Of a stretch of DNA of 64,000 bases, positions 1 to 64,000 are shown one piece after another. Source of the DNA: Thermochromatium tepidum ATCC 43061 (GTDB lineage: Bacteria; Pseudomonadota; Gammaproteobacteria; Chromatiales; Chromatiaceae). How positions within the stretch are numbered: the stretch's first letter is position 1; each line of letters begins with the position of its first letter. Location of the stretch: the NCBI RefSeq assembly GCF_009664085.1, contig NZ_CP039268.1:2093501-2157500 (forward strand), read 5' to 3'. The position numbers and the translations under genes were made by a program. Below the pieces are notes generated by a model. It did not search any database. It was not told the origin of the DNA and was given only the letters and a program-made list of their open reading frames with translations.

Positions 1-229
1 CGGTGAGCTGGTCGGTGAGCTTGAAGGTCTGGAGATCGAGATCCTGCCCGGTACCGGTCAGGAGCGAATCGAGATAATCGATAAAGGGCGGAATGACCAG
101 CTCATAGCCCCAGCTCGCATAGAGGTCCAGCAGTTCGCGGCGCAGTCCCTCAATGATCCGTGCCTGGGGCGGCAGAACTTCCTCGATACCGGCGGGCAGC
201 AGCCAGCGTTCCTCGTTCAGGGGTAACAT
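1..229 (-). CDS. hisZ: ATP phosphoribosyltransferase regulatory subunit HisZ, partial (N-terminal part only)
   Basis: The first 76 codons are present and the gene runs off the left edge of the window. The visible protein starts [20 protein letters not shown] and continues with [20 protein letters not shown], the N-terminal strand-helix pattern of the HisRS-like HisZ family. HisZ has no synthetase activity. It is known to pair with the short form of HisG and regulate the first step of histidine synthesis. The gene lies downstream of hflC and a DUF2065 gene, as in many gammaproteobacteria, where purA usually follows. The start is the ATG at 229. A histidyl-tRNA synthetase is the main alternative, but the [11 protein letters not shown] opening favours HisZ. 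Confidence 0.85.
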
Positions 230-259
230 GATGACGGTTAGAGAGACAGGGTTTCGGGT

Positions 260-442
260 TCAGTTGACCAGATACAGCAGTCCGAGACCCGAGATCATGC
301 TGACGAATCCAGCCAGGCGCAGCGAGCGATCGCTTTCGAGCGAGACCATCGCCAGCAGACGCCTAAAACTGGACGGACCGAGGAAGGGCCAGATGCCCTC
401 GATGATGAACACGAGCGAGAGGGCAACCAGGATGTCATGCAC
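260..442 (-). CDS. DUF2065 (YjeT-like) small inner-membrane protein
   Basis: This is a 60-residue protein with two hydrophobic segments: ILVALSLVFIIEGIWPFLGP near the N terminus and VSMISGLGLLYLVN at the C terminus. The central basic stretch FRRLLAMVSLESDRSLRLAG is typical of the DUF2065/YjeT family, which usually has about 60-65 residues. The family sits between hflC and hisZ/purA in many gammaproteobacteria, and it does so here. I chose the GTG at 442 because it gives the family length. A longer reading frame back to 505 would add a non-conserved tail. No molecular function is established. Confidence 0.8.
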   Translation of the reverse strand: MHDILVALSLVFIIEGIWPFLGPSSFRRLLAMVSLESDRSLRLAGFVSMISGLGLLYLVN

Positions 443-590
443 GATGATAAAAGGATCCCGCGAGAGTGATCGAGAATCGCCCGGACCGCACCGCACGCCG
501 GGCACGCCAAGGGCCGATATCCTCTCAGAGGTGCACGGATTTGTCCAATGGCTGGAGACCCCGACCGGGCCGGGTCTTCAGCCATTGGGA

Positions 591-1472
591 TCAGGGCTGA
601 CCGCTCGACTCGCGGAAGAAGCGGAGGAAGTCTGAGTCTGGTTCCAGCACCATGAGGCTACCGCCCTGACCGAAGCTCTGACGATAGGCGGAAAGGCTAC
701 GATAGAAGGCGTAGAACTCAGGGGCGGCGTTGAAGGCCCGGGCATAGATCTCGGCCGAACGGGCATCGCCCTCACCGCGAATCTCTTCAGACTCCTTGTA
801 GGCCTCGGCAATGATCACGGTGCGCTGGCGGTCGGCATCGGCGCGGATACGCTCGGCGGCCTCGGCCCCCTTGGCGCGCAGATCGCGTGCCACGCGCTCA
901 CGCTCGGCGCGCATCCGCTGATAGACCGAATCACTGACCTCGGGTGGCAGGTCGATCTTCTTGACCCGCACATCGATGACCTCGATCCCCAGATCGGCGG
1001 CATTGGCATTGACGTCCCTGGTCAGGGACTCCATCAGCGCCAGCCGGTCGTCCGAGACCACCTCTTGGATGGTGCGCTTGCCGAACTCGTCGCGCAGACT
1101 GGTGTTGATGCGCTCGGAGAGCAGGCGGCTGGTGCGTGCATTGTTGCCGCCGGTCGAGCGCAGGAACTGCGCCGGACGCGCGATGCGCCACTTGGCGTAG
1201 GAATCGACGATCAAGTCCTTCTTCTCGATCGTCAGGAATCGCTCGGGTTGCGAGTCGAGCGTCTGCAAACGCCGGTCGAACTTGCGGATCTGGTTGAGGA
1301 GCGGGATCTTGAAGTGAAGCCCAGGCGCATAGGTATCGGAGACGATCTCACCCAGACGCAGCTTGAGCGCCACCTCGTACTCGCGCACCACGAAGGTGAA
1401 GCTGGAGAAGAAGACCACCAGCACCGCCAGACTGATCGGTAGCCAGGTCTTGATCCGGTTGGACTGAGTCAT
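591..1472 (-). CDS. hflC: HflC, SPFH-domain modulator of FtsH protease
   Basis: The protein has 293 residues. A single N-terminal membrane anchor (about residues 10-29) is followed by a periplasmic SPFH/band-7 domain (VREYEVALKLRLGEI to about residue 190). A long charged helix rich in Ala, Glu and Arg comes next (RMRAERERVARDLRAKGAEA). HflC forms the HflKC cage around the FtsH protease at the inner membrane and limits its access to membrane substrates. Its ATG at 1472 shares one base with the hflK stop codon (TGATG), so the pair is probably translationally coupled. The length matches the family. Confidence 0.95.
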   Translation of the reverse strand: MTQSNRIKTWLPISLAVLVVFFSSFTFVVREYEVALKLRLGEIVSDTYAPGLHFKIPLLNQIRKFDRRLQTLDSQPERFLTIEKKDLIVDSYAKWRIARPAQFLRSTGGNNARTSRLLSERINTSLRDEFGKRTIQEVVSDDRLALMESLTRDVNANAADLGIEVIDVRVKKIDLPPEVSDSVYQRMRAERERVARDLRAKGAEAAERIRADADRQRTVIIAEAYKESEEIRGEGDARSAEIYARAFNAAPEFYAFYRSLSAYRQSFGQGGSLMVLEPDSDFLRFFRESSGQP

Positions 1473-2641
1473 CAGCGCGTCCTCCGCTCACGATCGACCG
1501 CCCGCAGCGGCGAATCGACCACCCGTTCGGGCAGTGCCTGGAGGCCATTGCCGACCGACTGAGCGGGCGGATCGGGCTGAGGCATCTGGGACTGTGACTG
1601 CCGCATGATCTGATCGATGGGGAGATACATGAGACTGTTGGCACCACTGGTCACGTCAAGCACCACCTTGGCATTTTTGGTCATCACCTCTTCCATCGTC
1701 TCCAGATAGAGACGCCGACGGGTGACTTCAGGCGCCTTTTTGTACTCGGCCAGTAGAGCGGAGAAACGCGCGGCCTCACCCTCGGACGAAGCGATCATCC
1801 GATCCCGATAGGCCTTGGCATCGGCGATGAGGCGCGCAGCCGCACCACGGGCGTTGGGCAGCACCTCGTTGGCATAGGCCTCGGCCTGATTCTCCAGCCG
1901 TTCTTTATCCTCACGCGCCTTGATGGCGTCGTCGAAGGCGGCCTTGACCTGCTCAGGCGGCTTGGCCGGCTGCATATTGACCGAGGTGACGAGCAGGCCG
2001 GTCTTGTAGCGGTCTATCAACGCCTGGATGCGATCCTTGATGGTCACGGACACCGCGCCGCGTCCCTCGGTCATGACAAAATCGAGCTTGCTTTGGCCGA
2101 TGACCACGCGCGCCACAGTGGCGGTGGCGTCATTGAGGGTACGCTCGGGATCCTGATCCTGGAACAGATAGTCGGCGGCATCCTGGATGCGCGACTGGAC
2201 CGTCAGCTCGACCTCGACGATGTTCTCGTCCCGGGTGAGCATGGCGGCCTTGTAACTCAGGGTCGAGACCTCATCGACATTGACCTTGACCACGGACTCG
2301 ATCGGCAGCGGGATATGCCAGTGCGGACCCGGCCCTGTGGTATCGACATAGCCTCCAAACCGCATCACCACCCCGCGTTCAGCCGGCTCGACGATATAAA
2401 TACCACTCGCCAACCAGATGACGGCCAGGATACCAAAGATGACGCCGATGACCTTGGTGCTGAGCCGAGCGCCGCCGCCTCCCGGACGTCTGCCCGTGGG
2501 ACTTCCATCGCCGCCGAACAGACCACCGAGCCGCTCCTGGAGCTTGCGCACCACCTCGTCAAGATCCGGCGGACCCTGATCACCACCGCCCTTGCCGCTC
2601 CAGGGGTCTTTTTGACTGCCACCTGGTTCATTCCAGGCCAT
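1472..2641 (-). CDS. hflK: HflK, SPFH-domain partner of HflC
   Basis: The protein has 389 residues. The N-terminal 60 residues are glycine-rich and cytoplasmic (GGSQKDPWSGKGGGDQGPP), which is characteristic of HflK. One membrane span follows (about 64-84), then the SPFH domain starting VEPAERGVVMRFGGYV, and a coiled-coil region with ANEVLPNARGAAARLIADAKAYR. The C terminus is proline- and glutamine-rich. It is the partner of HflC in the FtsH regulatory complex. It sits between hflX and hflC, with only 68 bp separating it from hflX. Confidence 0.95.
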   Translation of the reverse strand: MAWNEPGGSQKDPWSGKGGGDQGPPDLDEVVRKLQERLGGLFGGDGSPTGRRPGGGGARLSTKVIGVIFGILAVIWLASGIYIVEPAERGVVMRFGGYVDTTGPGPHWHIPLPIESVVKVNVDEVSTLSYKAAMLTRDENIVEVELTVQSRIQDAADYLFQDQDPERTLNDATATVARVVIGQSKLDFVMTEGRGAVSVTIKDRIQALIDRYKTGLLVTSVNMQPAKPPEQVKAAFDDAIKAREDKERLENQAEAYANEVLPNARGAAARLIADAKAYRDRMIASSEGEAARFSALLAEYKKAPEVTRRRLYLETMEEVMTKNAKVVLDVTSGANSLMYLPIDQIMRQSQSQMPQPDPPAQSVGNGLQALPERVVDSPLRAVDRERRTR

Positions 2642-2709
2642 AGCTTCTCCGTCTTTCTATTCAGAAGTTTCATCGATCGATGACCGAGATTGTACGGGAG
2701 ACGATCCGA

Positions 2710-4041
2710 TCACGGCAAACGCGCCTGTAGACGCTCCAGGTCTGCCGGCGTGATCGCGCAGCGCAGCTCCCAACCGCCCGAGTCGAGTGGGCGATCCTCA
2801 ATCACATGGGCATGACGATAGAACCAGGCGCGCCGCTTGCCCTCAGAAGGGCCCAGGATAAAGGTTTTGATCGCGCGCTCGCCGCCGGTCAATTCGATCA
2901 GCGCCTGGCGCAGCAGATCCAGACCCGCGCCTGTACGCGCCGAGACCCAGACCCGCACCGGGCGCCCCTCGGCGTCGCGTTCCAGACGGGGCATCTCGCC
3001 GTCCAGTCGGTCGATCTTATTGAAGACCTCCAATCGGGGGCGCTCGTAACTGCCGATCTCGGCGAGCACCCTCTCGACCTCAGCCATCAGACGCGATCGA
3101 TTGGCCGCCGCTGCGTCGATCACATGCAGGAGTAGGCTGGCGCCGCGTGTCTCTTCCAACGTCGAGCGAAAGGCGGCGACCAGCTCGTGCGGCAACCGGC
3201 TGACGAAGCCCACGGTATCGGCCAATACGACATTAACACCGCCGGGCAGATCCAGACGGCGCAGGGTCGGGTCCAGGGTCGCGAACAATTGATCGGCCTC
3301 CAGTACGCCTGCTTCAGTCAGGCAATTGAAGAGGGTCGACTTGCCGGCATTGGTATAGCCGACCAGCGAGACCACCGGCAGTTCGGCCTTGGCGCGCGCC
3401 TTGCGCCCCTGGGCGCGCCGGGCCTCGAGGCGCTGGAGCCGGCGCTCCAACATGGCCACGCGTGCGGCCAACAACCGGCGGTCGGTCTCCAGCTGCGTCT
3501 CACCCGGACCGCGCAGACCGATGCCGCCCTTCTGACGTTCCAGGTGGGTCCAGCCGCGCACCAATCGGGTCGAGAGATGCTTAAGCTGGGCCAGCTCGAC
3601 CTGGAGCTTGCCCTCGAAGGAGCGCGCGCGCTGGGCGAAGATGTCGAGGATCAACCCGGAACGGTCGATCACCCGGCATTGCAGCAGACGCTCCAGGTTG
3701 CGCTCCTGGGCCGGACTGAGTGGATGGTTGAAGATGACCAGCTCGGCCTCGGTGGCCCTGACCAGGGCCTTGAGTTCCTCGGCCTTGCCCGAGCCGATGA
3801 AGAGACGCGCATCGGGCGTGGCACGTGCGCCGCCGAGGCATCCCAACACCTCGGCGCCGGCCGCCTGGGCGAGCAGGACAAACTCCTCGCGTTCGTCGGC
3901 CTCGCGCGCCGATCCGTGCCCGATGTCGAGATCGACCAGCACCGCCCGCTCGCCGGCCTTGGGACGCTCGAAGACGAGTGAGTGGCCTCGTGCGATGGGC
4001 CGGACCGCAATGGCCGGAACCGCCGCGGATGACTTGCTCAA
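2710..4041 (-). CDS. hflX: GTPase HflX (ribosome-splitting / ribosome-associated GTPase)
   Basis: With the TTG start at 4041 the protein has 443 residues. The HflX N-terminal domain includes [14 protein letters not shown] (about 81-94) and the [18 protein letters not shown] linker. A coiled coil leads into the G domain: G1 GYTNAGKST (about 228-236), G3 DTVGF and G4 NKID. HflX is known to bind the 50S subunit and split stalled or heat-damaged ribosomes. I chose the TTG because it overlaps the hfq stop codon by two bases (TTGA) and the encoded MSKSS sequence leads straight into the conserved [17 protein letters not shown] reading frame open to about 4548 runs antiparallel to nothing conserved and overlaps hfq, so I rejected it. 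Confidence 0.92.
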
Positions 4042-4289
4042 GGGGACTCTGGCTCGGAACCTTCGGTGTCGTTTGTCGGCAACCGGACGTTGCGCGCCGG
4101 CACCACGGTCGAGATGGCGTGTTTGTAGATCATCTGACTGACGTTGTTCTTGAGCAGCACCACGAACTGGTCGAACGACTCGATCTGGCCCTGGAGCTTG
4201 ATGCCATTGACCAGGAAGATGGAGACTGGAACATGCTCCTTCCGTAGGGCGTTGAGAAAGGGATCTTGAAGGCTTTGTCCCTTGGACAT
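4038..4289 (-). CDS. hfq: RNA chaperone Hfq
   Basis: The protein has 83 residues. It contains the Sm1 motif ([19 protein letters not shown]) and the Sm2 motif [10 protein letters not shown], with the conserved N-terminal [15 protein letters not shown]. Hfq is a hexameric ring that helps small RNAs pair with mRNAs. The C-terminal tail ([13 protein letters not shown]) is short and acidic, unlike the longer tail of the E. coli protein. An AAGGAG ribosome binding site lies at a suitable distance before the ATG at 4289. The hfq-hflX-hflK-hflC order is the classic gammaproteobacterial one. The ATG at 4289 fits the family start, and a longer frame upstream adds unrelated sequence. Confidence 0.97.
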
Positions 4290-4435
4290 GGGATTGGCTC
4301 CTTGTTGTTGTCGATGACGCAGGTGCCCAGCTGAAAACCGCCGCGACCGCGGGTAACGGGGTCGGGCCGAATGCGGAGGAGTGGCTGCTGGGACGAACCA
4401 CAGCTTCGCACAAAACGCTCCACCAAATGAATGCA

Positions 4436-5434
4436 TCAGGTGCCGTTCCAGCGACTGCCCGCCGCCGCACCTGACCCGGGATGTTCGTCCTTGAGCTTGA
4501 ACGCAATGAGTTCGAGCACAGCCGCCAAGGGATCGGGTTCGTCGTCAATCCAGTGGCAATCCGGCTCGGCGCGCAGCCAGGTCAGCTGCCGCTTGGCGAG
4601 CTGACGGGTGGCGATGATGCCGCGCTGCACCATGTCGTCCCAAGTACTTTCGCCACGCAGATAGTTTAAGACCTGGCGGTAGCCGACGCACCGCATCGAC
4701 GGGAGATCGGGCGTCAGATCGCCGCGTGCCCAAAGCTGAGAGACCTCATCGACCAGCCCAAGTTCCAGCATGCCGCGAAAACGGCGCTCGATCCGGGCGT
4801 TGAGGATGGCGCGATCGCTCGGCGCGCGCGCGAGTTTCAGTAGCCGAAACGGTAGGGCCTCGTGCCTGGCGTTGCGGATCAGGTCGCTCATCGCCCGTCC
4901 GCTGAGTGCCTGGACTTCGAGTGCGCGCTGGATACGCTGGGGGTCATTGGGATGGATGCGTGCAGCGGCGTCCGGGTCGAGTTTAGCCAGGCGTGCGTGC
5001 ATCGCGGCCCAGCCGAGACGTTTGGCCTCGGCGTCGAGTGCGGCACGCACCTCGGCATCGGCGCTCGGCAGCCGTGCCAGACCCTGCTGCAGGGCGCGGA
5101 AATAGAGCATGGTGCCACCGATCAGGAGCGGAATGCGTCCGCGGGTGCTGATCTCATGCATGGCGGCCAGGGCGTCCTCACGAAAGCGCGCGGCTGAGTA
5201 GGACTCGGTCGGATCCAGGATGTCGATCAGGCGATGCGGGGTGCGTGCCAGGATCTCGGGCCCGGGCTTGGCAGTGCCGATATCCAGGCCCCGATAGATC
5301 ATAGCCGAATCGACGCTGATGATCTCGCACGGCAGACGCTCGACCAGTTGCAAGGCCAGATCGGTCTTGCCCGAGGCGGTCGGACCCATGAGCAGGATCG
5401 CCCAGGGGCGGGGATCGGATGCGGGTTTGGTCAA
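4436..5434 (-). CDS. miaA: tRNA dimethylallyltransferase MiaA
   Basis: The protein has 332 residues. The P-loop GPTASGKT lies at residues 17-24, followed by the conserved [18 protein letters not shown] and [30 protein letters not shown] and [15 protein letters not shown] are also MiaA signatures. The enzyme adds a dimethylallyl group to A37 of tRNAs that read codons starting with U. It lies directly between mutL and hfq, the standard mutL-miaA-hfq order. The gap to hfq is about 146 bp, which leaves room for an hfq promoter, although I could not identify one by eye. Confidence 0.96.
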
Positions 5435-5437
5435 GGT

Positions 5438-7339
5438 CTAGCGCCCGCGCAGAAAGAGTCGGTCAAGCTCGGTCTGGGAGAGCCTGACCCAGGTCGGACG
5501 GCCATGATTGCACTGATCGATGCATTCGGTGCGCTCCATGTCGCGCAGCAAGGCGTTCATCTCGTCGAGCGTCAGGCGCCGGTTGGCGCGGATCGCACTG
5601 TGACAGGCCAGGGTCGCCAGAATCTTGTCGATGGCCTCTTCAAGCCGAGTGCTCTCGCCCTGCGCCGCGAGATCGGCGAGCAGATCGCGGACGAGGGCGT
5701 CCATATCGGCCTGCCGCAGCAGCGCCGGCACTTCGCGCACCACCACCCGATCGACGCCGAGACGATCCAGCACCAGACCGAGCCGGGCCAGTGGCTCGCG
5801 CTGTTCCTCCAGACGATCGGCCTCGCGCGGATCGACCTGGAGACTGTGCGGTACCAATAGCGGCTGACTCGTCACCCGTCCGGCGTTCCAGGCCGCCTTG
5901 AGCCGCTCGTAGCCGATGCGCTCGTGGGCGGCATGGATGTCGACCAGGATCAGCCCATCGTCCGACGCGGCGAGCAGATAGACACCGTTGAGCTGGGCCA
6001 GGGCGAGACCGAGCGGCGGTAGAGCGCCCCTGATGGCCAGGGACGATCCGGCCTCGTCGCCGACCACTGGGGCGCTTGGCGGATCCGCCGCCGGACGCTG
6101 GAGCACCAACGACGCCTGATAGGCCTGCCGTCCATCCTTGACGCCCAAGGAGTGCGCACTGAAACCTGTCGCTCGCGGCGGCGCCGACTGGTGTTGGTCA
6201 AGGCTGTCGCCCGTCTCCACGGGTGAGACAGTCGGCGCGCTTGGATAACCTCTGAATGCCTCTGCCGTCATGCCCAACGTCGCCGGCATTGGCCTGTCCA
6301 ACGGACCCCCGCCCAAGATCCCTTGCGCTAGACGCCGCTTCAGGGCATGCCTGATGAAGTCATGGACCTGACGCGACTCGCGAAACCGCACCTCGTGCTT
6401 GGATGGATGGACGTTGACGTCGACGAGGTGCGGCGGCAGTTCCAGAAACAGCACATAGCCCGGATGACGCGCCTGATGCAGAAAATCGCTGAATGCCTGC
6501 CGGATGGCGTGCGTGATCAGCCGATCACGGATCAGGCGCCCATTGACATAAAAAAACTGCTGATCGGGCTGACTGCGCGCGAAGGCCGGACGCCGTACCC
6601 AGCCATGCAGACGCAGGTCTAGGGCTGAGACATCGATCTCCAGCGACTGCTCGGCGAACCCCGCTCCGAGCAGTCGGTCCAGGCGGGCGCGCCTGGATCC
6701 GGGCCGCCCGTCGGTCGCCGGCAGCTGATGGACGAGCCGCCCATTGTGACGCAGCTCAAAGGCGACATCCGGGCGCGCCAGGGCCAGACGCCGTACCACC
6801 TGATCGATATGTTCGAACTCGGTCTGCTCGGTGCGCAGGAACTTGCGCCGCGCCGGCGTATTGAAGAACAGATCCCGCACCTCGACACTGGTTCCAGGCG
6901 GATGCGCCGCCGGTCGCGGCCCGTCCAGACGTCCATCAGGGGTGACCGCGATCTCCCAGGCCGAATCGTCCGCCGCGTCCAGGTCCGAACGCGCCCGCGA
7001 GGTCAGGGTCAACCGACTCACAGCGGCGATGCTTGGCAGCGCCTCACCGCGAAAACCAAGGGTTTGGACCGCCTCCAGATCGGCCAGATCCACCAGCTTG
7101 CTGGTCGCATGCCGCGCCAACGCCAGGGCGAGCTGATCGCGCGGGATGCCGCGCCCGTCGTCACGCACCCGCAGCCGCTTGATCCCACCCCGTTCCACGT
7201 CGATCTCCAGCCGGGCGCAGTCGGCATCCAGACTGTTCTCGATCAGCTCCTTGACCACCGAGGCCGGACGCTCGACGACCTCGCCGGCGGCGATCTGGTT
7301 GATGAGGTGATCGGAGAGTATTCGAATCGGATTGGGCAT
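5438..7339 (-). CDS. mutL: DNA mismatch repair protein MutL
   Basis: The protein has 633 residues from the ATG at 7339. The N-terminal GHKL ATPase motifs are clear: IAAGEVVERPASVVKELIEN, DDGRGI, TLGFRGEALPSIAAVSRL and GTSVEVRDLFFNTPARRKFL. The C-terminal dimerisation domain carries DIHAAHERIGYE near residue 467 and CNHGRPTWVRL near the end. MutL couples MutS mismatch recognition to strand incision. The DIHAAHE motif resembles the DQHAxxExxxxE endonuclease signature with Ile in place of Gln. A GTG at 7366 would add nine residues. The ATG was preferred because MPNPIRILSDHLINQIAAGE is the usual start. Confidence 0.96.
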   Translation of the reverse strand: MPNPIRILSDHLINQIAAGEVVERPASVVKELIENSLDADCARLEIDVERGGIKRLRVRDDGRGIPRDQLALALARHATSKLVDLADLEAVQTLGFRGEALPSIAAVSRLTLTSRARSDLDAADDSAWEIAVTPDGRLDGPRPAAHPPGTSVEVRDLFFNTPARRKFLRTEQTEFEHIDQVVRRLALARPDVAFELRHNGRLVHQLPATDGRPGSRRARLDRLLGAGFAEQSLEIDVSALDLRLHGWVRRPAFARSQPDQQFFYVNGRLIRDRLITHAIRQAFSDFLHQARHPGYVLFLELPPHLVDVNVHPSKHEVRFRESRQVHDFIRHALKRRLAQGILGGGPLDRPMPATLGMTAEAFRGYPSAPTVSPVETGDSLDQHQSAPPRATGFSAHSLGVKDGRQAYQASLVLQRPAADPPSAPVVGDEAGSSLAIRGALPPLGLALAQLNGVYLLAASDDGLILVDIHAAHERIGYERLKAAWNAGRVTSQPLLVPHSLQVDPREADRLEEQREPLARLGLVLDRLGVDRVVVREVPALLRQADMDALVRDLLADLAAQGESTRLEEAIDKILATLACHSAIRANRRLTLDEMNALLRDMERTECIDQCNHGRPTWVRLSQTELDRLFLRGR

Positions 7340-7405
7340 GGGTGGACGTAAGGATGCACGCCACACCGACTCGGGCGAGCCGGCGCGGCTCCAGCCGAGG
7401 TCGGA

Positions 7406-8794
7406 TCAGGAATCGGACGGAATGGCGATGACCTGCCCGACCTGGATGATATCGGTCTCACTGAGACCATTCTCGGCGCGCAGCGAACTGAGGCTCACAC
7501 GATAACGCTTGGCGATTCCGGACAGGGTATCGCCCTGGGTGATCACATATTCGCGCAGACTGCCCGCGCGTGTCCTGGAGGCGGATTTCAGACCCTGTAC
7601 CGCATCCGTACCGCGATGCTCGACGCCTTGGCCCGTATCGGCCGCCAACAGGCCACGCGGTGGATACTTGGCGAAATAACCCTTGATCCCGGCCAGGATC
7701 GCCTCGGCCATCCGCTGCAGATAGAGGTTATCGCGGAGTCGCTGCTCCTCTTGGGCGTTGCTGATGAAGGCCGTTTCGACCAGCACCGATGGAATGTCGG
7801 GCGACTTGAGCACCACGAAGCCGGCACGCTGGACATCAGCCTTGTGGACCACACCGACACGCTTGAGAGCGCGTAGCACCGAGGTAGCCGCCTCGGCACT
7901 GTGCTCCAGGGTGGTGTTGCGCGTCATGTCGAGCAGCACAGCGGCCAGCATGTCTTCGCTCGTCGTCGGATCCGCACCGCCGATGCGATCAGCCTTGTTC
8001 TCACGATCGGCCAGCCAACCAGCCGCCTCGCTGCTGGCCGCACCGTGCGAGAGGATATAGACCGATGAGCCCTGTGCGTCTGGGTTCTCGTAGGCATCGG
8101 CATGGATGGACACAAAGAGATCGGCCTTGTGCTCGCGCGCGATCAGGGTGCGTTCGCGCAGTCCGACATAACGGTCGTCATCACGGATCATTATGGCTCG
8201 GATCCCGGATTCACGTTCGATCAGTCGCTTTAGCCTGTGGGCGATGGCCAGGGTGACGTCCTTCTCGCGCGTGCCGTTTGGCCCGATCGCCCCTGGATCC
8301 TCGCCGCCGTGTCCAGCGTCGATGGCGACAATGGCCGTGCGTCCGCGACTCAACCAGAGCGGCTGAACTGGCGCCTGATTGGAGACCGGCTGGAGTTTGC
8401 CACCTCCCAAGGACTTGGGCAGGAGCTCGACGATCAGTTGGTATCTGTCAGCGCCGGTCCTGTCGGTAAAACTCTTGACGCGCACCTGTTGCTTGAGATC
8501 GAGCACGACGCGCAGGTCGCCATTGGGACGCACACCGGCGCGCACGCCGATCAGCAGGGGGTCGTCGGTGCGCGCCGCTGGCAGGTCGCTGCGCATCTGC
8601 GCCCCAGCAATGTCAATCACGACTCGATCAGGTTGGTCGAGGGTAAAGATGCGGTGGGCGGCGGGCGCCGTAAGGTTGAAGAGCAGCCGGGTCTTGCTCG
8701 AACTCGGCGGATTCCATTGGCAGTCGACCTCCACCGCGACACTCGCCGCGGGCAGGGCGATCAGTAGCATAAAGAGCACGATGAGCCTGTTCAC
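7406..8794 (-). CDS. amiC: N-acetylmuramoyl-L-alanine amidase, AmiC type with AMIN and LysM domains
   Basis: The protein has 462 residues from the GTG at 8794. An N-terminal signal peptide (NRLIVLFMLLIALPAASVA) is followed by an AMIN domain that targets the septum. The zinc amidase_3 domain contains IDAGHGGEDPGAIGPNGTRE, SIHADA and LVETAFISN, with the metal ligands His, Glu and His. A C-terminal LysM domain is present (YVITQGDTLSGIAKRYRVS). It should cleave peptidoglycan peptide stems during daughter-cell separation. A GAGGCGGC ribosome binding site sits just before the GTG. A frame open to 8929 lacks support. The gene is in the tsaE-amidase-mutL-miaA-hfq order common in gammaproteobacteria. 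Confidence 0.93.
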   Translation of the reverse strand: MNRLIVLFMLLIALPAASVAVEVDCQWNPPSSSKTRLLFNLTAPAAHRIFTLDQPDRVVIDIAGAQMRSDLPAARTDDPLLIGVRAGVRPNGDLRVVLDLKQQVRVKSFTDRTGADRYQLIVELLPKSLGGGKLQPVSNQAPVQPLWLSRGRTAIVAIDAGHGGEDPGAIGPNGTREKDVTLAIAHRLKRLIERESGIRAIMIRDDDRYVGLRERTLIAREHKADLFVSIHADAYENPDAQGSSVYILSHGAASSEAAGWLADRENKADRIGGADPTTSEDMLAAVLLDMTRNTTLEHSAEAATSVLRALKRVGVVHKADVQRAGFVVLKSPDIPSVLVETAFISNAQEEQRLRDNLYLQRMAEAILAGIKGYFAKYPPRGLLAADTGQGVEHRGTDAVQGLKSASRTRAGSLREYVITQGDTLSGIAKRYRVSLSSLRAENGLSETDIIQVGQVIAIPSDS

Positions 8795-8894
8795 GATGCC
8801 GCCTCGAGGCCTGACTTGGGTACGAGCATCGCTTAAAAGATAGCAGCTTATCGCCGATCTTTCCAAGTCAGCTCCGATGATTAGAGGAACTTCC

Positions 8895-9398
8895 TCAAGT
8901 ATCGGCTCGAAGATGTTGCGCAGAGACATCAGAGACAGAAATTACATCAGCGAGCAGCGTCTGGCCCGATGGACTCAGGGCATTTAGGGTCAAGCGCCGA
9001 CCGACATCGAGGTGGACGAGCTGGATGCGCAGATCGGGCTTGGGCAGGAAGCCGGCGCCACGCTCGGGCCATTCTATGACCCAAACCGCCGCCTTCCCAA
9101 GCAGATCGCGCGGCCCGAGATAGTCCAGTTCTTCCGGATCACCCAGGCGATAGAGATCGAAATGGTAGAGTTCAAGGTCGTTTAGTGCATAGGGCTCAAC
9201 GAGGGTATAGGTTGGACTGCGTACCACCCCGGAGTGCCCGAGACCGCGCAGGATACCACGGGTCAGGGTGGTCTTGCCCGTGCCCAGGTCGCCCTCGAGA
9301 AAGATCACGCAGGGCGGTTTAAGGGCCCGCGCCAGATGCGCCCCAAAGTCCATCTGTGACTCGGGTGTGTCGAGTGTGAGTTCCAGGGTCGCGGGCAT
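8895..9398 (-). CDS. tsaE: tRNA N6-threonylcarbamoyladenosine synthesis ATPase TsaE
   Basis: The protein has 167 residues with a Walker A motif GDLGTGKTT at about 36-44, the family motif SPTYTLVEPY, and LYHFDLYRLGDPEELDYLG. TsaE works with TsaB and TsaD to form t6A37 in tRNAs that read ANN codons. The ATG at 9398 overlaps no other gene and lies one base upstream of the nnr stop codon. Its AAGGTGG ribosome binding site sits within the nnr 3' end. The nnr-tsaE-amidase order is the usual yjeF-yjeE-amiB arrangement. The start nine codons upstream is less likely. Confidence 0.94.
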   Translation of the reverse strand: MPATLELTLDTPESQMDFGAHLARALKPPCVIFLEGDLGTGKTTLTRGILRGLGHSGVVRSPTYTLVEPYALNDLELYHFDLYRLGDPEELDYLGPRDLLGKAAVWVIEWPERGAGFLPKPDLRIQLVHLDVGRRLTLNALSPSGQTLLADVISVSDVSAQHLRADT

Positions 9399-9399
9399 C

Positions 9400-10914
9400 T
9401 CAGCGATCCACCTTGGCGAGACCATTGGAGAGTGTGCGCAGGGCGGCGATGATATCCGTGGCGATCAGCCCACGCTCGCCGGCACGCGCGGCCAGATCCC
9501 CGGCCGCGGCGTGCAGACAGACACCAGCGCGGGCGGCCGCTTCGGTTTCCAGACCCTGGGCGCGTAGGGCGGCAATCACACCGGTCAGGACATCGCCCGC
9601 GCCCGCGGTCGCCATGCCGGGGTTGCCGTCGCTACAGACGGCCGGGACGCGCGGTGCTGGGCCATGCACAATGGTGCCGGCCCCCTTGAGTACCACCACC
9701 CCGCCGAAACGCGCCTGGATCTGCCGCGCGCCAGCGAGGCGATCGGACTGGATCTCGGCGGTCGCGCTGCCGAGCAGACGCGCGGCCTCGCCTGGATGCG
9801 GGGTCAGGATCCAGTCTGGACCGGCGCCTGGGGACTCGGCCAGGAGGTTGAGCGCGTCGGCATCCACCACCAGCGGATGCGACAAGCCGCGGACCCGCTC
9901 CCAGAGTCTGCGTCCCCAGTCACCCCGACCCAGCCCTGGGCCGATCGCGACTACATCGGCCCGCTCGATCAGCGTATCCAGGTCTTCCGGACGCTCGACG
10001 GCGGCGACCATCAGTTCAGGCCGGTCGAGATTGAGCCAGTCGGCGTGACGCGGATGGGTCGCGATCGTCACCAGCCCGGCGCCCGCGCGCAGGGCCGCCT
10101 CACCGGCCAGACGCGCCGCGCCCGACATCCCGGGTGCGCCGCCGACGACCAGGACATGACCGCAGTCGCCCTTGTGCGCGATCCGCGAGCGGGGCGTGAG
10201 GAGACGCGATTCGCGCGCCCAGTCGATCCGCACCGCCGCCAGGATCTCCCCGGCATAGACCTGGGCTGGGACTTCGAGCGCGCTGAAGTGGACCTCCCCC
10301 CGATACTCGGCGCCGGCACCGACAAAGAGTCCGAGTTTGAGCCCGATAAAGGAGACAGTCACACTCGCCCGCACCGCCACGCCCAGGACACAGCCGGTGT
10401 CGGCGTGCAGTCCAGAGGGGAGGTCGAGCGCCAGCACAGGCGCGCGCTGGGCATTGAGCGCCGTGATGGCCTCGGCCCAGGGGCCCGTCACCGGACGCAC
10501 CAGCCCGGTGCCAAAGAGGGCGTCGACATAGAGATCGGTCTTGCGTGGCAGGCCAAGATAATCCTCAATGACCCCGCCGGCGTCGCGATAGGCGGCCAGA
10601 CTCAGGGCCGCCTCACCACGCACCTGATCCGCCTTGCCGAGTTGCAAAACCCGCGTGTCCAGACCAGCGGCGCGCGCCAACCGCGCCACTACATAGCCGT
10701 CACCACCATTGTTGCCCATCCCGGCCAGGACGGTGAGGCGACGCGCATTCGGCCAGCGCACGCGCAGCAGCCGATAGGCAACCGCACCGGCGCGTTCCAT
10801 CAGCTCGATCCCAGACACACCGAAGCGCTCGATGGCCAGACGGTCGAGCCGGCGTACCTGTTCGGCACGGTAGAGCGCATGGGGCAGGCGATCGCTGTCC
10901 GGGATGCGTCTCAC
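9400..10914 (-). CDS. nnr: bifunctional NAD(P)H-hydrate epimerase / ADP-dependent dehydratase
   Basis: The protein has 504 residues. The N-terminal YjeF_N epimerase domain contains GMGNNGGDGYVVARLA and ALDLPSGLHADTG. The C-terminal kinase-like dehydratase domain contains GPGLGRGDWG, DADALNLLAE, TPHPGEAARLLG and GMATAGAGDVLTGVIAAL. The enzyme repairs hydrated NADH and NADPH. The GTG start at 10914 overlaps the stop of the upstream PilZ gene by four bases (GTGA), which suggests translational coupling. The length is typical of the fused enzyme. Confidence 0.95.
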   Translation of the reverse strand: MRRIPDSDRLPHALYRAEQVRRLDRLAIERFGVSGIELMERAGAVAYRLLRVRWPNARRLTVLAGMGNNGGDGYVVARLARAAGLDTRVLQLGKADQVRGEAALSLAAYRDAGGVIEDYLGLPRKTDLYVDALFGTGLVRPVTGPWAEAITALNAQRAPVLALDLPSGLHADTGCVLGVAVRASVTVSFIGLKLGLFVGAGAEYRGEVHFSALEVPAQVYAGEILAAVRIDWARESRLLTPRSRIAHKGDCGHVLVVGGAPGMSGAARLAGEAALRAGAGLVTIATHPRHADWLNLDRPELMVAAVERPEDLDTLIERADVVAIGPGLGRGDWGRRLWERVRGLSHPLVVDADALNLLAESPGAGPDWILTPHPGEAARLLGSATAEIQSDRLAGARQIQARFGGVVVLKGAGTIVHGPAPRVPAVCSDGNPGMATAGAGDVLTGVIAALRAQGLETEAAARAGVCLHAAAGDLAARAGERGLIATDIIAALRTLSNGLAKVDR

Positions 10915-11969
10915 AGCCGCCCACCCCTGAGCCAGGTGTTTCGATGAGGTGGAGCGCCATAGACCTCATCATGGACACTCTGTAACAGTTTGAGCTCATC
11001 CCAGGCCTCCTGCGACCAGGCAGGCGGCTGTTCGTCGCGGCTTAGGACCAAATCTTGGAAGACCACGTCGAAATCGTTGACATTACCCCAGCCGGCAATG
11101 AGCCGCTCCACGGCCTCGGGACGCTCGGACTCCAAACAGGAACGCACCTCATCCCGGACGCCGACATCGGCCTTCCGGTTACTCATACTGAAGCGTACCG
11201 CCGTGGCCACCGAACGCAACCAGTCCGGCGCGCCCTCCAGAGAAATAAAGATGGAGCTTTGATCCTCAGAGTCAGACAGACGACTCAGGATCTGCGCGAT
11301 TAAGGCGCGAATCGCGTCACCCGGGTGCTCGAATTCGAGCGACAGGGTATAGAGGTCGGCCCAGTTGAATCCCTCGACCCTGGACTTTTGTACCCCCGAG
11401 ATCTGCGCCCGCAAGCGGATGTCTGGGAGATCGAAGGTCCCAGTGATCGACAGACTGATGCTCTGTCCGACCTCATAGGGCTCGAAGACGGTCACGGTGT
11501 AACGCCCCTCCAGGATCTGGAGTAGCGTCTGGCGCAATTCCTCGGCATCGCTGACCGTGACCTCCAACTCGCGAAACAAGGCATTCTTACCAGCTGCGTC
11601 TCCCTTGGTATCCGCGGAATAGAGCATCTTGAGCAGGCGCTCCAAACGGCTCTGACTGCGCGGCGATAGGCTGGTAAAGCGCACAGCCGCCAGATAACCA
11701 CCTGCAGCGTCTGGACGCACGCGCAGCAGCTTGGCCTGGGCGTGGATGGATTTGCCGCGCCGCCATGGCAGGCTGATGATCAGGGTCTTGAGATCCCTGG
11801 GCAGGGGGTCCGTGAGATGCAAGAGTGCGCCCCCCCAGGAGAGGTCGCGCGTAACGGCCTGCACGGGCGCGTCCCGACCCGGGTAGGTCAGCTCGACCGG
11901 AATCCTCAGGTCGATACGTAGCTGGGTGCGTCGTTCCATGGCCATCGAACCGGATCCCGATTGAGTCAT
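10911..11969 (-). CDS. PilZ-domain protein, predicted c-di-GMP binding
   Basis: The protein has about 352 residues. The N-terminal 110 residues form a PilZ domain with both c-di-GMP binding motifs: RxxxR (RTQLR) and DxSxxG (DLSWGG). The remaining 240 residues match no domain I recognise. They contain FEPYEVGQSISLSITGTFDLP and a largely helical, acidic end (EEAWDELKLL-type sequence), so there may be a second, degenerate PilZ-like fold. It may be a c-di-GMP effector coupled by overlap to nnr, but the pathway is unknown. The start is uncertain: ATG at 11969, a GTG at 11999, or an internal ATG directly before MERRTQLR. Confidence 0.75.
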   Translation of the reverse strand: MTQSGSGSMAMERRTQLRIDLRIPVELTYPGRDAPVQAVTRDLSWGGALLHLTDPLPRDLKTLIISLPWRRGKSIHAQAKLLRVRPDAAGGYLAAVRFTSLSPRSQSRLERLLKMLYSADTKGDAAGKNALFRELEVTVSDAEELRQTLLQILEGRYTVTVFEPYEVGQSISLSITGTFDLPDIRLRAQISGVQKSRVEGFNWADLYTLSLEFEHPGDAIRALIAQILSRLSDSEDQSSIFISLEGAPDWLRSVATAVRFSMSNRKADVGVRDEVRSCLESERPEAVERLIAGWGNVNDFDVVFQDLVLSRDEQPPAWSQEAWDELKLLQSVHDEVYGAPPHRNTWLRGGRL

Positions 11970-12169
11970 GTTTGAGTCTGCCACATGAGAACTATTCACG
12001 GATGGAACGGACGAAAGATCCTTGGACGAATCTCAATTACTCTAACATCATCGACGCGCCGTTTTCGGGGACGACCCTGGAAGGCGCCTGATGGGTTGTG
12101 TGGAAGGTATTGTTTCGACGTCGCCGGACCAATAGACTTCAATGCTTTACCTGTCGAGATTTTCGTCCG

Positions 12170-13888
12170 ATGCGTACCTCTGAGTTCCCACTCCAGACCA
12201 TCAAAGAGACGCCGGCCGACGCCGAGGTCGTCAGCCACCGATTGATGTTGCGCGCCGGTCTCATCCGCAAGCTCGCCGCCGGGCTCTACACCTGGTTGCC
12301 GCTGGGACTGCGTGTACTGCGCCGAGTCGAGCGCATCGTGCGCGAGGAGATGGATCGCGCCGGGGCGTTGGAAGTCTCCATGCCAGCCGTGCAGCCGGCC
12401 GAACTCTGGCAGGAGTCCGGGCGTTGGGAACAATACGGTCCTGAGTTGTTGCGTTTCAAGGACCGCCACCAGCGCGAGTTCTGCTTTGGACCCACCCACG
12501 AAGAGATCATCACCGATCTGGCGCGTAACGAACTCAAGAGCTACAAGCAGCTCCCCGTCAATTTCTACCAGATCCAGACCAAGTTTCGCGACGAGATCCG
12601 CCCGCGCTTCGGCGTGATGCGCGCGCGCGAGTTCCTGATGAAGGACGCCTATTCCTTCCACCTGGACGAGGCCTCATTGGACGAGACCTACCAGCGTATG
12701 TACGAGACCTATTGCCGTATCTTCAGGCGCTGTGGACTGGAGTTTCGCGCCGTGCGTGCCGACACAGGTAGCATCGGCGGCAGCGCCTCGCACGAGTTTC
12801 ACGTCCTGGCCGCCTCGGGTGAAGACGCCATCGCCTTTTCGACCGCCAGCGACTATGCCGCCAATGTGGAACTGGCCGAGGCGCTCGCCCCGCGCGAGCA
12901 TGCCCCTGCGCCCAGCGAGCCGGCGCGTCTGGTCGACACACCCAATGCGCGCACCATCGCCGAGCTGGTCGAGCAGTTTGCTCAACCGATCGAGCGCACG
13001 GTCAAGACCCTGGTGGTCGCGGCCTCCGAGGAGGCCGGCGGCGGCCTGGTCGCGCTCCTGGTGCGCGGCGATCACGAGCTCAATGCCGTCAAGGCACAGA
13101 AGCTGCCGCAGGTCGCCTCGCCGCTGCGCCTGGCCACCGAGGCCGAGATCCGTGCCGCCATCGGCGCCGGCCCTGGATCGCTTGGGCCGAAGGATCTGCC
13201 GATCCCCTGTATCGTCGATCGCACCGTGGCCGTCACCGCCGACTTCAGCGCCGGGGCCAACATCGACGGCAAACACTGGTTCGGTCTGAACTGGGGCCGC
13301 GACCTGCCGCTGCCCGAGGTCGCAGATCTGCGCAACGTGGTCGAGGGCGACCCAAGTCCGGACGGTCGGGGCACGCTGACCATCGCGCGTGGCATCGAGG
13401 TCGGACACATCTTCAAGCTCGGGCGCAAGTACAGCGCCGCCATGCAAGCCAAGGTGCTCGGCGAAGACGGCAAGGCCATCATCATGACCATGGGCTGCTA
13501 CGGCATCGGTGTGTCGCGCGTGGTCGCCGCAGCCATCGAGCAGCATCACGATGAGCGCGGCATCTGCTGGCCGGCACCGATTGCGCCCTTCGAGGTCGCG
13601 TTGCTGCCGATGAAGCTCGGCAAGTCCTATCGGGTCCGTGAGGCGACCGAGCGGCTCTATGCCGAACTCCAGGCCGCCGGGCTCGACGTCCTGCTCGACG
13701 ACCGCGACGTGCGTCCCGGTTTCATGTTCGCCGACATGGATCTCATCGGCATCCCGCATCGCATCGTCGTCGGTGACCAGGGACTCGACAATGGCCAGGT
13801 CGAGTACAAGGCCCGCACCGACGCCGAGATGCAGCTCATCCCCCTCGACACCGTCGTCGAATTCGTACGCGCGCGTCTGCGCACCTGA
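12170..13888 (+). CDS. proS: prolyl-tRNA synthetase (bacterial type, with editing domain)
   Basis: The protein has 572 residues starting [20 protein letters not shown]. Class II motifs are visible, including [20 protein letters not shown] (motif 2 region) and [20 protein letters not shown] (motif 3). Between them lies the inserted YbaK-like domain ([25 protein letters not shown]), which clears misacylated Ala-tRNA(Pro). The C-terminal anticodon-binding domain contains [20 protein letters not shown]. The ATG at 12170 gives the family start. An upstream in-frame start at 12098 would add an unconserved tail. It is divergent from the PilZ gene. Confidence 0.96.
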
Positions 13889-13941
13889 CCCTAACCAGTT
13901 ACGCCCTCACGCTCTCTGTGGGCCTCATTCTAGGATCGACC

Positions 13942-14460
13942 GTGGACAAAAAAGAAGCCTCTTTCACCCGCGATGAGCTCCTCGCCTGTGGGCGCGGCGA
14001 GCTGTTCGGACCCGGCAACGCCCAGTTGCCGACACCCAATATGCTGATGATGGATCGCATCGTGCGCATCGCCAATTTCGGTGGTGCCTACGGGAAAGGC
14101 GAGATCCTGGCCGAGCTCGACATCCGTCCCGACCTCTGGTTCTTCGAGTGTCACTTCCCCGGCGACCCAGTGATGCCCGGCTGTCTTGGGCTCGACGCGC
14201 TCTGGCAGATGGTCGGCTTCTATCTGGGCTGGACTGGCAATCCCGGGCATGGCCGAGCGCTGGGCGTCGGCGAGGTCAGGTTCACTGGCCAGGTCCTACC
14301 GACCGCGACCAAAGTCACCTATCACATCGACATGAAGCGCGTCATCAACCGCAAGCTGGTGCTCGGCATCGGCGATGGCATGGTTCAGGTCGACGGGCGC
14401 ACCATCTATACCGCCAAGGATCTGCGCGTCGGACTCTTCAACTCGACCGACAGTTTCTGA
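13942..14460 (+). CDS. fabA: 3-hydroxydecanoyl-ACP dehydratase/isomerase FabA
   Basis: The protein has 172 residues from the GTG at 13942, with AGGA six bases upstream. The catalytic His (residue 71) lies in [11 protein letters not shown] and the Asp (residue 85) in CLGLDALWQ. The sequence closely matches the E. coli family throughout ([23 protein letters not shown]). FabA makes the cis-3-decenoyl-ACP needed for anaerobic unsaturated fatty acid synthesis. Its usual partner, fabB, is not next to it here. It follows proS by 53 bp and precedes holC by 8 bp, so the three may be cotranscribed. A start at 13918 is less likely. Confidence 0.95.
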
Positions 14461-14468
14461 ACCGCCTC

Positions 14469-14900
14469 ATGACGCGGATCGACTTCTACAGCCTCGAACC
14501 CGACAGCCGCGCTGATCGCTTCATCCTGGCCTGTCGGCTGGTCGAGCGCATCCACGCCCAGGATCTGCGCGTGCTCATCCTCTGTCCAGAGCGCGAGGAG
14601 GCGCACCATCTCGATCGGCTGCTCTGGACCTTTCGGCAGGAGAGCTTCCTGCCGCACGGTCTGGTTGGGAGCGTGGACGCTAAGCTGACGCCCATCTTGA
14701 TCAGCCTCGACGGCTCGCCCGAGACAGAGCAGCAGGTCTTGTTGAATCTCGGGCGCGACCTTCCGAGCCGATGGGAACGGTTCGAGCGACTGTGCGATCT
14801 GGTCGACAATGATCCGGCGGTGCTTCAGGCTGGGCGGGCGCGTTTCCGCGCCTACCGCGAACACGGCTACAAACCTACCCACCACAGGATCCGGTTATAG
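14469..14900 (+). CDS. holC: DNA polymerase III chi subunit HolC
   Basis: The protein has 143 residues starting MTRIDFYSLEPDSRADRFIL. The family features are present: a conserved CRLVERIHAQDLRVLILCPE strand-helix, LDRLLWTFRQESFLPHG, and RWERFERLCDLVDNDPAVLQ. Chi links the clamp loader to SSB at the fork. The gene is usually found between pepA and valS, so the position after fabA is unusual. A longer frame open from 14148 overlaps fabA and is spurious. The stop codon is followed within about nine bases by a MITE-like repeat. Confidence 0.92.
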   Translation: MTRIDFYSLEPDSRADRFILACRLVERIHAQDLRVLILCPEREEAHHLDRLLWTFRQESFLPHGLVGSVDAKLTPILISLDGSPETEQQVLLNLGRDLPSRWERFERLCDLVDNDPAVLQAGRARFRAYREHGYKPTHHRIRL

Positions 14901-14908
14901 CATTGGGC

Positions 14909-15026
14909 TAGGGAAACGCCGATTTATTCCATTCGTGGCAACACCTTCTCACGTAACCAATTGATTTTTTAGGAGCGGCTTCAGCCGCGATGGAGAGGAA
15001 CGCGATTTATTCAGCGCTTCCTTGAG
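14909..15026 (+). repeat. MITE-like dispersed repeat, copy 1
   Basis: This element of about 115 bp starts GGGAAACGCCGATTTATTC (14911) and ends GATTTATTCAGCGCTTCC. The ends form an imperfect inverted repeat. The interior holds TTGATTTTTTAGGAGCGG and the small palindrome GCGGCTTCAGCCGC. A nearly identical element, in the same orientation, lies at 63401-63516. It begins about nine bases after the holC stop codon. Confidence 0.8.
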
Positions 15027-15083
15027 AAACTGGCGGACTATCGGGGCATGCGCATCCGCCTAGGCCGCATCGCGTGCTACGCA

Positions 15084-15188
15084 CCTCGCATCAGCCGCCC
15101 TATGACGATTTCCTCACCAAGCCGGTCGAGCCGGACAGTTGCTGGCAGTCATCAGGCACTGGATCTCTCGACCGAATTCGGATGTATG
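15084..15188 (+). pseudogene. remnant of a response-regulator receiver domain C-terminus (frameshifted)
   Basis: The plus strand encodes YDDFLTKPVEPD, the conserved KP loop of a receiver domain (FLTKPV, near the end of the fold). After one frame change it continues QLLAVIRHWISRPNSDV and then a stop, which looks like the last helix of the same domain. The reading frame shifts at about 15141, and no phosphoacceptor region or start is visible. I infer that it is the leftover 3' end of a hybrid kinase or response-regulator gene. Confidence 0.6.
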
Positions 15189-15207
15189 AGGACGGCGTCT
15201 CAGCCGC

Positions 15208-16398
15208 TCATGCCGGGGGCGCTGAGGCCCAAGGCACGCACACCCAGCCTTCCATGATCACCCGGGCGCTGCGGCTTAGGGTCGCCTTGGTCAGGGTCCA
15301 GCGGCCATTGATCACTCGGGGCTCGGCGCCGACGCGCAACGTCCCCGAAGGATGACCAAACCGCACTGCCGTGCGCTCACCACCGCCGGCGGCGCGATTG
15401 ACCAGGGTCCCGGGGATGGCCGCCGCCGTGCCGATGGCCACGGCGGCCGTGCCCATCATGGCGTGATGGAGCTTGCCCATCGAGAGCGCGCGCACGCACA
15501 GATCGATCTCACTCGCCGCAACCGGTTTGCCGCTGGAGGCCACATAATCGGTCGGCGGGGCGACGAAGGCGATCTTGGGTGTGTGCTGACGGGTTGCAGC
15601 CTCGTGGAGGTCCTGGATCAACCCCATGCGCAGCGCACCCTGGGCGCGGATGGTCTCGAACATGGCCAGGGCCTTGGGATCGCCGTTGATGGCCTCCTGC
15701 GACTCGGTGCCGGTATAGCCGAGGGCCCTGGCCTCAACGAAGATGGTCGGGATGCCGGCATTGATCAGGGTTGCCTTGAGCGTGCCGATGCCGGGCACCT
15801 CGAGGTCATCGACGAGGTTGCCGGTCGGGAACATGGGGCCATCGTCCTCGTTGACCGGTTCGAGGAATTCGAGCCGCACTTCGGCGGCGGGGAAGATCAC
15901 GCCATCGAGCTCAAAATCCCCCGTCTCCTGCACGACGCCGTTCGCGATGGGGACATGGGCGACGATGGTCTTGCCGATGTTGGCCTGCCAGATGCGCACC
16001 GCGCAGAGGCCGTTGTCGGGGATGCGCTCGGGCGCAACCAGTCTCCGGCTGATGGCAAAGGGTCCGACGGCGGCCGCGAGGTTGCCACAGTTCCCACTCC
16101 AGTCGACCATGGGTCGATCGATGGCGACCTGTCCGAACAGATACTCGACATCGTGATCGGGGCGCTGACTCTGTGACAAGATGACCGCTTTGCTGGTGCT
16201 GGAGGTCGCTCCACCCAGGCCGTCGATCTGCTTGCCGTAGGGGTCGGGACTACCGAGGACGCGCAGCAACAGGGCGTCGCGCGCCGCGCCCGGTACCTGA
16301 CAGGGCTCGGGTAGGTCTTGCAGCCGAAAGAAGACGCCCTTGCTGGTGCCGCCGCGCATGTAGGTGGCGGGGATCTTGATCTGTGGGGCGTGAGTCAT
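15208..16398 (-). CDS. prpF: 2-methylaconitate cis-trans isomerase PrpF
   Basis: The protein has 396 residues. The N terminus has IPATYMRGGTSKGVFFR, the PrpF signature, followed by DGLGGATSSTSKAVIL and VDWSGNCGNLAAAVGPFAI, which carries a conserved catalytic-region Cys. It has the tandem diaminopimelate-epimerase-like fold of the family. PrpF isomerises 2-methylaconitate in the AcnD branch of the methylcitrate cycle, allowing propionyl-CoA to be used. It lies six bases downstream of acnD. The two form a unit, but prpB and prpC are not in this window. Confidence 0.94.
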   Translation of the reverse strand: MTHAPQIKIPATYMRGGTSKGVFFRLQDLPEPCQVPGAARDALLLRVLGSPDPYGKQIDGLGGATSSTSKAVILSQSQRPDHDVEYLFGQVAIDRPMVDWSGNCGNLAAAVGPFAISRRLVAPERIPDNGLCAVRIWQANIGKTIVAHVPIANGVVQETGDFELDGVIFPAAEVRLEFLEPVNEDDGPMFPTGNLVDDLEVPGIGTLKATLINAGIPTIFVEARALGYTGTESQEAINGDPKALAMFETIRAQGALRMGLIQDLHEAATRQHTPKIAFVAPPTDYVASSGKPVAASEIDLCVRALSMGKLHHAMMGTAAVAIGTAAAIPGTLVNRAAGGGERTAVRFGHPSGTLRVGAEPRVINGRWTLTKATLSRSARVIMEGWVCVPWASAPPA

Positions 16399-16404
16399 GT
16401 TGGA

Positions 16405-18996
16405 TTAGGCCCCCTTGGTCGATTCCAGAAAGTCCTGGGCGAAGCGTTGCAGCACACCACCGGCCTCGTAGATCGCGACCTCCTCGGCGGTGTCGAGCCG
16501 GCAGGTCACGGGCACCTCGACACGCTCACCATTCCGACGGTGGATGACCAGGGTCAGATCGGTACCAGGTCGGCGCTCACCCAGGACGTCGTAGAGCTCG
16601 CTGCCGTCGAGGCCGAGCGTCTTGCGGTTGACGCCTGGCTTGAACTCCAGGGGTAGCACGCCCATGCCGATCAGGTTGGTGCGGTGGATACGCTCGAAGC
16701 CCTCGGCGACGATGGCCTCGACCCCGGCTAGACGCACACCCTTGGCCGCCCAGTCGCGCGAGGAACCCTGGCCGTAGTCGGCGCCAGCGATGATGATGAG
16801 CGGCTGGTTGCGGTTCATGTAGGTCTCGATCGCCTCCCACATCCGCATGACCGTGCCGTCCGGCTCGACCCGCGTCAGCGAGCCCGGCTTGATCTGTCCG
16901 TCGACCACGGCCATCTCGTTGATGAGCCGGGGATTGGCGAGGGTCGCGCGCTGGGCGGTCAGATGGTCGCCGCGATGGGTGGCGTAGGAGTTGAAGTCCT
17001 CCTCAGACAGCCCCATGCGCGCCAGATACTCACCCGCCGCGCTGTCAGGTTGGATGGCATTGGAGGGCGAAAGATGGTCGGTGGTGATATTGTCGCCCAA
17101 CAAGGCCAGCGGACGCAGCCCCTGGAGGGTTCGCTCACCGGCCAGCGCCCCTTCCCAGTAGGGGGGACGGCGAATGTAGGTGCTGTGCGGACGCCAGTCG
17201 TAGAGCGGTCTCACCCTCTCGCCAGCCTCGATCTGGAGGGCAAACATCGGCTCGTAGACCTGCCGGAACTGCTCCGGCTTGACGCATTCGGCGACGATGG
17301 CGTCGATCTCTTCATCTGGCGGCCAGATGTCTTTCAGCCGGATCTCCTTACCATCCACCACGCCCAATACGTCCTTCTCGATATCGAAGCGGATGGTGCC
17401 AGCCATGGCATAGGCGACGACCAGCGGCGGCGAGGCCAGGAACGCCTGTCTGACCAAGGGGTGGATGCGTCCGTCGAAATTACGATTACCCGAGAGTACG
17501 GCGGTCGTATCGAGATTGCGCTCATTGATCTCCTGTTGGATCTCGGGAGCGAGCGGACCGGACATGCCGTTACAGGTGGTGCAGGCGAAACCGACGATGC
17601 CAAAACCGAGCCGTTCGAGCTCAGTCAATAATCCGGCCTCCTGCAGATAGGACTCGACGACCCGGGACCCGGGCGCAAACGAACTCTTGACCCAGGGTTT
17701 GCGCATAAGCCCTAACCGATTGGCATTGCGCGCCAGGAGTCCAGCGGTGATGAGGTTGCGCGGATTGCTGGTGTTGGTGCAGCTGGTGATAGCGGCGATG
17801 ATGACGGCGCCCTCCGGCATCCGGCCCGCAACTGCGTCCCAGTGGCCGGTGATGCCCTTGGCGGCGAGATCGGCGGTCGCCACACGCGCATGCGGTTTAG
17901 ACGGACCGGCGAGGCTGCGGACCACGCGCGACAGGTCAAAGGTCAGGGTGCGCTCGTATCGAGCCTTCTTCAGCGCGTCGGCCCAGAGTCCGGTCTGTTT
18001 GGCATAGAGCTCGACCCGCTTGACCTGGGCCTCGTCGCGCCCGGTCATTCGCAGATAGTCGAGGGTCTGCCCGTCGATAGGGAACAGTGCGGCGGTGGCC
18101 CCATACTCCGGGCACATGTTGGAGAGGCTGGCACGATCACCGATGGTCAGGGCCGCCGCCCCCTCACCGTGGAATTCGAGATAGGCCCCGACGACCTTTT
18201 CCTGGCGCAGGAATTCGGTCAGGGCCAGCACCACGTCGGTCGCTGTGATACCCGGTCCCGGGCGTCCGATCAGCTCGACACCGACGATCTCGGGCAGGCG
18301 CATCCAGGACGCCCGCCCCAGCATCAGACTCTCGGCCTCCAGCCCACCGACGCCGATGGCGAGCACACCCAAGGCAGAGACGTGCGGAGTATGGCTGTCA
18401 GTACCCACCAGGGTATCGGGGAAGGCCACACCGTCGCGCACCTGGATCACCGGGCTCATCCACTCCAGATTGATCTGATGCATGATACCGTTGCCGGCTG
18501 GGATCACATCGACATTGTCGAACGCGCGCCTGGCCCAGTCGATGAAATGGAAGCGATCGGCGTTGCGCTGATCCTCGATCGCGCGGTTCTTGGCGAAGGC
18601 CTCGGGATCATCGCCGCCATACTCGACGGCCAGCGAATGATCGACGACGAGCTGCACAGGCACCACTGGATTGACCTTGGCCGGATCACCGCCCCGGTCG
18701 GCGATGGCGTCGCGCAGGCCAGCCAGATCGACCAGCGCCGTCAGTCCCAGGATGTCATGACCGACCACGCGTGCCGGAAACCAAGGGAAATCGCGCTCAC
18801 GCCGGCACTCGACGATCTGACGCAGCGAATCGGTCAGGAGCGCTGGATCACAGCGCCGGACTAGATTCTCGGCCAGCACCCGTGCGGTATAGGGCAGTTC
18901 GTCATAGGCGCCGGGCGCGAGCGCCTCGATGGCCGCGCGGGCGTCGAAATAGTCCAGATCTGTGCCAGGTAGGGGTGTGCGATTGGCTGTATTCAT
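16405..18996 (-). CDS. acnD: Fe/S-dependent 2-methylcitrate dehydratase AcnD
   Basis: The protein has 863 residues, typical for AcnD. Aconitase-superfamily Fe-S ligands are in ITSCTNTSNP and GFACTTCNGMSGPL. The NGMSG variant of the second motif favours AcnD over housekeeping AcnA. The substrate loop GADYGQGSSRDWAAKGVRL is present. The enzyme dehydrates 2-methylcitrate to 2-methylaconitate, which PrpF then isomerises. I chose ATG 18996 (MNTANRTPLPGTDLDYFDAR). A longer frame to 19098 enters a terminator-like hairpin and was rejected. A generic aconitase is the alternative, but prpF next door supports AcnD. Confidence 0.93.
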   Translation of the reverse strand: MNTANRTPLPGTDLDYFDARAAIEALAPGAYDELPYTARVLAENLVRRCDPALLTDSLRQIVECRRERDFPWFPARVVGHDILGLTALVDLAGLRDAIADRGGDPAKVNPVVPVQLVVDHSLAVEYGGDDPEAFAKNRAIEDQRNADRFHFIDWARRAFDNVDVIPAGNGIMHQINLEWMSPVIQVRDGVAFPDTLVGTDSHTPHVSALGVLAIGVGGLEAESLMLGRASWMRLPEIVGVELIGRPGPGITATDVVLALTEFLRQEKVVGAYLEFHGEGAAALTIGDRASLSNMCPEYGATAALFPIDGQTLDYLRMTGRDEAQVKRVELYAKQTGLWADALKKARYERTLTFDLSRVVRSLAGPSKPHARVATADLAAKGITGHWDAVAGRMPEGAVIIAAITSCTNTSNPRNLITAGLLARNANRLGLMRKPWVKSSFAPGSRVVESYLQEAGLLTELERLGFGIVGFACTTCNGMSGPLAPEIQQEINERNLDTTAVLSGNRNFDGRIHPLVRQAFLASPPLVVAYAMAGTIRFDIEKDVLGVVDGKEIRLKDIWPPDEEIDAIVAECVKPEQFRQVYEPMFALQIEAGERVRPLYDWRPHSTYIRRPPYWEGALAGERTLQGLRPLALLGDNITTDHLSPSNAIQPDSAAGEYLARMGLSEEDFNSYATHRGDHLTAQRATLANPRLINEMAVVDGQIKPGSLTRVEPDGTVMRMWEAIETYMNRNQPLIIIAGADYGQGSSRDWAAKGVRLAGVEAIVAEGFERIHRTNLIGMGVLPLEFKPGVNRKTLGLDGSELYDVLGERRPGTDLTLVIHRRNGERVEVPVTCRLDTAEEVAIYEAGGVLQRFAQDFLESTKGA

Positions 18997-19032
18997 CGAG
19001 GCCCTAAATGATTGGAAGTCGAAACCGAGACA

Positions 19033-19082
19033 TAAAAAACAGCCCATGGACGCGCTTCCAGGCGAAATCGAGTCCCATGGGC
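19033..19082 (-). terminator. hairpin with T-run between a small membrane gene and acnD (terminator or leader attenuator)
   Basis: On the minus strand GCCCATGGGAC pairs with GTCCATGGGC across a loop of about 25 bases, with one bulged G. It is followed by TGTTTTTT. It ends about 36 bases before the acnD ATG and starts about 35 bases after the stop of the small membrane gene. Confidence 0.6.
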
Positions 19083-19116
19083 GGGCATTTTCGCACACGG
19101 CGGGCTCGATAGAGCC

Positions 19117-19245
19117 TCAATCATGCCTTTCGGGGAGGTGTACCAGCTTCAGGAAGCGGGCCTGGAGCGCACGCGCCCAGGCCGGCTGAGGCCAATTCCA
19201 GCCGATCACAATACCGATCGCGATCCCGATCAATATCTGAACCAT
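19117..19245 (-). CDS. small single-span membrane protein, unknown function
   Basis: This is a 42-residue protein from ATG 19245. The N-terminal segment VQILIGIAIGIVIGWNWPQ is hydrophobic and the C-terminal half is basic (ARALQARFLKLVHLPERHD). A GAGG sequence lies about 10 bases upstream of the start. It sits between acnD and a polytopic membrane protein. I do not recognise a family. A frame open to 19323 lacks the ribosome-binding support. Confidence 0.45.
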   Translation of the reverse strand: MVQILIGIAIGIVIGWNWPQPAWARALQARFLKLVHLPERHD

Positions 19246-19328
19246 GCATGTATCCTCACTCAATTGGCGGTGAACCGGCCGCTTAATGATAAGGAAAGCG
19301 GTATTTTTCAAGTTGGGAGACATGGCAC

Positions 19329-20099
19329 TCAGATCTCGTCTTCGAGACGAAAGCCGAGGATCTCAAGCAGGAGACCGGTCATGGAGCCGCCAAGCATCCC
19401 ACCCAGCAGGCCCGGCGGTATATCCTGCAACACCTGCTCGATCGCCTGCTGGGTGTGCGCGTCCAGCGCCGTCACTGTGGTATTGCCGATGATCCAGATG
19501 CTCCCAGCCACGACGTTGGCCAACAGACCAGCGACCAAGGGCGCGGAGACAACGCCCGGCAACCAGGCAATGCCGAGCCGAACCAGCCAGCGTTCGCTGA
19601 GCTCGAACAGGGCTCCGACTAACGCGACGAGACCGGCAGCTAGCGCGAACACCCCGACCGGCTCGCCCAAAAACCACAGCACCAGACTCAGCAGTATCGC
19701 CGCCAAAAGCCCGGTGAACAGTCCGATGAGTGTCTCGGCCAATGGACGGCTGCTGCCGGCCACCATCCAGGAATAGAATCCACCCGCCAAAACACCCGCC
19801 CCGGCCGCCAGACCCGAGATCCTCAGGAGGTCGATGTCATGCCCAATCACGATCAGATAACCGATCGAGGCCAGGACACCGGCCATGGAGCCTATCAGCG
19901 CGACCGGCATCGCGCTATAAAAGGCCGTGGTCGTCATCGACGCGGCGGCGGCGGCCAAGATCAGCGCCCAGCCTCCCGTCAGCCCCATGACCAGGAGGAT
20001 TCGATGCAGACCGGAGAAGAGCGCACCGAACAGCGCCCCGGCGAACCCCCAGACGATGAGCACCAGCACGATCGCGGTGAGACGGTCCTTGGATGGCAT
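19329..20099 (-). CDS. polytopic membrane protein of unknown function
   Basis: The protein has 256 residues from ATG 20099 with about six or seven hydrophobic segments, for example AIVLVLIVWGFAGALFGALFSG, ILLVMGLTGGWALILAAAAAS and ILLSLVLWFLGEPVGVFALAAG. The C-terminal part is soluble (TTVTALDAHTQQAIEQVLQDIPPG) and ends LGFRLEDEI. Many small Gly/Ala-rich helices suggest a transporter or scaffold-like protein. I recognise no motif that gives a function. It is 84 bp upstream of the small single-span membrane gene on the same strand. An upstream frame extension to 20210 is not supported. Confidence 0.7.
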   Translation of the reverse strand: MPSKDRLTAIVLVLIVWGFAGALFGALFSGLHRILLVMGLTGGWALILAAAAASMTTTAFYSAMPVALIGSMAGVLASIGYLIVIGHDIDLLRISGLAAGAGVLAGGFYSWMVAGSSRPLAETLIGLFTGLLAAILLSLVLWFLGEPVGVFALAAGLVALVGALFELSERWLVRLGIAWLPGVVSAPLVAGLLANVVAGSIWIIGNTTVTALDAHTQQAIEQVLQDIPPGLLGGMLGGSMTGLLLEILGFRLEDEI

Positions 20100-20256
20100 G
20101 ATTGAATACCCAGCAGTTTTGAACAGCCTTCCAAGGCTACAGAACTTGCACTCCGGATCCGAGCGGACAATGCGCCTGGATGCGCGCGATGCAATCCAGG
20201 CGAGTATCACCGCTTGTCATGACCTACACTAGCCACTTCCATGATTCCGGACATTG

Positions 20257-21189
20257 ATGCACGGCATGTATCAGTCCCCACTCAACGGCAGTAAACGCAA
20301 GATCGATGGCGTCATGCGCGTTTATTATGACGGCTATTGGATCAAATATTATGAGCCGCCACCCGACAGTCTCGAGGTCCGGCGCCAGCTCATCCAAGCG
20401 CTCACACGCCGTCTGTTCAACCATGTCGAGCCCGGCATCAACATCCCTGGCTCGCGGCTCAAGGAGGCGCGCGCCGCCTACGAAGCCGAGACCGATACCG
20501 AGCGCAAGCGTGTCAATGGGGCCATGCTGGCCGGTGCGCTCTTCAATCGCGCTGCCGACATCTTCCATAGCCTAGTCGATCTGCAGACGGCCGGGGTCGA
20601 GATCCCCCCTGATCACGCCCTGATGCGCGAATGCGGACACTGTCTGATCGAGGCGCTCGAGCTGGGCAAGATGGTGCGCCACCGCGGCGGCGACGAGGGC
20701 ATCGACGAGCTCTGGGGCGAGCCGTTCAAGGCGTTCTCGATGCCGATCGAGGCCTTTTATGCGAGCCGTTATCTGAAGATCGCCATGACCATGCACGACA
20801 TCGACCGCATCACGGGGGCCATGAAGGCGACCTTCGCCGGCAGCCGCCAGATCCAGGGTCTGGAGTCACGGCTCGACGAGCTCAACACCACAGCCAAGCG
20901 CAAATGCGAGATCCTGCGCACCGACCCGGAGGTCTTCGACGTCTGGCCAAAATTCGTCGTCGCCAGCGACCGGGTACGCAACCTTGATCCGGTGATACCG
21001 ACCGCTCACGACGCCGTCGATGTGCGCGAGGCGGTCGAGGGCGCACGTCTGTTGCGCGACGGCACCGACCTGATCAGCTTCATCGTGCGTGCGCGCGTAC
21101 CCATGCCGAAGAGCACCCGCGAATACATCGATCGCTGTCAGCAGTTCAGGCGCACCTACATCGAGCCATATCTGGTCTGTCACACCTGA
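20257..21189 (+). CDS. conserved hypothetical soluble protein
   Basis: The protein has 310 residues from ATG 20257. A TTG one codon earlier is also possible. It has no signal peptide or membrane segment. The sequence is largely helical and charged, with repeated Arg/Asp/Glu (EARAAYEAETDTERKRV) and the distinctive segments YYDGYWIKYYEPPPDSLEVR and WGEPFKAFSMPIEAFYASRY. I recognise no domain or catalytic motif. It is divergent from the membrane protein at 19329-20099 and convergent with the TraB-family gene. Proteins of this shape are, to my knowledge, common in Chromatiaceae and relatives, but no role is established. Confidence 0.75.
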   Translation: MHGMYQSPLNGSKRKIDGVMRVYYDGYWIKYYEPPPDSLEVRRQLIQALTRRLFNHVEPGINIPGSRLKEARAAYEAETDTERKRVNGAMLAGALFNRAADIFHSLVDLQTAGVEIPPDHALMRECGHCLIEALELGKMVRHRGGDEGIDELWGEPFKAFSMPIEAFYASRYLKIAMTMHDIDRITGAMKATFAGSRQIQGLESRLDELNTTAKRKCEILRTDPEVFDVWPKFVVASDRVRNLDPVIPTAHDAVDVREAVEGARLLRDGTDLISFIVRARVPMPKSTREYIDRCQQFRRTYIEPYLVCHT

Positions 21190-21212
21190 ACCCAAGGTCG
21201 ACGACGGTCGCA

Positions 21213-22415
21213 TCAGCCGCCCGCGTGGATCAGGCGCTCGGCGACATGCAGACCAGCCACATAGGTTCCGATCCCGGCGCCCAGGCTACTCAGGACGAAG
21301 ACGACCAACACCCGCGAGACCCTGTTGCGCCACCAGCCGCTCCAGCTGGCCACATCGGCGCGCAGACGACTGAAGTCCCCGACACTGGGTTTGCGCAGAT
21401 AGAGCTCGACGGCGCCTGTGATCATGCCGGCACCGATGGCCGGATTGAGCGTGGTCAGGGGCGCGGCGAGGAAGGCCGAGAGGATCGTGAGCGGATGCCC
21501 GGCGGCCAGCAGGGTTCCAAGCGCTGAGAGTCCACCCGTGATCAGTGCCCAGCCGATCAAAAGGTCTAGTCCGAGTTCGGGGCTGACGGCGAATCCATAA
21601 CCGAAGCCCGCCAGGACCAACACCAACAGCGACCAGCCGAACACAGCGGACCAGCGACTCGGCGGCGGCACCCGCTCAAGCTCGCTCAACACCTCGCCCG
21701 GATCGGCGCGATCCGTCTCCAGCGCCTTGGTCACGCCCTTGAGGTGACCGGCACCGATCACAACCAGGACGCGCCTGGCCCCCAGGCGTGCTAATTCACG
21801 TCGGAGCTTGGCGGCCATGTAGCGGTCACGTTCCTCGATCAGGGGGACATAGAGATCCTGACGTTCGGCGGCGAACTCGGCGAAGGCGGTTTCGAGCACA
21901 TCGCCCTCCTTGAGCCGCTCGACTTCTTCCTCGGTCAGAGACTTGGAGCTGAGCATGGCCATTAGCAGACCGGCGAACAGTTCATAGCGCTTCCACCAGC
22001 CGAGATTGGCCGAGAGGCGCCTGAGTGTGATCCCGATCTCGCGATCAATGAGCAGCAGGTTCAGGCCTTGATCCTTGGCCAACCGAATGGCAATGCGCTG
22101 CTCGGCGCCTGGCTCGATGCCGAGCTGATCGGCGAGCCGCTGCTGATAGGCGGCAAGCACCAGGTTGGCGACAACCATATGAACGCGGTTCTGGCGGATG
22201 ACCGAGAACAGATCCATCTGCGCCAGAGTGCGTGGATCCATCAGGGCATTGAAACGGCTGCGGCACAGTTCGACGGCCACACTGTCGTAGCCGCCGGACT
22301 GGAGCAGCTTGCGCACCTGATCGGCGCTGGCACGCGAGATATGGGCCGTGCCGAGCACTGTCAGCTCGACCCCATCGATCACCAGATCGCGCCTTGGTTC
22401 CATCGAATCGACCAT
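21213..22415 (-). CDS. TraB/PrgY-family membrane protein
   Basis: The protein has about 400 residues. The first 230 residues form the TraB (ChaN/GumN-related) domain: LTVLGTAHISRASADQVRKLL (the GTAH motif), YDSVAVELCRSRFNAL and VLVVIGAGHLKGVTKAL (the GAGH motif). The last 160 residues are four to five membrane segments (WSAVFGWSLLVLVLAGFGYG, LIGWALITGGLSALGTLLAAG, VLVVFVLSSLGAGIGTYVAG). Relatives shut down peptide pheromone in enterococci and are inferred to act as metalloproteases. The substrate here is unknown. The start is ATG 22415. ATG 22403 is an alternative. Confidence 0.85.
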   Translation of the reverse strand: MVDSMEPRRDLVIDGVELTVLGTAHISRASADQVRKLLQSGGYDSVAVELCRSRFNALMDPRTLAQMDLFSVIRQNRVHMVVANLVLAAYQQRLADQLGIEPGAEQRIAIRLAKDQGLNLLLIDREIGITLRRLSANLGWWKRYELFAGLLMAMLSSKSLTEEEVERLKEGDVLETAFAEFAAERQDLYVPLIEERDRYMAAKLRRELARLGARRVLVVIGAGHLKGVTKALETDRADPGEVLSELERVPPPSRWSAVFGWSLLVLVLAGFGYGFAVSPELGLDLLIGWALITGGLSALGTLLAAGHPLTILSAFLAAPLTTLNPAIGAGMITGAVELYLRKPSVGDFSRLRADVASWSGWWRNRVSRVLVVFVLSSLGAGIGTYVAGLHVAERLIHAGG

Positions 22416-22603
22416 GGTTGCTCGTGACCTGTGTTGGATAAAGGGCGCCATCATACCGAGACTCGGGGCGGTTTCCCAAGCTGGACGATCCGGATCGGCG
22501 GCCTCGTCAGGTCTTGGAGCAGATCGCGTCGATACCCTATCATCGCGCCCGACCCTCGCCTTAGGGGATACCATTTCAGCCTCCTCAACCGGACGCCGAG
22601 CCA

Positions 22604-23076
22604 CCATGCACATCACAGCCCTTGGATCCTTCCGGATCGTCTCGGTCCTCACGCCGCGCGTCGAGTCTCGTTTGACATCCATGATCGCCGGCCTACTGTT
22701 AACCTTGATCCTGACCGGCTGTAATCCGATCAAACAGGACCGAATGACGGACACACTCCAGAATGCGACCAATGGCTATCAAAAAGCACTGCGCTGGGGG
22801 TATTTCGAGAACGCCTATAACTACATCCACCCCGACCGGCGCGTTGAGGCGATCTCGCCCGAGGCACTGGAGGGGTTGCGCCTGACGGGCTATGACGTGA
22901 TCCAACCGCCGACGATAAATACCGAGTCGGGAACCGCAACCCAGCTCGTCGCCATCGACTATCTCTACGAGGATCGGCAAGTCGTCAAGCAGATCAAGGA
23001 TCGCCAGCTCTGGCGCTATGACGCCAAGGAGAAGACCTGGTGGCTCGAGTCCGGCCTGCCCGCCTTTAAGCGATGA
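22604..23076 (+). CDS. putative lipoprotein of unknown function
   Basis: A lipobox LILTGC closes a hydrophobic segment (IAGLLLTLILTGC), so the mature protein starts at Cys and is probably anchored to a membrane. It continues with about 117 residues rich in aromatic and charged positions (YQKALRWGYFENAYNYIHPD, LWRYDAKEKTWWLESGLPAF). The start is uncertain. ATG 22604 gives a 39-residue leader, while ATG 22681 gives a 14-residue leader with no positive charge. A TTG at 22672 lies between them. It overlaps the following DUF3301 gene by four bases. Confidence 0.65.
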
Positions 23077-23390
23077 GTCATCTATTCATCCTCACCCTGT
23101 TATTGCTGCTTGGATGGTTCTGGCTTAACAGCCTGCGCACGCGTGAGATCGCGATCGGCATCTGTAAGACCGCCTGCCGACAGCGTAAGCTGCAATGGCT
23201 GGATCAAACCGTCGCCTTACGCCGGATCGGACTGACTTGGCGCGCCGATGGCGTGCGACTAAGGCGAATCTATCGCTTCGACTTCAGCCAGGAAGGTACG
23301 GAACGCCGCCAGGGCTATATCGTGATGCATGGTCTAAAGCTCGAGGAACTGAACTTCGGACTCCCCGATCAGGTGGAGACGGACGCCTGA
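23073..23390 (+). CDS. DUF3301 membrane protein
   Basis: The protein has 105 residues. The N terminus is a single membrane segment (LFILTLLLLLGWFWLNSL). A soluble domain follows, with REIAIGICKTACRQRKLQWLDQTV and LRRIYRFDFSQEGTERRQGYI, which I recognise as the DUF3301 pattern of gammaproteobacteria. No function is known. Its ATG lies inside the 3' end of the lipoprotein gene (ATGA overlap), so the pair is likely translationally coupled. It is convergent with sspB. Confidence 0.8.
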   Translation: MSHLFILTLLLLLGWFWLNSLRTREIAIGICKTACRQRKLQWLDQTVALRRIGLTWRADGVRLRRIYRFDFSQEGTERRQGYIVMHGLKLEELNFGLPDQVETDA

Positions 23391-23425
23391 CGCCGGGGCC
23401 CGCCCAATTGACGTCGGAGGGCGGC

Positions 23426-23902
23426 CTACTTGACGACCTTGAGCGTCGGAGCGCCCTTCCTGCCCTTGGGGTGATCAGGTGAGGGTCTGCCGCCAGAGTC
23501 ACCTGGCTTACCGTCTCCGGACAGCGGCGCCAGCCTGGGGCCAGCGGCGGGCGTGTCGACGGATGGGACGGGCTTGGGATAGGTCGGATCGGGAAAGACC
23601 ATGCCCTGCCCGTTTTCACGGGTGAAGATACCGACGACCGACTCGGTCGGTACCAGCACCTCGCGCGCCACCCCGTTGAAACGCGCCCCGAACTCGATCC
23701 ATTCGTTGCCGATGACCAATCCGCGCACCGCTCCAGGCGCGATATTGAACACGATGCGTCCGTCGGCGACAAACTCCCTCGGCACGCGCGTGTCTGGAAA
23801 GCCCGCGTCCACCACCAGGTGCGGCGTCATGCGGTTGTCGAGTATCCACTCGTAGATGGCCCGAATCAGATAGGGCTTGCTGGATGTCATGGTGTCGTTC
23901 AT
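23426..23902 (-). CDS. sspB: ClpXP protease specificity-enhancing factor SspB
   Basis: The protein has 158 residues. The conserved N-terminal domain includes YLIRAIYEWILDNRMTPHLVVD and VRGLVIGNEWIEFGARFNGV. The C-terminal tail is long, Pro/Gly/Lys-rich and ends APTLKVVK, which resembles the ClpX-docking tail of E. coli SspB. SspB tethers ssrA-tagged proteins to ClpXP. The ATG at 23902 overlaps the sspA stop by four bases (ATGA), so the sspA-sspB pair is coupled as in other gammaproteobacteria. A frame open to 24064 is inside sspA and rejected. Confidence 0.95.
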   Translation of the reverse strand: MNDTMTSSKPYLIRAIYEWILDNRMTPHLVVDAGFPDTRVPREFVADGRIVFNIAPGAVRGLVIGNEWIEFGARFNGVAREVLVPTESVVGIFTRENGQGMVFPDPTYPKPVPSVDTPAAGPRLAPLSGDGKPGDSGGRPSPDHPKGRKGAPTLKVVK

Positions 23903-24507
23903 CGGCGCAGATCCGCGATCATCTCTCTCTCGGCCTCGGTCAGGCTCAGACGGAAAGACTCCCAGGTGAAGATCCGCTTCATATAGACCCGGATCGGATC
24001 GGCCTGTTTGGGCAGCTCGATACCGAGCACCGGCAGACGCCACAACAAGGGCGCAAGACAGCAATCGACCAGCGAGAACTCCTCGCTCATGAAGAAGGTA
24101 TGTGCCGCAAACACAGGCGCGGTCGCGGTTAGACTTTCGTGCAGTTCCTTGCGTGCCTGCTCAACCTCGTCGCCCTCGCCGTGCAGGATGCGGCCCATGA
24201 GTGAATACCAGTCGCGGTCGATGCGGTACATGAACAGCCGCGCGTTGGCACGCGAGACCGGATCGACCGGCAGCAACGGCGGATGAGGAAAGCGCTCATC
24301 GAGATACTCCATGATGATCCGCGACTCATAGAGACGCAGGTCTCGATCGACGAAGGTCGGGACAGTTCCGTAAGGGTTGAAGTCCATCACCTCGTCGGGG
24401 AGGGCCTTGGCATCGACATCGACCACGTCGACCGCGATCCCCTTCTCGGCCAGGACCATTCTGACCCGATGACAATAGGGACAGGTAGGATCGGAATAGA
24501 GGATCAT
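23899..24507 (-). CDS. sspA: stringent starvation protein A (GST-fold)
   Basis: The protein has 202 residues with a thioredoxin-like N-terminal domain (MILYSDPTCPYCHRVRMVLA) and a GST C-terminal domain (DRDWYSLMGRILHG, SEEFSLVDCCLAPLLWRLPV). SspA is an RNA polymerase-associated protein in E. coli that responds to starvation. The ATG at 24507 is the family start. It lies downstream of the petABC operon, and a strong hairpin plus T-run separates the two. Confidence 0.93.
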   Translation of the reverse strand: MILYSDPTCPYCHRVRMVLAEKGIAVDVVDVDAKALPDEVMDFNPYGTVPTFVDRDLRLYESRIIMEYLDERFPHPPLLPVDPVSRANARLFMYRIDRDWYSLMGRILHGEGDEVEQARKELHESLTATAPVFAAHTFFMSEEFSLVDCCLAPLLWRLPVLGIELPKQADPIRVYMKRIFTWESFRLSLTEAEREMIADLRR

Positions 24508-24532
24508 TGCAGTACCGATTGACCAAGCAAGA

Positions 24533-24563
24533 ACAAAAACGGCGGCCTAATCCTAGGCCGCCG
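24533..24563 (-). terminator. Rho-independent terminator after petC
   Basis: On the minus strand CGGCGGCCTAGGATTAGGCCGCCG is a near-perfect stem (CGGCGGCCT/AGGCCGCCG with a short loop), followed by TTTTTG. It lies just downstream of the petC stop codon and before sspA. Confidence 0.85.
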
Positions 24564-24576
24564 CCGGAACATCCGC

Positions 24577-25317
24577 TCAGTGGACGTCCTTCCAGTACTC
24601 TTTCTTTAGCATGTAGGCCAGGATGAACAGAAAGCCTAGGAACAAGAGCACATAGCGACCGAGACGCTCACGTTCAAGCCGAATCGGCTCGCCCGCATAG
24701 GTCAAAAAGTTGGTGATGTCGCGTACCAGGGTATCGTACTCCTTCGGCGACAGATCGCCCTTCTCGACCAGTCTCAGGCCCTTGATGGTCGGCTCTTTGC
24801 CTGGCTCGTGTGGCGGCTCTAGGATGGCCTCCTGGCGTCCCTGGAGATCGCCCAGGACATGGGGCATACCGACCAGCGGGAAGACCAGGTTGTTGACACC
24901 ATAGGGTCGGGTCTCATCCACATAGAAGCCCTTGAGATAGGTGTAGACCCAGTCGGGCGAGCGCCAGCGCGTCACCAGCGTCAGATCTGGAGGCACCACA
25001 CCGAACCACTTGAGTGCATCATCGTCAGTCATGGACTTGGTGATGAGATCGCCTGGCTTGGCGTCACCGAAGATCAGGTTCTGACGCAGGGTAATCTCAT
25101 CGATGCCCAGGTCTTTGGCCAGACGGTTGTAGCGCATGTACTTGAGCGAATGACAGCCAGAGCAATAGTTCATGAAGTACTTGGCGCCGCGCTGCAAGGA
25201 GGCCTGGTCGCGCAGATCGATGTTGGCCTGTTCCAGGTGCTCGCCACCGCCCGATGCCAGCAGGGCCGTCGGCGCGATCAGCAACAGGGTCAGGGTGGCC
25301 AGGATCAACTTTCTCAT
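24577..25317 (-). CDS. petC: cytochrome c1, bc1 complex subunit
   Basis: The protein has 246 residues. A signal peptide (LILATLTLLLIAPTALLAS) is followed by the haem-binding motif CSGCH at residues 52-56. A conserved MPHVLGDLQ segment contains the likely axial Met, and a C-terminal membrane anchor (YVLLFLGFLFILAYMLK) is present. Cytochrome c1 passes electrons from the Rieske protein to soluble or membrane cytochromes in the bc1 complex of the photosynthetic and respiratory chain. It is the last gene of petABC, and its ATG overlaps the petB stop by four bases. Confidence 0.96.
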   Translation of the reverse strand: MRKLILATLTLLLIAPTALLASGGGEHLEQANIDLRDQASLQRGAKYFMNYCSGCHSLKYMRYNRLAKDLGIDEITLRQNLIFGDAKPGDLITKSMTDDDALKWFGVVPPDLTLVTRWRSPDWVYTYLKGFYVDETRPYGVNNLVFPLVGMPHVLGDLQGRQEAILEPPHEPGKEPTIKGLRLVEKGDLSPKEYDTLVRDITNFLTYAGEPIRLERERLGRYVLLFLGFLFILAYMLKKEYWKDVH

Positions 25318-26558
25318 GATGTCACCCTCTCCGGAACGGGCTTGGTCTCATCCAAGGAGCTATAGATCGGCATCAGCAGGAAGTAGGCGAAATACAGCAC
25401 AGTAAAGATCTGGGCCAGTAAGGTGTAAAGAGGGGATGCCGGCTGCATGCCCAGCCAGGCCAGGGCGACGAAGGAGACGACGAAGATCGCGGTCGCCCCC
25501 TTGAACAGCGGCCCTTTATAGCGCATCGACTTCACCGGGCTGCGGTCGAGCCAAGGGAGGGCAAATAGGATCAGGATGGACGCGAACATCACCACCACGC
25601 CGGGGAACTGCGAGCCATACATCGGCGGTACGGCACGCAGCATGGCGTAGAAGGGCGTGAAGTACCAGACCGGCGCGATATGCACGGGGGTCTGCATCGG
25701 GTTGGCTGGCTGGAAGTTCGGCGTCTCCAGGAATAGCCCGCCCATGGTTGGGTTAAAGAACATGATATAGCTGAAGATCGCCAGGAAGACGACTGCCCCC
25801 ATCAGATCCTTGACGGTGTAATAGGGATGGAAGGGGATGCCGTCGGCCGGGGCCTTGTCGCTCCAGCGGTTGCCCTTGGGGCCCTCCTTGATCTCGATGC
25901 CGTCGGGGTTATTGGAGCCGACGTGGTGCAGGGCCACGATGTGCAGGAACACCAGCCCGGCGAGCAGGAAGGGCAGCAAGAAATGCAGGGCGAAGAAGCG
26001 GTTGAGGGTGGCGTCCGAGATGACATAGTCGCCGCGTACCCACACGGCGAGATCGTCCCCGATGACCGGGACCGCTGCGAATAGGTTGACGATGACCTGC
26101 GCGCCCCAGTACGACATCTGGCCCCAGGGCAACAGATAGCCGAAGAAGGCGGTCGCCATCATCATCAGATAGATGACGACCCCGATCATCCACAGCAGCT
26201 CGCGCGGTTTGCGGTAGGAGCCCCACAGCAAGCCACGGAACATGTGCAGATAGATGACGATGAAGAACATCGAGGCCCCGGTTGAGTGCATGTAACGGAT
26301 CAACCAGCCCCAATCGACATCGCGCATGATGTACTCGACCGAGGCGAAGGCCAGGTTGGCGTCTGGCTTGTAACTCATGGCCAGCCACACCCCGGTGACG
26401 ATCTGGATCACCAGGGTCAGGATGGCCAGCGAACCGAAGAATGACCAGAAGTTCAGGTTCTTCGGGGCATAGTATTCGGAGAGATGGGCGCGCCAGGTCT
26501 CCGAGAGTGGGAATCGCTTGTCGATCCAACTGAGGTTTTCGGTCTTTTCAGCACTCAT
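25314..26558 (-). CDS. petB: cytochrome b of the bc1 complex
   Basis: The protein has 414 residues, the length of a full-length proteobacterial cytochrome b with eight membrane helices. Conserved elements include IDKRFPLSETWRAHLSEYYA, WLIRYMHSTGASMFFIVIYLHMFRG and LPWGQMSYWGAQVIVNLF (Qo region). FALHFLLPFLLAGLVFLHIVALH carries a haem His pair, and PIYSSLDETKPVPERVT is at the end. The protein binds hemes bL and bH. It overlaps the stop of petA by one base (TGATG) and petC by four. Confidence 0.97.
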   Translation of the reverse strand: MSAEKTENLSWIDKRFPLSETWRAHLSEYYAPKNLNFWSFFGSLAILTLVIQIVTGVWLAMSYKPDANLAFASVEYIMRDVDWGWLIRYMHSTGASMFFIVIYLHMFRGLLWGSYRKPRELLWMIGVVIYLMMMATAFFGYLLPWGQMSYWGAQVIVNLFAAVPVIGDDLAVWVRGDYVISDATLNRFFALHFLLPFLLAGLVFLHIVALHHVGSNNPDGIEIKEGPKGNRWSDKAPADGIPFHPYYTVKDLMGAVVFLAIFSYIMFFNPTMGGLFLETPNFQPANPMQTPVHIAPVWYFTPFYAMLRAVPPMYGSQFPGVVVMFASILILFALPWLDRSPVKSMRYKGPLFKGATAIFVVSFVALAWLGMQPASPLYTLLAQIFTVLYFAYFLLMPIYSSLDETKPVPERVTS

Positions 26559-27151
26559 CAGGCGCTCCCTCGATCCTCGCCAATGAGGATGGTGGTGTCA
26601 TTGAGATAAACATGCTTCGGGATCACCAGGTTGGTGGGCGCCGGGACGTTCTTGAACACGCGCGCCGCCAGGTCGAAGCGCGAGCCGTGGCAGGGACAGA
26701 AGAACCCACCCTTCCAGTCGGCGCCCAGGTCATCGGGTCCGAACTCGGGGCGATAGGTCGGCGAGCAACCGAGATGGGTGCAGATCCCGATCGCAACCAG
26801 GTATTGGGGCTTGATCGAGCGGGTCGGGTTTTTGCAGTAATCGGGTTGCTGGGGGACCTCAGAGTTGGGATCCACCAACTTGGGATCATTGCTCGGCAAG
26901 GCCGCTAGCATCTCGGGGGTGCGATGTACCACCCAGACCGGCTTACCGCGCCACTTGACACGCAACAGCGCGCCAGGCTCCAACTTGCTGATGTCTGCCT
27001 CGACTGGCGCACCAGCTGCCCGAGCACGGGCACTCGGATTCAGCGATGCGACGAACGGGACAAGCGCGTAGCCGGCCCCTACGGCACCGACTACGCTGGT
27101 CGCGGCAACGAGCACTCGTCGCCTCATTTTGTTCACGCCTTGCGCGCTCAT
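26558..27151 (-). CDS. petA: ubiquinol-cytochrome c reductase Rieske iron-sulfur subunit
   Basis: The protein has 197 residues from ATG 27151. A twin-arginine-like N terminus and a single membrane anchor (RRRVLVAATSVVGAVGAGYA) lead to the Rieske domain. Its [2Fe-2S] ligands are in CTHLGC and CPCHGS. The protein moves electrons from quinol to cytochrome c1. It opens the petABC operon, and the 210 bp upstream contain no gene, so this is the likely promoter region. A start 10 codons upstream (27181) is possible but lacks conservation. Confidence 0.96.
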   Translation of the reverse strand: MSAQGVNKMRRRVLVAATSVVGAVGAGYALVPFVASLNPSARARAAGAPVEADISKLEPGALLRVKWRGKPVWVVHRTPEMLAALPSNDPKLVDPNSEVPQQPDYCKNPTRSIKPQYLVAIGICTHLGCSPTYRPEFGPDDLGADWKGGFFCPCHGSRFDLAARVFKNVPAPTNLVIPKHVYLNDTTILIGEDRGSA

Positions 27152-27364
27152 AGTCCAATATCCCCCGGCTGCTACAAGCACCGCCCAGGGTCAACACCAG
27201 GCGGACACCTCAGGCAGCTTGGATGAAACTTCAGGTGAAAACGTTTGAGAATAGGACGATCGATACAAAATCGAACGCGCATTCTCCGTGATTTCAGCGG
27301 GACTGGTCAAGGATAGGGCAAATACGGCTACCCTGAACGGAACGACGCCGCGAACGGGTGCGCG

Positions 27365-28117
27365 TCACGCTGGATTGTCGATCTCGACAAAGCGATGCCA
27401 TAAACCGAAGCGTTCGGCTAGATGTTCGCCAAGCGCCTGAATGCCATAGCGTTCCGTTGCATGATGACCGGCGGCCAGATAGCAGAGGCCCAATTCGCGC
27501 GCCTGATGCGTGGTCTGCTCGGAGAGTTCTCCGGTCAGAAAGGCATCGACGCCGAGGCTGGCGGCCTGCTCGAGATAACCCTGGCCGCCGCCCGTGCACC
27601 AGGCCAGGCGCGCGATGAAACCTGTCTCGCCCCCGACCCTCAGCGCTGGGCGCGCGAGTCGCTGCGAGACATGCTCGGTGAAGGCCGCCGGGGTCAGCGG
27701 CTCAGCCAGGCGACCGACCCAGACCAAACCATTGCCCAACGCAGTCGGCGCCATGTCGATGAAACCGAGCCGCTGACCGAGTTGGACGTTGTTACCGAGT
27801 TCGGGATGGGCATCGAGCGGAAGATGATAGGCGATCAGACTCGCGCCCGCCCTGAGCAATGTCCTTGCGCGCCGCCCTTTGATGCCAACCAGACAGGGGG
27901 ATTCGTTCTTCCAGAACCAGCCGTGGTGGACCAGGATGGCATCGGCCCCCTCGGCGATCGCCGCCTCGATCAGCGCCGCGCTGGCCGTGACACCGGAGAT
28001 CAAACGTCGGATCGGACGCTCTCCCTCGACCTGCAGGCCGTTCGGGGCATAGTCAGCGAAGCGCGCCGCCTCGAGCAGGTCTTCGCAATAACGGACGAGG
28101 TCTTGTGCTTCGGTCAT
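27365..28117 (-). CDS. Nif3-like dinuclear metal centre protein (YbgI family)
   Basis: The protein has 250 residues. The metal-binding region includes YAPNGLQVEGERPI, GADAILVHHGWFWKN (His-His ligands), LIAYHLPLDAHPELGN and LAAGHHATERYGIQAL. The YbgI/NIF3 fold forms a hexameric toroid with two metal ions per subunit. The function is uncertain; E. coli YbgI is often annotated as a GTP cyclohydrolase-like protein. ATG 28117 gives the family length. The frame extending to 28267 overlaps the Uma2 gene and is rejected. Confidence 0.92.
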   Translation of the reverse strand: MTEAQDLVRYCEDLLEAARFADYAPNGLQVEGERPIRRLISGVTASAALIEAAIAEGADAILVHHGWFWKNESPCLVGIKGRRARTLLRAGASLIAYHLPLDAHPELGNNVQLGQRLGFIDMAPTALGNGLVWVGRLAEPLTPAAFTEHVSQRLARPALRVGGETGFIARLAWCTGGGQGYLEQAASLGVDAFLTGELSEQTTHQARELGLCYLAAGHHATERYGIQALGEHLAERFGLWHRFVEIDNPA

Positions 28118-28148
28118 GGTGGTCACTATCGGATCGGTGCAATCGGCC

Positions 28149-28706
28149 TCATGCGCCCAGGATGTAGCCCAGATCGATCTCCAGCTCCTCGAAGGGTGAA
28201 ATGCGCTGTTTGAAGGGTGCATCATCGGCCACCGTGAGGGCGGCAATGGTCCGATAGGCGTCGCCATCGAGCTGCCAGGCGACCAGGGAACGATCCTCGG
28301 GCCAGATCAACCAGTAATAGGGGACGCGATGCCGCTGCAACAGCATAAAGAGTGTCAAGGTGTCCTTGCGCTCATGGCCGGGCGAGACGATCTCGCACAC
28401 CCAGTCCGGGATGATCTCGACCACTCCGCGCGGGCGCTCCGGCAGCCGCGCCTTGCGCCAGCCAGCAAGATCATGGGTCGGGCACTGGTGCATGGAGTAG
28501 TGGACGCTGACCTCGGTGACGATCCACCAGCCGCCGGGACCGGACTTGCGTCGCAGGCTATCGAGTTCAACGACCGCATTGCTTTGCACGAGTCCGTGCT
28601 CCATCCGCGCCATCGGTCGCTGGACGATCTCGCCATCGATCAGCTCGATGCTGTCTCCCTGATCGGCGAGCAGGTCATCGAGGGTCTTGAGTTTGAACGC
28701 TTCCAT
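28149..28706 (-). CDS. Uma2-family (DUF820) PD-(D/E)XK nuclease-like protein
   Basis: The protein has 185 residues. The DUF820/Uma2 pattern is visible: LDDLLADQGDSIELIDGEIV at the N terminus, PDWVCEIVSPGHERKDTLT with the Asp/Glu of the nuclease core, and RVPYYWLIWPEDRSLVAWQL. Members are predicted restriction-endonuclease-like proteins of unknown biological role. They are abundant in cyanobacteria and often found as scattered single genes. A GGAG ribosome binding site precedes ATG 28706. It is 31 bp upstream of the Nif3-like gene. Confidence 0.85.
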   Translation of the reverse strand: MEAFKLKTLDDLLADQGDSIELIDGEIVQRPMARMEHGLVQSNAVVELDSLRRKSGPGGWWIVTEVSVHYSMHQCPTHDLAGWRKARLPERPRGVVEIIPDWVCEIVSPGHERKDTLTLFMLLQRHRVPYYWLIWPEDRSLVAWQLDGDAYRTIAALTVADDAPFKQRISPFEELEIDLGYILGA

Positions 28707-28769
28707 CGGTATTGCTCCGGTGTGACTGGATGTGTTCTGCATCCCAGGCGAGGCGCGTTCGATTCTACC

Positions 28770-28797
28770 GAAAAAAAGCCCGGCGGGCGCCGGGCTG
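28770..28797 (-). terminator. Rho-independent terminator of the phaA-phaR-phaP-phaB cluster
   Basis: On the minus strand AGCCCGGCG and CGCCGGGCT form a GC-rich stem followed by seven T residues. It lies about 95 bp after the phaB stop codon. Confidence 0.88.
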
Positions 28798-28892
28798 TAA
28801 ACGTCTCATGATGAGAGAGACGAGGAGGACTCGGTGAGATCCTGAACGGTCGGGCTTTGACATCAGTAGGGTTGCGCCCGACCGGATCTGAA

Positions 28893-29633
28893 TCAGTGCA
28901 TGAACAGACCGCCGTTGACCGGCAGATTGGCACCCGTCATGTAAGAATTCTCGTCGCTGACCAAAAAGGCCACAGCGGCGGCGATCTCCTCGGGCCGACC
29001 CATGCGGCGCATCGGGATGCCATTCACGATGCTGTTGCGCACGCCCTCGTCCATCACCAGGGTCATCGCTGTCTCGACATAGCCGGGCGAGATCGTATTG
29101 ACGGTCACGCCCTTGGCGGCGCCTTCCTGAGCCAGGGCCATGGTGAAGCCGTGCATACCGGCCTTGGCGGCGGAATAGTTGGTCTGACCGAACTGACCGC
29201 GCTGACCATTGACCGAGGAGATGTTGATGACACGCCCGAAGCCGCGCTCCAACATGCCCTCCCACACCTGACGGGTAACATTGAAGACACTGTTGAGGTT
29301 GACGTTGATCACGGCCTCCCAATGCGCCAGCTCCATCTTCTTGAAGGTCTTGTCGCGGGTGATGCCGGCACAATTGACCAGGATATCGATGGGACCGACC
29401 TGCTCGGTGATTTCACGGACCATGCGCTCGCTGTCGTCAAACGATGACACATCGGCGGCGAAGACGGCGATGTCAAACCCCTCAGCCGCGCGGGCCCGCT
29501 TCCACGCCTCGGCTGTAGCGGCCTCGGACGGATGGCAGTTCGCCACGACGATACAGCCATCCTTGGCCAGACGGGTACAGATCGCGGTGCCGATGCCACC
29601 GATGCCTCCGGTGACGAGTGCAATACGAGCCAT
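28893..29633 (-). CDS. phaB: acetoacetyl-CoA reductase PhaB
   Basis: The protein has 246 residues and is a short-chain dehydrogenase. The cofactor loop TGGIGGIG is at residues 8-15, NCAG follows, and the Ser-Tyr-Lys catalytic set lies in ISSVNGQRGQFGQTNYSAAKAG. It makes (R)-3-hydroxybutyryl-CoA for PHA synthesis. The sequence YSAAKAGMHGFTMALAQEGA and C-terminal MTGANLPVNGGLFMH match PhaB enzymes better than FabG. A TGGAGG-type ribosome binding site precedes the ATG. It is the last gene of the phaA-phaR-phaP-phaB series, with a terminator behind it. Confidence 0.94.
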   Translation of the reverse strand: MARIALVTGGIGGIGTAICTRLAKDGCIVVANCHPSEAATAEAWKRARAAEGFDIAVFAADVSSFDDSERMVREITEQVGPIDILVNCAGITRDKTFKKMELAHWEAVINVNLNSVFNVTRQVWEGMLERGFGRVINISSVNGQRGQFGQTNYSAAKAGMHGFTMALAQEGAAKGVTVNTISPGYVETAMTLVMDEGVRNSIVNGIPMRRMGRPEEIAAAVAFLVSDENSYMTGANLPVNGGLFMH

Positions 29634-29760
29634 GGGGTTCCTCCAGGGAGCCTTTTGGTGATTTATCTAGGTTGGACGAAATCGTCGAGGTCGCTGCACC
29701 ACCCGGGTGCGGGACAGCCAAAGTCTTGGGATCCATCCCTGGATCGTCCTCGCCGGCGTC

Positions 29761-30123
29761 TTAGACGATGACGCCCTTGCGCAAATCCTCGCTGACCTCG
29801 TTTAGGTTCTTTTCGAACCACAGGCGATACTCGTCGCGGGCATCACCGAAGATCTGCATGGTGGCCTTACCCTCGGCCAGGATACGTTCGCTTAGTTCCT
29901 TGGTGGCCTCGACCTGACCCTTGAAGAGATCGTTGTAACCCTTGGACTCGGCGGCCAGCTTCATCAGACGCATACCGTGATCGATGTAGAGGTTGACGGC
30001 ATCCATCTGACGGGCGGCCAGCCTCTCGAACAGACGCAGGTTCAGCTCACCGAAACTGGTCATGCGCTCGAAGTTCTTATTGGTCCAGTCGTTGAGGGTC
30101 TTGAGACTGTCGGTGGCGCTCAT
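29761..30123 (-). CDS. phaP: phasin, PHA granule-associated protein
   Basis: The protein has 120 residues, almost fully helical, and matches the phasin family (TNKNFERMTSFGELNLRLFE, QVEATKELSERILAEGKATM). Phasins coat PHA granules and control their number and size. GGAGA lies before ATG 30123. It lies 71 bp downstream of phaR, and this gap contains two copies of a TTGTGCA-type motif, which suggests a separate promoter under PhaR control. The gene order matches the A. vinosum cluster I recall. Confidence 0.92.
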   Translation of the reverse strand: MSATDSLKTLNDWTNKNFERMTSFGELNLRLFERLAARQMDAVNLYIDHGMRLMKLAAESKGYNDLFKGQVEATKELSERILAEGKATMQIFGDARDEYRLWFEKNLNEVSEDLRKGVIV

Positions 30124-30142
30124 GGCTTTGATCTCCGAAGGT

Positions 30143-30173
30143 TTGTGCAGTGCAGCAATGTTGCGTTGCACAA
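30143..30173 (-). promoter_or_regulatory. candidate PhaR operator pair upstream of phaP
   Basis: Between phaR and phaP the sequence has TTGTGCAGTGCAGCAA (30143-30158) and TTGCGTTGCACAA (30161-30173), the second reading TTGTGCAACGCAA on the other strand. A related motif lies between phaA and phaE. PhaR-family repressors are known to bind TTGTGCA/TGCA-rich sites before phasin genes. The pair sits about 20-50 bases upstream of the phaP ATG. Confidence 0.6.
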
Positions 30174-30194
30174 TAACGCCGCGATACGCCGCCG

Positions 30195-30680
30195 TCAAGT
30201 GCGGTTTTCACAATCCTCATCATTTCTTTTTTTGCGCCTAGCGACCGGAAAGCCCGCTGCACGCATGAATTCATCCTGCAGATCAGCCCACATCTCGACA
30301 TTCTTTTGGGCCAGGCGCGCCACTGCCTCGAATGGATTGTCGGAGAGCGCCCTGGCCATCTCTTGCTGCTGCTTGGCGAACAGATCGAGCGAGGATTCCA
30401 GATAGCGGGTGAAGGCACCCTGCAGGGTGCCGCCGTAGAAGCGGATGATCTGAGCCAGCATGGTGGCACTGAACAGCGGCTGTCCCCCGCTTTCCTCTTC
30501 CAGCATGATCTGGAGCAGGATGGCGCGCGTGATGTCGCTGTCATTGGCGCTGTCAAGGACCCGAAAGGGCTGTCCGCTCATCACCAGATCGCGCACATCG
30601 GCGAGGGTGATGTAGCGGCTGACCTCGGTGTCGTAGAGACGGCGGTTTGGGTACTTCTTGATGATGCGCTCGCTGTTCAT
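30195..30680 (-). CDS. phaR: polyhydroxyalkanoate synthesis repressor PhaR
   Basis: The protein has 161 residues from ATG 30680. The N-terminal DNA-binding PHB_acc_N domain is clear: IIKKYPNRRLYDTEVSRYITLAD (about 5-27). The PHB accumulation domain follows (ILLQIMLEEESGGQPLFSAT, FYGGTLQGAFTRYLESSLDL). PhaR binds both PHA granules and DNA. It represses phaP and often itself when polymer is absent, and is released from DNA as granules appear. A GTG two codons upstream is an alternative start. It lies between phaA and phaP. Confidence 0.93.
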   Translation of the reverse strand: MNSERIIKKYPNRRLYDTEVSRYITLADVRDLVMSGQPFRVLDSANDSDITRAILLQIMLEEESGGQPLFSATMLAQIIRFYGGTLQGAFTRYLESSLDLFAKQQQEMARALSDNPFEAVARLAQKNVEMWADLQDEFMRAAGFPVARRKKRNDEDCENRT

Positions 30681-30900
30681 AGTCACCTGGCTCGCTCGGC
30701 GATTTGAACCTCAAAGGCGCAAAGGACACGAGGAAAACCGAGCTTTGACTCGCAAGCCGGCTTAAGCCCCCAGGGGGTGCTACCTTGCCTGTAAAGTAAC
30801 CGAAATGCTTCGTGTGATTTGTGTCATTTGCGGTTTGAAGGCGCTTGATGATTCAGGGGACTGAGTCCGCTGGGGTCAAGGATCCAACGGACAGCGCACC

Positions 30901-32085
30901 TCAGACCCGCTCGACCGCCAAGGCCACGCCCTGACCGCCGCCGATGCACAGCGTCGCCAGACCCTTGTTGGCTGAGCGTCTCTGCATCTCATAGAGCAGG
31001 GTCACGAGCACGCGCGCGCCCGAGGCACCGATCGGGTGGCCAAGGGCAATGGCGCCACCATTGACGTTGACCTTGGATGGATCCCAGCCCATATCCCGAT
31101 TGACCGCCAGTGCCTGAGCGGCGAAGGCCTCGTTGGCCTCGATCAGATCCAGGTCCGCCACACTCCAGCCGGCCTTCTCCAGACACTTGGTCGAGGCCGG
31201 GATCGGCCCGGTGCCCATGATCGCCGGATCGACCCCAGCGCTGGCGAAGGCGACCACACGCGCCAGCGGCTTCAGACCGAGCTCCCTGGCCTTGGACTCA
31301 CTCATCACCACCACCATGGCCGCACCATCGTTGATGCCGGAGGCATTGCCAGCGGTGACGGTCCCGTCCTTGGAGAAGGCTGGACGTAGCTTGCTCAAGG
31401 TCTCGACCGTGGTGCCATGACGCGGAAATTCATCGCGATCGAACACCAGTGGATCGCCCTTACGCTGCGGAATCTCGATCGGAATGATCTCGTCCCGGAA
31501 GCGACCGGACTTCTGGGCCGCCTCGGTCTTCTGTTGCGAGGCGGCGGCAAAGGCGTCCTGCTGCTCGCGGCTAAAACCGTACCTCTGGGCGATGTTCTCG
31601 GCCGTGGTGCCCATGTGGTAGTCGTTGAAGGCGTCCCAGAGACCATCGACGATCATGCTGTCCTTGAGCGTCCAGTCGCCCATGCGCTGACCCTCGCGCG
31701 AACGCGGCAGGACGTGCGCCGATTGACTCATGCTCTCCTGACCGCCGGCGATGACGATGTCGGCATCCCCGCAGACGATGGCCTGCATCGCCAGATGCAC
31801 GGCCTTCAGACCGCTGCCGCAGACCTTGTTGATGGTCATGGCCGGCACCGAATGTGGCAGGCCGGCGTTCAGGGCCGTCTGACGGGCGGGGTTCTGACCG
31901 CTGCCTGCGGTCAGAACCTGGCCGAGAATCACCTCGTCGATCCGGTCCGGCGCGATCCCGGTGCGCGCCAGCAGGCCCCTGAGCACGGCGGTGCCGATCT
32001 CGGTGGCCGAGAGTGACGACAGGCTGCCGCCGAAGCCCCCAATGGCGCTACGACCGGCGTCGACGATGACGACATTCTGGCTCAT
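30901..32085 (-). CDS. phaA: acetyl-CoA acetyltransferase (beta-ketothiolase) PhaA
   Basis: The protein has 394 residues with the thiolase active-site Cys89 in [12 protein letters not shown] general acid/base His lies in [17 protein letters not shown], and the second Cys is in [17 protein letters not shown]. It condenses two acetyl-CoA to acetoacetyl-CoA, the first step of PHA synthesis. The divergent region to phaE (164 bp) holds a motif related to the one in front of phaP. The family start [20 protein letters not shown] is standard. Confidence 0.96.
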
Positions 32086-32182
32086 GGTGTGGATATCCTT
32101 TGGATTCTTTTGTAGGTTGGAAGTAGACCTGGACCAGCGTCCCCGATAGGGGGTCGCGACGGGCGGATTCTACGGGTTTTTG

Positions 32183-32195
32183 TTGCAGTGCACAA
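32183..32195 (+). promoter_or_regulatory. candidate PhaR operator between phaA and phaE
   Basis: TTGCAGTGCACAA (TTGTGCACTGCAA on the other strand) lies 54 bases before the phaE ATG and about 98 bases from the phaA ATG. It resembles the repeated motif in front of phaP, so it could control either divergent promoter. Confidence 0.45.
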
Positions 32196-32248
32196 ATTGG
32201 CATGCTACCGTTCGATTCCTCATCACCCGCCACGAGGAGGGCACGGCC

Positions 32249-33316
32249 ATGGCCAACACCATGTTCTTCAATGACGACTGGCTCGAACTGCAACGCCAGT
32301 ACTGGGACAACCTGACCACCCTGAGCCGCCAGGCCATGGGTCTGGATACGCAGACCAAGACGACCACACCCTGGGAAATGGCGATGGATCAATGGTGGAA
32401 GGCGATGGCGCCTGCCGTTCCGGATCTTTCACGCACCTTTATGGACAGGATGCTGGAGCAGGGCAAGAACTTTTTCCGTCTCGCCGAGGGTTTCGCCAAA
32501 CGCGCTGACGCAGGCGATACCGCCAACGGGCTCGAGCTCTGGACTAAGACGCTTGAAGACATACAGAAGCGCTTCACCGGCTCGCTCGACGAGAACGGCA
32601 ATACCCTGCAACGTCTGATGTCGTTCTGGGAGCTGCCGCTGGACAACTGGCAGCGCATGATGTCCTCGCTGTCGCCGCTACCAGGCGATGCCCTGCGCAA
32701 CATGCCCCATGATCAGCTCAAGAACACCCTCGATCGCGCCCTATCCGCACCCGGTCTCGGCTATACCCGCGAGGAGCAGACCCACTATCAGGAGCTGATG
32801 CGCAGCGCCCTGGAATACCAGGCTGCGCTCCAGGAATACGCCAATTTCTACACCCAGCTCGGCATGAAGTCGGTCAAGCGCATGGGGGACTACATCCAGG
32901 GCGTGATCGACAGCGGCAAGACCATCGATTCGGCGCGCGCGCTCTATGACAACTGGGTCGCCTGCTGCGAATCAGCCTATGCCGACGAGGTCGCCACACC
33001 TGAATACGCGCGCATCCACGGACGGCTGGTCAATGCGCAGATGGCGCTCAAGAAGCGCCTGTCGATCCTGGTCGACGAGAACCTGGGCGCACTGAACATG
33101 CCGACCCGGAGTGAACTGCGCACCCTCCAGGATCGTCTCCAGGAGACCAGGCGCGAGAACAAGGCCCTACGCCACAGCCTGCACAGCCTGGAACGCCGCG
33201 TCGCGGCCCTGGCCGGCGAGGCGCCGGCGAGCACGCCCGCCACCGCGCTCAGATCGCCTACCCCGGCTGCCGCCAAGGCCCCGGCGCGTCGACGCACCTC
33301 CAAGCCAGACGCCTGA
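32249..33316 (+). CDS. phaE: class III PHA synthase subunit PhaE
   Basis: The protein has 355 residues. It starts MANTMFFNDDWLELQRQYWD, the PhaE signature, and contains a central segment FWELPLDNWQRMMSSLSPLP. The C-terminal coiled-coil region (LRTLQDRLQETRRENKALRH) is followed by a Lys/Ala/Pro tail. PhaE has no catalytic residues but is required for PhaC activity in two-component class III synthases. ATG 32249 gives the family start and is preceded by GAGGAGGGC. It is 40 bp upstream of phaC and likely cotranscribed with it. Confidence 0.95.
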   Translation: MANTMFFNDDWLELQRQYWDNLTTLSRQAMGLDTQTKTTTPWEMAMDQWWKAMAPAVPDLSRTFMDRMLEQGKNFFRLAEGFAKRADAGDTANGLELWTKTLEDIQKRFTGSLDENGNTLQRLMSFWELPLDNWQRMMSSLSPLPGDALRNMPHDQLKNTLDRALSAPGLGYTREEQTHYQELMRSALEYQAALQEYANFYTQLGMKSVKRMGDYIQGVIDSGKTIDSARALYDNWVACCESAYADEVATPEYARIHGRLVNAQMALKKRLSILVDENLGALNMPTRSELRTLQDRLQETRRENKALRHSLHSLERRVAALAGEAPASTPATALRSPTPAAAKAPARRRTSKPDA

Positions 33317-33356
33317 TCGCCGCGCAACCAGAGGCACACCGCGAGGACCAAGATCC

Positions 33357-34424
33357 ATGTTCCCTATCGACATCCGCCCGGACAAACTCGCCCAAGAGCT
33401 GCTCGACTACAGCCGCAAGCTGAGTCAGGGCATGGAGAATCTGCTCAACGCCAAGTCGATCGACACAGGCGTCAGCCCCAAGCAGGCTGTTTACCGCGAG
33501 GACAAGCTGGTCCTCTATCGCTATGACCGGCCCGAGGACGCGCCCGAGGCCCGGCCAGTACCGCTCTTGATCGTCTATGCCCTGGTCAACCGGCCCTACA
33601 TGACCGACATCCAGGAAGACCGCTCGACCATCAAGGGGCTGATGGCGACCGGCCAGGATGTCTATCTGATCGACTGGGGCTATCCGGATCAGGCCGACCG
33701 CGCCCTCACGCTCGACGACTACATCAACGGCTATATCGACCGCTGCGTCGACCATCTACGTGAGACCCACGATATCGACAAGATCAATCTGCTTGGCATC
33801 TGTCAGGGTGGGGCCTTCAGTCTCATGTACACTGCCTTGCACCCGCACAAGGTGCGAAACCTGGTGACCATGGTCACACCGGTCGACTTCAAGACCCCAG
33901 ACAATCTGCTCTCGGCCTGGGTGCAGAACATCGACATCGACCTGGCGGTCGACACCATGGGCAATATCCCGGGCGAGCTGCTGAACTGGACCTTCCTGTC
34001 GCTCAAGCCGTTCAGCCTGACCGGTCAGAAGTACGTCAACATGGTTGATCTGCTCGACGACCCAGAGAAGGTCAAGAACTTCCTGCGGATGGAAAAGTGG
34101 ATCTTTGACAGCCCGGATCAGGCCGGAGAGACCTTTCGCCAGTTCATCAAAGACTTCTATCAGAACAACGGCTTCATCAACGGCGGCGTGGTGCTGGGTG
34201 GACGCGAAGTGAACCTGAAGGACATCACCTGTCCGGTGCTCAACATCTTCGCGCTCCAGGACCATCTGGTGCCGCCGGCAGCCTCCAAGGCGCTCAAGGG
34301 ACTGACCGGCAGCACGGATTATACCGAGCTGGCCTTCCCCGGTGGGCACATCGGCATCTATGTCAGCGGCAAGGCGCAGAAGGAGGTCACGCCTGCGATT
34401 GGCCGGTGGTTAAACGAGCGTTGA
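33357..34424 (+). CDS. phaC: class III PHA synthase catalytic subunit PhaC
   Basis: The protein has 355 residues, the same length as I recall for A. vinosum PhaC. The lipase-like box is GICQGG with catalytic Cys149. Asp302 is in LQDHLVP and His331 in GGHIG, giving the known Cys-Asp-His triad. The enzyme polymerises (R)-3-hydroxyacyl-CoA as an oligomer with PhaE. Much of the sequence (YDRPEDAPEARPVPLLIVYA, LLSAWVQNIDIDLAVDTMGN) resembles A. vinosum PhaC, but with several differences from my recollection, so the source is probably a relative. ATG 33357 is the family start. Confidence 0.97.
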   Translation: MFPIDIRPDKLAQELLDYSRKLSQGMENLLNAKSIDTGVSPKQAVYREDKLVLYRYDRPEDAPEARPVPLLIVYALVNRPYMTDIQEDRSTIKGLMATGQDVYLIDWGYPDQADRALTLDDYINGYIDRCVDHLRETHDIDKINLLGICQGGAFSLMYTALHPHKVRNLVTMVTPVDFKTPDNLLSAWVQNIDIDLAVDTMGNIPGELLNWTFLSLKPFSLTGQKYVNMVDLLDDPEKVKNFLRMEKWIFDSPDQAGETFRQFIKDFYQNNGFINGGVVLGGREVNLKDITCPVLNIFALQDHLVPPAASKALKGLTGSTDYTELAFPGGHIGIYVSGKAQKEVTPAIGRWLNER

Positions 34425-34499
34425 TAGAGCCTCCAGTGATCCGCCTCCAGCGTTGAGAGGGCGACTCGACGGCCCCTAGCGCATCGCTGGACGCAAACC

Positions 34500-34916
34500 T
34501 CAGCGCGCCTCGTCGATCATCGAGCGGATCTTGGCAAAGGTCTCGGCGAGTGATCCGGGAAACGCCGGGTCATCCGGAACGATCTCGGCGATATCGGCGG
34601 CGCCATAACTCAGATAACGAATCTGCGTCCGCCCGTTCTTCGAGAACACCATGACGAACTTGGGCATCAGCACCGAACGTTCTGGATTGAAGCTCAGGCT
34701 TTTGTCGGCCTTGGTCGGCTTGCAGATCTGGATCATGTGCAGGTCGAAGTCGTCCGCCACCTCGCCGCCATGACGCCTAAAGGTGTCGCGCATGTTCATG
34801 GTATCGGCGTTGTTGATGACGAAGGCGTTCCGGCTCACGACATCCGCGAAGTCACGGACAAACTGGCTCACACCCTTGTCGCTGTCGACAACATAGAGAT
34901 CTTCACTTCTATTCAC
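34500..34916 (-). CDS. DUF302-family protein
   Basis: The protein has 138 residues from GTG 34916, which is preceded by AAGGA. The C-terminal part carries the DUF302-like segment LHMIQICKPTKADKSLSFNP and VLMPKFVMVFSKNGRTQIRY. The N-terminal half is a compact domain (VVDSDKGVSQFVRDFADVVSR) with hydrophobic residues in a beta-alpha pattern. No membrane or signal segment is visible. DUF302 proteins have no settled role; some sit with thiosulfate or metal genes. An ATG at 34952 would add 12 residues without ribosome-binding support. Confidence 0.7.
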   Translation of the reverse strand: MNRSEDLYVVDSDKGVSQFVRDFADVVSRNAFVINNADTMNMRDTFRRHGGEVADDFDLHMIQICKPTKADKSLSFNPERSVLMPKFVMVFSKNGRTQIRYLSYGAADIAEIVPDDPAFPGSLAETFAKIRSMIDEAR

Positions 34917-35041
34917 GGCAAAATCCTTAAGAAAGACGGAAAGGCTACACATTAAGACGGACCGACCGAGATGGCCAGAATATCCATCAATCCGCCAGCC
35001 ACAGAGACACCGCGCTCTCGCTCCACACGTGAGGATCAGGA

Positions 35042-35653
35042 TCAATCCTGGATATAGAAGTGCCTCCAGCTGATCCCACTGACCCGCATCAATTGTTCGA
35101 GGAAGGCCGGCGTCGGCACGGCCTCGCCGGGAAAGACCTCCTCGATACACAAAAAGACGCGCCCAAATCCGCCTTGCTGCTTCCAATCCCAAAGCCAGGG
35201 CGGACGTGTCTCGCCGCAGGCCGGACATCGTACGCCGGAATGTGGATGCTTGGCCCAGTGTTCGACCCGCTCGCGCCAGTCTGACAAAGGCGCGCGACAC
35301 CCGACACAGCGCGGCGAGCGCGTGTTGCGTCCGAGCATCAGTCTCGGGTAGAGGCTGACCTGGGGGACACGAATATATGAAAAGCGCCCTGGATTCCTGT
35401 GGTCGCGAATCTGGACGGCGCATCCAGCAAAGGTCAGCAGACTCAGAAACCCAGGCCCCACGGCGAAGGCACGCTCGCCCGGCTCTATCGCTGTCTCCCG
35501 CGCCGACAAGGGCTCGCCCAGGAGTCCAAACCCACACAGCCCCTCGATCAACAGATTGATGTCCGGGACGCGATGGGGATCGGCGGGCGTCAGGATCAAC
35601 CGTCCCGTATGCAGGCGGGCGTGCTGCCCCTGACTGTCAAGATTTCCAGACAT
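35042..35653 (-). CDS. hypothetical protein with a zinc-ribbon-like cysteine cluster
   Basis: The protein has 203 residues from ATG 35653. The central part contains CVGC and CPACG motifs about 40 residues apart (RCVGCRAPLSDWRERVEHWA, VRCPACGETRPPWLWDWKQQ), a zinc ribbon pattern. The N-terminal half (HTGRLILTPADPHRVPDINL) and C-terminal half (VFPGEAVPTPAFLEQLMRVS) flank it. I do not recognise the family. It is on the same strand as the DUF302 gene and 126 bp upstream of it. An in-frame TTG at 35689 is an alternative start, and no strong ribosome binding site is visible. Confidence 0.65.
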   Translation of the reverse strand: MSGNLDSQGQHARLHTGRLILTPADPHRVPDINLLIEGLCGFGLLGEPLSARETAIEPGERAFAVGPGFLSLLTFAGCAVQIRDHRNPGRFSYIRVPQVSLYPRLMLGRNTRSPRCVGCRAPLSDWRERVEHWAKHPHSGVRCPACGETRPPWLWDWKQQGGFGRVFLCIEEVFPGEAVPTPAFLEQLMRVSGISWRHFYIQD

Positions 35654-35861
35654 CTGGGCATGGTTGGTGTGCGGTGAATCGGTACGCAAGGATTTCAGTC
35701 AATGCGGTCTGCGTGCTCAGCACATAAACGTGGCGACTGGATCCGATGCTGGTCATCAGTACGCTGTCACCTTAGATGGATCGACACCCTGGAAATTGTA
35801 GAGAGATTTGGTTCTCTATTGAAATTGCGATCTCCTTTGGTTAGCTTCCCAAACCAAAATG

Positions 35862-38036
<2,175 letters not shown>

Positions 38037-38059
38037 ACGGCTGAGAGGAGGCTTCGCAC

Positions 38060-39022
38060 ATGGAGACCCAGATTAAGGATCTCTATCCCATCGTCGAACC
38101 CTTCGCGGTCCACGAGCTGATCGTCGACAACGGTCATCGGCTCTATGTCGAGGAATGTGGGCGCCCGGATGGCATCCCGGCAATTTTTCTGCACGGTGGA
38201 CCGGGCGCAGGTTGCGAACCGGCCCAGCGCGGGTTTTTCGACCCCGAGCGCTATCGGGCGGTGCTGTTCGATCAGCGCGGCTGTGGACGCTCGACGCCCC
38301 ACGCCTCGCTCATGGCCAATACCACCTGGGACCTGATCTCAGACATGGAGCTGATCCGTCGGCAACTTAGGATCGAACGCTGGCTGGTGTTCGGCGGCTC
38401 CTGGGGCTCAACCCTGGCCTTGGCCTATGCCGAAACCTATCCCGAACGGGTCGCAGCGCTCGTGGTACGCGGGATCTTTCTCTGTCGTCCAGAGGAGATC
38501 CGCTGGTTCTATCAAGAGGGGGCGAGCTGGGCGTTTCCCGATTACTGGGAGGCGTTTGTGGCCCCCATCCCGGAGGATGAACGCGGCGATCTGCTCAGCG
38601 CCTACCATAGGCGGCTCACCGACGAGGACGCCGCCGTGCGGCTGGAGGCGGCGCGTGCCTGGTCGCTCTGGGAGGGGCGTACCGCCACCCTGCTTGCCAA
38701 TCCTGAGATCCAGGCCTATTTCGCCGATCCGCATGTGGCCCTGAGTCTGGCGCGCATCGAGAGCCATTATTTCATCAACGGGGCCTTTCTGGCGCCAAAC
38801 CAGTTGCTGCGCGATGCCCATCGGCTGGCCGACATCCCAGGTGTGATCGTGCAGGGGCGCTATGACCTGATCTGTCCCATGCGTTCGGCCTGGGAGCTGC
38901 ATCTGGCCTGGCCGCGCGCCGAGTTCCAGATCATTCCGGATGCCGGACACTCGGCCTTCGAGCCCGGGATTCGCCGCGCCCTGGTCGCGGCCACCGACCG
39001 CTTTGCGTGTGAATTGGCATGA
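38060..39022 (+). CDS. pip: proline iminopeptidase
   Basis: The protein has 320 residues and an alpha/beta-hydrolase fold. The oxyanion motif HGGPGAG lies near residue 45. The nucleophile is Ser114 in GGSWGS, and the Asp and His of the triad lie toward the C terminus ([18 protein letters not shown]). The substrate strip [20 protein letters not shown] matches S33 proline iminopeptidases. It releases N-terminal proline. AGGAGG lies just before the ATG, and its stop overlaps the dtd start by four bases, so the two genes are coupled. Confidence 0.92.
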
Positions 39023-39456
39023 TTGGTCTGCTGCAACGGGTCAGCGCGGCGCGGGTGCTGGTCGCGGGTGAGACGGTCGGCGCCATCGAGCGTGGATTAC
39101 TGGTGCTGGTGGGTGTGCAGCGTGGCGATGATGAGGCGCGCGCGGCCCGCCTCCTGGAGCGGATACTCGGCTATCGGGTCTTCCCCGATGCGCAGGATCG
39201 CATGAACCTCAGTCTGCGCGACATCGACGGCGGGCTCCTGTTGGTGCCTCAGTTCACGCTCGCCGCCGATACCCGGAAGGGCACGCGCGCCAGCTTTACC
39301 TCGGCCGCACCGCCTGATGAAGGCAAGCGGCTCTTCGACGACCTGGTTGCAAAGGCATGCGCCGCCCATCCCAGGGTCGCCACGGGGCGCTTCGGGGCCG
39401 ACATGCAGGTCAGCCTGATCAACGATGGTCCTGTGACCTTTTGGCTCGAAACCTAG
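39019..39456 (+). CDS. dtd: D-aminoacyl-tRNA deacylase
   Basis: The protein has 145 residues and contains the DTD motifs [11 protein letters not shown] (SQxT-like region), [20 protein letters not shown] and [15 protein letters not shown] (the GxP cross-subunit element NDGPVT). Dtd removes D-amino acids that have been attached to tRNA. It overlaps pip by four bases (ATGA). It ends only 13 bases before the convergent cimA-like gene. Confidence 0.95.
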
Positions 39457-39469
39457 GACTGGCACCTGT

Positions 39470-41071
39470 TTAGCGGCCCTGGCGATCCGAACCCACCTTG
39501 ATCCAGTGGAGCTGGATATTGAGCATCCGCATCGTCGCGCCAACGGCGGCGAATACCTGATTGGCGTGGACACCCCGGGTCCTCAGGTCACCGCGCTCGG
39601 TCTGCCAGGTGATGCTGCATTCGGTGAGCGCATCGGTCCGCCCCCCCTTGGGGATCCGGACCTCATAGTCGATCAGCGGCGGTAGCGTCATCCCCTGACG
39701 TTTGAGGATCCGCCCGAGCGCATTGGTAAAGGCATCGAAGCCGCCATTGCCCGTCCCTGTAGCCGTAAAGACCTGATCGCCGAGCCGGAGCTTGATCCCG
39801 GCCATGGACTCCAGATCCAGACTCGACGAGATGGTACAAGACAGGAGCTCGGCGTGCGTATAGTCCTTGCTCTCCAGGACCTCGGCGATGATGAACGGCA
39901 GATCCTCGGTGGTGATGGTCTTTTTGGAATCACCCAGCTCGACGATGCGCTGCAAGACCCGGCGCTGCTCCTCATCAGACAGCTCGATCTCGAGCCGTTC
40001 CAGGTTCTTGGCCAGCGACGCCTTGCCGGAGAGCTTGCCGAGCGCATAGCTGCGCCGCCGCGCGAAGCGCTCTGGCGAGAGCCGGCTGTGGTAGAGGCTG
40101 CCTTTCCTGTCGCCATCGGCATGGATACCGGCGGTCTGGGTGAAGACGTCGGCGCCGACGATCGGGGCGTTGTCCGCGATGCGCTTGCCCGAAAAGGACT
40201 CGACGAGCTCACTGACGCGCACCAGATGGGTCTCGTCGATCCCGAGCTCGCAGTCGAGCTGATCGCGTAGATTGACTGCGACCTCGGCGAGCGAGGCATT
40301 CCCTGCCCGCTCGCCGAGACAATTGACCGTGCAGTGGACCGCCGCAACCCCTGCCTGGACGGCGGCGAGTACATTGGCCGTGGCTAGACCATAGTCGTTG
40401 TGCGGATGGAAATCGAATTTAAGTCCTGGGAAACGCCGGACCATGTCCGAGACCGCCGCAAAGACCTGATCCGGCGTCATCACACCCAGGGTATCGGGCA
40501 GCATGAAATGCCCGATCCCGGCCTCGGCCAGGCGTGCGACCAGGGTATAGACATAGTCTGGGCTATCGCGATAGCCGTTCGACCAGTCTTCCAGATAGAG
40601 GTTGACGCGCAGGCCCTGCGCGTGCGCCCGATCGAGGGTTGCCCGGATGTCGGCGATATGCGCCTCGGGCGTCTTGCCAAGCTGACCACGACAGTGTCGC
40701 TCGCTGCCCTTGGCCAGCAGGTTCAGCACCTGGCCTCCGGTGCCCCGGATCCAATCCACGCTTGCCCCGCCATCGGCGAACCCCAGCACCTCGATCCGCT
40801 CAACCAGGCCGCGTTCCCCGGCCCAGTCGATGATCTGGGCCACGGCGCTGGCCTCGCCCGAGGACACGCGCGCCGAGGCGACCTCGATCCGATCGACCCG
40901 CACCTGTTCGAGCAAGACCTTGGCAAGGTTGAGCTTCTCGGCGGGTGAGAAGGACACCCCCTGGGTCTGTTCCCCGTCGCGGAGTGTGGTGTCCAGGATC
41001 AAGACCCGGCGTCTGGAAGATCTCTGCGCCAGATCGGTCGGGTTGGAGGACTTCAGAACCGCATCCGTCAT
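39470..41071 (-). CDS. 2-isopropylmalate synthase / citramalate synthase family protein
   Basis: The protein has 533 residues. The HMGL-like catalytic barrel starts LDTTLRDGEQTQGVSFSPAE and contains DFHPHNDYGLATANVLAAVQ. After a linker it has the leucine-synthase regulatory LeuA_dimer domain (SSLDLESMAGIKLRLGDQVF). The pattern is close to LeuA2/CimA types from Bacteroidetes and Leptospira, which condense acetyl-CoA with pyruvate (citramalate, for isoleucine) or with 2-ketoisovalerate (leucine). The substrate cannot be decided from sequence alone. It overlaps the thrC stop by four bases (ATGA), so the pair is cotranscribed. Confidence 0.85.
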   Translation of the reverse strand: MTDAVLKSSNPTDLAQRSSRRRVLILDTTLRDGEQTQGVSFSPAEKLNLAKVLLEQVRVDRIEVASARVSSGEASAVAQIIDWAGERGLVERIEVLGFADGGASVDWIRGTGGQVLNLLAKGSERHCRGQLGKTPEAHIADIRATLDRAHAQGLRVNLYLEDWSNGYRDSPDYVYTLVARLAEAGIGHFMLPDTLGVMTPDQVFAAVSDMVRRFPGLKFDFHPHNDYGLATANVLAAVQAGVAAVHCTVNCLGERAGNASLAEVAVNLRDQLDCELGIDETHLVRVSELVESFSGKRIADNAPIVGADVFTQTAGIHADGDRKGSLYHSRLSPERFARRRSYALGKLSGKASLAKNLERLEIELSDEEQRRVLQRIVELGDSKKTITTEDLPFIIAEVLESKDYTHAELLSCTISSSLDLESMAGIKLRLGDQVFTATGTGNGGFDAFTNALGRILKRQGMTLPPLIDYEVRIPKGGRTDALTECSITWQTERGDLRTRGVHANQVFAAVGATMRMLNIQLHWIKVGSDRQGR

Positions 41072-42465
41072 GGCGCAGATACCGTCCCGAGTGTCGCTTC
41101 GAGATAGCCCTTCACCGCCGCGGCCCTGGCCTCCAATTCGACGCAGCGCGTCTTTCTCTCCAACAGCCCCTGGAGCGCGGGCGGCAGCGGCGCCTCCTGG
41201 CCGATCGCCTGGACCACGGCCGCGCCGAATTTGGCGGGGTGGGCGGTGGCGAGACAGATGGCCTCGGGCAGGTCGCGCGCGGCCCGCACTCCAACCGCCG
41301 TGTGGGGACAAAGGATGTAGCCGGTCGCCTCATAGGTGGCACGGATCTGGTCGAGGGTCTCGGGATCGCTCACCGCCGTCGCCTCGAAGTCGGCCTGGGC
41401 CTTCTGATGCCGCTCGGCAGACACCCTAAGCCGACCTGTGTGTCTGAAATCCTCAAGCAAGGCACACACCAGCGCCTGATCGCCGTCGTGCAAATAGTAG
41501 AGATAGCGCTCGAAATTGGAGGCGATCTGGATGTCCATCGCCGGGCTCAGGGTGTGATAGACCTCCTCGCCCAGGGCATAGACGCCCGTGTGGATGAAGC
41601 GGCTCAGGATGTCGTTGCGGTTGGTCGCAATCACCAGGCGCTCGATGGGCAGCCCCATGCGCCGTGCCAGATAGCCGGCGAAGACATCACCGAAGTTGCC
41701 GGTCGGGACCGAGAAGCTGACCCGACGCCCGACATCGCCGCCCGAAATCCGGCCCCAGGCATAAAAGTAGTAAAAGGTCTGCGCCAGGATGCGCGCCCAG
41801 TTGATCGAGTTGACGGCGCCGAGCCGATAGGCCGACTTGAAGGCCAGATCGTTGAACAGTGTCTTGACGATGGCCTGGGCGTCGTCGAAGGTGCCGCGCA
41901 CCGCGATGTTGTGGACATTGCTGTCCAGCACCGTGGTCATCTGCCGTTCCTGGATCGGCGAGACGCGGCCCTTGGGGTGCAGGATGAAGATCCGGATGCG
42001 CCCCTTGCCGCGCACACCATAGATGGCCGCCGAGCCGGTGTCGCCCGAGGTCGCGCCGAGGATGTTGAGGATCCCTCCCTCGCGTTCGAGCAGATACTCG
42101 AATAGATTGCCAAGCCACTGTAAGGCCACGTCTTTGAAGGCCGCCGTCGGACCATGAAAGAGTTCCAGGATGCGCCGCTTGCCCACAGTCACCACTGGGG
42201 TGACCTCGGGATGCGAGAAGTTCGCATAGGAGCGTTCGATCAGGGCCTTCAGATCCGCACGCGGGATCTCGTCGCCGATGAAAAGTGTCGACACTTCGAG
42301 CGCCAGATCCTGGAAGCGCAAGCCGGCCCAGGCACGCAGCTGCTCGGGATCGAGGACGGGGATCTGGGACGGAACCAGCAGGCCACCGTCGGTCGCCAGT
42401 CCCATCATCACGGCTTGTGCGAAACCGATCGGCTCGATTCCACCACGGGTACTGATGTAGTGCAT
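41068..42465 (-). CDS. thrC: threonine synthase
   Basis: The protein has 465 residues, the long bacterial form. The N terminus MHYISTRGGIEPIGFAQAVM is typical. The PLP-binding lysine is Lys111 in GPTAAFKDVALQ, and NILGATSGDTGSAAIYGVRG is the phosphate-binding loop. The enzyme makes threonine from O-phosphohomoserine. It is coupled to the downstream LeuA/CimA-type gene by a four-base overlap. The 275 bp upstream of it is divergent from the symporter genes. Confidence 0.95.
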   Translation of the reverse strand: MHYISTRGGIEPIGFAQAVMMGLATDGGLLVPSQIPVLDPEQLRAWAGLRFQDLALEVSTLFIGDEIPRADLKALIERSYANFSHPEVTPVVTVGKRRILELFHGPTAAFKDVALQWLGNLFEYLLEREGGILNILGATSGDTGSAAIYGVRGKGRIRIFILHPKGRVSPIQERQMTTVLDSNVHNIAVRGTFDDAQAIVKTLFNDLAFKSAYRLGAVNSINWARILAQTFYYFYAWGRISGGDVGRRVSFSVPTGNFGDVFAGYLARRMGLPIERLVIATNRNDILSRFIHTGVYALGEEVYHTLSPAMDIQIASNFERYLYYLHDGDQALVCALLEDFRHTGRLRVSAERHQKAQADFEATAVSDPETLDQIRATYEATGYILCPHTAVGVRAARDLPEAICLATAHPAKFGAAVVQAIGQEAPLPPALQGLLERKTRCVELEARAAAVKGYLEATLGTVSAP

Positions 42466-42740
42466 TGTGTTCTCTTCTTAAGGACAAAGGATCTTCATGT
42501 AGAGGCCGATTCAGGGCGCGGATCAACCGACTGAAACGTTGACAGCACGCCAAGCGCAACCAGACAATGCCGACAATCCGCTCGATACGGCAGAACGAGC
42601 CGGATGCATCATAACCAACGAGGGGGCTTCTGCCATATTTTGCGTGCACTGATCCGTCTCACGACGATCAGGGCGGCGCGCGCCCCGTCACCCCGCCCTT
42701 TCACAGTTCATAGTCCAAACCCTGAACGGAGTGACATGAC

Positions 42741-42998
42741 ATGACACCCGACAAGCGCGCAGACTATTGGAGAGCGAATCTTCGCTATCTCACCGTCTTA
42801 CTCATCGTCTGGTTCGTCGTTTCCTATGGCTTTGGCATCCTGCTCGTCGAACCGCTCAACGCCATCCATCTCGGCGGCTACCCGCTTGGTTTCTGGTTCG
42901 CCCAGCAGGGGTCGATCTATATCTTCGTTGCGCTGATCTTCATCTATGCCGCGCTGATGAATCGCCTCGACCATCAATTCGACGTCGGCGAAGAGTGA
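42741..42998 (+). CDS. DUF4212 small subunit of a sodium:solute symporter
   Basis: The protein has 85 residues with two membrane segments (YLTVLLIVWFVVSYGFGILL and QGSIYIFVALIFIYAALMNR). It carries the family motif YWRANLRYLTVLLIVWFV and a conserved LNAIHLGGYPLGFWFAQQGS. DUF4212 proteins are small partners of the VC_2705-type SSS symporters that import acetate or similar organic acids. It is 12 bp from the large subunit gene, and the two are cotranscribed. Confidence 0.9.
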   Translation: MTPDKRADYWRANLRYLTVLLIVWFVVSYGFGILLVEPLNAIHLGGYPLGFWFAQQGSIYIFVALIFIYAALMNRLDHQFDVGEE

Positions 42999-43010
42999 GG
43001 AAACGATCCA

Positions 43011-44894
43011 ATGACCGAACTCGAGATCTGGAGTTACTCCATCGTCGGCCTGACCTTCGCCATCTATATCGGTATCGCGATCTGGTCACGCGCCGCCTCT
43101 ACCAGTGAATTCTATGTCGCCGGCGGCGGCGTGCATCCGGTTGCCAATGGCATGGCGACCGCGGCCGACTGGATGTCGGCGGCCTCCTTTATCTCCATGG
43201 CCGGTATGATTGCCTTCGGCGGTTATGGCGGCTCGGTGTTCCTGATGGGCTGGACCGGGGGTTATGTGCTGCTAGCCCTGCTTTTGGCGCCCTATCTGCG
43301 CAAGTTCGGCAAGTTTACGGTGCCCGAATTCATCGGCGACCGCTACTATGCCAACGGGGCGCGCGTGGTGGCCGTCATCTGTCTGATCCTGGCCTCAGTC
43401 ACCTATGTCATCGGTCAGATGACGGGTATCGGTGTGGCCTTTAGCCGCTTCCTCGGCGTCTCCTACGAGATTGGGATCTTTGTGGGCATGGGGATCGTCG
43501 CCATCTACGCCATCCTCGGCGGCATGAAGGGCATCACCTATACCCAGATCGCCCAGTACGTCGTTTTGATCTTCGCCTACACCATCCCGGCGATCTTCAT
43601 CTCGCTGAACCTCACCGGCAATCCCATCCCCCAGCTCGGACTCGGCGGTACCCATGTCGGGAGCGGAATGTCGCTGCTGGACCGCCTCGATCAGGTGGTC
43701 ACGGACCTCGGCTTCAAGCAATATACCACCCAGGTCATGGGCAGCACCCTCAACATGTTCGTCTATACCCTGTCGCTGATGATCGGCACCGCGGGTCTGC
43801 CGCATGTCATCATCCGCTTCTTCACCGTGCCCAGGGTGCGTGACGCGCGCTACTCGGCCGGCTGGGCGTTGGTCTTCATTGCCATCCTTTACACCACGGC
43901 CCCGGCGGTCGGTGCCATGGCGCGTCTGAACCTGATGGACACCATCCAGATCGGTCCAGTCGGAGAGGAAACCGGAAATCTGGTCTACGACGAGCGTCCA
44001 GACTGGTTCAAGCGCTGGGAGACCACAGGTCTTCTGAAGTTCCAGGATTGGAACCAAGACGGTCGAATCCAGTATTACAGTGATGGCGGGCTTGGTGAGG
44101 CCAGGATGAAACTGGCCGACGCCAAGGCCAAGAACGCTGGCGTAGAGACGGCCGAACAGGCCGTTGCAAAGGCGGAAACCGCACACAGCGCTACCAAGTT
44201 TGCCAAGTTCGGCTGGCAAGGCAACGAGATGGTCACGGTCAACAATGACATCATGGTGCTCGCCAACCCCGAGATCGCGGGATTGCCGAACTGGGTGATC
44301 GCGCTGGTGGTCGCCGGCGGTCTGGCGGCGGCACTCTCCACCGCCGCCGGTCTGCTGCTCGCCATCTCCTCGGCGATCTCGCATGACCTGCTCAAGGGTG
44401 TGTTCATGCCGCAGATTACTGAGAAGGACGAGCTCTTGGCCGGACGCCTTTCTATGATTGGTGCCATCCTGCTGGCGGGCTATCTCGGACTCAATCCACC
44501 TGGATTCGCGGCAGGCACCGTGGCCATCGCCTTTGGTCTGGCGGCCTCCTCGATCTTCCCAGTGCTGATGCTCGGCATCTTTGCCAAGCGCATGAACAAG
44601 CAGGGCGCGATCGCGGGCATGATCGCTGGTATCACAGTGACCCTGCTCTATGTGTTCCAGCACAAGGGGATCCTCTTCATCAAGGGCACCGAGTTCCTGA
44701 TGCCCGAGCTTGGGATGGGCACCAACTGGTTCTTCGGTATCACACCCGAGGCCTTTGGCGCAGTCGGGGCCTTGGCCAACTTCCTGGTTGCCGGACTGGT
44801 GTCGGCGCTCACCGCCCCGCCGCCCGAGCACATCCAGCATCTGGTCGAGGACGTGCGCATCCCACGTGGTGCAGGCGCCGCCGTGGGTCATTAG
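43011..44894 (+). CDS. sodium:solute symporter, acetate-type (VC_2705 family), large subunit
   Basis: The protein has 627 residues and belongs to the SSS family, with about 12-13 membrane segments (WMSAASFISMAGMIAFGGYG, TGIGVAFSRFLGVSYEIG). Between the middle helices lies a soluble insert of about 110 residues. It contains DWNQDGRIQYYSD (residues 346 onward), an EF-hand-like loop, and an Ala-rich charged stretch (KLADAKAKNAGVETAEQAVA). The symporter probably moves acetate or a related short acid with sodium. Proline or other solutes cannot be excluded. It forms a pair with the DUF4212 gene and is followed by a strong terminator. Confidence 0.9.
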   Translation: MTELEIWSYSIVGLTFAIYIGIAIWSRAASTSEFYVAGGGVHPVANGMATAADWMSAASFISMAGMIAFGGYGGSVFLMGWTGGYVLLALLLAPYLRKFGKFTVPEFIGDRYYANGARVVAVICLILASVTYVIGQMTGIGVAFSRFLGVSYEIGIFVGMGIVAIYAILGGMKGITYTQIAQYVVLIFAYTIPAIFISLNLTGNPIPQLGLGGTHVGSGMSLLDRLDQVVTDLGFKQYTTQVMGSTLNMFVYTLSLMIGTAGLPHVIIRFFTVPRVRDARYSAGWALVFIAILYTTAPAVGAMARLNLMDTIQIGPVGEETGNLVYDERPDWFKRWETTGLLKFQDWNQDGRIQYYSDGGLGEARMKLADAKAKNAGVETAEQAVAKAETAHSATKFAKFGWQGNEMVTVNNDIMVLANPEIAGLPNWVIALVVAGGLAAALSTAAGLLLAISSAISHDLLKGVFMPQITEKDELLAGRLSMIGAILLAGYLGLNPPGFAAGTVAIAFGLAASSIFPVLMLGIFAKRMNKQGAIAGMIAGITVTLLYVFQHKGILFIKGTEFLMPELGMGTNWFFGITPEAFGAVGALANFLVAGLVSALTAPPPEHIQHLVEDVRIPRGAGAAVGH

Positions 44895-44921
44895 ATCGGC
44901 CTCAGCCGCGCTTGACCTTGC

Positions 44922-44952
44922 AATGAACCCCGCCGAGGCGGGGTTCATTTTG
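44922..44952 (+). terminator. Rho-independent terminator after the symporter
   Basis: AATGAACCCCGCC pairs with GGCGGGGTTCATT across a tiny loop, followed by TTTG. It lies about 30 bp after the symporter stop codon. Confidence 0.9.
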
Positions 44953-45349
44953 TCGTGGGGCCGCGATTGAAAGCAAAACGTAATCGCCGCCTCCGACCCG
45001 ATCATTCGCCCCCGGCGCCATCCGGCATGCGATCCATCATGCAACCTGTAGATGGGGTAACGATCATGACCAATGGCTCTTCCCTGACGGCGATGGAACA
45101 GATGGTGTTCCTGGGGCTGGTCGGTTGACTGCGCTATTCTCAGTCTTCAAACGCGCGCGGTGACCTCCAGTCGAGCGACGAGACACCGAAAGACCCCGAC
45201 TAAACCTGCACGGATCCGCCTCTCGATACTTCGCGACACCTGGCGTCGACTCGCCTATCATTGCACCCCGATCTGGAAGCCATCGTCCTCCGTTGCGGGC
45301 GGCGATGGCGCTCGGTTTTGCTAACTTCTTCTCGGCGGGTCGAACAGAG
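44953..45349. other. non-coding gap between symporter and GGDEF gene
   Basis: About 400 bp without a supported gene. A short plus-strand frame from 45066 (20 codons, MTNGSSLTAMEQMVFLGLVG) with GGGG upstream ends quickly. It looks like a decayed gene start or chance. The region probably holds the promoter of the GGDEF gene. Confidence 0.7.
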
Positions 45350-46378
45350 ATGAGCGTCAAGCAGATGGACTTCAGGGACGACCTGAAAACGGCCTCAGAC
45401 TATCTGCGCATGGCGGTGCCGCAGATGGTGTGCCGCCGCATCCCGCCGACACCCTACAACTACGCCCTCTGGTATGCCCACGTCCAAAACGCCTGCCCGG
45501 AGCTGAGTCGCTCGTTGCTGGTCGAGTTTCCGGAAAACGGCCCCTATGACCCGGAGAAGAGCGAGGCGCTGTTCTTTGAGTATTTCGTCAAGCACTATCT
45601 CCCGACCAGCCCACAGGCGCGGGATCTGATCGCCGAGATCGTCGCGACCCTGACGCAGGCGGTCTCACGCAATCTGCGCGGTACCCAGGACTATGGGGCC
45701 AGTTTGCGCGAGGCCATGACGGTGTTCGAGGAGCCCGCGGTCGATCCCGAGCGCATCCGCGCCCTGGTCGATCAGTTGCTTACCGAAACACGCGATCTAG
45801 AGAGCCTCACTCAGTCCTTCCAGAGCGAGCTGCAATCGGCCAGCGCCCAGGTCGAGCGGCTCAAACGCGAGCTGGAGGAGAGCGAACGACGCGCGCGTCT
45901 GGATGCCCTGACCAAGATCCCCAATCGGCGCGGTTTTGACGAGGCACTGGCCCAGTCGCTCTTGGGCGGTGACGACGAGCCGACCTGTCTGATACTGATG
46001 GATCTCGATCACTTCAAGCGGCTCAACGACACCTACGGTCACCAAATGGGCGATCGCGTCCTGGAGAGCGTCGGCGGGGTTCTGGCCAAGCTGCAAAGCG
46101 ATCGGGTGTTTGTCGCCCGTTATGGCGGAGAGGAATTCGCGATCATCGTCCATGACGAACTGGAGGCGGCCCAGGCGCTGGCCGAGCAGATCCGGCGTCA
46201 GGTTGCCGCGATCCAGATCAAACGCAAAAGCACCCAGGACACCATCGGTGTGATCACGGTCTCGATTGGGCTGACCCGTTTCCGCCCAGGCGAGACGGCC
46301 GAATCCCTGATCGAGCGCGCCGACACGGGGCTCTATCGCGCCAAGGAGGGCGGGCGCGACCGGGTCGTGATCGCTTGA
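45350..46378 (+). CDS. GGDEF-domain diguanylate cyclase
   Basis: The protein has 342 residues. The C-terminal GGDEF domain (about 180-342) contains LTKIPNRRGFDEALAQSLLG and YGGEEFAIIVH with the active-site GGEEF at 259-263. The position for an inhibitory RxxD site five residues upstream reads SDRV, so the I-site is missing. The N-terminal 130 residues carry the alpha-helical sensor-like segment PYNYALWYAHVQNACPELSR, and a coiled coil (RLKRELEESERRARLDALTK) links the two. It makes c-di-GMP and is predicted to be cytoplasmic. A PilZ receptor occurs 34 kb away. ATG 45350 was chosen over an upstream start at 45293. Confidence 0.88.
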   Translation: MSVKQMDFRDDLKTASDYLRMAVPQMVCRRIPPTPYNYALWYAHVQNACPELSRSLLVEFPENGPYDPEKSEALFFEYFVKHYLPTSPQARDLIAEIVATLTQAVSRNLRGTQDYGASLREAMTVFEEPAVDPERIRALVDQLLTETRDLESLTQSFQSELQSASAQVERLKRELEESERRARLDALTKIPNRRGFDEALAQSLLGGDDEPTCLILMDLDHFKRLNDTYGHQMGDRVLESVGGVLAKLQSDRVFVARYGGEEFAIIVHDELEAAQALAEQIRRQVAAIQIKRKSTQDTIGVITVSIGLTRFRPGETAESLIERADTGLYRAKEGGRDRVVIA

Positions 46379-46456
46379 CGACAGATTTCACGACATCCGG
46401 TTCAGGAACAAGACCGACGCAAGCCCAGATTGAAACCGCGTCGATCGCGGGCCGGA

Positions 46457-48346
<1,890 letters not shown>

Positions 48347-48986
48347 CTTTAATTGAATGAAAGGTAGGTCCGTGAAGACAGGACAAAATCTAGTACAGTA
48401 CAAAAAAATGGCCTCCCCTGCCTCACCAAGGGCAGCGCGAAGCAGAGGTCCTGTTCGACCTGGGGGTTGTCCATCCAGCAGGGATCCCAACACCCAGAGG
48501 AAGCCGGGGCGAAGGCGTCGAGTTTGGCGATGAGATGAAGGCCCACGGCCACGCCAGTTTCTTAAAATATCCGTGCCGTAACTATTCAGCTGCTCCCAAA
48601 CGGTCAGCCCCGTCGTAGATACAAGGAGCGGCTTCTGTGTGGGAGCGGCGGTTGCCGCGATTCGGGCGGTCAAACCGGCAATAGGTTCTGTCATCGCGCC
48701 TGAAGGCGCTCCCACGGTTACGGTACTTACCTTGGTTGGACCGAGAACCTGAATAGTTACTCCGTGCCTTCGTGTTCCTGCTCGCCGGCAAGCTGGACTT
48801 CGGAAAACGGGGTCAGCCAATCGGCGTCTATGATGGATCGATGGTGGGAACCGGCTTGGGGCCTGGTCTGATCATGGTCACATCCAATCGCGACGATTGC
48901 GCCGGGTCGCCGGATGAGAGGTCGAAAACGGGCGTTGACCTCGACTGTATCTCCAACCTCAATCTCTCGATTTCGACGAGTCGCCG
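48347..48986. other. 640-bp gap with REP/BIME-like repeats and one weak antisense frame
   Basis: This stretch between mnmG and moxR has no well supported gene. It holds a REP-like inverted repeat near 48600-48720 and, in the last 230 bases, a minus-strand reading frame of 82 codons ending at 48757. On the minus strand around 48360-48550 there is a short frame with no recognisable domain. Confidence 0.6.
48629..48718. repeat. REP/BIME-like inverted repeat
   Basis: Two elements face each other. GTGGGAGCGGCGGTTGCCGCGATT (48638-48662) has the inverse partner ATCGCGCCTGAAGGCGCTCCCAC (48695-48717). The outer words GTGGGAGCG/CGCTCCCAC and CGCGAT/ATCGCG are perfect inverted pairs. A third GGAGCGGCTTC stretch occurs just before (48626-48636). 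This resembles extragenic palindromes with a GGAGCGGC core. Confidence 0.65.
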
Positions 48987-49005
48987 ATGAACCTACACCA
49001 GACAT
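48757..49005 (-). CDS. possible small protein, KOW-like, antisense to the start of moxR
   Basis: An 82-codon minus-strand frame overlaps the first bases of moxR. Its middle reads [20 protein letters not shown] and [15 protein letters not shown], which resembles the beta-strand pattern of KOW/SH3-like domains. There is no recognised family hit I can name and no convincing ribosome binding site. Treat as tentative. Confidence 0.3.
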
Positions 49006-49931
49006 CCAATCCAGCCCGATCCAACCTTACCGAGTGCATCCTGCGCGATGCCGGTGCCATCATCCTCGGCAAGGATCGCGAGCTGCGCCTGGCGCTGGCC
49101 TGTCTGCTCGCGCGCGGTCATCTGCTGGTCGAGGACCTGCCGGGCGTCGGCAAGACGACGCTGGCGCATCTGCTGGCGCGCCTGCTCGGGCTGGAGTATT
49201 CGCGCATCCAGTTCACCAGTGATCTCTTGCCGGCCGATGTCATCGGTGTCTCGGTCTATGATCGGGCCTCCGAGAGTTTCCGCTTCCATCCCGGCCCGAT
49301 CTTCGCGCAATTGATCCTGGCCGACGAGATCAACCGCGCCACACCCAAGGCGCAGAGCGCGCTCCTGGAGGCCATGGAAGAGCGTCAGGTCACGGTCGAG
49401 GGCGAGACTCGGCGTCTGCCCGAGCCCTTCTTTGTCATCGCCACCCAGAACCCGCTGTTCCAGGTCGGCACCTTTCCGCTACCCGAGTCGCAGCTCGATC
49501 GCTTTCTGATGCGCATCCATCTCGGCTACCCGGCCGCGGAGCAGGAAAAGGCGCTACTCGCCGGCGAGGACAGGCGCGAGATGCTCGCGCGCCAACGACC
49601 GGCCCTGACCAATGCCGAACTGATCGACTTGCAGCAGTCCGTGGTCCGTATCCACGCCGCGCCGCCGATCATCGACTATGTGCACGCGATCCTCCAGTTC
49701 ACGCGCGGCTCGGAGCGTTTCGCCTATGGGCTCTCGCCGCGCGCCGGGCTGGGTCTGCTGCACGCGGCCAAATCCTGGGCCCTGCTCGCCGGGCGCGACT
49801 ATGTGATCCCCGAGGACGTGCAGGCGGTGCTGCCAGCAGTGGCCGTGCATCGCCTGACCGGCGGCGAGCCGGGCCAGCGGATCGGAGACGACGAGGTGGC
49901 GCGTTTCATCCTCACCAATGTGCCTATTTGA
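48987..49931 (+). CDS. MoxR-family AAA+ ATPase
   Basis: The protein has 314 residues. Walker A GVGKTT is at 53-58, Walker B is LILADEINRATPKAQSALL, and sensor elements occur in FFVIATQNPLFQVGTFPLPE and SQLDRFLMRIHLGYP. MoxR ATPases act as chaperones or regulators for VWA and DUF58 proteins, often with a transglutaminase. Here it forms an operon with a DUF58 gene and tgpA. Its stop overlaps a TTG that could start the DUF58 gene. Confidence 0.92.
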   Translation: MNLHQTSNPARSNLTECILRDAGAIILGKDRELRLALACLLARGHLLVEDLPGVGKTTLAHLLARLLGLEYSRIQFTSDLLPADVIGVSVYDRASESFRFHPGPIFAQLILADEINRATPKAQSALLEAMEERQVTVEGETRRLPEPFFVIATQNPLFQVGTFPLPESQLDRFLMRIHLGYPAAEQEKALLAGEDRREMLARQRPALTNAELIDLQQSVVRIHAAPPIIDYVHAILQFTRGSERFAYGLSPRAGLGLLHAAKSWALLAGRDYVIPEDVQAVLPAVAVHRLTGGEPGQRIGDDEVARFILTNVPI

Positions 49932-50005
49932 ATCGGACGCAACGGGACGCCACATCCGTCAAACCGACACCCGAACCGAATCTTGAGCACAACGACACTG
50001 ACGCC

Positions 50006-50989
50006 ATGTCCCAGGTCTCCGACCGCCTGCGCGAGCGCGCACACCGCTATTTCGACGGCCTGCTGCGCCGGGTGCTGCCTGGACCGGACGGTGTGGCGCG
50101 CGTCGGCGGGCGTCAGATCTATATCGTGCCGACCCGCGCCGGGTTCATGTATGGCGCGGTGCTGCTGGTGATGCTGCTCGGGTCGCTCAACTATCAAAAC
50201 AACCTGGGTCTGCTGCTGACCTTCTTCCTGGCCTCGGTCGGGTTGGTGGCCATGCATCACACCTGGCTCAATCTGCTGGGGTTGGCGGTGCAGGTACGCG
50301 GCGGCACGCCGGTGTTCGCTGGGGAGCAGGCGCGCTTCGAGGTCATGGTGCGCGCCGAGGGCGGACGCCCGCGTCATGATATCCGTTTGCGTAAAAACGA
50401 AGAGAGGCCGCCGCCGGTCCATGTCGGCGCTGGGGATCAGCTGTTGGTCGTGCTGGCTGTACCGACCGAGAAACGTGGCTGGCAGCGGCTGAGCGATGTG
50501 ATGATCGAGACACGTTATCCGATGGGGCTGTTTCGCGCCTGGACCCATGTCGCCACCGAGGCCAAGACCCTGGTCTTCCCCAAACCCGCGCCCCAGGCGC
50601 CCGAACCTGGCCACGACGCCGGAGACAGCCCCCGTCCCCATCGCACCCGTCACGAAGGCGCCGAGGACTATCTCGGCGCGCGCGGCTACCGTCCGGGCGA
50701 TTCGATCCGCCATATCGACTGGAAGGCCTATGCGCGCGAACGCGGCCTTGTGGTCAAGCAATACGGTGGCGAGCAGGGTCAAGAGGTCTGGATCGACTGG
50801 GCGCGCTTCAACACACCTGATCCAGAGATTCGGCTTGGACTGCTGACGCGGCAGGTGCTCGACGTCAGCGCCGGCTCGACGCGCTTCGGTCTGCGTCTGC
50901 CCGGCGCGGTCGAGGGGCTGTCTCAGGGCGCGGTCCATACCGAACGCTGTCTGACCCGACTGGCGCTCTTCGGCCATGCCCAAGACTGA
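50006..50989 (+). CDS. DUF58 domain protein
   Basis: The protein has 327 residues from ATG 50006. A TTG at 49928 overlapping the moxR stop would add 26. The N terminus has two membrane segments (GFMYGAVLLVMLLGSLNYQN and LGLLLTFFLASVGLVAMHHT). The C-terminal soluble part is the DUF58 core with EDYLGARGYRPGDSIRHIDW and RGLVVKQYGGEQ. DUF58 proteins are MoxR partners, but their biochemical function is not established. The stop is inside the start of tgpA (14-base overlap). Confidence 0.88.
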   Translation: MSQVSDRLRERAHRYFDGLLRRVLPGPDGVARVGGRQIYIVPTRAGFMYGAVLLVMLLGSLNYQNNLGLLLTFFLASVGLVAMHHTWLNLLGLAVQVRGGTPVFAGEQARFEVMVRAEGGRPRHDIRLRKNEERPPPVHVGAGDQLLVVLAVPTEKRGWQRLSDVMIETRYPMGLFRAWTHVATEAKTLVFPKPAPQAPEPGHDAGDSPRPHRTRHEGAEDYLGARGYRPGDSIRHIDWKAYARERGLVVKQYGGEQGQEVWIDWARFNTPDPEIRLGLLTRQVLDVSAGSTRFGLRLPGAVEGLSQGAVHTERCLTRLALFGHAQD

Positions 50990-53075
50990 CCTCATCCCCG
51001 AGACCGAGCGGCCAAAGCGCCATCAGATCCTCTGGACCACACTCCTGGTCGCGGCGGCGTGCGCCCCATTCGTTCGCTCTCTGGACGGCCAGGTCGTAGC
51101 CTTCCTGACCCTGATCTTGGCCATCCGACTGGCAGCGCTCCGCTGGCCAGCCACCCTGCCCAACCGTTGGATCCGCGCCCTGATGGCCTTCGCCGGCCTG
51201 GGCAACTGTCTGGCGGCCTATCACACGATCTCCGGTCAAGACGGCGGCTCGGCGCTGCTGGCGACCATGCTCGTGCTCAAGCTGCTGGAACTCGACACCA
51301 AGCGCGATCTCCGCCTGGTGCTGATCCTGCTTGGCTTCCTGAGTGTGGTGCAGTTCCTGTTTGACGATTCCTTTCTGCTCACGTTCTATGTGGGTCTGAT
51401 CGCCCTGGGTCTGGTCACGCTGTTGACCGAGCTCAACGGCGGGCTGGGGGCCACGGGTCTGCGTCCGGCGCTGCGGGTCGGCCTCCGACTGGCACTCCAG
51501 GCCATCCCGCTCACCCTTATCCTCTTCGTGCTGTTTCCGCGTCTGACCGCCCCACTCTGGAGTCTAGGGGTCGATAGATCCAAGGCGCTGATGGGCATGT
51601 CAGAGATTATGGAGCCAGGCAACATCAGCGAGCTGGTGGTCAATGGCGAACCGGCCTTTCGTGTGCGCTTTGCCGGTCAGCGCCCGGAGTCGAATCAGCT
51701 CTACTGGCGCGGCCCGGTGCTATGGACGACGGATGGACGTCGCTGGACGCCGGGTGCACCACCCTCCGACGGGCAGGAACCGGCACGCCTGATCGAGACG
51801 AGCAACCCGGTCGAGTACGAGGTCGTCATGGAGCCGACTCAGCAACGCTGGCTGTTTGCGCTCGACCTGCCGGTCAGCGCGCCGGATGGTGCCGCGATCA
51901 ACCCGGATTTCCAACTCCTGTCGAACCAGCCGGTGACGGTACTCAAACGTTATCGGGTGCGCTCGGTCCTGAGCTATCGCACCGCCGAGCCGGACGAGCG
52001 CGTGCGCGGTCTGGCGCTTGAGCTGCCCGACAATGTCACGCCCCGGATGCGTGCCCTCGTCGACGGCTGGCGCGCCCAAGCCAACGACGATTGGGCACTG
52101 GTCCAGCGGGCCCTGGTTCATTTCAACCGCGAAAACTTCTATTACACCCTGCTGCCGCCCAAACTCGGCGCCAACCCCACCGACGAGTTCCTGTTCGAGA
52201 CCCGTAGCGGCTTTTGCGAGCACTATGCCAGCAGTTTTGCGCTCCTGATGCGGATCGCCGGCATCCCCTCGCGCATCGTGCTCGGCTATCTCGGCGGCGA
52301 GACCAATGCCTTTGGCGGCTATACCCTGGTGCGCCAGTCCGACGCCCATGCCTGGGTCGAGGTACTGATCGCGGGGCGCGGCTGGGTGCGGGTCGATCCG
52401 ACCGCAGCGGTCGATGCGTCGCGGATCGACAACCGCGTGGCCATCGAGCGGCTGGGGGCTGGGACCTCGGCGCGCTTCGATCTCGGTGAGGCCACTATGC
52501 TGGCACGCTGGATGCGCGATCTGCGTCTGCTGGGCGATACCCTGGAGGCGACCTGGCAGAACTGGGTGCTGGACTTCTCGGTCCAGGACCAGCGCCGGCT
52601 CATGGACCGGCTCGGGCTGGGCGCCTGGCAGGAATACGGACTGGCCGTGCTGATGGTGCTGGCCGTGTCCTTGACGCTGGGCGGCCTCCTGCTCGTCCTG
52701 ATGCACGAACGGACCGAGCGCGACCCGCTCGAACGGCTCTATGCGCGTCTGTGCCAGCGGCTGGCCCGTATCGGGCTGCCGCGCCGACCTTCTGAGGGCC
52801 CCAGCGACTATGGCCGGCGCATCGCCGCGGCGCGCCCGGATCTGGCCCCGGAGATCGGCGCCTTCCTCGCGCTCTACATCCCAGCGCGCTACGGCGAACG
52901 CTCGACGCCCGAGACCCCAAAACGGCTATCGGCCCTCCTGCGTGGCCTCAAGCCCCGGGCTCAGCCGATCCAGAGCGCGCCCAAGGGGATCGAGCAACCG
53001 CCAGTGTCCATCGGCCTGGAGTCGATAGACCTCCAGCCTCCGCACCGGCAGATCGATCGGCCACGATCGTCATAA
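50976..53075 (+). CDS. tgpA: TgpA-type DUF3488/transglutaminase membrane protein
   Basis: The protein has 699 residues. Five to six N-terminal membrane spans (LVLILLGFLSVVQFLFDDSF, FYVGLIALGLVTLLTELNGG) are followed by a periplasmic transglutaminase-like domain. Its catalytic triad is Cys414 (SGFCEHYASSF), His458 (DAHAWVEV) and Asp474 (VDPTAA). A further membrane span near residue 560 and a DUF4129-type C-terminal tail follow. The Pseudomonas homologue TgpA is essential. The substrate is unknown. It is the last gene of the moxR-DUF58-tgpA operon. Confidence 0.9.
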   Translation: MPKTDLIPETERPKRHQILWTTLLVAAACAPFVRSLDGQVVAFLTLILAIRLAALRWPATLPNRWIRALMAFAGLGNCLAAYHTISGQDGGSALLATMLVLKLLELDTKRDLRLVLILLGFLSVVQFLFDDSFLLTFYVGLIALGLVTLLTELNGGLGATGLRPALRVGLRLALQAIPLTLILFVLFPRLTAPLWSLGVDRSKALMGMSEIMEPGNISELVVNGEPAFRVRFAGQRPESNQLYWRGPVLWTTDGRRWTPGAPPSDGQEPARLIETSNPVEYEVVMEPTQQRWLFALDLPVSAPDGAAINPDFQLLSNQPVTVLKRYRVRSVLSYRTAEPDERVRGLALELPDNVTPRMRALVDGWRAQANDDWALVQRALVHFNRENFYYTLLPPKLGANPTDEFLFETRSGFCEHYASSFALLMRIAGIPSRIVLGYLGGETNAFGGYTLVRQSDAHAWVEVLIAGRGWVRVDPTAAVDASRIDNRVAIERLGAGTSARFDLGEATMLARWMRDLRLLGDTLEATWQNWVLDFSVQDQRRLMDRLGLGAWQEYGLAVLMVLAVSLTLGGLLLVLMHERTERDPLERLYARLCQRLARIGLPRRPSEGPSDYGRRIAAARPDLAPEIGAFLALYIPARYGERSTPETPKRLSALLRGLKPRAQPIQSAPKGIEQPPVSIGLESIDLQPPHRQIDRPRSS

Positions 53076-53115
53076 CAGGCCGGCTTTGAGGCGGCTTGAG
53101 TCACGAGACCCTGCC

Positions 53116-53880
53116 TCATCGGTTCGACCAACCCGGTTCTGGCAGTTCACCCTCGATCATGATCGGCTTGAGGGCGTGGAGGATACTGGAGAAGAGTGTG
53201 GCGTGTTCGGCCTCCTCGCGCGCCAGCAGGGCCTTCATCTGCGCGCGCCGAGTCGGTCGGGTGAAGCAGGCCGGACAGGAATCCGGGATCACCGGCAGTC
53301 CAGCGCGCCGGGCAAAATCGGCCATCTGGCGTTCACGGCAGTAGACCAGCGGGCGGATGATACGCACATCGCCCTCTTGGTTGCGATAATGCGCCTTCAT
53401 GGTGCGCAACTGACCGCCGTGGAACAGCGACATCAGCAGACTCTCGGCCAGGTCGTCGAGGTGTTGGCCCAAGGCCAGAACATTGTAGCCGTGCTCGCGG
53501 CAGAGTCGGTACATGATGCCGCGCTTCATGCGCGCGCAATAGGCGCAGAAGGAGTCGCCGTCCATGTGGGTCCTGGCCTGCTCCAGCAGCGGCTGCTGTT
53601 CGTAATGCCAGGACACGCCCAAGCGGTCGTAATAGTCCTTCAGCGGCTGCGGATCATAGCCGGGAACCTCCGGATCGACGGTCAGGGCCGCCAGCTCGAA
53701 ACGCACCGGGGCATAGGTGCGCAGATGGAGCAAGATCTGGAGCAAGGAGAGTGAATCCTTGCCGCCGGAGACGCCAAGGAGGATCCGATCCCCTTCCCCA
53801 ATCATCCGGAAATCAGCGATGGCCCGCCCGACCTGGCGCAGCAATGACTTGGGTGGTTTGACCGATGGGACGCTGTTCAT
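53116..53880 (-). CDS. ttcA: tRNA 2-thiocytidine biosynthesis protein TtcA
   Basis: The protein has 254 residues. The PP-loop ATP motif SGGKDS lies at 38-43, and the Cys pairs of the Fe-S site lie in CAYCARMKRG and CPACFTRPTR. The helical N-terminal segment SLLRQVGRAIADFRM is typical. TtcA thiolates C32 of certain tRNAs. It is convergent with tgpA. Its start overlaps the C-terminal end of a phosphodiesterase gene by 68 bp in another frame. Confidence 0.93.
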   Translation of the reverse strand: MNSVPSVKPPKSLLRQVGRAIADFRMIGEGDRILLGVSGGKDSLSLLQILLHLRTYAPVRFELAALTVDPEVPGYDPQPLKDYYDRLGVSWHYEQQPLLEQARTHMDGDSFCAYCARMKRGIMYRLCREHGYNVLALGQHLDDLAESLLMSLFHGGQLRTMKAHYRNQEGDVRIIRPLVYCRERQMADFARRAGLPVIPDSCPACFTRPTRRAQMKALLAREEAEHATLFSSILHALKPIMIEGELPEPGWSNR

Positions 53881-54466
53881 GGCGCGCAGTGTAGCGCAGT
53901 CCGCGTCTTTGACCAGAGAGCGGAAAGCGGTAGCGCTCGATGCGCCACTCGTCGGACTCGGCGATCAGCACCAGACAGGACGGCCCGCCGTGGGTGCGCG
54001 AGCGCCCGGCCGCGCCCGGATTGAGTACCCAGGGCTGAACGTCGAGATCCGTCTCCAAGCGATGGCTGTGACCATAGACGATGGCGCGTGCCTCCGGGAA
54101 GCGCGCCCGCAACAGGGCATGACGGCGGCGCGCCGGAACCTGATGACCGTGGATCAACACCAGCGAACCGCCGGGCAGCGGCTGTTCCAACCACTCAGGC
54201 AGATGCACCAGCAGCCGCCGATCCTCCTCCGGCCATTTGTGCGCCACGTCGTTGTTGCCGAAGACCGCCAACACCCGCCCCAGACGCGGCTGGAGCTGCG
54301 AGAGGATGGCGGCATGACCGATGTCTCCGCCGTGCAACGCTAGATCACAACCCTCGACGATCTCGCGCAGGCGCGGATCGAACGCCCCATGGGTGTCCGA
54401 GATCAGGGCCACGCGCACGCGCCTCAGGGTCGAGAAGGGATGCAAGCCCACCTCAATTCGGCTCAT
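53813..54466 (-). CDS. metallophosphoesterase of the YfcE/MJ0936 family
   Basis: The protein has 217 residues. The metallophosphoesterase ligands are in ALISDTHGAFDPRLREIVEG (DxH), LALHGGDIGHAA (GD), VFGNNDV (GNxD), VLIHGHQ and VYGHSHR (GHxH). Relatives hydrolyse phosphodiesters such as phosphoglycolate or bis-pNPP in vitro. The C-terminal 20-odd residues overlap the ttcA start by 68 bp. The ATG at 54466 overlaps the preceding quinone oxidoreductase stop (ATGA), which suggests coupling. A start at the VRVALISDTHG position would shorten it. Confidence 0.85.
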   Translation of the reverse strand: MSRIEVGLHPFSTLRRVRVALISDTHGAFDPRLREIVEGCDLALHGGDIGHAAILSQLQPRLGRVLAVFGNNDVAHKWPEEDRRLLVHLPEWLEQPLPGGSLVLIHGHQVPARRRHALLRARFPEARAIVYGHSHRLETDLDVQPWVLNPGAAGRSRTHGGPSCLVLIAESDEWRIERYRFPLSGQRRGLRYTARHEQRPIGQTTQVIAAPGRAGHR

Positions 54467-55470
54467 CGGCTCGGGTCCAGGTCCAAGACCAGCTTACCCA
54501 TCACAGCGCCTCGTTCGAGCAGACGATGCGACTCAGCGGCCTCGGCCAACGCAAAGGTCCGAAAGACATGCACCCGCAGTTCGCCACGATCGATGAGATC
54601 GCCGCAGCGCTGGAGGATCCAGCCCTGATGCAAACGCGCGCGCGGCAGATCGCGCAGCATCGGGGTCAGCATCAGTTCCAGGCTCAGACGCAGATTGCGC
54701 AGCCGGGCCTCCTTGAGATTGAGCTCGGGACCGGGATCGAGGAGGGTCACCAGATCACCATAATGGGCCACAGCCGGGATGGTACGCCGGAAGACCTCGG
54801 GACCGACGGTATCCAGGGCGATGTCCACGCCCTGCCCCTCGGTCCAATCCATGACCGCCTCGACCAGGTCCTCGTCGCGATAATTGATGCAGAACTCGGC
54901 CCCGAGTTCATGCGCAAGCGCCGCCTTCTCGGGACCGCTGACCGTGGTGCAGACACGCGCGCCGGCCAAGCGTGCGAGCTGGATGGCGACATGGCCAACC
55001 CCGCCGGCCCCCGCATGGATCAGTACCCGCTGGCCGGCGGCGATCCGCGCCCGATCGTGCAACGCCTCCCAGGCCGTCAGCAACACCAGGGGGGCGGCGG
55101 CGGCCTCGACCATGCCGAGTGTGCGCGGCTTGGCCTGGACGAACTGCTGATCGATGACGCGATATTCGGCATAGTTACCGGCTGGGCCACCGAGCCCGCC
55201 GTGGCAGAACCAAACCGCGTCGCCGGGCTTGAAGCGCGTCACACCCTCGCCCACGGCCTCGATCACACCGGCCCCATCGCAACCGAGCACGGCTGGCAGA
55301 CCTGCGGGGAGCATCGGGCCGCGTTGGCGGATCTTGGTATCGATTGGATTGACACCGGCGGCATAGACGCGGACAAGCAGATCGTCCGGCCCGGTCAGTT
55401 CAGGCCGCGGACGTTCGACCAACCGCAAAACCTCGGGTCCACCGGTCTGCTGGATCTCGATGACATACAT
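54463..55470 (-). CDS. quinone oxidoreductase family protein (MDR superfamily)
   Basis: The protein has 335 residues. It is a medium-chain reductase without the catalytic-zinc Cys: MYVIEIQQTGGPEVLRLVER, AAGVNPIDTKIRQRG, then the NADPH site AGAGGVGHVAIQLARLAGAR, and a substrate-side sequence GPEVFRRTIPAVAHYGDLVT. It probably reduces quinones or related carbonyls with NADPH. The exact substrate cannot be assigned. It overlaps the phosphoesterase start by four bases. The 289 bp upstream holds nothing I recognise. Confidence 0.88.
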   Translation of the reverse strand: MYVIEIQQTGGPEVLRLVERPRPELTGPDDLLVRVYAAGVNPIDTKIRQRGPMLPAGLPAVLGCDGAGVIEAVGEGVTRFKPGDAVWFCHGGLGGPAGNYAEYRVIDQQFVQAKPRTLGMVEAAAAPLVLLTAWEALHDRARIAAGQRVLIHAGAGGVGHVAIQLARLAGARVCTTVSGPEKAALAHELGAEFCINYRDEDLVEAVMDWTEGQGVDIALDTVGPEVFRRTIPAVAHYGDLVTLLDPGPELNLKEARLRNLRLSLELMLTPMLRDLPRARLHQGWILQRCGDLIDRGELRVHVFRTFALAEAAESHRLLERGAVMGKLVLDLDPSR

Positions 55471-55759
55471 GCCGAAAAATCCTCTAGGGTTGAATCTTGG
55501 GTCCTAAAGCTGCTCGGTCGAGACGGCGATAACCTGGATCCTAAGGTGGGGTGCACGCTCACCAGTCCAAGGATTCAGTATGGCGCACACGGCGAAGGTG
55601 TACTGGAAAATCTCGTAGATACGCCCGTGACCGCTTTGGGTCGGCGCGCGGCGGACAGGATCCCATAACGGGAGAAGGCGTCGAGTCCGCAGGCCGGTCC
55701 CCGACGCTACCCGGAATTGGCAGACCGGCGGCCTGGACCGCCGTCATTGGCTTGGGATA

Positions 55760-56824
55760 TCAGACGTGATAGGCGCGGCTGAGCTCGTGCACGGCAGCGA
55801 TCATGACCGCCGGACGCTCGGGATCGACGTCCTGGGTGATGCCGTGGCCAAGGTTGAAGACATGGCCCGAGCCCTGACCATAGCTGGCCAGGACGCGCGC
55901 CACCTCCTCGCGGATGCGCTCGGGTGAGGCATAGAGGGCGCAGGGATCCAGGTTGCCCTGGAGTGCAACCCGATCCTCGACCATCCGACGCGCCTCGGCC
56001 AGATCCGTGGTCCAGTCGACGCCGAGCGCGTCACAACCGGTTTTGGCCATATCGCCCAGCCATTGACCGCCGTTCTTGGTGAACAGGATCACCGGTACCC
56101 GGCGGCCCTCGGCCTCGCGGGTCACCCCCTCGACCACGCGCTGCATGTAGGCCAGCGAGAACTCGCGATAGTTGGCCGGCGCCAGGACACCGCCCCAGGT
56201 GTCAAAGATCATGGTCGCCTGGGCGCCGCGCGCGATCTGGGCATTGAGATAGAGGGTCACGGCATCGGCGACCTTCTCCAGCAAGCGGTGCAGCAGTGCC
56301 GGCTGATCGAACATCATTGCCTTGATCTTGGAGAAGTGCTTGCCGCCACCGCCCTCAACCATGTAGGTTGCCAGGGTCCAGGGGCTGCCGGAGAAGCCGA
56401 TCAACGGCACCCGACCCTTGAGTGCGCGCCGGATGACGGAGACGGCCTCCATCACGTATTTGAGCTCGCCTTCCGGATCCGGGATCGGCAGTCGATCGAC
56501 ATCGTCAGCCGTGCGCACCGGGCGCTCAAAGTGCGGCCCCTCGCCCTCAGAGAAGTACAGCCCTAGACCCATGGCATCAGGCACGGTCAGGATGTCGGAG
56601 AACAGGATGGCGGCATCGAGCAGATAGCGATCAAGCGGCTGGAGCGTGACTTCACAGGCCAACTCCGGATTCTTGCACAGATCCATGAAGCTGCCGGCCT
56701 TAGCGCGCGTGGCGCGGTACTCAGGTAGATAGCGTCCGGCCTGGCGCATCATCCAAACCGGCGTGTAATCAACGGGTTCGCGCAGCAGCGCGCGCAGGAA
56801 GGTGTCGTTTTGCAACTGGGTCAT
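55760..56824 (-). CDS. hemE: uroporphyrinogen decarboxylase
   Basis: The protein has 354 residues. The UroD signature [20 protein letters not shown] is at the N terminus, followed by the active-site Asp in [18 protein letters not shown] and [13 protein letters not shown] near the C terminus. It removes four carboxyl groups to give coproporphyrinogen III, on the route to haem and bacteriochlorophyll. It is preceded by a 566-bp gap on its upstream side, where its promoter is expected. Confidence 0.96.
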
Positions 56825-57390
56825 GGATCAGGCTCGATCTGAGTGTGGTGAAAAACGAGGGTCGAGCTGTCTATTTTACTACGGTAGGGAGACTCGGGGG
56901 CGGGGTGTCAGAACGCATGGCGACTGGAGGCTGTCGACCTACCCCGCCCGCAATCCTTTTGGACACGAATTGTTGTAGATAGAGTTGTCTGAACAAGGTG
57001 CCAGAAAGGCCGAATGAGTCGGATGACAGCTGGGTGCGGTTGTTCTCTGTCATACCGCCCGACGGCTCGGCCCATAGCGCTCGGATCGCTCCCGAGTCGG
57101 GAGCGCCGAGGCTTGGATCTCAGGTCGAATAGCGGGCGTCTTTGTGCAGACGGATGACCATGGGGCGTGGGGGCGGTTTTGGCCGCGATTTGGGGAGACA
57201 CGGTTGATTCAGCGTTTCCCGAGACCTCCTCGGGTTCAGTATGGACGTGCCGGGCGGCGCTCAGACTCCGCGACGCGCCCCTGGCGAACCGCGCGGGCGA
57301 GGAACACAGGATAGCTCCTTCGCGGCACCTGCCCACACGGGATGCAACAGGTAGGCGATGAGTCAGTCTGATGGAACGGCTTGCCGGAGA
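56825..57390. other. gap between hemE and an ABC ATPase gene, with a decayed repeat copy
   Basis: No supported gene over 566 bp. The part near 57168-57221 is a partial, diverged copy of the MITE-like repeat (listed separately). The remainder shows no domain on either strand. It probably contains the hemE promoter. Confidence 0.7.
57168..57221 (+). repeat. MITE-like dispersed repeat, degenerate partial copy
   Basis: GGGGGCGGTTTTGGCCGCGA is followed by GGGGAGACACGG and the end TTGATTCAGCGTTTCCC. This matches the right half of the repeat elements at 14909 and 63401, including the terminal GCGTTTCCC (complement of GGGAAACGC). The left half is not visible. Confidence 0.55.
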
Positions 57391-58149
57391 TCACCAGCCG
57401 CGCATCGCCCGATAATGCTCCAGCGCCTCGTCGGTCGGGCCGGCGAACACCACCCGACCATGCTCCATCAGGAGCGACTTGGAGCACATGTTGCGCAACA
57501 AGTCTTCTGAATGCGAGGAGAGCACGATGATGGAGACCTGCTCGGTGAAGCGTTCCAGACGCTCGCGCGCCTTATTCAGAAAGGCCGCGTCGCCGGCGCC
57601 GATGCCCTCGTCGATCAACAGGATATCCGGCACCACTGAGGTCGAGACGGCAAAGGCCAGACGCATCTGCATCCCGGCTGAATAGGTGCGGATCGGTAGG
57701 TTGAGAAAGTCGCCCAGTTCGGTGAATTCGGCAATCTCGTCCATCATGGCGCGGATCTTCTTGCGCGGAAGCCCGAGGAAGAGTCCGCGCAGGATGATGT
57801 TCTCGTAGCCTGTGCTCTCTTGGTTCATCCCGAGCGCGATGTCGAACAGGGGCACGGTCGTGCCCTGGACCTCGACCCGACCGCTGTTCGGTTCATAGAT
57901 CCCGCCGAGCACCCGCAATAAGGTCGTCTTACCGGCGCCGTTGTGTCCGATGAGCCCGAGTCGATCGCCGTCCTCGAGCGAGACGTTGATGTCTTGCAAC
58001 GCTTGCACCACCGAGATGCGCTGCGAGATCGCGTCGGCACGGATCTGACCACCGGTCGCGCTCTGGATCAGACGGTTCTTGAGCGAGCGCGTCGAGGCGC
58101 TGTAGACAGGAAAGGAGACCGAGACGTTCTCCAGCTTGATCGAGGCCAA
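57391..58149 (-). CDS. ABC-2 type export ATPase (Wzt/KpsT-like)
   Basis: The protein has 252 residues from TTG 58149, which has GAGGGAA eight bases upstream. Walker A GHNGAGKT lies at about 68-75, the signature is YSAGMQMRL and Walker B DILLIDEGIGAGD. The sequence NLPIRTYSAGMQMRLAFAVS is typical of polysaccharide or teichoic-acid exporters (Wzt, KpsT, TagH). There is no C-terminal carbohydrate-binding extension, which Wzt enzymes often carry. A TTG at 58170 is the other start. It is paired with the permease gene just upstream. Confidence 0.88.
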   Translation of the reverse strand: MASIKLENVSVSFPVYSASTRSLKNRLIQSATGGQIRADAISQRISVVQALQDINVSLEDGDRLGLIGHNGAGKTTLLRVLGGIYEPNSGRVEVQGTTVPLFDIALGMNQESTGYENIILRGLFLGLPRKKIRAMMDEIAEFTELGDFLNLPIRTYSAGMQMRLAFAVSTSVVPDILLIDEGIGAGDAAFLNKARERLERFTEQVSIIVLSSHSEDLLRNMCSKSLLMEHGRVVFAGPTDEALEHYRAMRGW

Positions 58150-58160
58150 GATACGTTCCC

Positions 58161-59012
58161 TCAAACCCAATAAGCGATGCGCCAGCGGTAGGCCGAATAG
58201 AAGAAGAGTGCCAGCGACCAGCCGACGATCGTGATGGCGATGACCGGGAGCCAGTTGGCGAGTGCAGGCGCTTGGCCGAGCAAGGGGGCGCGCATGATCT
58301 CGACCAGATGGTAAAAGGGGTTGAGATGCAGCCAGAGCGCGCGCCCTGGCAGCATCTCGGGCTTCCAGATGACCGGCGTGATGAAGAATAGCACCTGCAC
58401 CATACTGCCCACGATCAGGGGGACGTCGCGGAAGCGTGCGCTCAGAACACCCAGGAAGAGCGCGATCCAGAACCCATTAAGGAGCAGGACCAAGAGCGCG
58501 ACCGGCACCCACAGCAGATTCCAGTTGAGATCGACCCCAAACCAGAGCGCTACCATGAAAAAGACCCAGATATTGTGGGCAAAGGCGATCAGGGTCGACC
58601 AGAGGACGCGATAGACATAGATGGAGAGGGGGGCATTGAGCTGGCGGATCATGCCCTCGGCGAGGATGAAAGACTGGCAGCCGTCGTTGACGAGGCTCGC
58701 GATTAGGTGCCAGATGACGAAGCCGACAGCCAGAAAGGGCATGTAATCGTGCAGATCCTGGCCGAAGATCTGACCATAGAGCAGACCAAGCGCCAGCACC
58801 ATAATGGCCATCGACAGCGTGATCCAGAACGGTCCCAGCTTGGAGCGCCGATAACGCTGGCGCACGTCCTGGAGTCCGAGCGTCATCCAGAGTTCGCGCC
58901 TGTCCCAGCCGGCGCGGATATCGTGCAGGGCACGCTTAATCTGCTCGCGCCTGAGTCCGTGCTGGAGCTGGATCAGCAAGGACGACTCGCCATGTTGGGT
59001 GCCTGTCGACAT
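58161..59012 (-). CDS. ABC-2 type export permease (Wzm/KpsM-like)
   Basis: The protein has 283 residues with about six membrane spans (WITLSMAIMVLALGLLYGQI, ALLVLLLNGFWIALFLGVLS, WLPVIAITIVGWSLALFFYS). The N-terminal cytoplasmic part contains MTLGLQDVRQRYRRSKLGPF, the ABC2_membrane coupling region. It forms a half-transporter with the ATPase gene immediately downstream. No glycosyltransferase or modification genes are visible beside the pair, so the exported polymer cannot be named. Confidence 0.87.
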   Translation of the reverse strand: MSTGTQHGESSLLIQLQHGLRREQIKRALHDIRAGWDRRELWMTLGLQDVRQRYRRSKLGPFWITLSMAIMVLALGLLYGQIFGQDLHDYMPFLAVGFVIWHLIASLVNDGCQSFILAEGMIRQLNAPLSIYVYRVLWSTLIAFAHNIWVFFMVALWFGVDLNWNLLWVPVALLVLLLNGFWIALFLGVLSARFRDVPLIVGSMVQVLFFITPVIWKPEMLPGRALWLHLNPFYHLVEIMRAPLLGQAPALANWLPVIAITIVGWSLALFFYSAYRWRIAYWV

Positions 59013-59116
59013 CGAGGCTCGAACTCTAAATCGAAGTGGTTTGGTTCGCGGCGCGTACTATAGCACGCGGGTTTTGCGACAAAGATGGCCTAGTGCAAGA
59101 ATGCCCTCGGTCAGGA

Positions 59117-59698
59117 TCAGCGATACAGATCCAGCGGGAAATATTCGGTGATCAGGATCACGGGACGATGCTCGATAATGATGCGATAGGTGCGAAAAAC
59201 CGTGGTTTCACCGGAGGCGGTCCGGTCCAGCCCCACGTCCAGCACCTCGCGATAGCTCTCGAGTCCGCTGTCGCGGATCAGTACACCGATGCCGATCTCG
59301 CGATCGATGAGCCGTTGGCGGAAATCCGGCGGGATGAGCTGGGCGCGGATCATTGAGAAGGCCTCGGCGAAACAGCGTCCGCTGTCGGCGCCGCGCAGCT
59401 GGGCGTCGCGAATCAGACAGGAATCACCGGGCTCGACCCCGAGCCAGGGTACGGGTTCCAGTGCGTCCTCGAAGCGCTGTTCCAGGGTCTCGACTATGAC
59501 CGGTTCCCAGAAGTAGGCCTCAAGGATCTTGGTGACCGTGCCGTCCGTGACGAGGAGTGCGCGCAGAAAGGGGGGCAACCGGCTCAGGACGATTCGCTCA
59601 CCCGTCGCGTCGACGATCTCAGCGGTGCGCGCGAAACCATCACAGCGAAAGGGCGGAGAGCTCGGCGCGGATGTGCCGCGCCCATAGTAACGATGCAT
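59117..59698 (-). CDS. chorismate lyase family protein (DUF98)
   Basis: The protein has 193 residues from ATG 59698. The core carries FLRALLVTDGTVTKILEAYF and a conserved ligand loop LGVEPGDSCLIRDAQLRG, as in DUF98/chorismate pyruvate-lyase-like proteins. These enzymes remove pyruvate from chorismate to give 4-hydroxybenzoate or a related product. A TTG at 59719 would add seven residues. It is 104 bp from the exporter permease on the same strand. Whether it serves ubiquinone synthesis or another pathway cannot be decided. Confidence 0.75.
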   Translation of the reverse strand: MHRYYGRGTSAPSSPPFRCDGFARTAEIVDATGERIVLSRLPPFLRALLVTDGTVTKILEAYFWEPVIVETLEQRFEDALEPVPWLGVEPGDSCLIRDAQLRGADSGRCFAEAFSMIRAQLIPPDFRQRLIDREIGIGVLIRDSGLESYREVLDVGLDRTASGETTVFRTYRIIIEHRPVILITEYFPLDLYR

Positions 59699-59719
59699 CA
59701 ATATAGGTCCAAAATACAA

Positions 59720-60192
59720 CGGTGTTGGTTTGAGACATCAAGCTGGACGGATACTGGGAGGCTGATGCGTTTCCGTGTGGGCGGATGCGGAAGATCCTCG
59801 CACATATCGATTGACATGACGGCTGTATGCAGTGACTCCATCAATCAGAAAAAACTTTTCTTACAATGACTTGAGCGTTAGTTCTGCGCATGCGCGACAT
59901 GGTGTCCGGCCTGAATGTAGGCCAGGATCGGCCAGGCGTTGTAAAAAATCTGCCGATCAGTATGATTGTGGGCTTGATGTCTCACCCAATTTGCCCCAAG
60001 CTTTGCGTTGGACACTGCCACCTGGATGGCACTCCAAGGCTGGGGATGTGGAACCAGAATGAGCACATCAAATCCTACTCGCTCATCACACCGATCCACT
60101 CTCATGCGTCGGATGTTTGAGCTTGGCTCGAAGCATTTACGCACCATGTGTTAACATTGGGCCGCAAGGCCCACAACTTTTGGAGAAACATC
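59720..60192. other. 473-bp gap upstream of the small lipoprotein gene
   Basis: I see no gene with conserved sequence. A minus-strand frame (59878-60147, 89 codons) has no recognised domain and no ribosome binding site. The region is less GC-rich than its neighbours and presumably holds the promoter of the lipoprotein gene. Confidence 0.65.
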
Positions 60193-60381
60193 ATGACCAA
60201 GATCGTCAAGGTTGCTTCACTCTCTGTTGCCGCTCTGCTGCTGCTTGGCGGCTGCACCACCGACCAGACTGCTCGCGACATGGCCCAGAAGGCCATGGAC
60301 ACCGCCAACAGTGCCCAGGCGTGCTGCAACTCCAACACCGAGCGTCTGGACCGCATGTATCAGAAGATCATGGGCAAGTGA
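60193..60381 (+). CDS. Lpp/OprI-like small lipoprotein
   Basis: The protein has 62 residues from ATG 60193 with GGAGA upstream. The signal segment KVASLSVAALLLLGGC ends in a lipobox (LLGGC). The mature 40 residues are helical and alanine-rich (ARDMAQKAMDTANSAQACCN) and end in Lys (MYQKIMGK), as in Lpp and OprI, which are bound to peptidoglycan through their C-terminal lysine. I did not see a long zipper repeat as in E. coli Lpp. An L,D-transpeptidase gene lies opposite and convergent, and a terminator hairpin follows. Confidence 0.85.
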   Translation: MTKIVKVASLSVAALLLLGGCTTDQTARDMAQKAMDTANSAQACCNSNTERLDRMYQKIMGK

Positions 60382-61325
60382 TTCGCTTGACCTGATCCTT
60401 GTCGGTGTCCCACGATCTGTGGGACACCTGAGTCTTCCGCCACGGCCCGCTCCACGGCCTTCCAGTCGATCACCACCCCTTCGGCGTTCGCCACCGACTC
60501 GGGAATCACCGAGCGATAGTGCTGGCGGACACTCTTCTCGCCGGTCTGCACCTCTAGATAGAGATCATCCCCCAGCCAGCCGTATTTGTAGGGCTGGTCG
60601 ATGATGGCCACGGGCGTCTTGAGGTCGGCCATTCCATAGAGCTCCTCGATCGCCTCCGGATACATCCGGATACAGCCGCCGCTGACCTCCAGTCCCAGGC
60701 CCCAAGGTTGATTGGTGCCATGGATCAGATAATCCGGATTGCTTAGACGCATGGCATAGTGCCCGAGTGGGTTGTCCGGCCCTGACGGTACAGTGGGCGG
60801 CAGGATGTGGCCACGCGCGGCATGGTTGGCGCGCACCATCGGACCAGGCGTCCAGGTCGGATCCTTGCGTTTCTCGATGACTTCGAAGTTGCCTAGCGGC
60901 GTGGCCATGGCCTCCTTGCCCACACTGATGGCATAGATACGCACCTCGTTGGGTTTATTGGGTGGATAGTAATAGAGCCGTTTCTCGGCTCGATTGACCA
61001 CGATGCCCTGGCGCGGCACGTTCGGCAGCACATAGGAGGCCGGCACCAGCACCTGGGTTCCCTCGCCCGGTAGCCAGGTATCGACCTTGGGGTTGGCCTG
61101 GCGCATGTCGTCATAGCCGAGGTTGTTCTGGCGGGCAATGTCCAAGAGTGTATCCTTGGCGCGTGCCGTGAAATAAAAGGTCGTGCCCACGACCGAATCG
61201 TTTGGGTTCTCCAGACGGAAGGTCTCGGCCCAGGCGCCCGGGTGGACGCCCCAGCCAAGCAGTGAGGCGCAGAGCGCCGGCACCAGCCAGGTTGCAGGGC
61301 GACCGCCAAGTTCAAGACCGCTCAT
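60360..61325 (-). CDS. L,D-transpeptidase with LysM and YkuD domains
   Basis: The protein has 321 residues from ATG 61325. A signal-type N terminus (WLVPALCASLLGWGVHPGAWA) is followed by a LysM-like domain (TARAKDTLLDIARQNNLGYD) and the YkuD catalytic domain with HGTNQPWGLGLEVSGGCIRM (His and Cys). YkuD enzymes crosslink peptidoglycan or attach Lpp to it. It ends inside the convergent lipoprotein gene (22-base overlap), and its last residues lie over the lipoprotein's terminator hairpin. It is divergent from the EF-G-like gene by 28 bp. Confidence 0.92.
   Translation of the reverse strand: MSGLELGGRPATWLVPALCASLLGWGVHPGAWAETFRLENPNDSVVGTTFYFTARAKDTLLDIARQNNLGYDDMRQANPKVDTWLPGEGTQVLVPASYVLPNVPRQGIVVNRAEKRLYYYPPNKPNEVRIYAISVGKEAMATPLGNFEVIEKRKDPTWTPGPMVRANHAARGHILPPTVPSGPDNPLGHYAMRLSNPDYLIHGTNQPWGLGLEVSGGCIRMYPEAIEELYGMADLKTPVAIIDQPYKYGWLGDDLYLEVQTGEKSVRQHYRSVIPESVANAEGVVIDWKAVERAVAEDSGVPQIVGHRQGSGQANHLPMIF
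60404..60428 (+). terminator. Rho-independent terminator-like hairpin after the lipoprotein gene
   Basis: GGTGTCCCAC and GTGGGACACC form a perfect 10-bp stem with a 5-base loop, 22 bp after the lipoprotein stop codon. The tail (TGAGTCTT) is only modestly T-rich. It lies inside the L,D-transpeptidase coding sequence on the other strand. Confidence 0.7.
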
Positions 61326-61353
61326 AAATCTCTCTAGCTCCTGTTGTAAAGCG

Positions 61354-63402
61354 ATGAAAAAAACCTCCCGATCGTCGCACGTTCGCAATATCGGGGTTGC
61401 CGCTCATGTAGACGCGGGCAAGACGACGCTTACCGAGCGCATCCTCTTCTACACCGGCACCTCGCACAAGATCGGCGAGGTCCACGATGGCGCGGCCCAC
61501 ATGGACTATCTGGTCGAGGAACAGCGTCACGGTATCACCATCACCGCCGCCGTCACCCAGGCCCAGTGGCGCGAGCATCTGATCCAGCTCATCGACACCC
61601 CTGGACACGTCGACTTCTCGATCGAGGTCGAACGCACCATGCGCGTGCTCGATGGCTGTGTCATCGTGCTCGATGGTGTCCGGGGCGTCGAGCCCCAGAC
61701 CGAGACGGTGTGGCGTCAGCGCGCGCGCTTCAAGCTGCCGGCGCTGCTATTCGTCAACAAGATGGATCGTCCGGGCGCGGATTTTGAACGTTGTTTGGCG
61801 TCCGTCAAGCAGCGCCTCCATGTCGAGCCGGTGCCGATCACGGTTCCGGTGCCCGAAGTCGGCGGCGTGCTGCATTTGATCGACCGAACCCTGATTCGTT
61901 TCATCGGCGAACAGGGCGAGCAGGTCGTCGTTGAACCCTGTCCACCCGAGCTTTGGGAGCGTCATCGCGCGCTGCATGAGGCGCTGGCACTGGCTGCCGC
62001 CGAGGTCGAGGAGTCGCTGGCCGATCTGGTGCTCTCCGGCAGTGAGCCCTTGCCCGAGCAACTGCGGGCCGCCATCCGCACCGCCACCCTGGCCGGGACG
62101 CTCTTTCCCTGCTACGGCGGCAGCGCATTGCGCAACCTTGGTGTGCAGCCGCTGCTCGATGGCATCATCGACTTCTTGCCGTCCCCGCTCGACCGACCGG
62201 CGGCGCTTGCCGAGCGGCCCGACGGGACACACGAGGAGGTGGCCATGACACCAGACGGACCGCTCGCCGCGCTCGCCTTCAAGGTACAGCTTTGGGACGG
62301 GCGGCGCCATGTCTTTGTTCGTCTCTATCGCGGACGCCTCGCGCCGGGTGATGCGATCGAGTTCCTGACCGCCGACGGGCAGATCCGGCACGAACGGGTC
62401 GCGCGTCTGTTCGAGGTCGACGCCGGCAAGAAGACCAAACGCGATCTGGCCGAGGCCGGTGACATCGTGCTTTTGGCCGGACTGCGTTTTGCAACCACGG
62501 GCGATACACTCTGTACCCCGGGCCAGGTGCTGAGCCTGGAACGCATCCAGGCCCAGGATCCGGTGCTGGGTCTGGCCATCGAACCTGCGGCCGGCACCGA
62601 AGAGGACAGGCTCGTCGAGGTCCTGGACAAGGTCCGGCAGGAAGACCCAACACTGCGGGTTGAGGAGGATCCCGAGACCGGCCAGCGTCTGCTCCGAGGT
62701 ATGGGCGAGCTGCACTTACAGATCGTCATGGAGCGCCTGGAGCGCGAATTCGGTGTTGGTGTCCGCGCTGGACGTCCGTCTGTGGCCACGCGCGAGACCA
62801 TTACCCAACCGTCGGTGGCCGAGGCACTGTTCGCCCCGCTGCCCACACCGGATGCGCGCCAGCCCGATCCGATGGCACGCGCCGTCGTCAGCGTCCGACC
62901 ACGCGCGCGGGGGCGCGGCAATCTCGTGGAACTTCAACCGCGTTTGCTCCCTGAGGGTGCTCGATTCGAAGAGACGCACCTCCAGGCGATCCGCGAGTCG
63001 ATCGCTATCGCCCTGGCCAGCGGGCCGCTCCAGGGCGCTCAGGTGTTGGATGTGGCGGTCAGTGTCGATGAGATTGAGCTCTTTGGCGCCGGATCGACGC
63101 CGGCGACCACGGCAGCGGCCGTCGGTAAGGCACTGCGCAAGGCGCTGGAGAACGCGCACCCTGGGCTCATGACCCCCATCATGCGTCTGGAAGTGGTCGT
63201 CCCGGAACCGAACCTGGGTGCCGTGCTCGGCGATCTCCAGGCACGGCACGCCTTGATTCAAGCGACCGAGATCCAGGATGACCAGGCCACCATTCGCGCC
63301 GAGGCCGCATTAGAGCCGCTGCTCGGTTATGCCAACACCTTGCGCAGTCTGACTCAGGGACGCGGGCAGTTCAGTCTGGAGTTCGAACGCTTCGACCTCT
63401 AG
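61354..63402 (+). CDS. elongation factor G paralogue (EF-G2-like)
   Basis: The protein has 682 residues. The G domain starts VRNIGVAAHVDAGKTTLTER, has switch II DTPGHVDFSIEVERTM, and NKMD at the G4 site. Domains II to V follow, with GMGELHLQIVMERLEREFGV and a divergent domain IV (SVATRETITQPSVAEALFAP). Compared with housekeeping FusA, it has MDYLVEEQRHGITITAAVTQ where FusA has a different stretch, so I call it a paralogue. Such proteins act in ribosome recycling or other specialised steps, and the role here is not known. Its TAG stop touches the second repeat copy. Confidence 0.85.
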   Translation: MKKTSRSSHVRNIGVAAHVDAGKTTLTERILFYTGTSHKIGEVHDGAAHMDYLVEEQRHGITITAAVTQAQWREHLIQLIDTPGHVDFSIEVERTMRVLDGCVIVLDGVRGVEPQTETVWRQRARFKLPALLFVNKMDRPGADFERCLASVKQRLHVEPVPITVPVPEVGGVLHLIDRTLIRFIGEQGEQVVVEPCPPELWERHRALHEALALAAAEVEESLADLVLSGSEPLPEQLRAAIRTATLAGTLFPCYGGSALRNLGVQPLLDGIIDFLPSPLDRPAALAERPDGTHEEVAMTPDGPLAALAFKVQLWDGRRHVFVRLYRGRLAPGDAIEFLTADGQIRHERVARLFEVDAGKKTKRDLAEAGDIVLLAGLRFATTGDTLCTPGQVLSLERIQAQDPVLGLAIEPAAGTEEDRLVEVLDKVRQEDPTLRVEEDPETGQRLLRGMGELHLQIVMERLEREFGVGVRAGRPSVATRETITQPSVAEALFAPLPTPDARQPDPMARAVVSVRPRARGRGNLVELQPRLLPEGARFEETHLQAIRESIAIALASGPLQGAQVLDVAVSVDEIELFGAGSTPATTAAAVGKALRKALENAHPGLMTPIMRLEVVVPEPNLGAVLGDLQARHALIQATEIQDDQATIRAEAALEPLLGYANTLRSLTQGRGQFSLEFERFDL

Positions 63403-63516
63403 GGAAACGCTGATTTATTCCATTCCTAGCAAAACTTTCTCGCGTAACCCATTGATTTTTTAGGAGCGGCTTCAGCCGCGATTGAGAGACACGCGATTTA
63501 TTCGGCGTTTCCTTAG
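63401..63516 (+). repeat. MITE-like dispersed repeat, copy 2
   Basis: AGGGAAACGCTGATTTATTC starts just after the EF-G2 stop and the element ends GGCGTTTCCTTAG. The interior has TTGATTTTTTAGGAGCGG and GCGGCTTCAGCCGC, matching copy 1 at 14909-15026. The outermost words GGGAAACGC and GCGTTTCC are inverted, and both ends touch the dinucleotide TA. Confidence 0.85.
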
Positions 63517-63531
63517 GCGGCGGTCCTCGGT

Positions 63532-64000
63532 CTAGAACGGGATGTCGTCGTCGAAATCGGCCCCGTCGCCGAAGCCGCCGCTGTCCGGATGGCTCGGACG
63601 GGCCGCATCCGGTGTCGTTGGGCGGCTGCGTGCAGGCGGTGGTGTATCTTCCAGGGGCACCGAGGAGGCGCTGCCCTGCCGGCTGTCGAGCATCTGCATG
63701 GTTCCGCCCATGTCGACCACGACCTCGGTCGTGTAGCGGTCCTGGCCATCCTGGGTCTGCCACTTGCGGGTTCTGAGCTTACCCTCGACGTAGATCTTGG
63801 AACCCTTGCGCAGATACTGCTTGACGATCTCGGCCGTCTTGCCGAAGAAGACCACGTTGTGCCACTCGGTCCGCTCCTGCAGCTCGCCCGTGGCGCGATC
63901 CTTCCAGGTTTCGCTGGTCGCCAGGCGCACATTCGCCACCGCGTCACCGCTCGGCGTGTAGCGCACCTCCGGATCGGCGCCGAGATTGCCGATCAGGATG
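63532..64000 (-). CDS. ssb: single-stranded DNA-binding protein Ssb, partial (N terminus missing)
   Basis: About 155 C-terminal residues are present and the start lies beyond the right edge. The OB-fold begins [20 protein letters not shown] and contains [20 protein letters not shown] and [20 protein letters not shown]. The disordered tail is Pro/Ser-rich and ends DFDDDIPF, the conserved acidic tip that binds repair proteins and HolC. It is convergent with the EF-G-like gene. Confidence 0.95.

Follow-up and report, generated by a model that had tools for sequence, protein, structure and literature searches.

Two copies of a short palindromic repeat within one stretch of DNA raise the question of what kind of element they are and what could have moved them. 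The earlier note had taken them for near-identical MITEs of IS630/Tc1 type. The window, by which we mean the whole stretch of 64,000 nucleotides that was analysed, covers bases 2093501-2157500 of a genome that consists of a single contig of 2,958,290 bp. Using pattern scans and alignments, we were able to identify two complete elements of 110 bp each in the window, plus one right-half fragment. The repeat pair is real, as neither the central hairpin nor the tips occurred in any dinucleotide shuffle of the window and a reversed control pattern gave 0 matches in whole-genome tip scans. The two copies are 89% identical to each other, so that "near-identical" was too strong. A partial copy that had been placed near 57168-57221 is also genuine and proves to be the right half of a second subfamily, type B (alignment score 71; shuffle maximum 24). 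An Rfam search gave no match at the window repeats. Elsewhere in the window lies a TPP riboswitch (35857-35964; Rfam RF00059, 64.5 bits).

Table 1. Repeat features of the window; the limits of the elements exclude the target duplication.
Feature	Position in window	Strand	Remarks
Left target duplication of copy 1	14908-14911		CTAG; right partner diverged (TTGA)
MITE copy 1, type A	14912-15021	+	110 bp; tips GGAAACGC...GCGCTTCC
GTAG-class REP hairpin within copy 1	14969-14990	+	sequence TTAGGAGCGGCTTCAGCCGCGA
Right flank of copy 1	15022-15025		TTGA, a decayed duplication
Type-B copy, truncated	57167-57219	+	right half only; tip GCGTTTCC, then CGAG
Left target duplication of copy 2	63399-63402		CTAG; its TAG serves as stop codon of the upstream EF-G-like gene
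MITE copy 2, type A	63403-63512	+	110 bp
GTAG-class REP hairpin within copy 2	63460-63481	+	
Right target duplication of copy 2	63513-63516		TTAG

Genomic copies, target duplications and empty sites

The family occupies about 33 loci in the genome, namely 17 complete type-A copies (both window copies among them), 6 complete type-B copies, and about 10 truncated copies that include the window's partial one. A complete element is about 110 bp long, within the size of <300 bp usual for MITEs, and lacks coding capacity; its tips are GGAAACGCTGA...TCAGCGTTTCC. In the type-A consensus (GGAAACGCTGATTTATTCCATTCGTGGCAAAACCTTCTCACGTAACCCATTGATTTTGTAGGAGCGGCTTCAGCCGCGATTGAGAGGCACGCGATTTATTCAGCGTTTCC) the tips GGAAACGCTGA form 11-bp perfect inverted repeats; however, inward of the tips the left and right ends differ (GATTTATTC versus GAATAAATC). 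Mean divergence from the respective consensus is 5.4% for type A and 7.8% for type B, and the two consensus sequences differ by 19%. Because the copies are about 5% off their consensus, the family is not recent.

Most complete copies are bordered on each side by YTAR, and the target duplication is 4 bp long. Permutation predicts 3.6 exact 4-mer duplications among the 17 type-A copies, and 9 were observed (P = 0.002); for all 23 complete copies the count is likewise 9 (permutation P = 0.016). The other 8 type-A copies have an imperfect duplication. Left and right flanks match at position 4 in 14 of 17 type-A copies (P = 0.018) and in 19 of 23 complete copies (P = 0.003), and at position 1 in 12 of 17 type-A copies (P = 0.05). 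Flank pairs such as TTAG/TTAG and CTAA/CTAA are non-palindromic, so they are direct repeats and not a prolongation of the inverted tips.

Sites without the element were sought in relatives. The full-length element was found in none of 7 other genomes of the same genus and in none of about 200 genomes of the same family, with scoring in the large searches confined to a few top candidates per genome. The matches in those relatives span only the central 20-40 bases or REP-doublet stretches and never the full element. An "order"-level search yielded as many genomes as the family-level one, and those listed all belonged to that family, so that the range was not widened; an exact 37-base pattern from the interior matched no other species when run across genome contigs. 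We also joined the flanks of individual copies with the insert removed and searched them within the genus. For the copy at 2681794, the corresponding DNA of relatives G001 and G005 aligns across the insertion point without a gap at 82-84% identity (our genome minus the insert, GTTCC-TTAA-GTAAACGG; G001, GTTCC-TGAG-CGAACGG). G001 and G005 also lack the element in the spacer that separates an EF-G-like gene from ssb, where window copy 2 is inserted, and four relatives lack it at the 778780 site; at both of these sites the spacers have diverged, so that 2681794 is the only empty site clean to within a few bases. The earlier note would have given up its MITE-like family if the genome held no further copies, or if all relatives carried the element with no empty sites. 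Given the genomic copies and the absence of the element at the compared sites in relatives, neither is the case. Altogether, the copy number, inverted tips, target duplications, and empty orthologous sites support the MITE reading.

IS5-family ends and candidate transposases

Neither of the two transposase families searched for, DDE_Tnp_1 and Y1, was found in the window, in line with the earlier note, which had added that mobility would need a transposase elsewhere. That point was apt, but the genome yielded only a broken IS5 remnant. A DDE_Tnp_1 profile search hit nine places in the genome: 7 copies of one IS4-type element, one unrelated transposase at 160266, and this remnant. The remnant (1561827-1562570) is matched by NCBIfam transpos_IS5_4, and its surviving end reads TTAG followed by GGAAACGCTGAACAACTGCC. 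An intact parent IS5, which is common for such families but not required, was not found in the genome.

Relatives supply the complete form. In G182 we observe an IS5 of 1227 bp that runs from CTAG and GGAAGCGCTGATCTAT to GGAAACGCTGATTTAT and CTAG, and the IS5_4 transposases of relatives lie in elements with the MITE's tips and duplication. In a further set of 49 IS5 loci, mostly from proteobacteria, a perfect 4-bp duplication was counted where 12 or more of 18 tip bases matched; this gave 29 loci, and in 25 of them the duplication is YTAR. In many of these loci the left tip is GGAAACGCTGATTTATTC and the right tip is of the kind GGAAACGCTGAACAA/GAATAAATC, which is the asymmetry of the MITE. The tips and the YTAR target that the MITE shares with IS5-family elements of Chromatiaceae and other proteobacteria, together with the shared asymmetry, make its tie to IS5 strong. 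IS5-family insertion sequences (transpos_IS5_4; for example L150, L227, L230, and L232) are thus alike in their terminal inverted repeats, tip asymmetry, and target, but they are about 1.2 kb long and encode a transposase, whereas the MITE has 110 bp and no IS interior. As its interior has no match to that of IS5, the MITE is not a simple internal deletion.

We read the family as non-autonomous MITEs that have two IS5-family ends around a REP-pair interior and were moved in trans, at YTAR, by an IS5-type DDE transposase, and we put the probability of this reading at about 0.93. The ends, GGAAACGCTGATTTATTC on the left and GGAAACGCTGAATAAATC on the right, match those of an IS5-family element, and a transposase of that type acting in trans would insert the MITE at YTAR and duplicate those 4 bases. 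The most likely history is that an inverted pair of GTAG-class REP hairpins was caught between IS5 ends. The element would then have spread first as type B, with the pair kept, and later as type A, in which the left REP had decayed; this order is suggested by the alignment and is undated. Since only a broken IS5 remnant was found in the genome, the family probably no longer moves.

The REP core and rival movers

The interior of the MITE is not IS5 sequence but a GTAG-class REP with the core GTAGGAGCGGCTTNAGCCGCGA. This core has 82 occurrences in the genome at ≤2 mismatches, compared with 1 for the reversed control; most of them lie outside the MITE, and inverted pairs are frequent. Type B contains two REPs, inverted relative to each other, and folds into a single long hairpin (z = -4.4). 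Inverted repeats would give such a fold anyway, so it does not speak for an RNA function. The left REP of type A is too decayed to be recognised by the pattern, while the spacer CCCATTGATT is retained. RNA folding of the window copies gave z of about -2.6 to -2.8 on one strand each and weaker values on the other, and in both copies the GTAG tag has its G changed to T. Other genomes of the bacterial family contain comparable REP doublets that lack IS5 tips. At L329, L330, and L333, loci of other family members, REP doublets lie inside a longer palindrome that ends GAAAC...GTTTC, without IS5 tips or a YTAR duplication, and is possibly a related composite repeat.

This core could mean that the whole element is a REP or REPIN dispersed by a RAYT, in which case the mover would be a Y1 tyrosine transposase rather than a DDE enzyme and the outer flanks would be conserved by chance. 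The core does have the GTAG tag, imperfect hairpin, high copy number, and inverted pairing of such repeats, with type B being a REP doublet, and the genome carries a RAYT-like Y1_Tnp gene of 246 codons at 99109 (L079 1544-2281). Additionally, four type-A copies (genome 967656, 1510536, 83209, and 2325177; L017, L018, L021, and L023) break off at almost identical positions immediately 3′ of the REP hairpin, keeping the left tip and YTAR and running into unrelated DNA downstream with no duplication. Random decay would not favour a shared breakpoint behind the hairpin, a hint that comes from a small sample of four. However, the REP properties belong to the core and not to the whole element, many REPs of the same genome lie outside the MITE, and no GTAG-class REP flanks the Y1 gene. 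The complete copies have IS5 tips and 4-bp duplications, which to our knowledge are not expected of RAYT/IS200-type movement. Dispersal of the entire element by a RAYT is therefore very improbable. In a broader idea, the family would combine two mobile systems of unrelated origin, a REP doublet having been captured by IS5 ends; DDE transposition at YTAR would have spread the hairpins to gene ends across the genome, and the REP machinery, as the four cut copies hint, would act on the element as well. We regard this idea as tentative and rather doubtful.

The IS630/Tc1 assignment of the earlier note rested on a duplication of TA, and TA is indeed present in at least one flank of both window copies and in both flanks of copy 2. 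But CTAG/TTAG flank copy 2 and CTAG/TTGA flank copy 1, so that TA makes up just the two inner bases of a duplicated 4-bp YTAR, and the bases on either side of TA match as well, as the permutation of exact 4-mers indicates. The tips match IS5-family elements, and we met no non-IS5 transposase with such tips, which makes an IS630/Tc1-type MITE very unlikely. Mobilisation by the IS4-type element can be dismissed almost entirely. This element has 7 copies and borders some of the tips, and at loci such as 432417-433884 its transposase is enclosed by GGAAACGCTGA-like ends; however, comparison of its copies puts its true ends at GCATRGGTATCTACACAA and shows that it merely inserted into other small palindromic elements with GGAAACGCTGA tips.

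The IS4-type element (L065, L112, L113, L114, L115, L116, L117, and L066) is present in about 7 copies plus one deleted copy, often inside CCTCTCCC...GGGAGAGG hairpins, some of which have the MITE's tips. NCBIfam model NF011312 (FlhF, PRK14723) matches its transposase at L065 2075-3331 with its C-terminal part (E = 2e-37), suggesting that the model includes transposase sequence. We also observed other small elements with GGAAACGCTGA-like tips and different lengths and interiors at genome 1800341-1800471 (L071), 303051-303300 (L073), 1621740-1621803 (L081), and 2468854-2469057 (L078). The first two have TTAG on both sides, and several unrelated MITE interiors may thus share the same IS5 ends.

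Position at gene ends and comparison with known systems

The earlier note had placed both complete copies within 10 bases of a stop codon. Copy 1, downstream of an ORF with a HolC (DNA polymerase III chi) domain, starts 11 bases past one, and the left duplication of copy 2 itself provides the TAG of the upstream gene; the association, however, is not above expectation. Altogether, 7 of the 23 complete copies, including copy 2, lie exactly on a stop codon, against 21% of the non-coding YTAR sites of the window (8 of 38), with genes called by a simple ORF heuristic. We rejected special targeting of stop codons on this basis (P = 0.19). As 8 of 38 free YTAR sites are already stop codons, the closeness is what a YTAR target and avoidance of genes would yield. 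Insertion at YTAR can recreate a stop codon, so such elements can land harmlessly at gene ends. No T-run suggestive of a terminator was found behind the hairpin; judged from sequence, an effect of the element on transcript ends is possible.

What emerges is a defined MITE family, found in only one of the genomes searched, whose tips, target, and IS5 affiliation are identified. It illustrates in a specific case how REP hairpins can lie between the ends of an IS and travel with them, and would offer a second, DDE-dependent route of REP dispersal beside RAYT; otherwise it is genuine but unremarkable as mobile elements go.

The closest described case that we know of is MITEPsy1 of Pseudomonas syringae, an IS5-type MITE with the same target. 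According to the portion of PMC3189936 available to us, it is 100 bp long, contains no gene, has the tip GGAAGGTCTGAAAAAGCC, creates a 4-nt duplication of CTAG or YTAA, and is attributed to the IS5-family element ISPsy2. Its tip and interior differ in sequence from those of the present element, and its IS5 relative exists as intact copies, whereas here only the broken remnant was found. Transposition of MITEPsy1 was seen in a trap (PMC3189936), while that of the present element is deduced from sequence. That portion of the source reports no REP core in MITEPsy1; the present element has one.

GTAG-class REPs and BIMEs/REPINs have the same core and likewise occur singly or in inverted pairs, but here the doublet sits between IS5 ends, within a DDE-type element with a target duplication. 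GTAG-15 of A. variabilis and CGTC-1 of H. neapolitanus are described cases in which REP dimers regularly lie within a longer palindrome that is itself repeated (PMC3733652). In the portion of that paper available to us the outer palindromes are not assigned to an IS family, whereas here the outer part consists of IS5 ends. The present family is a further IS5-type MITE, and its distinctive feature is the REP-doublet core.
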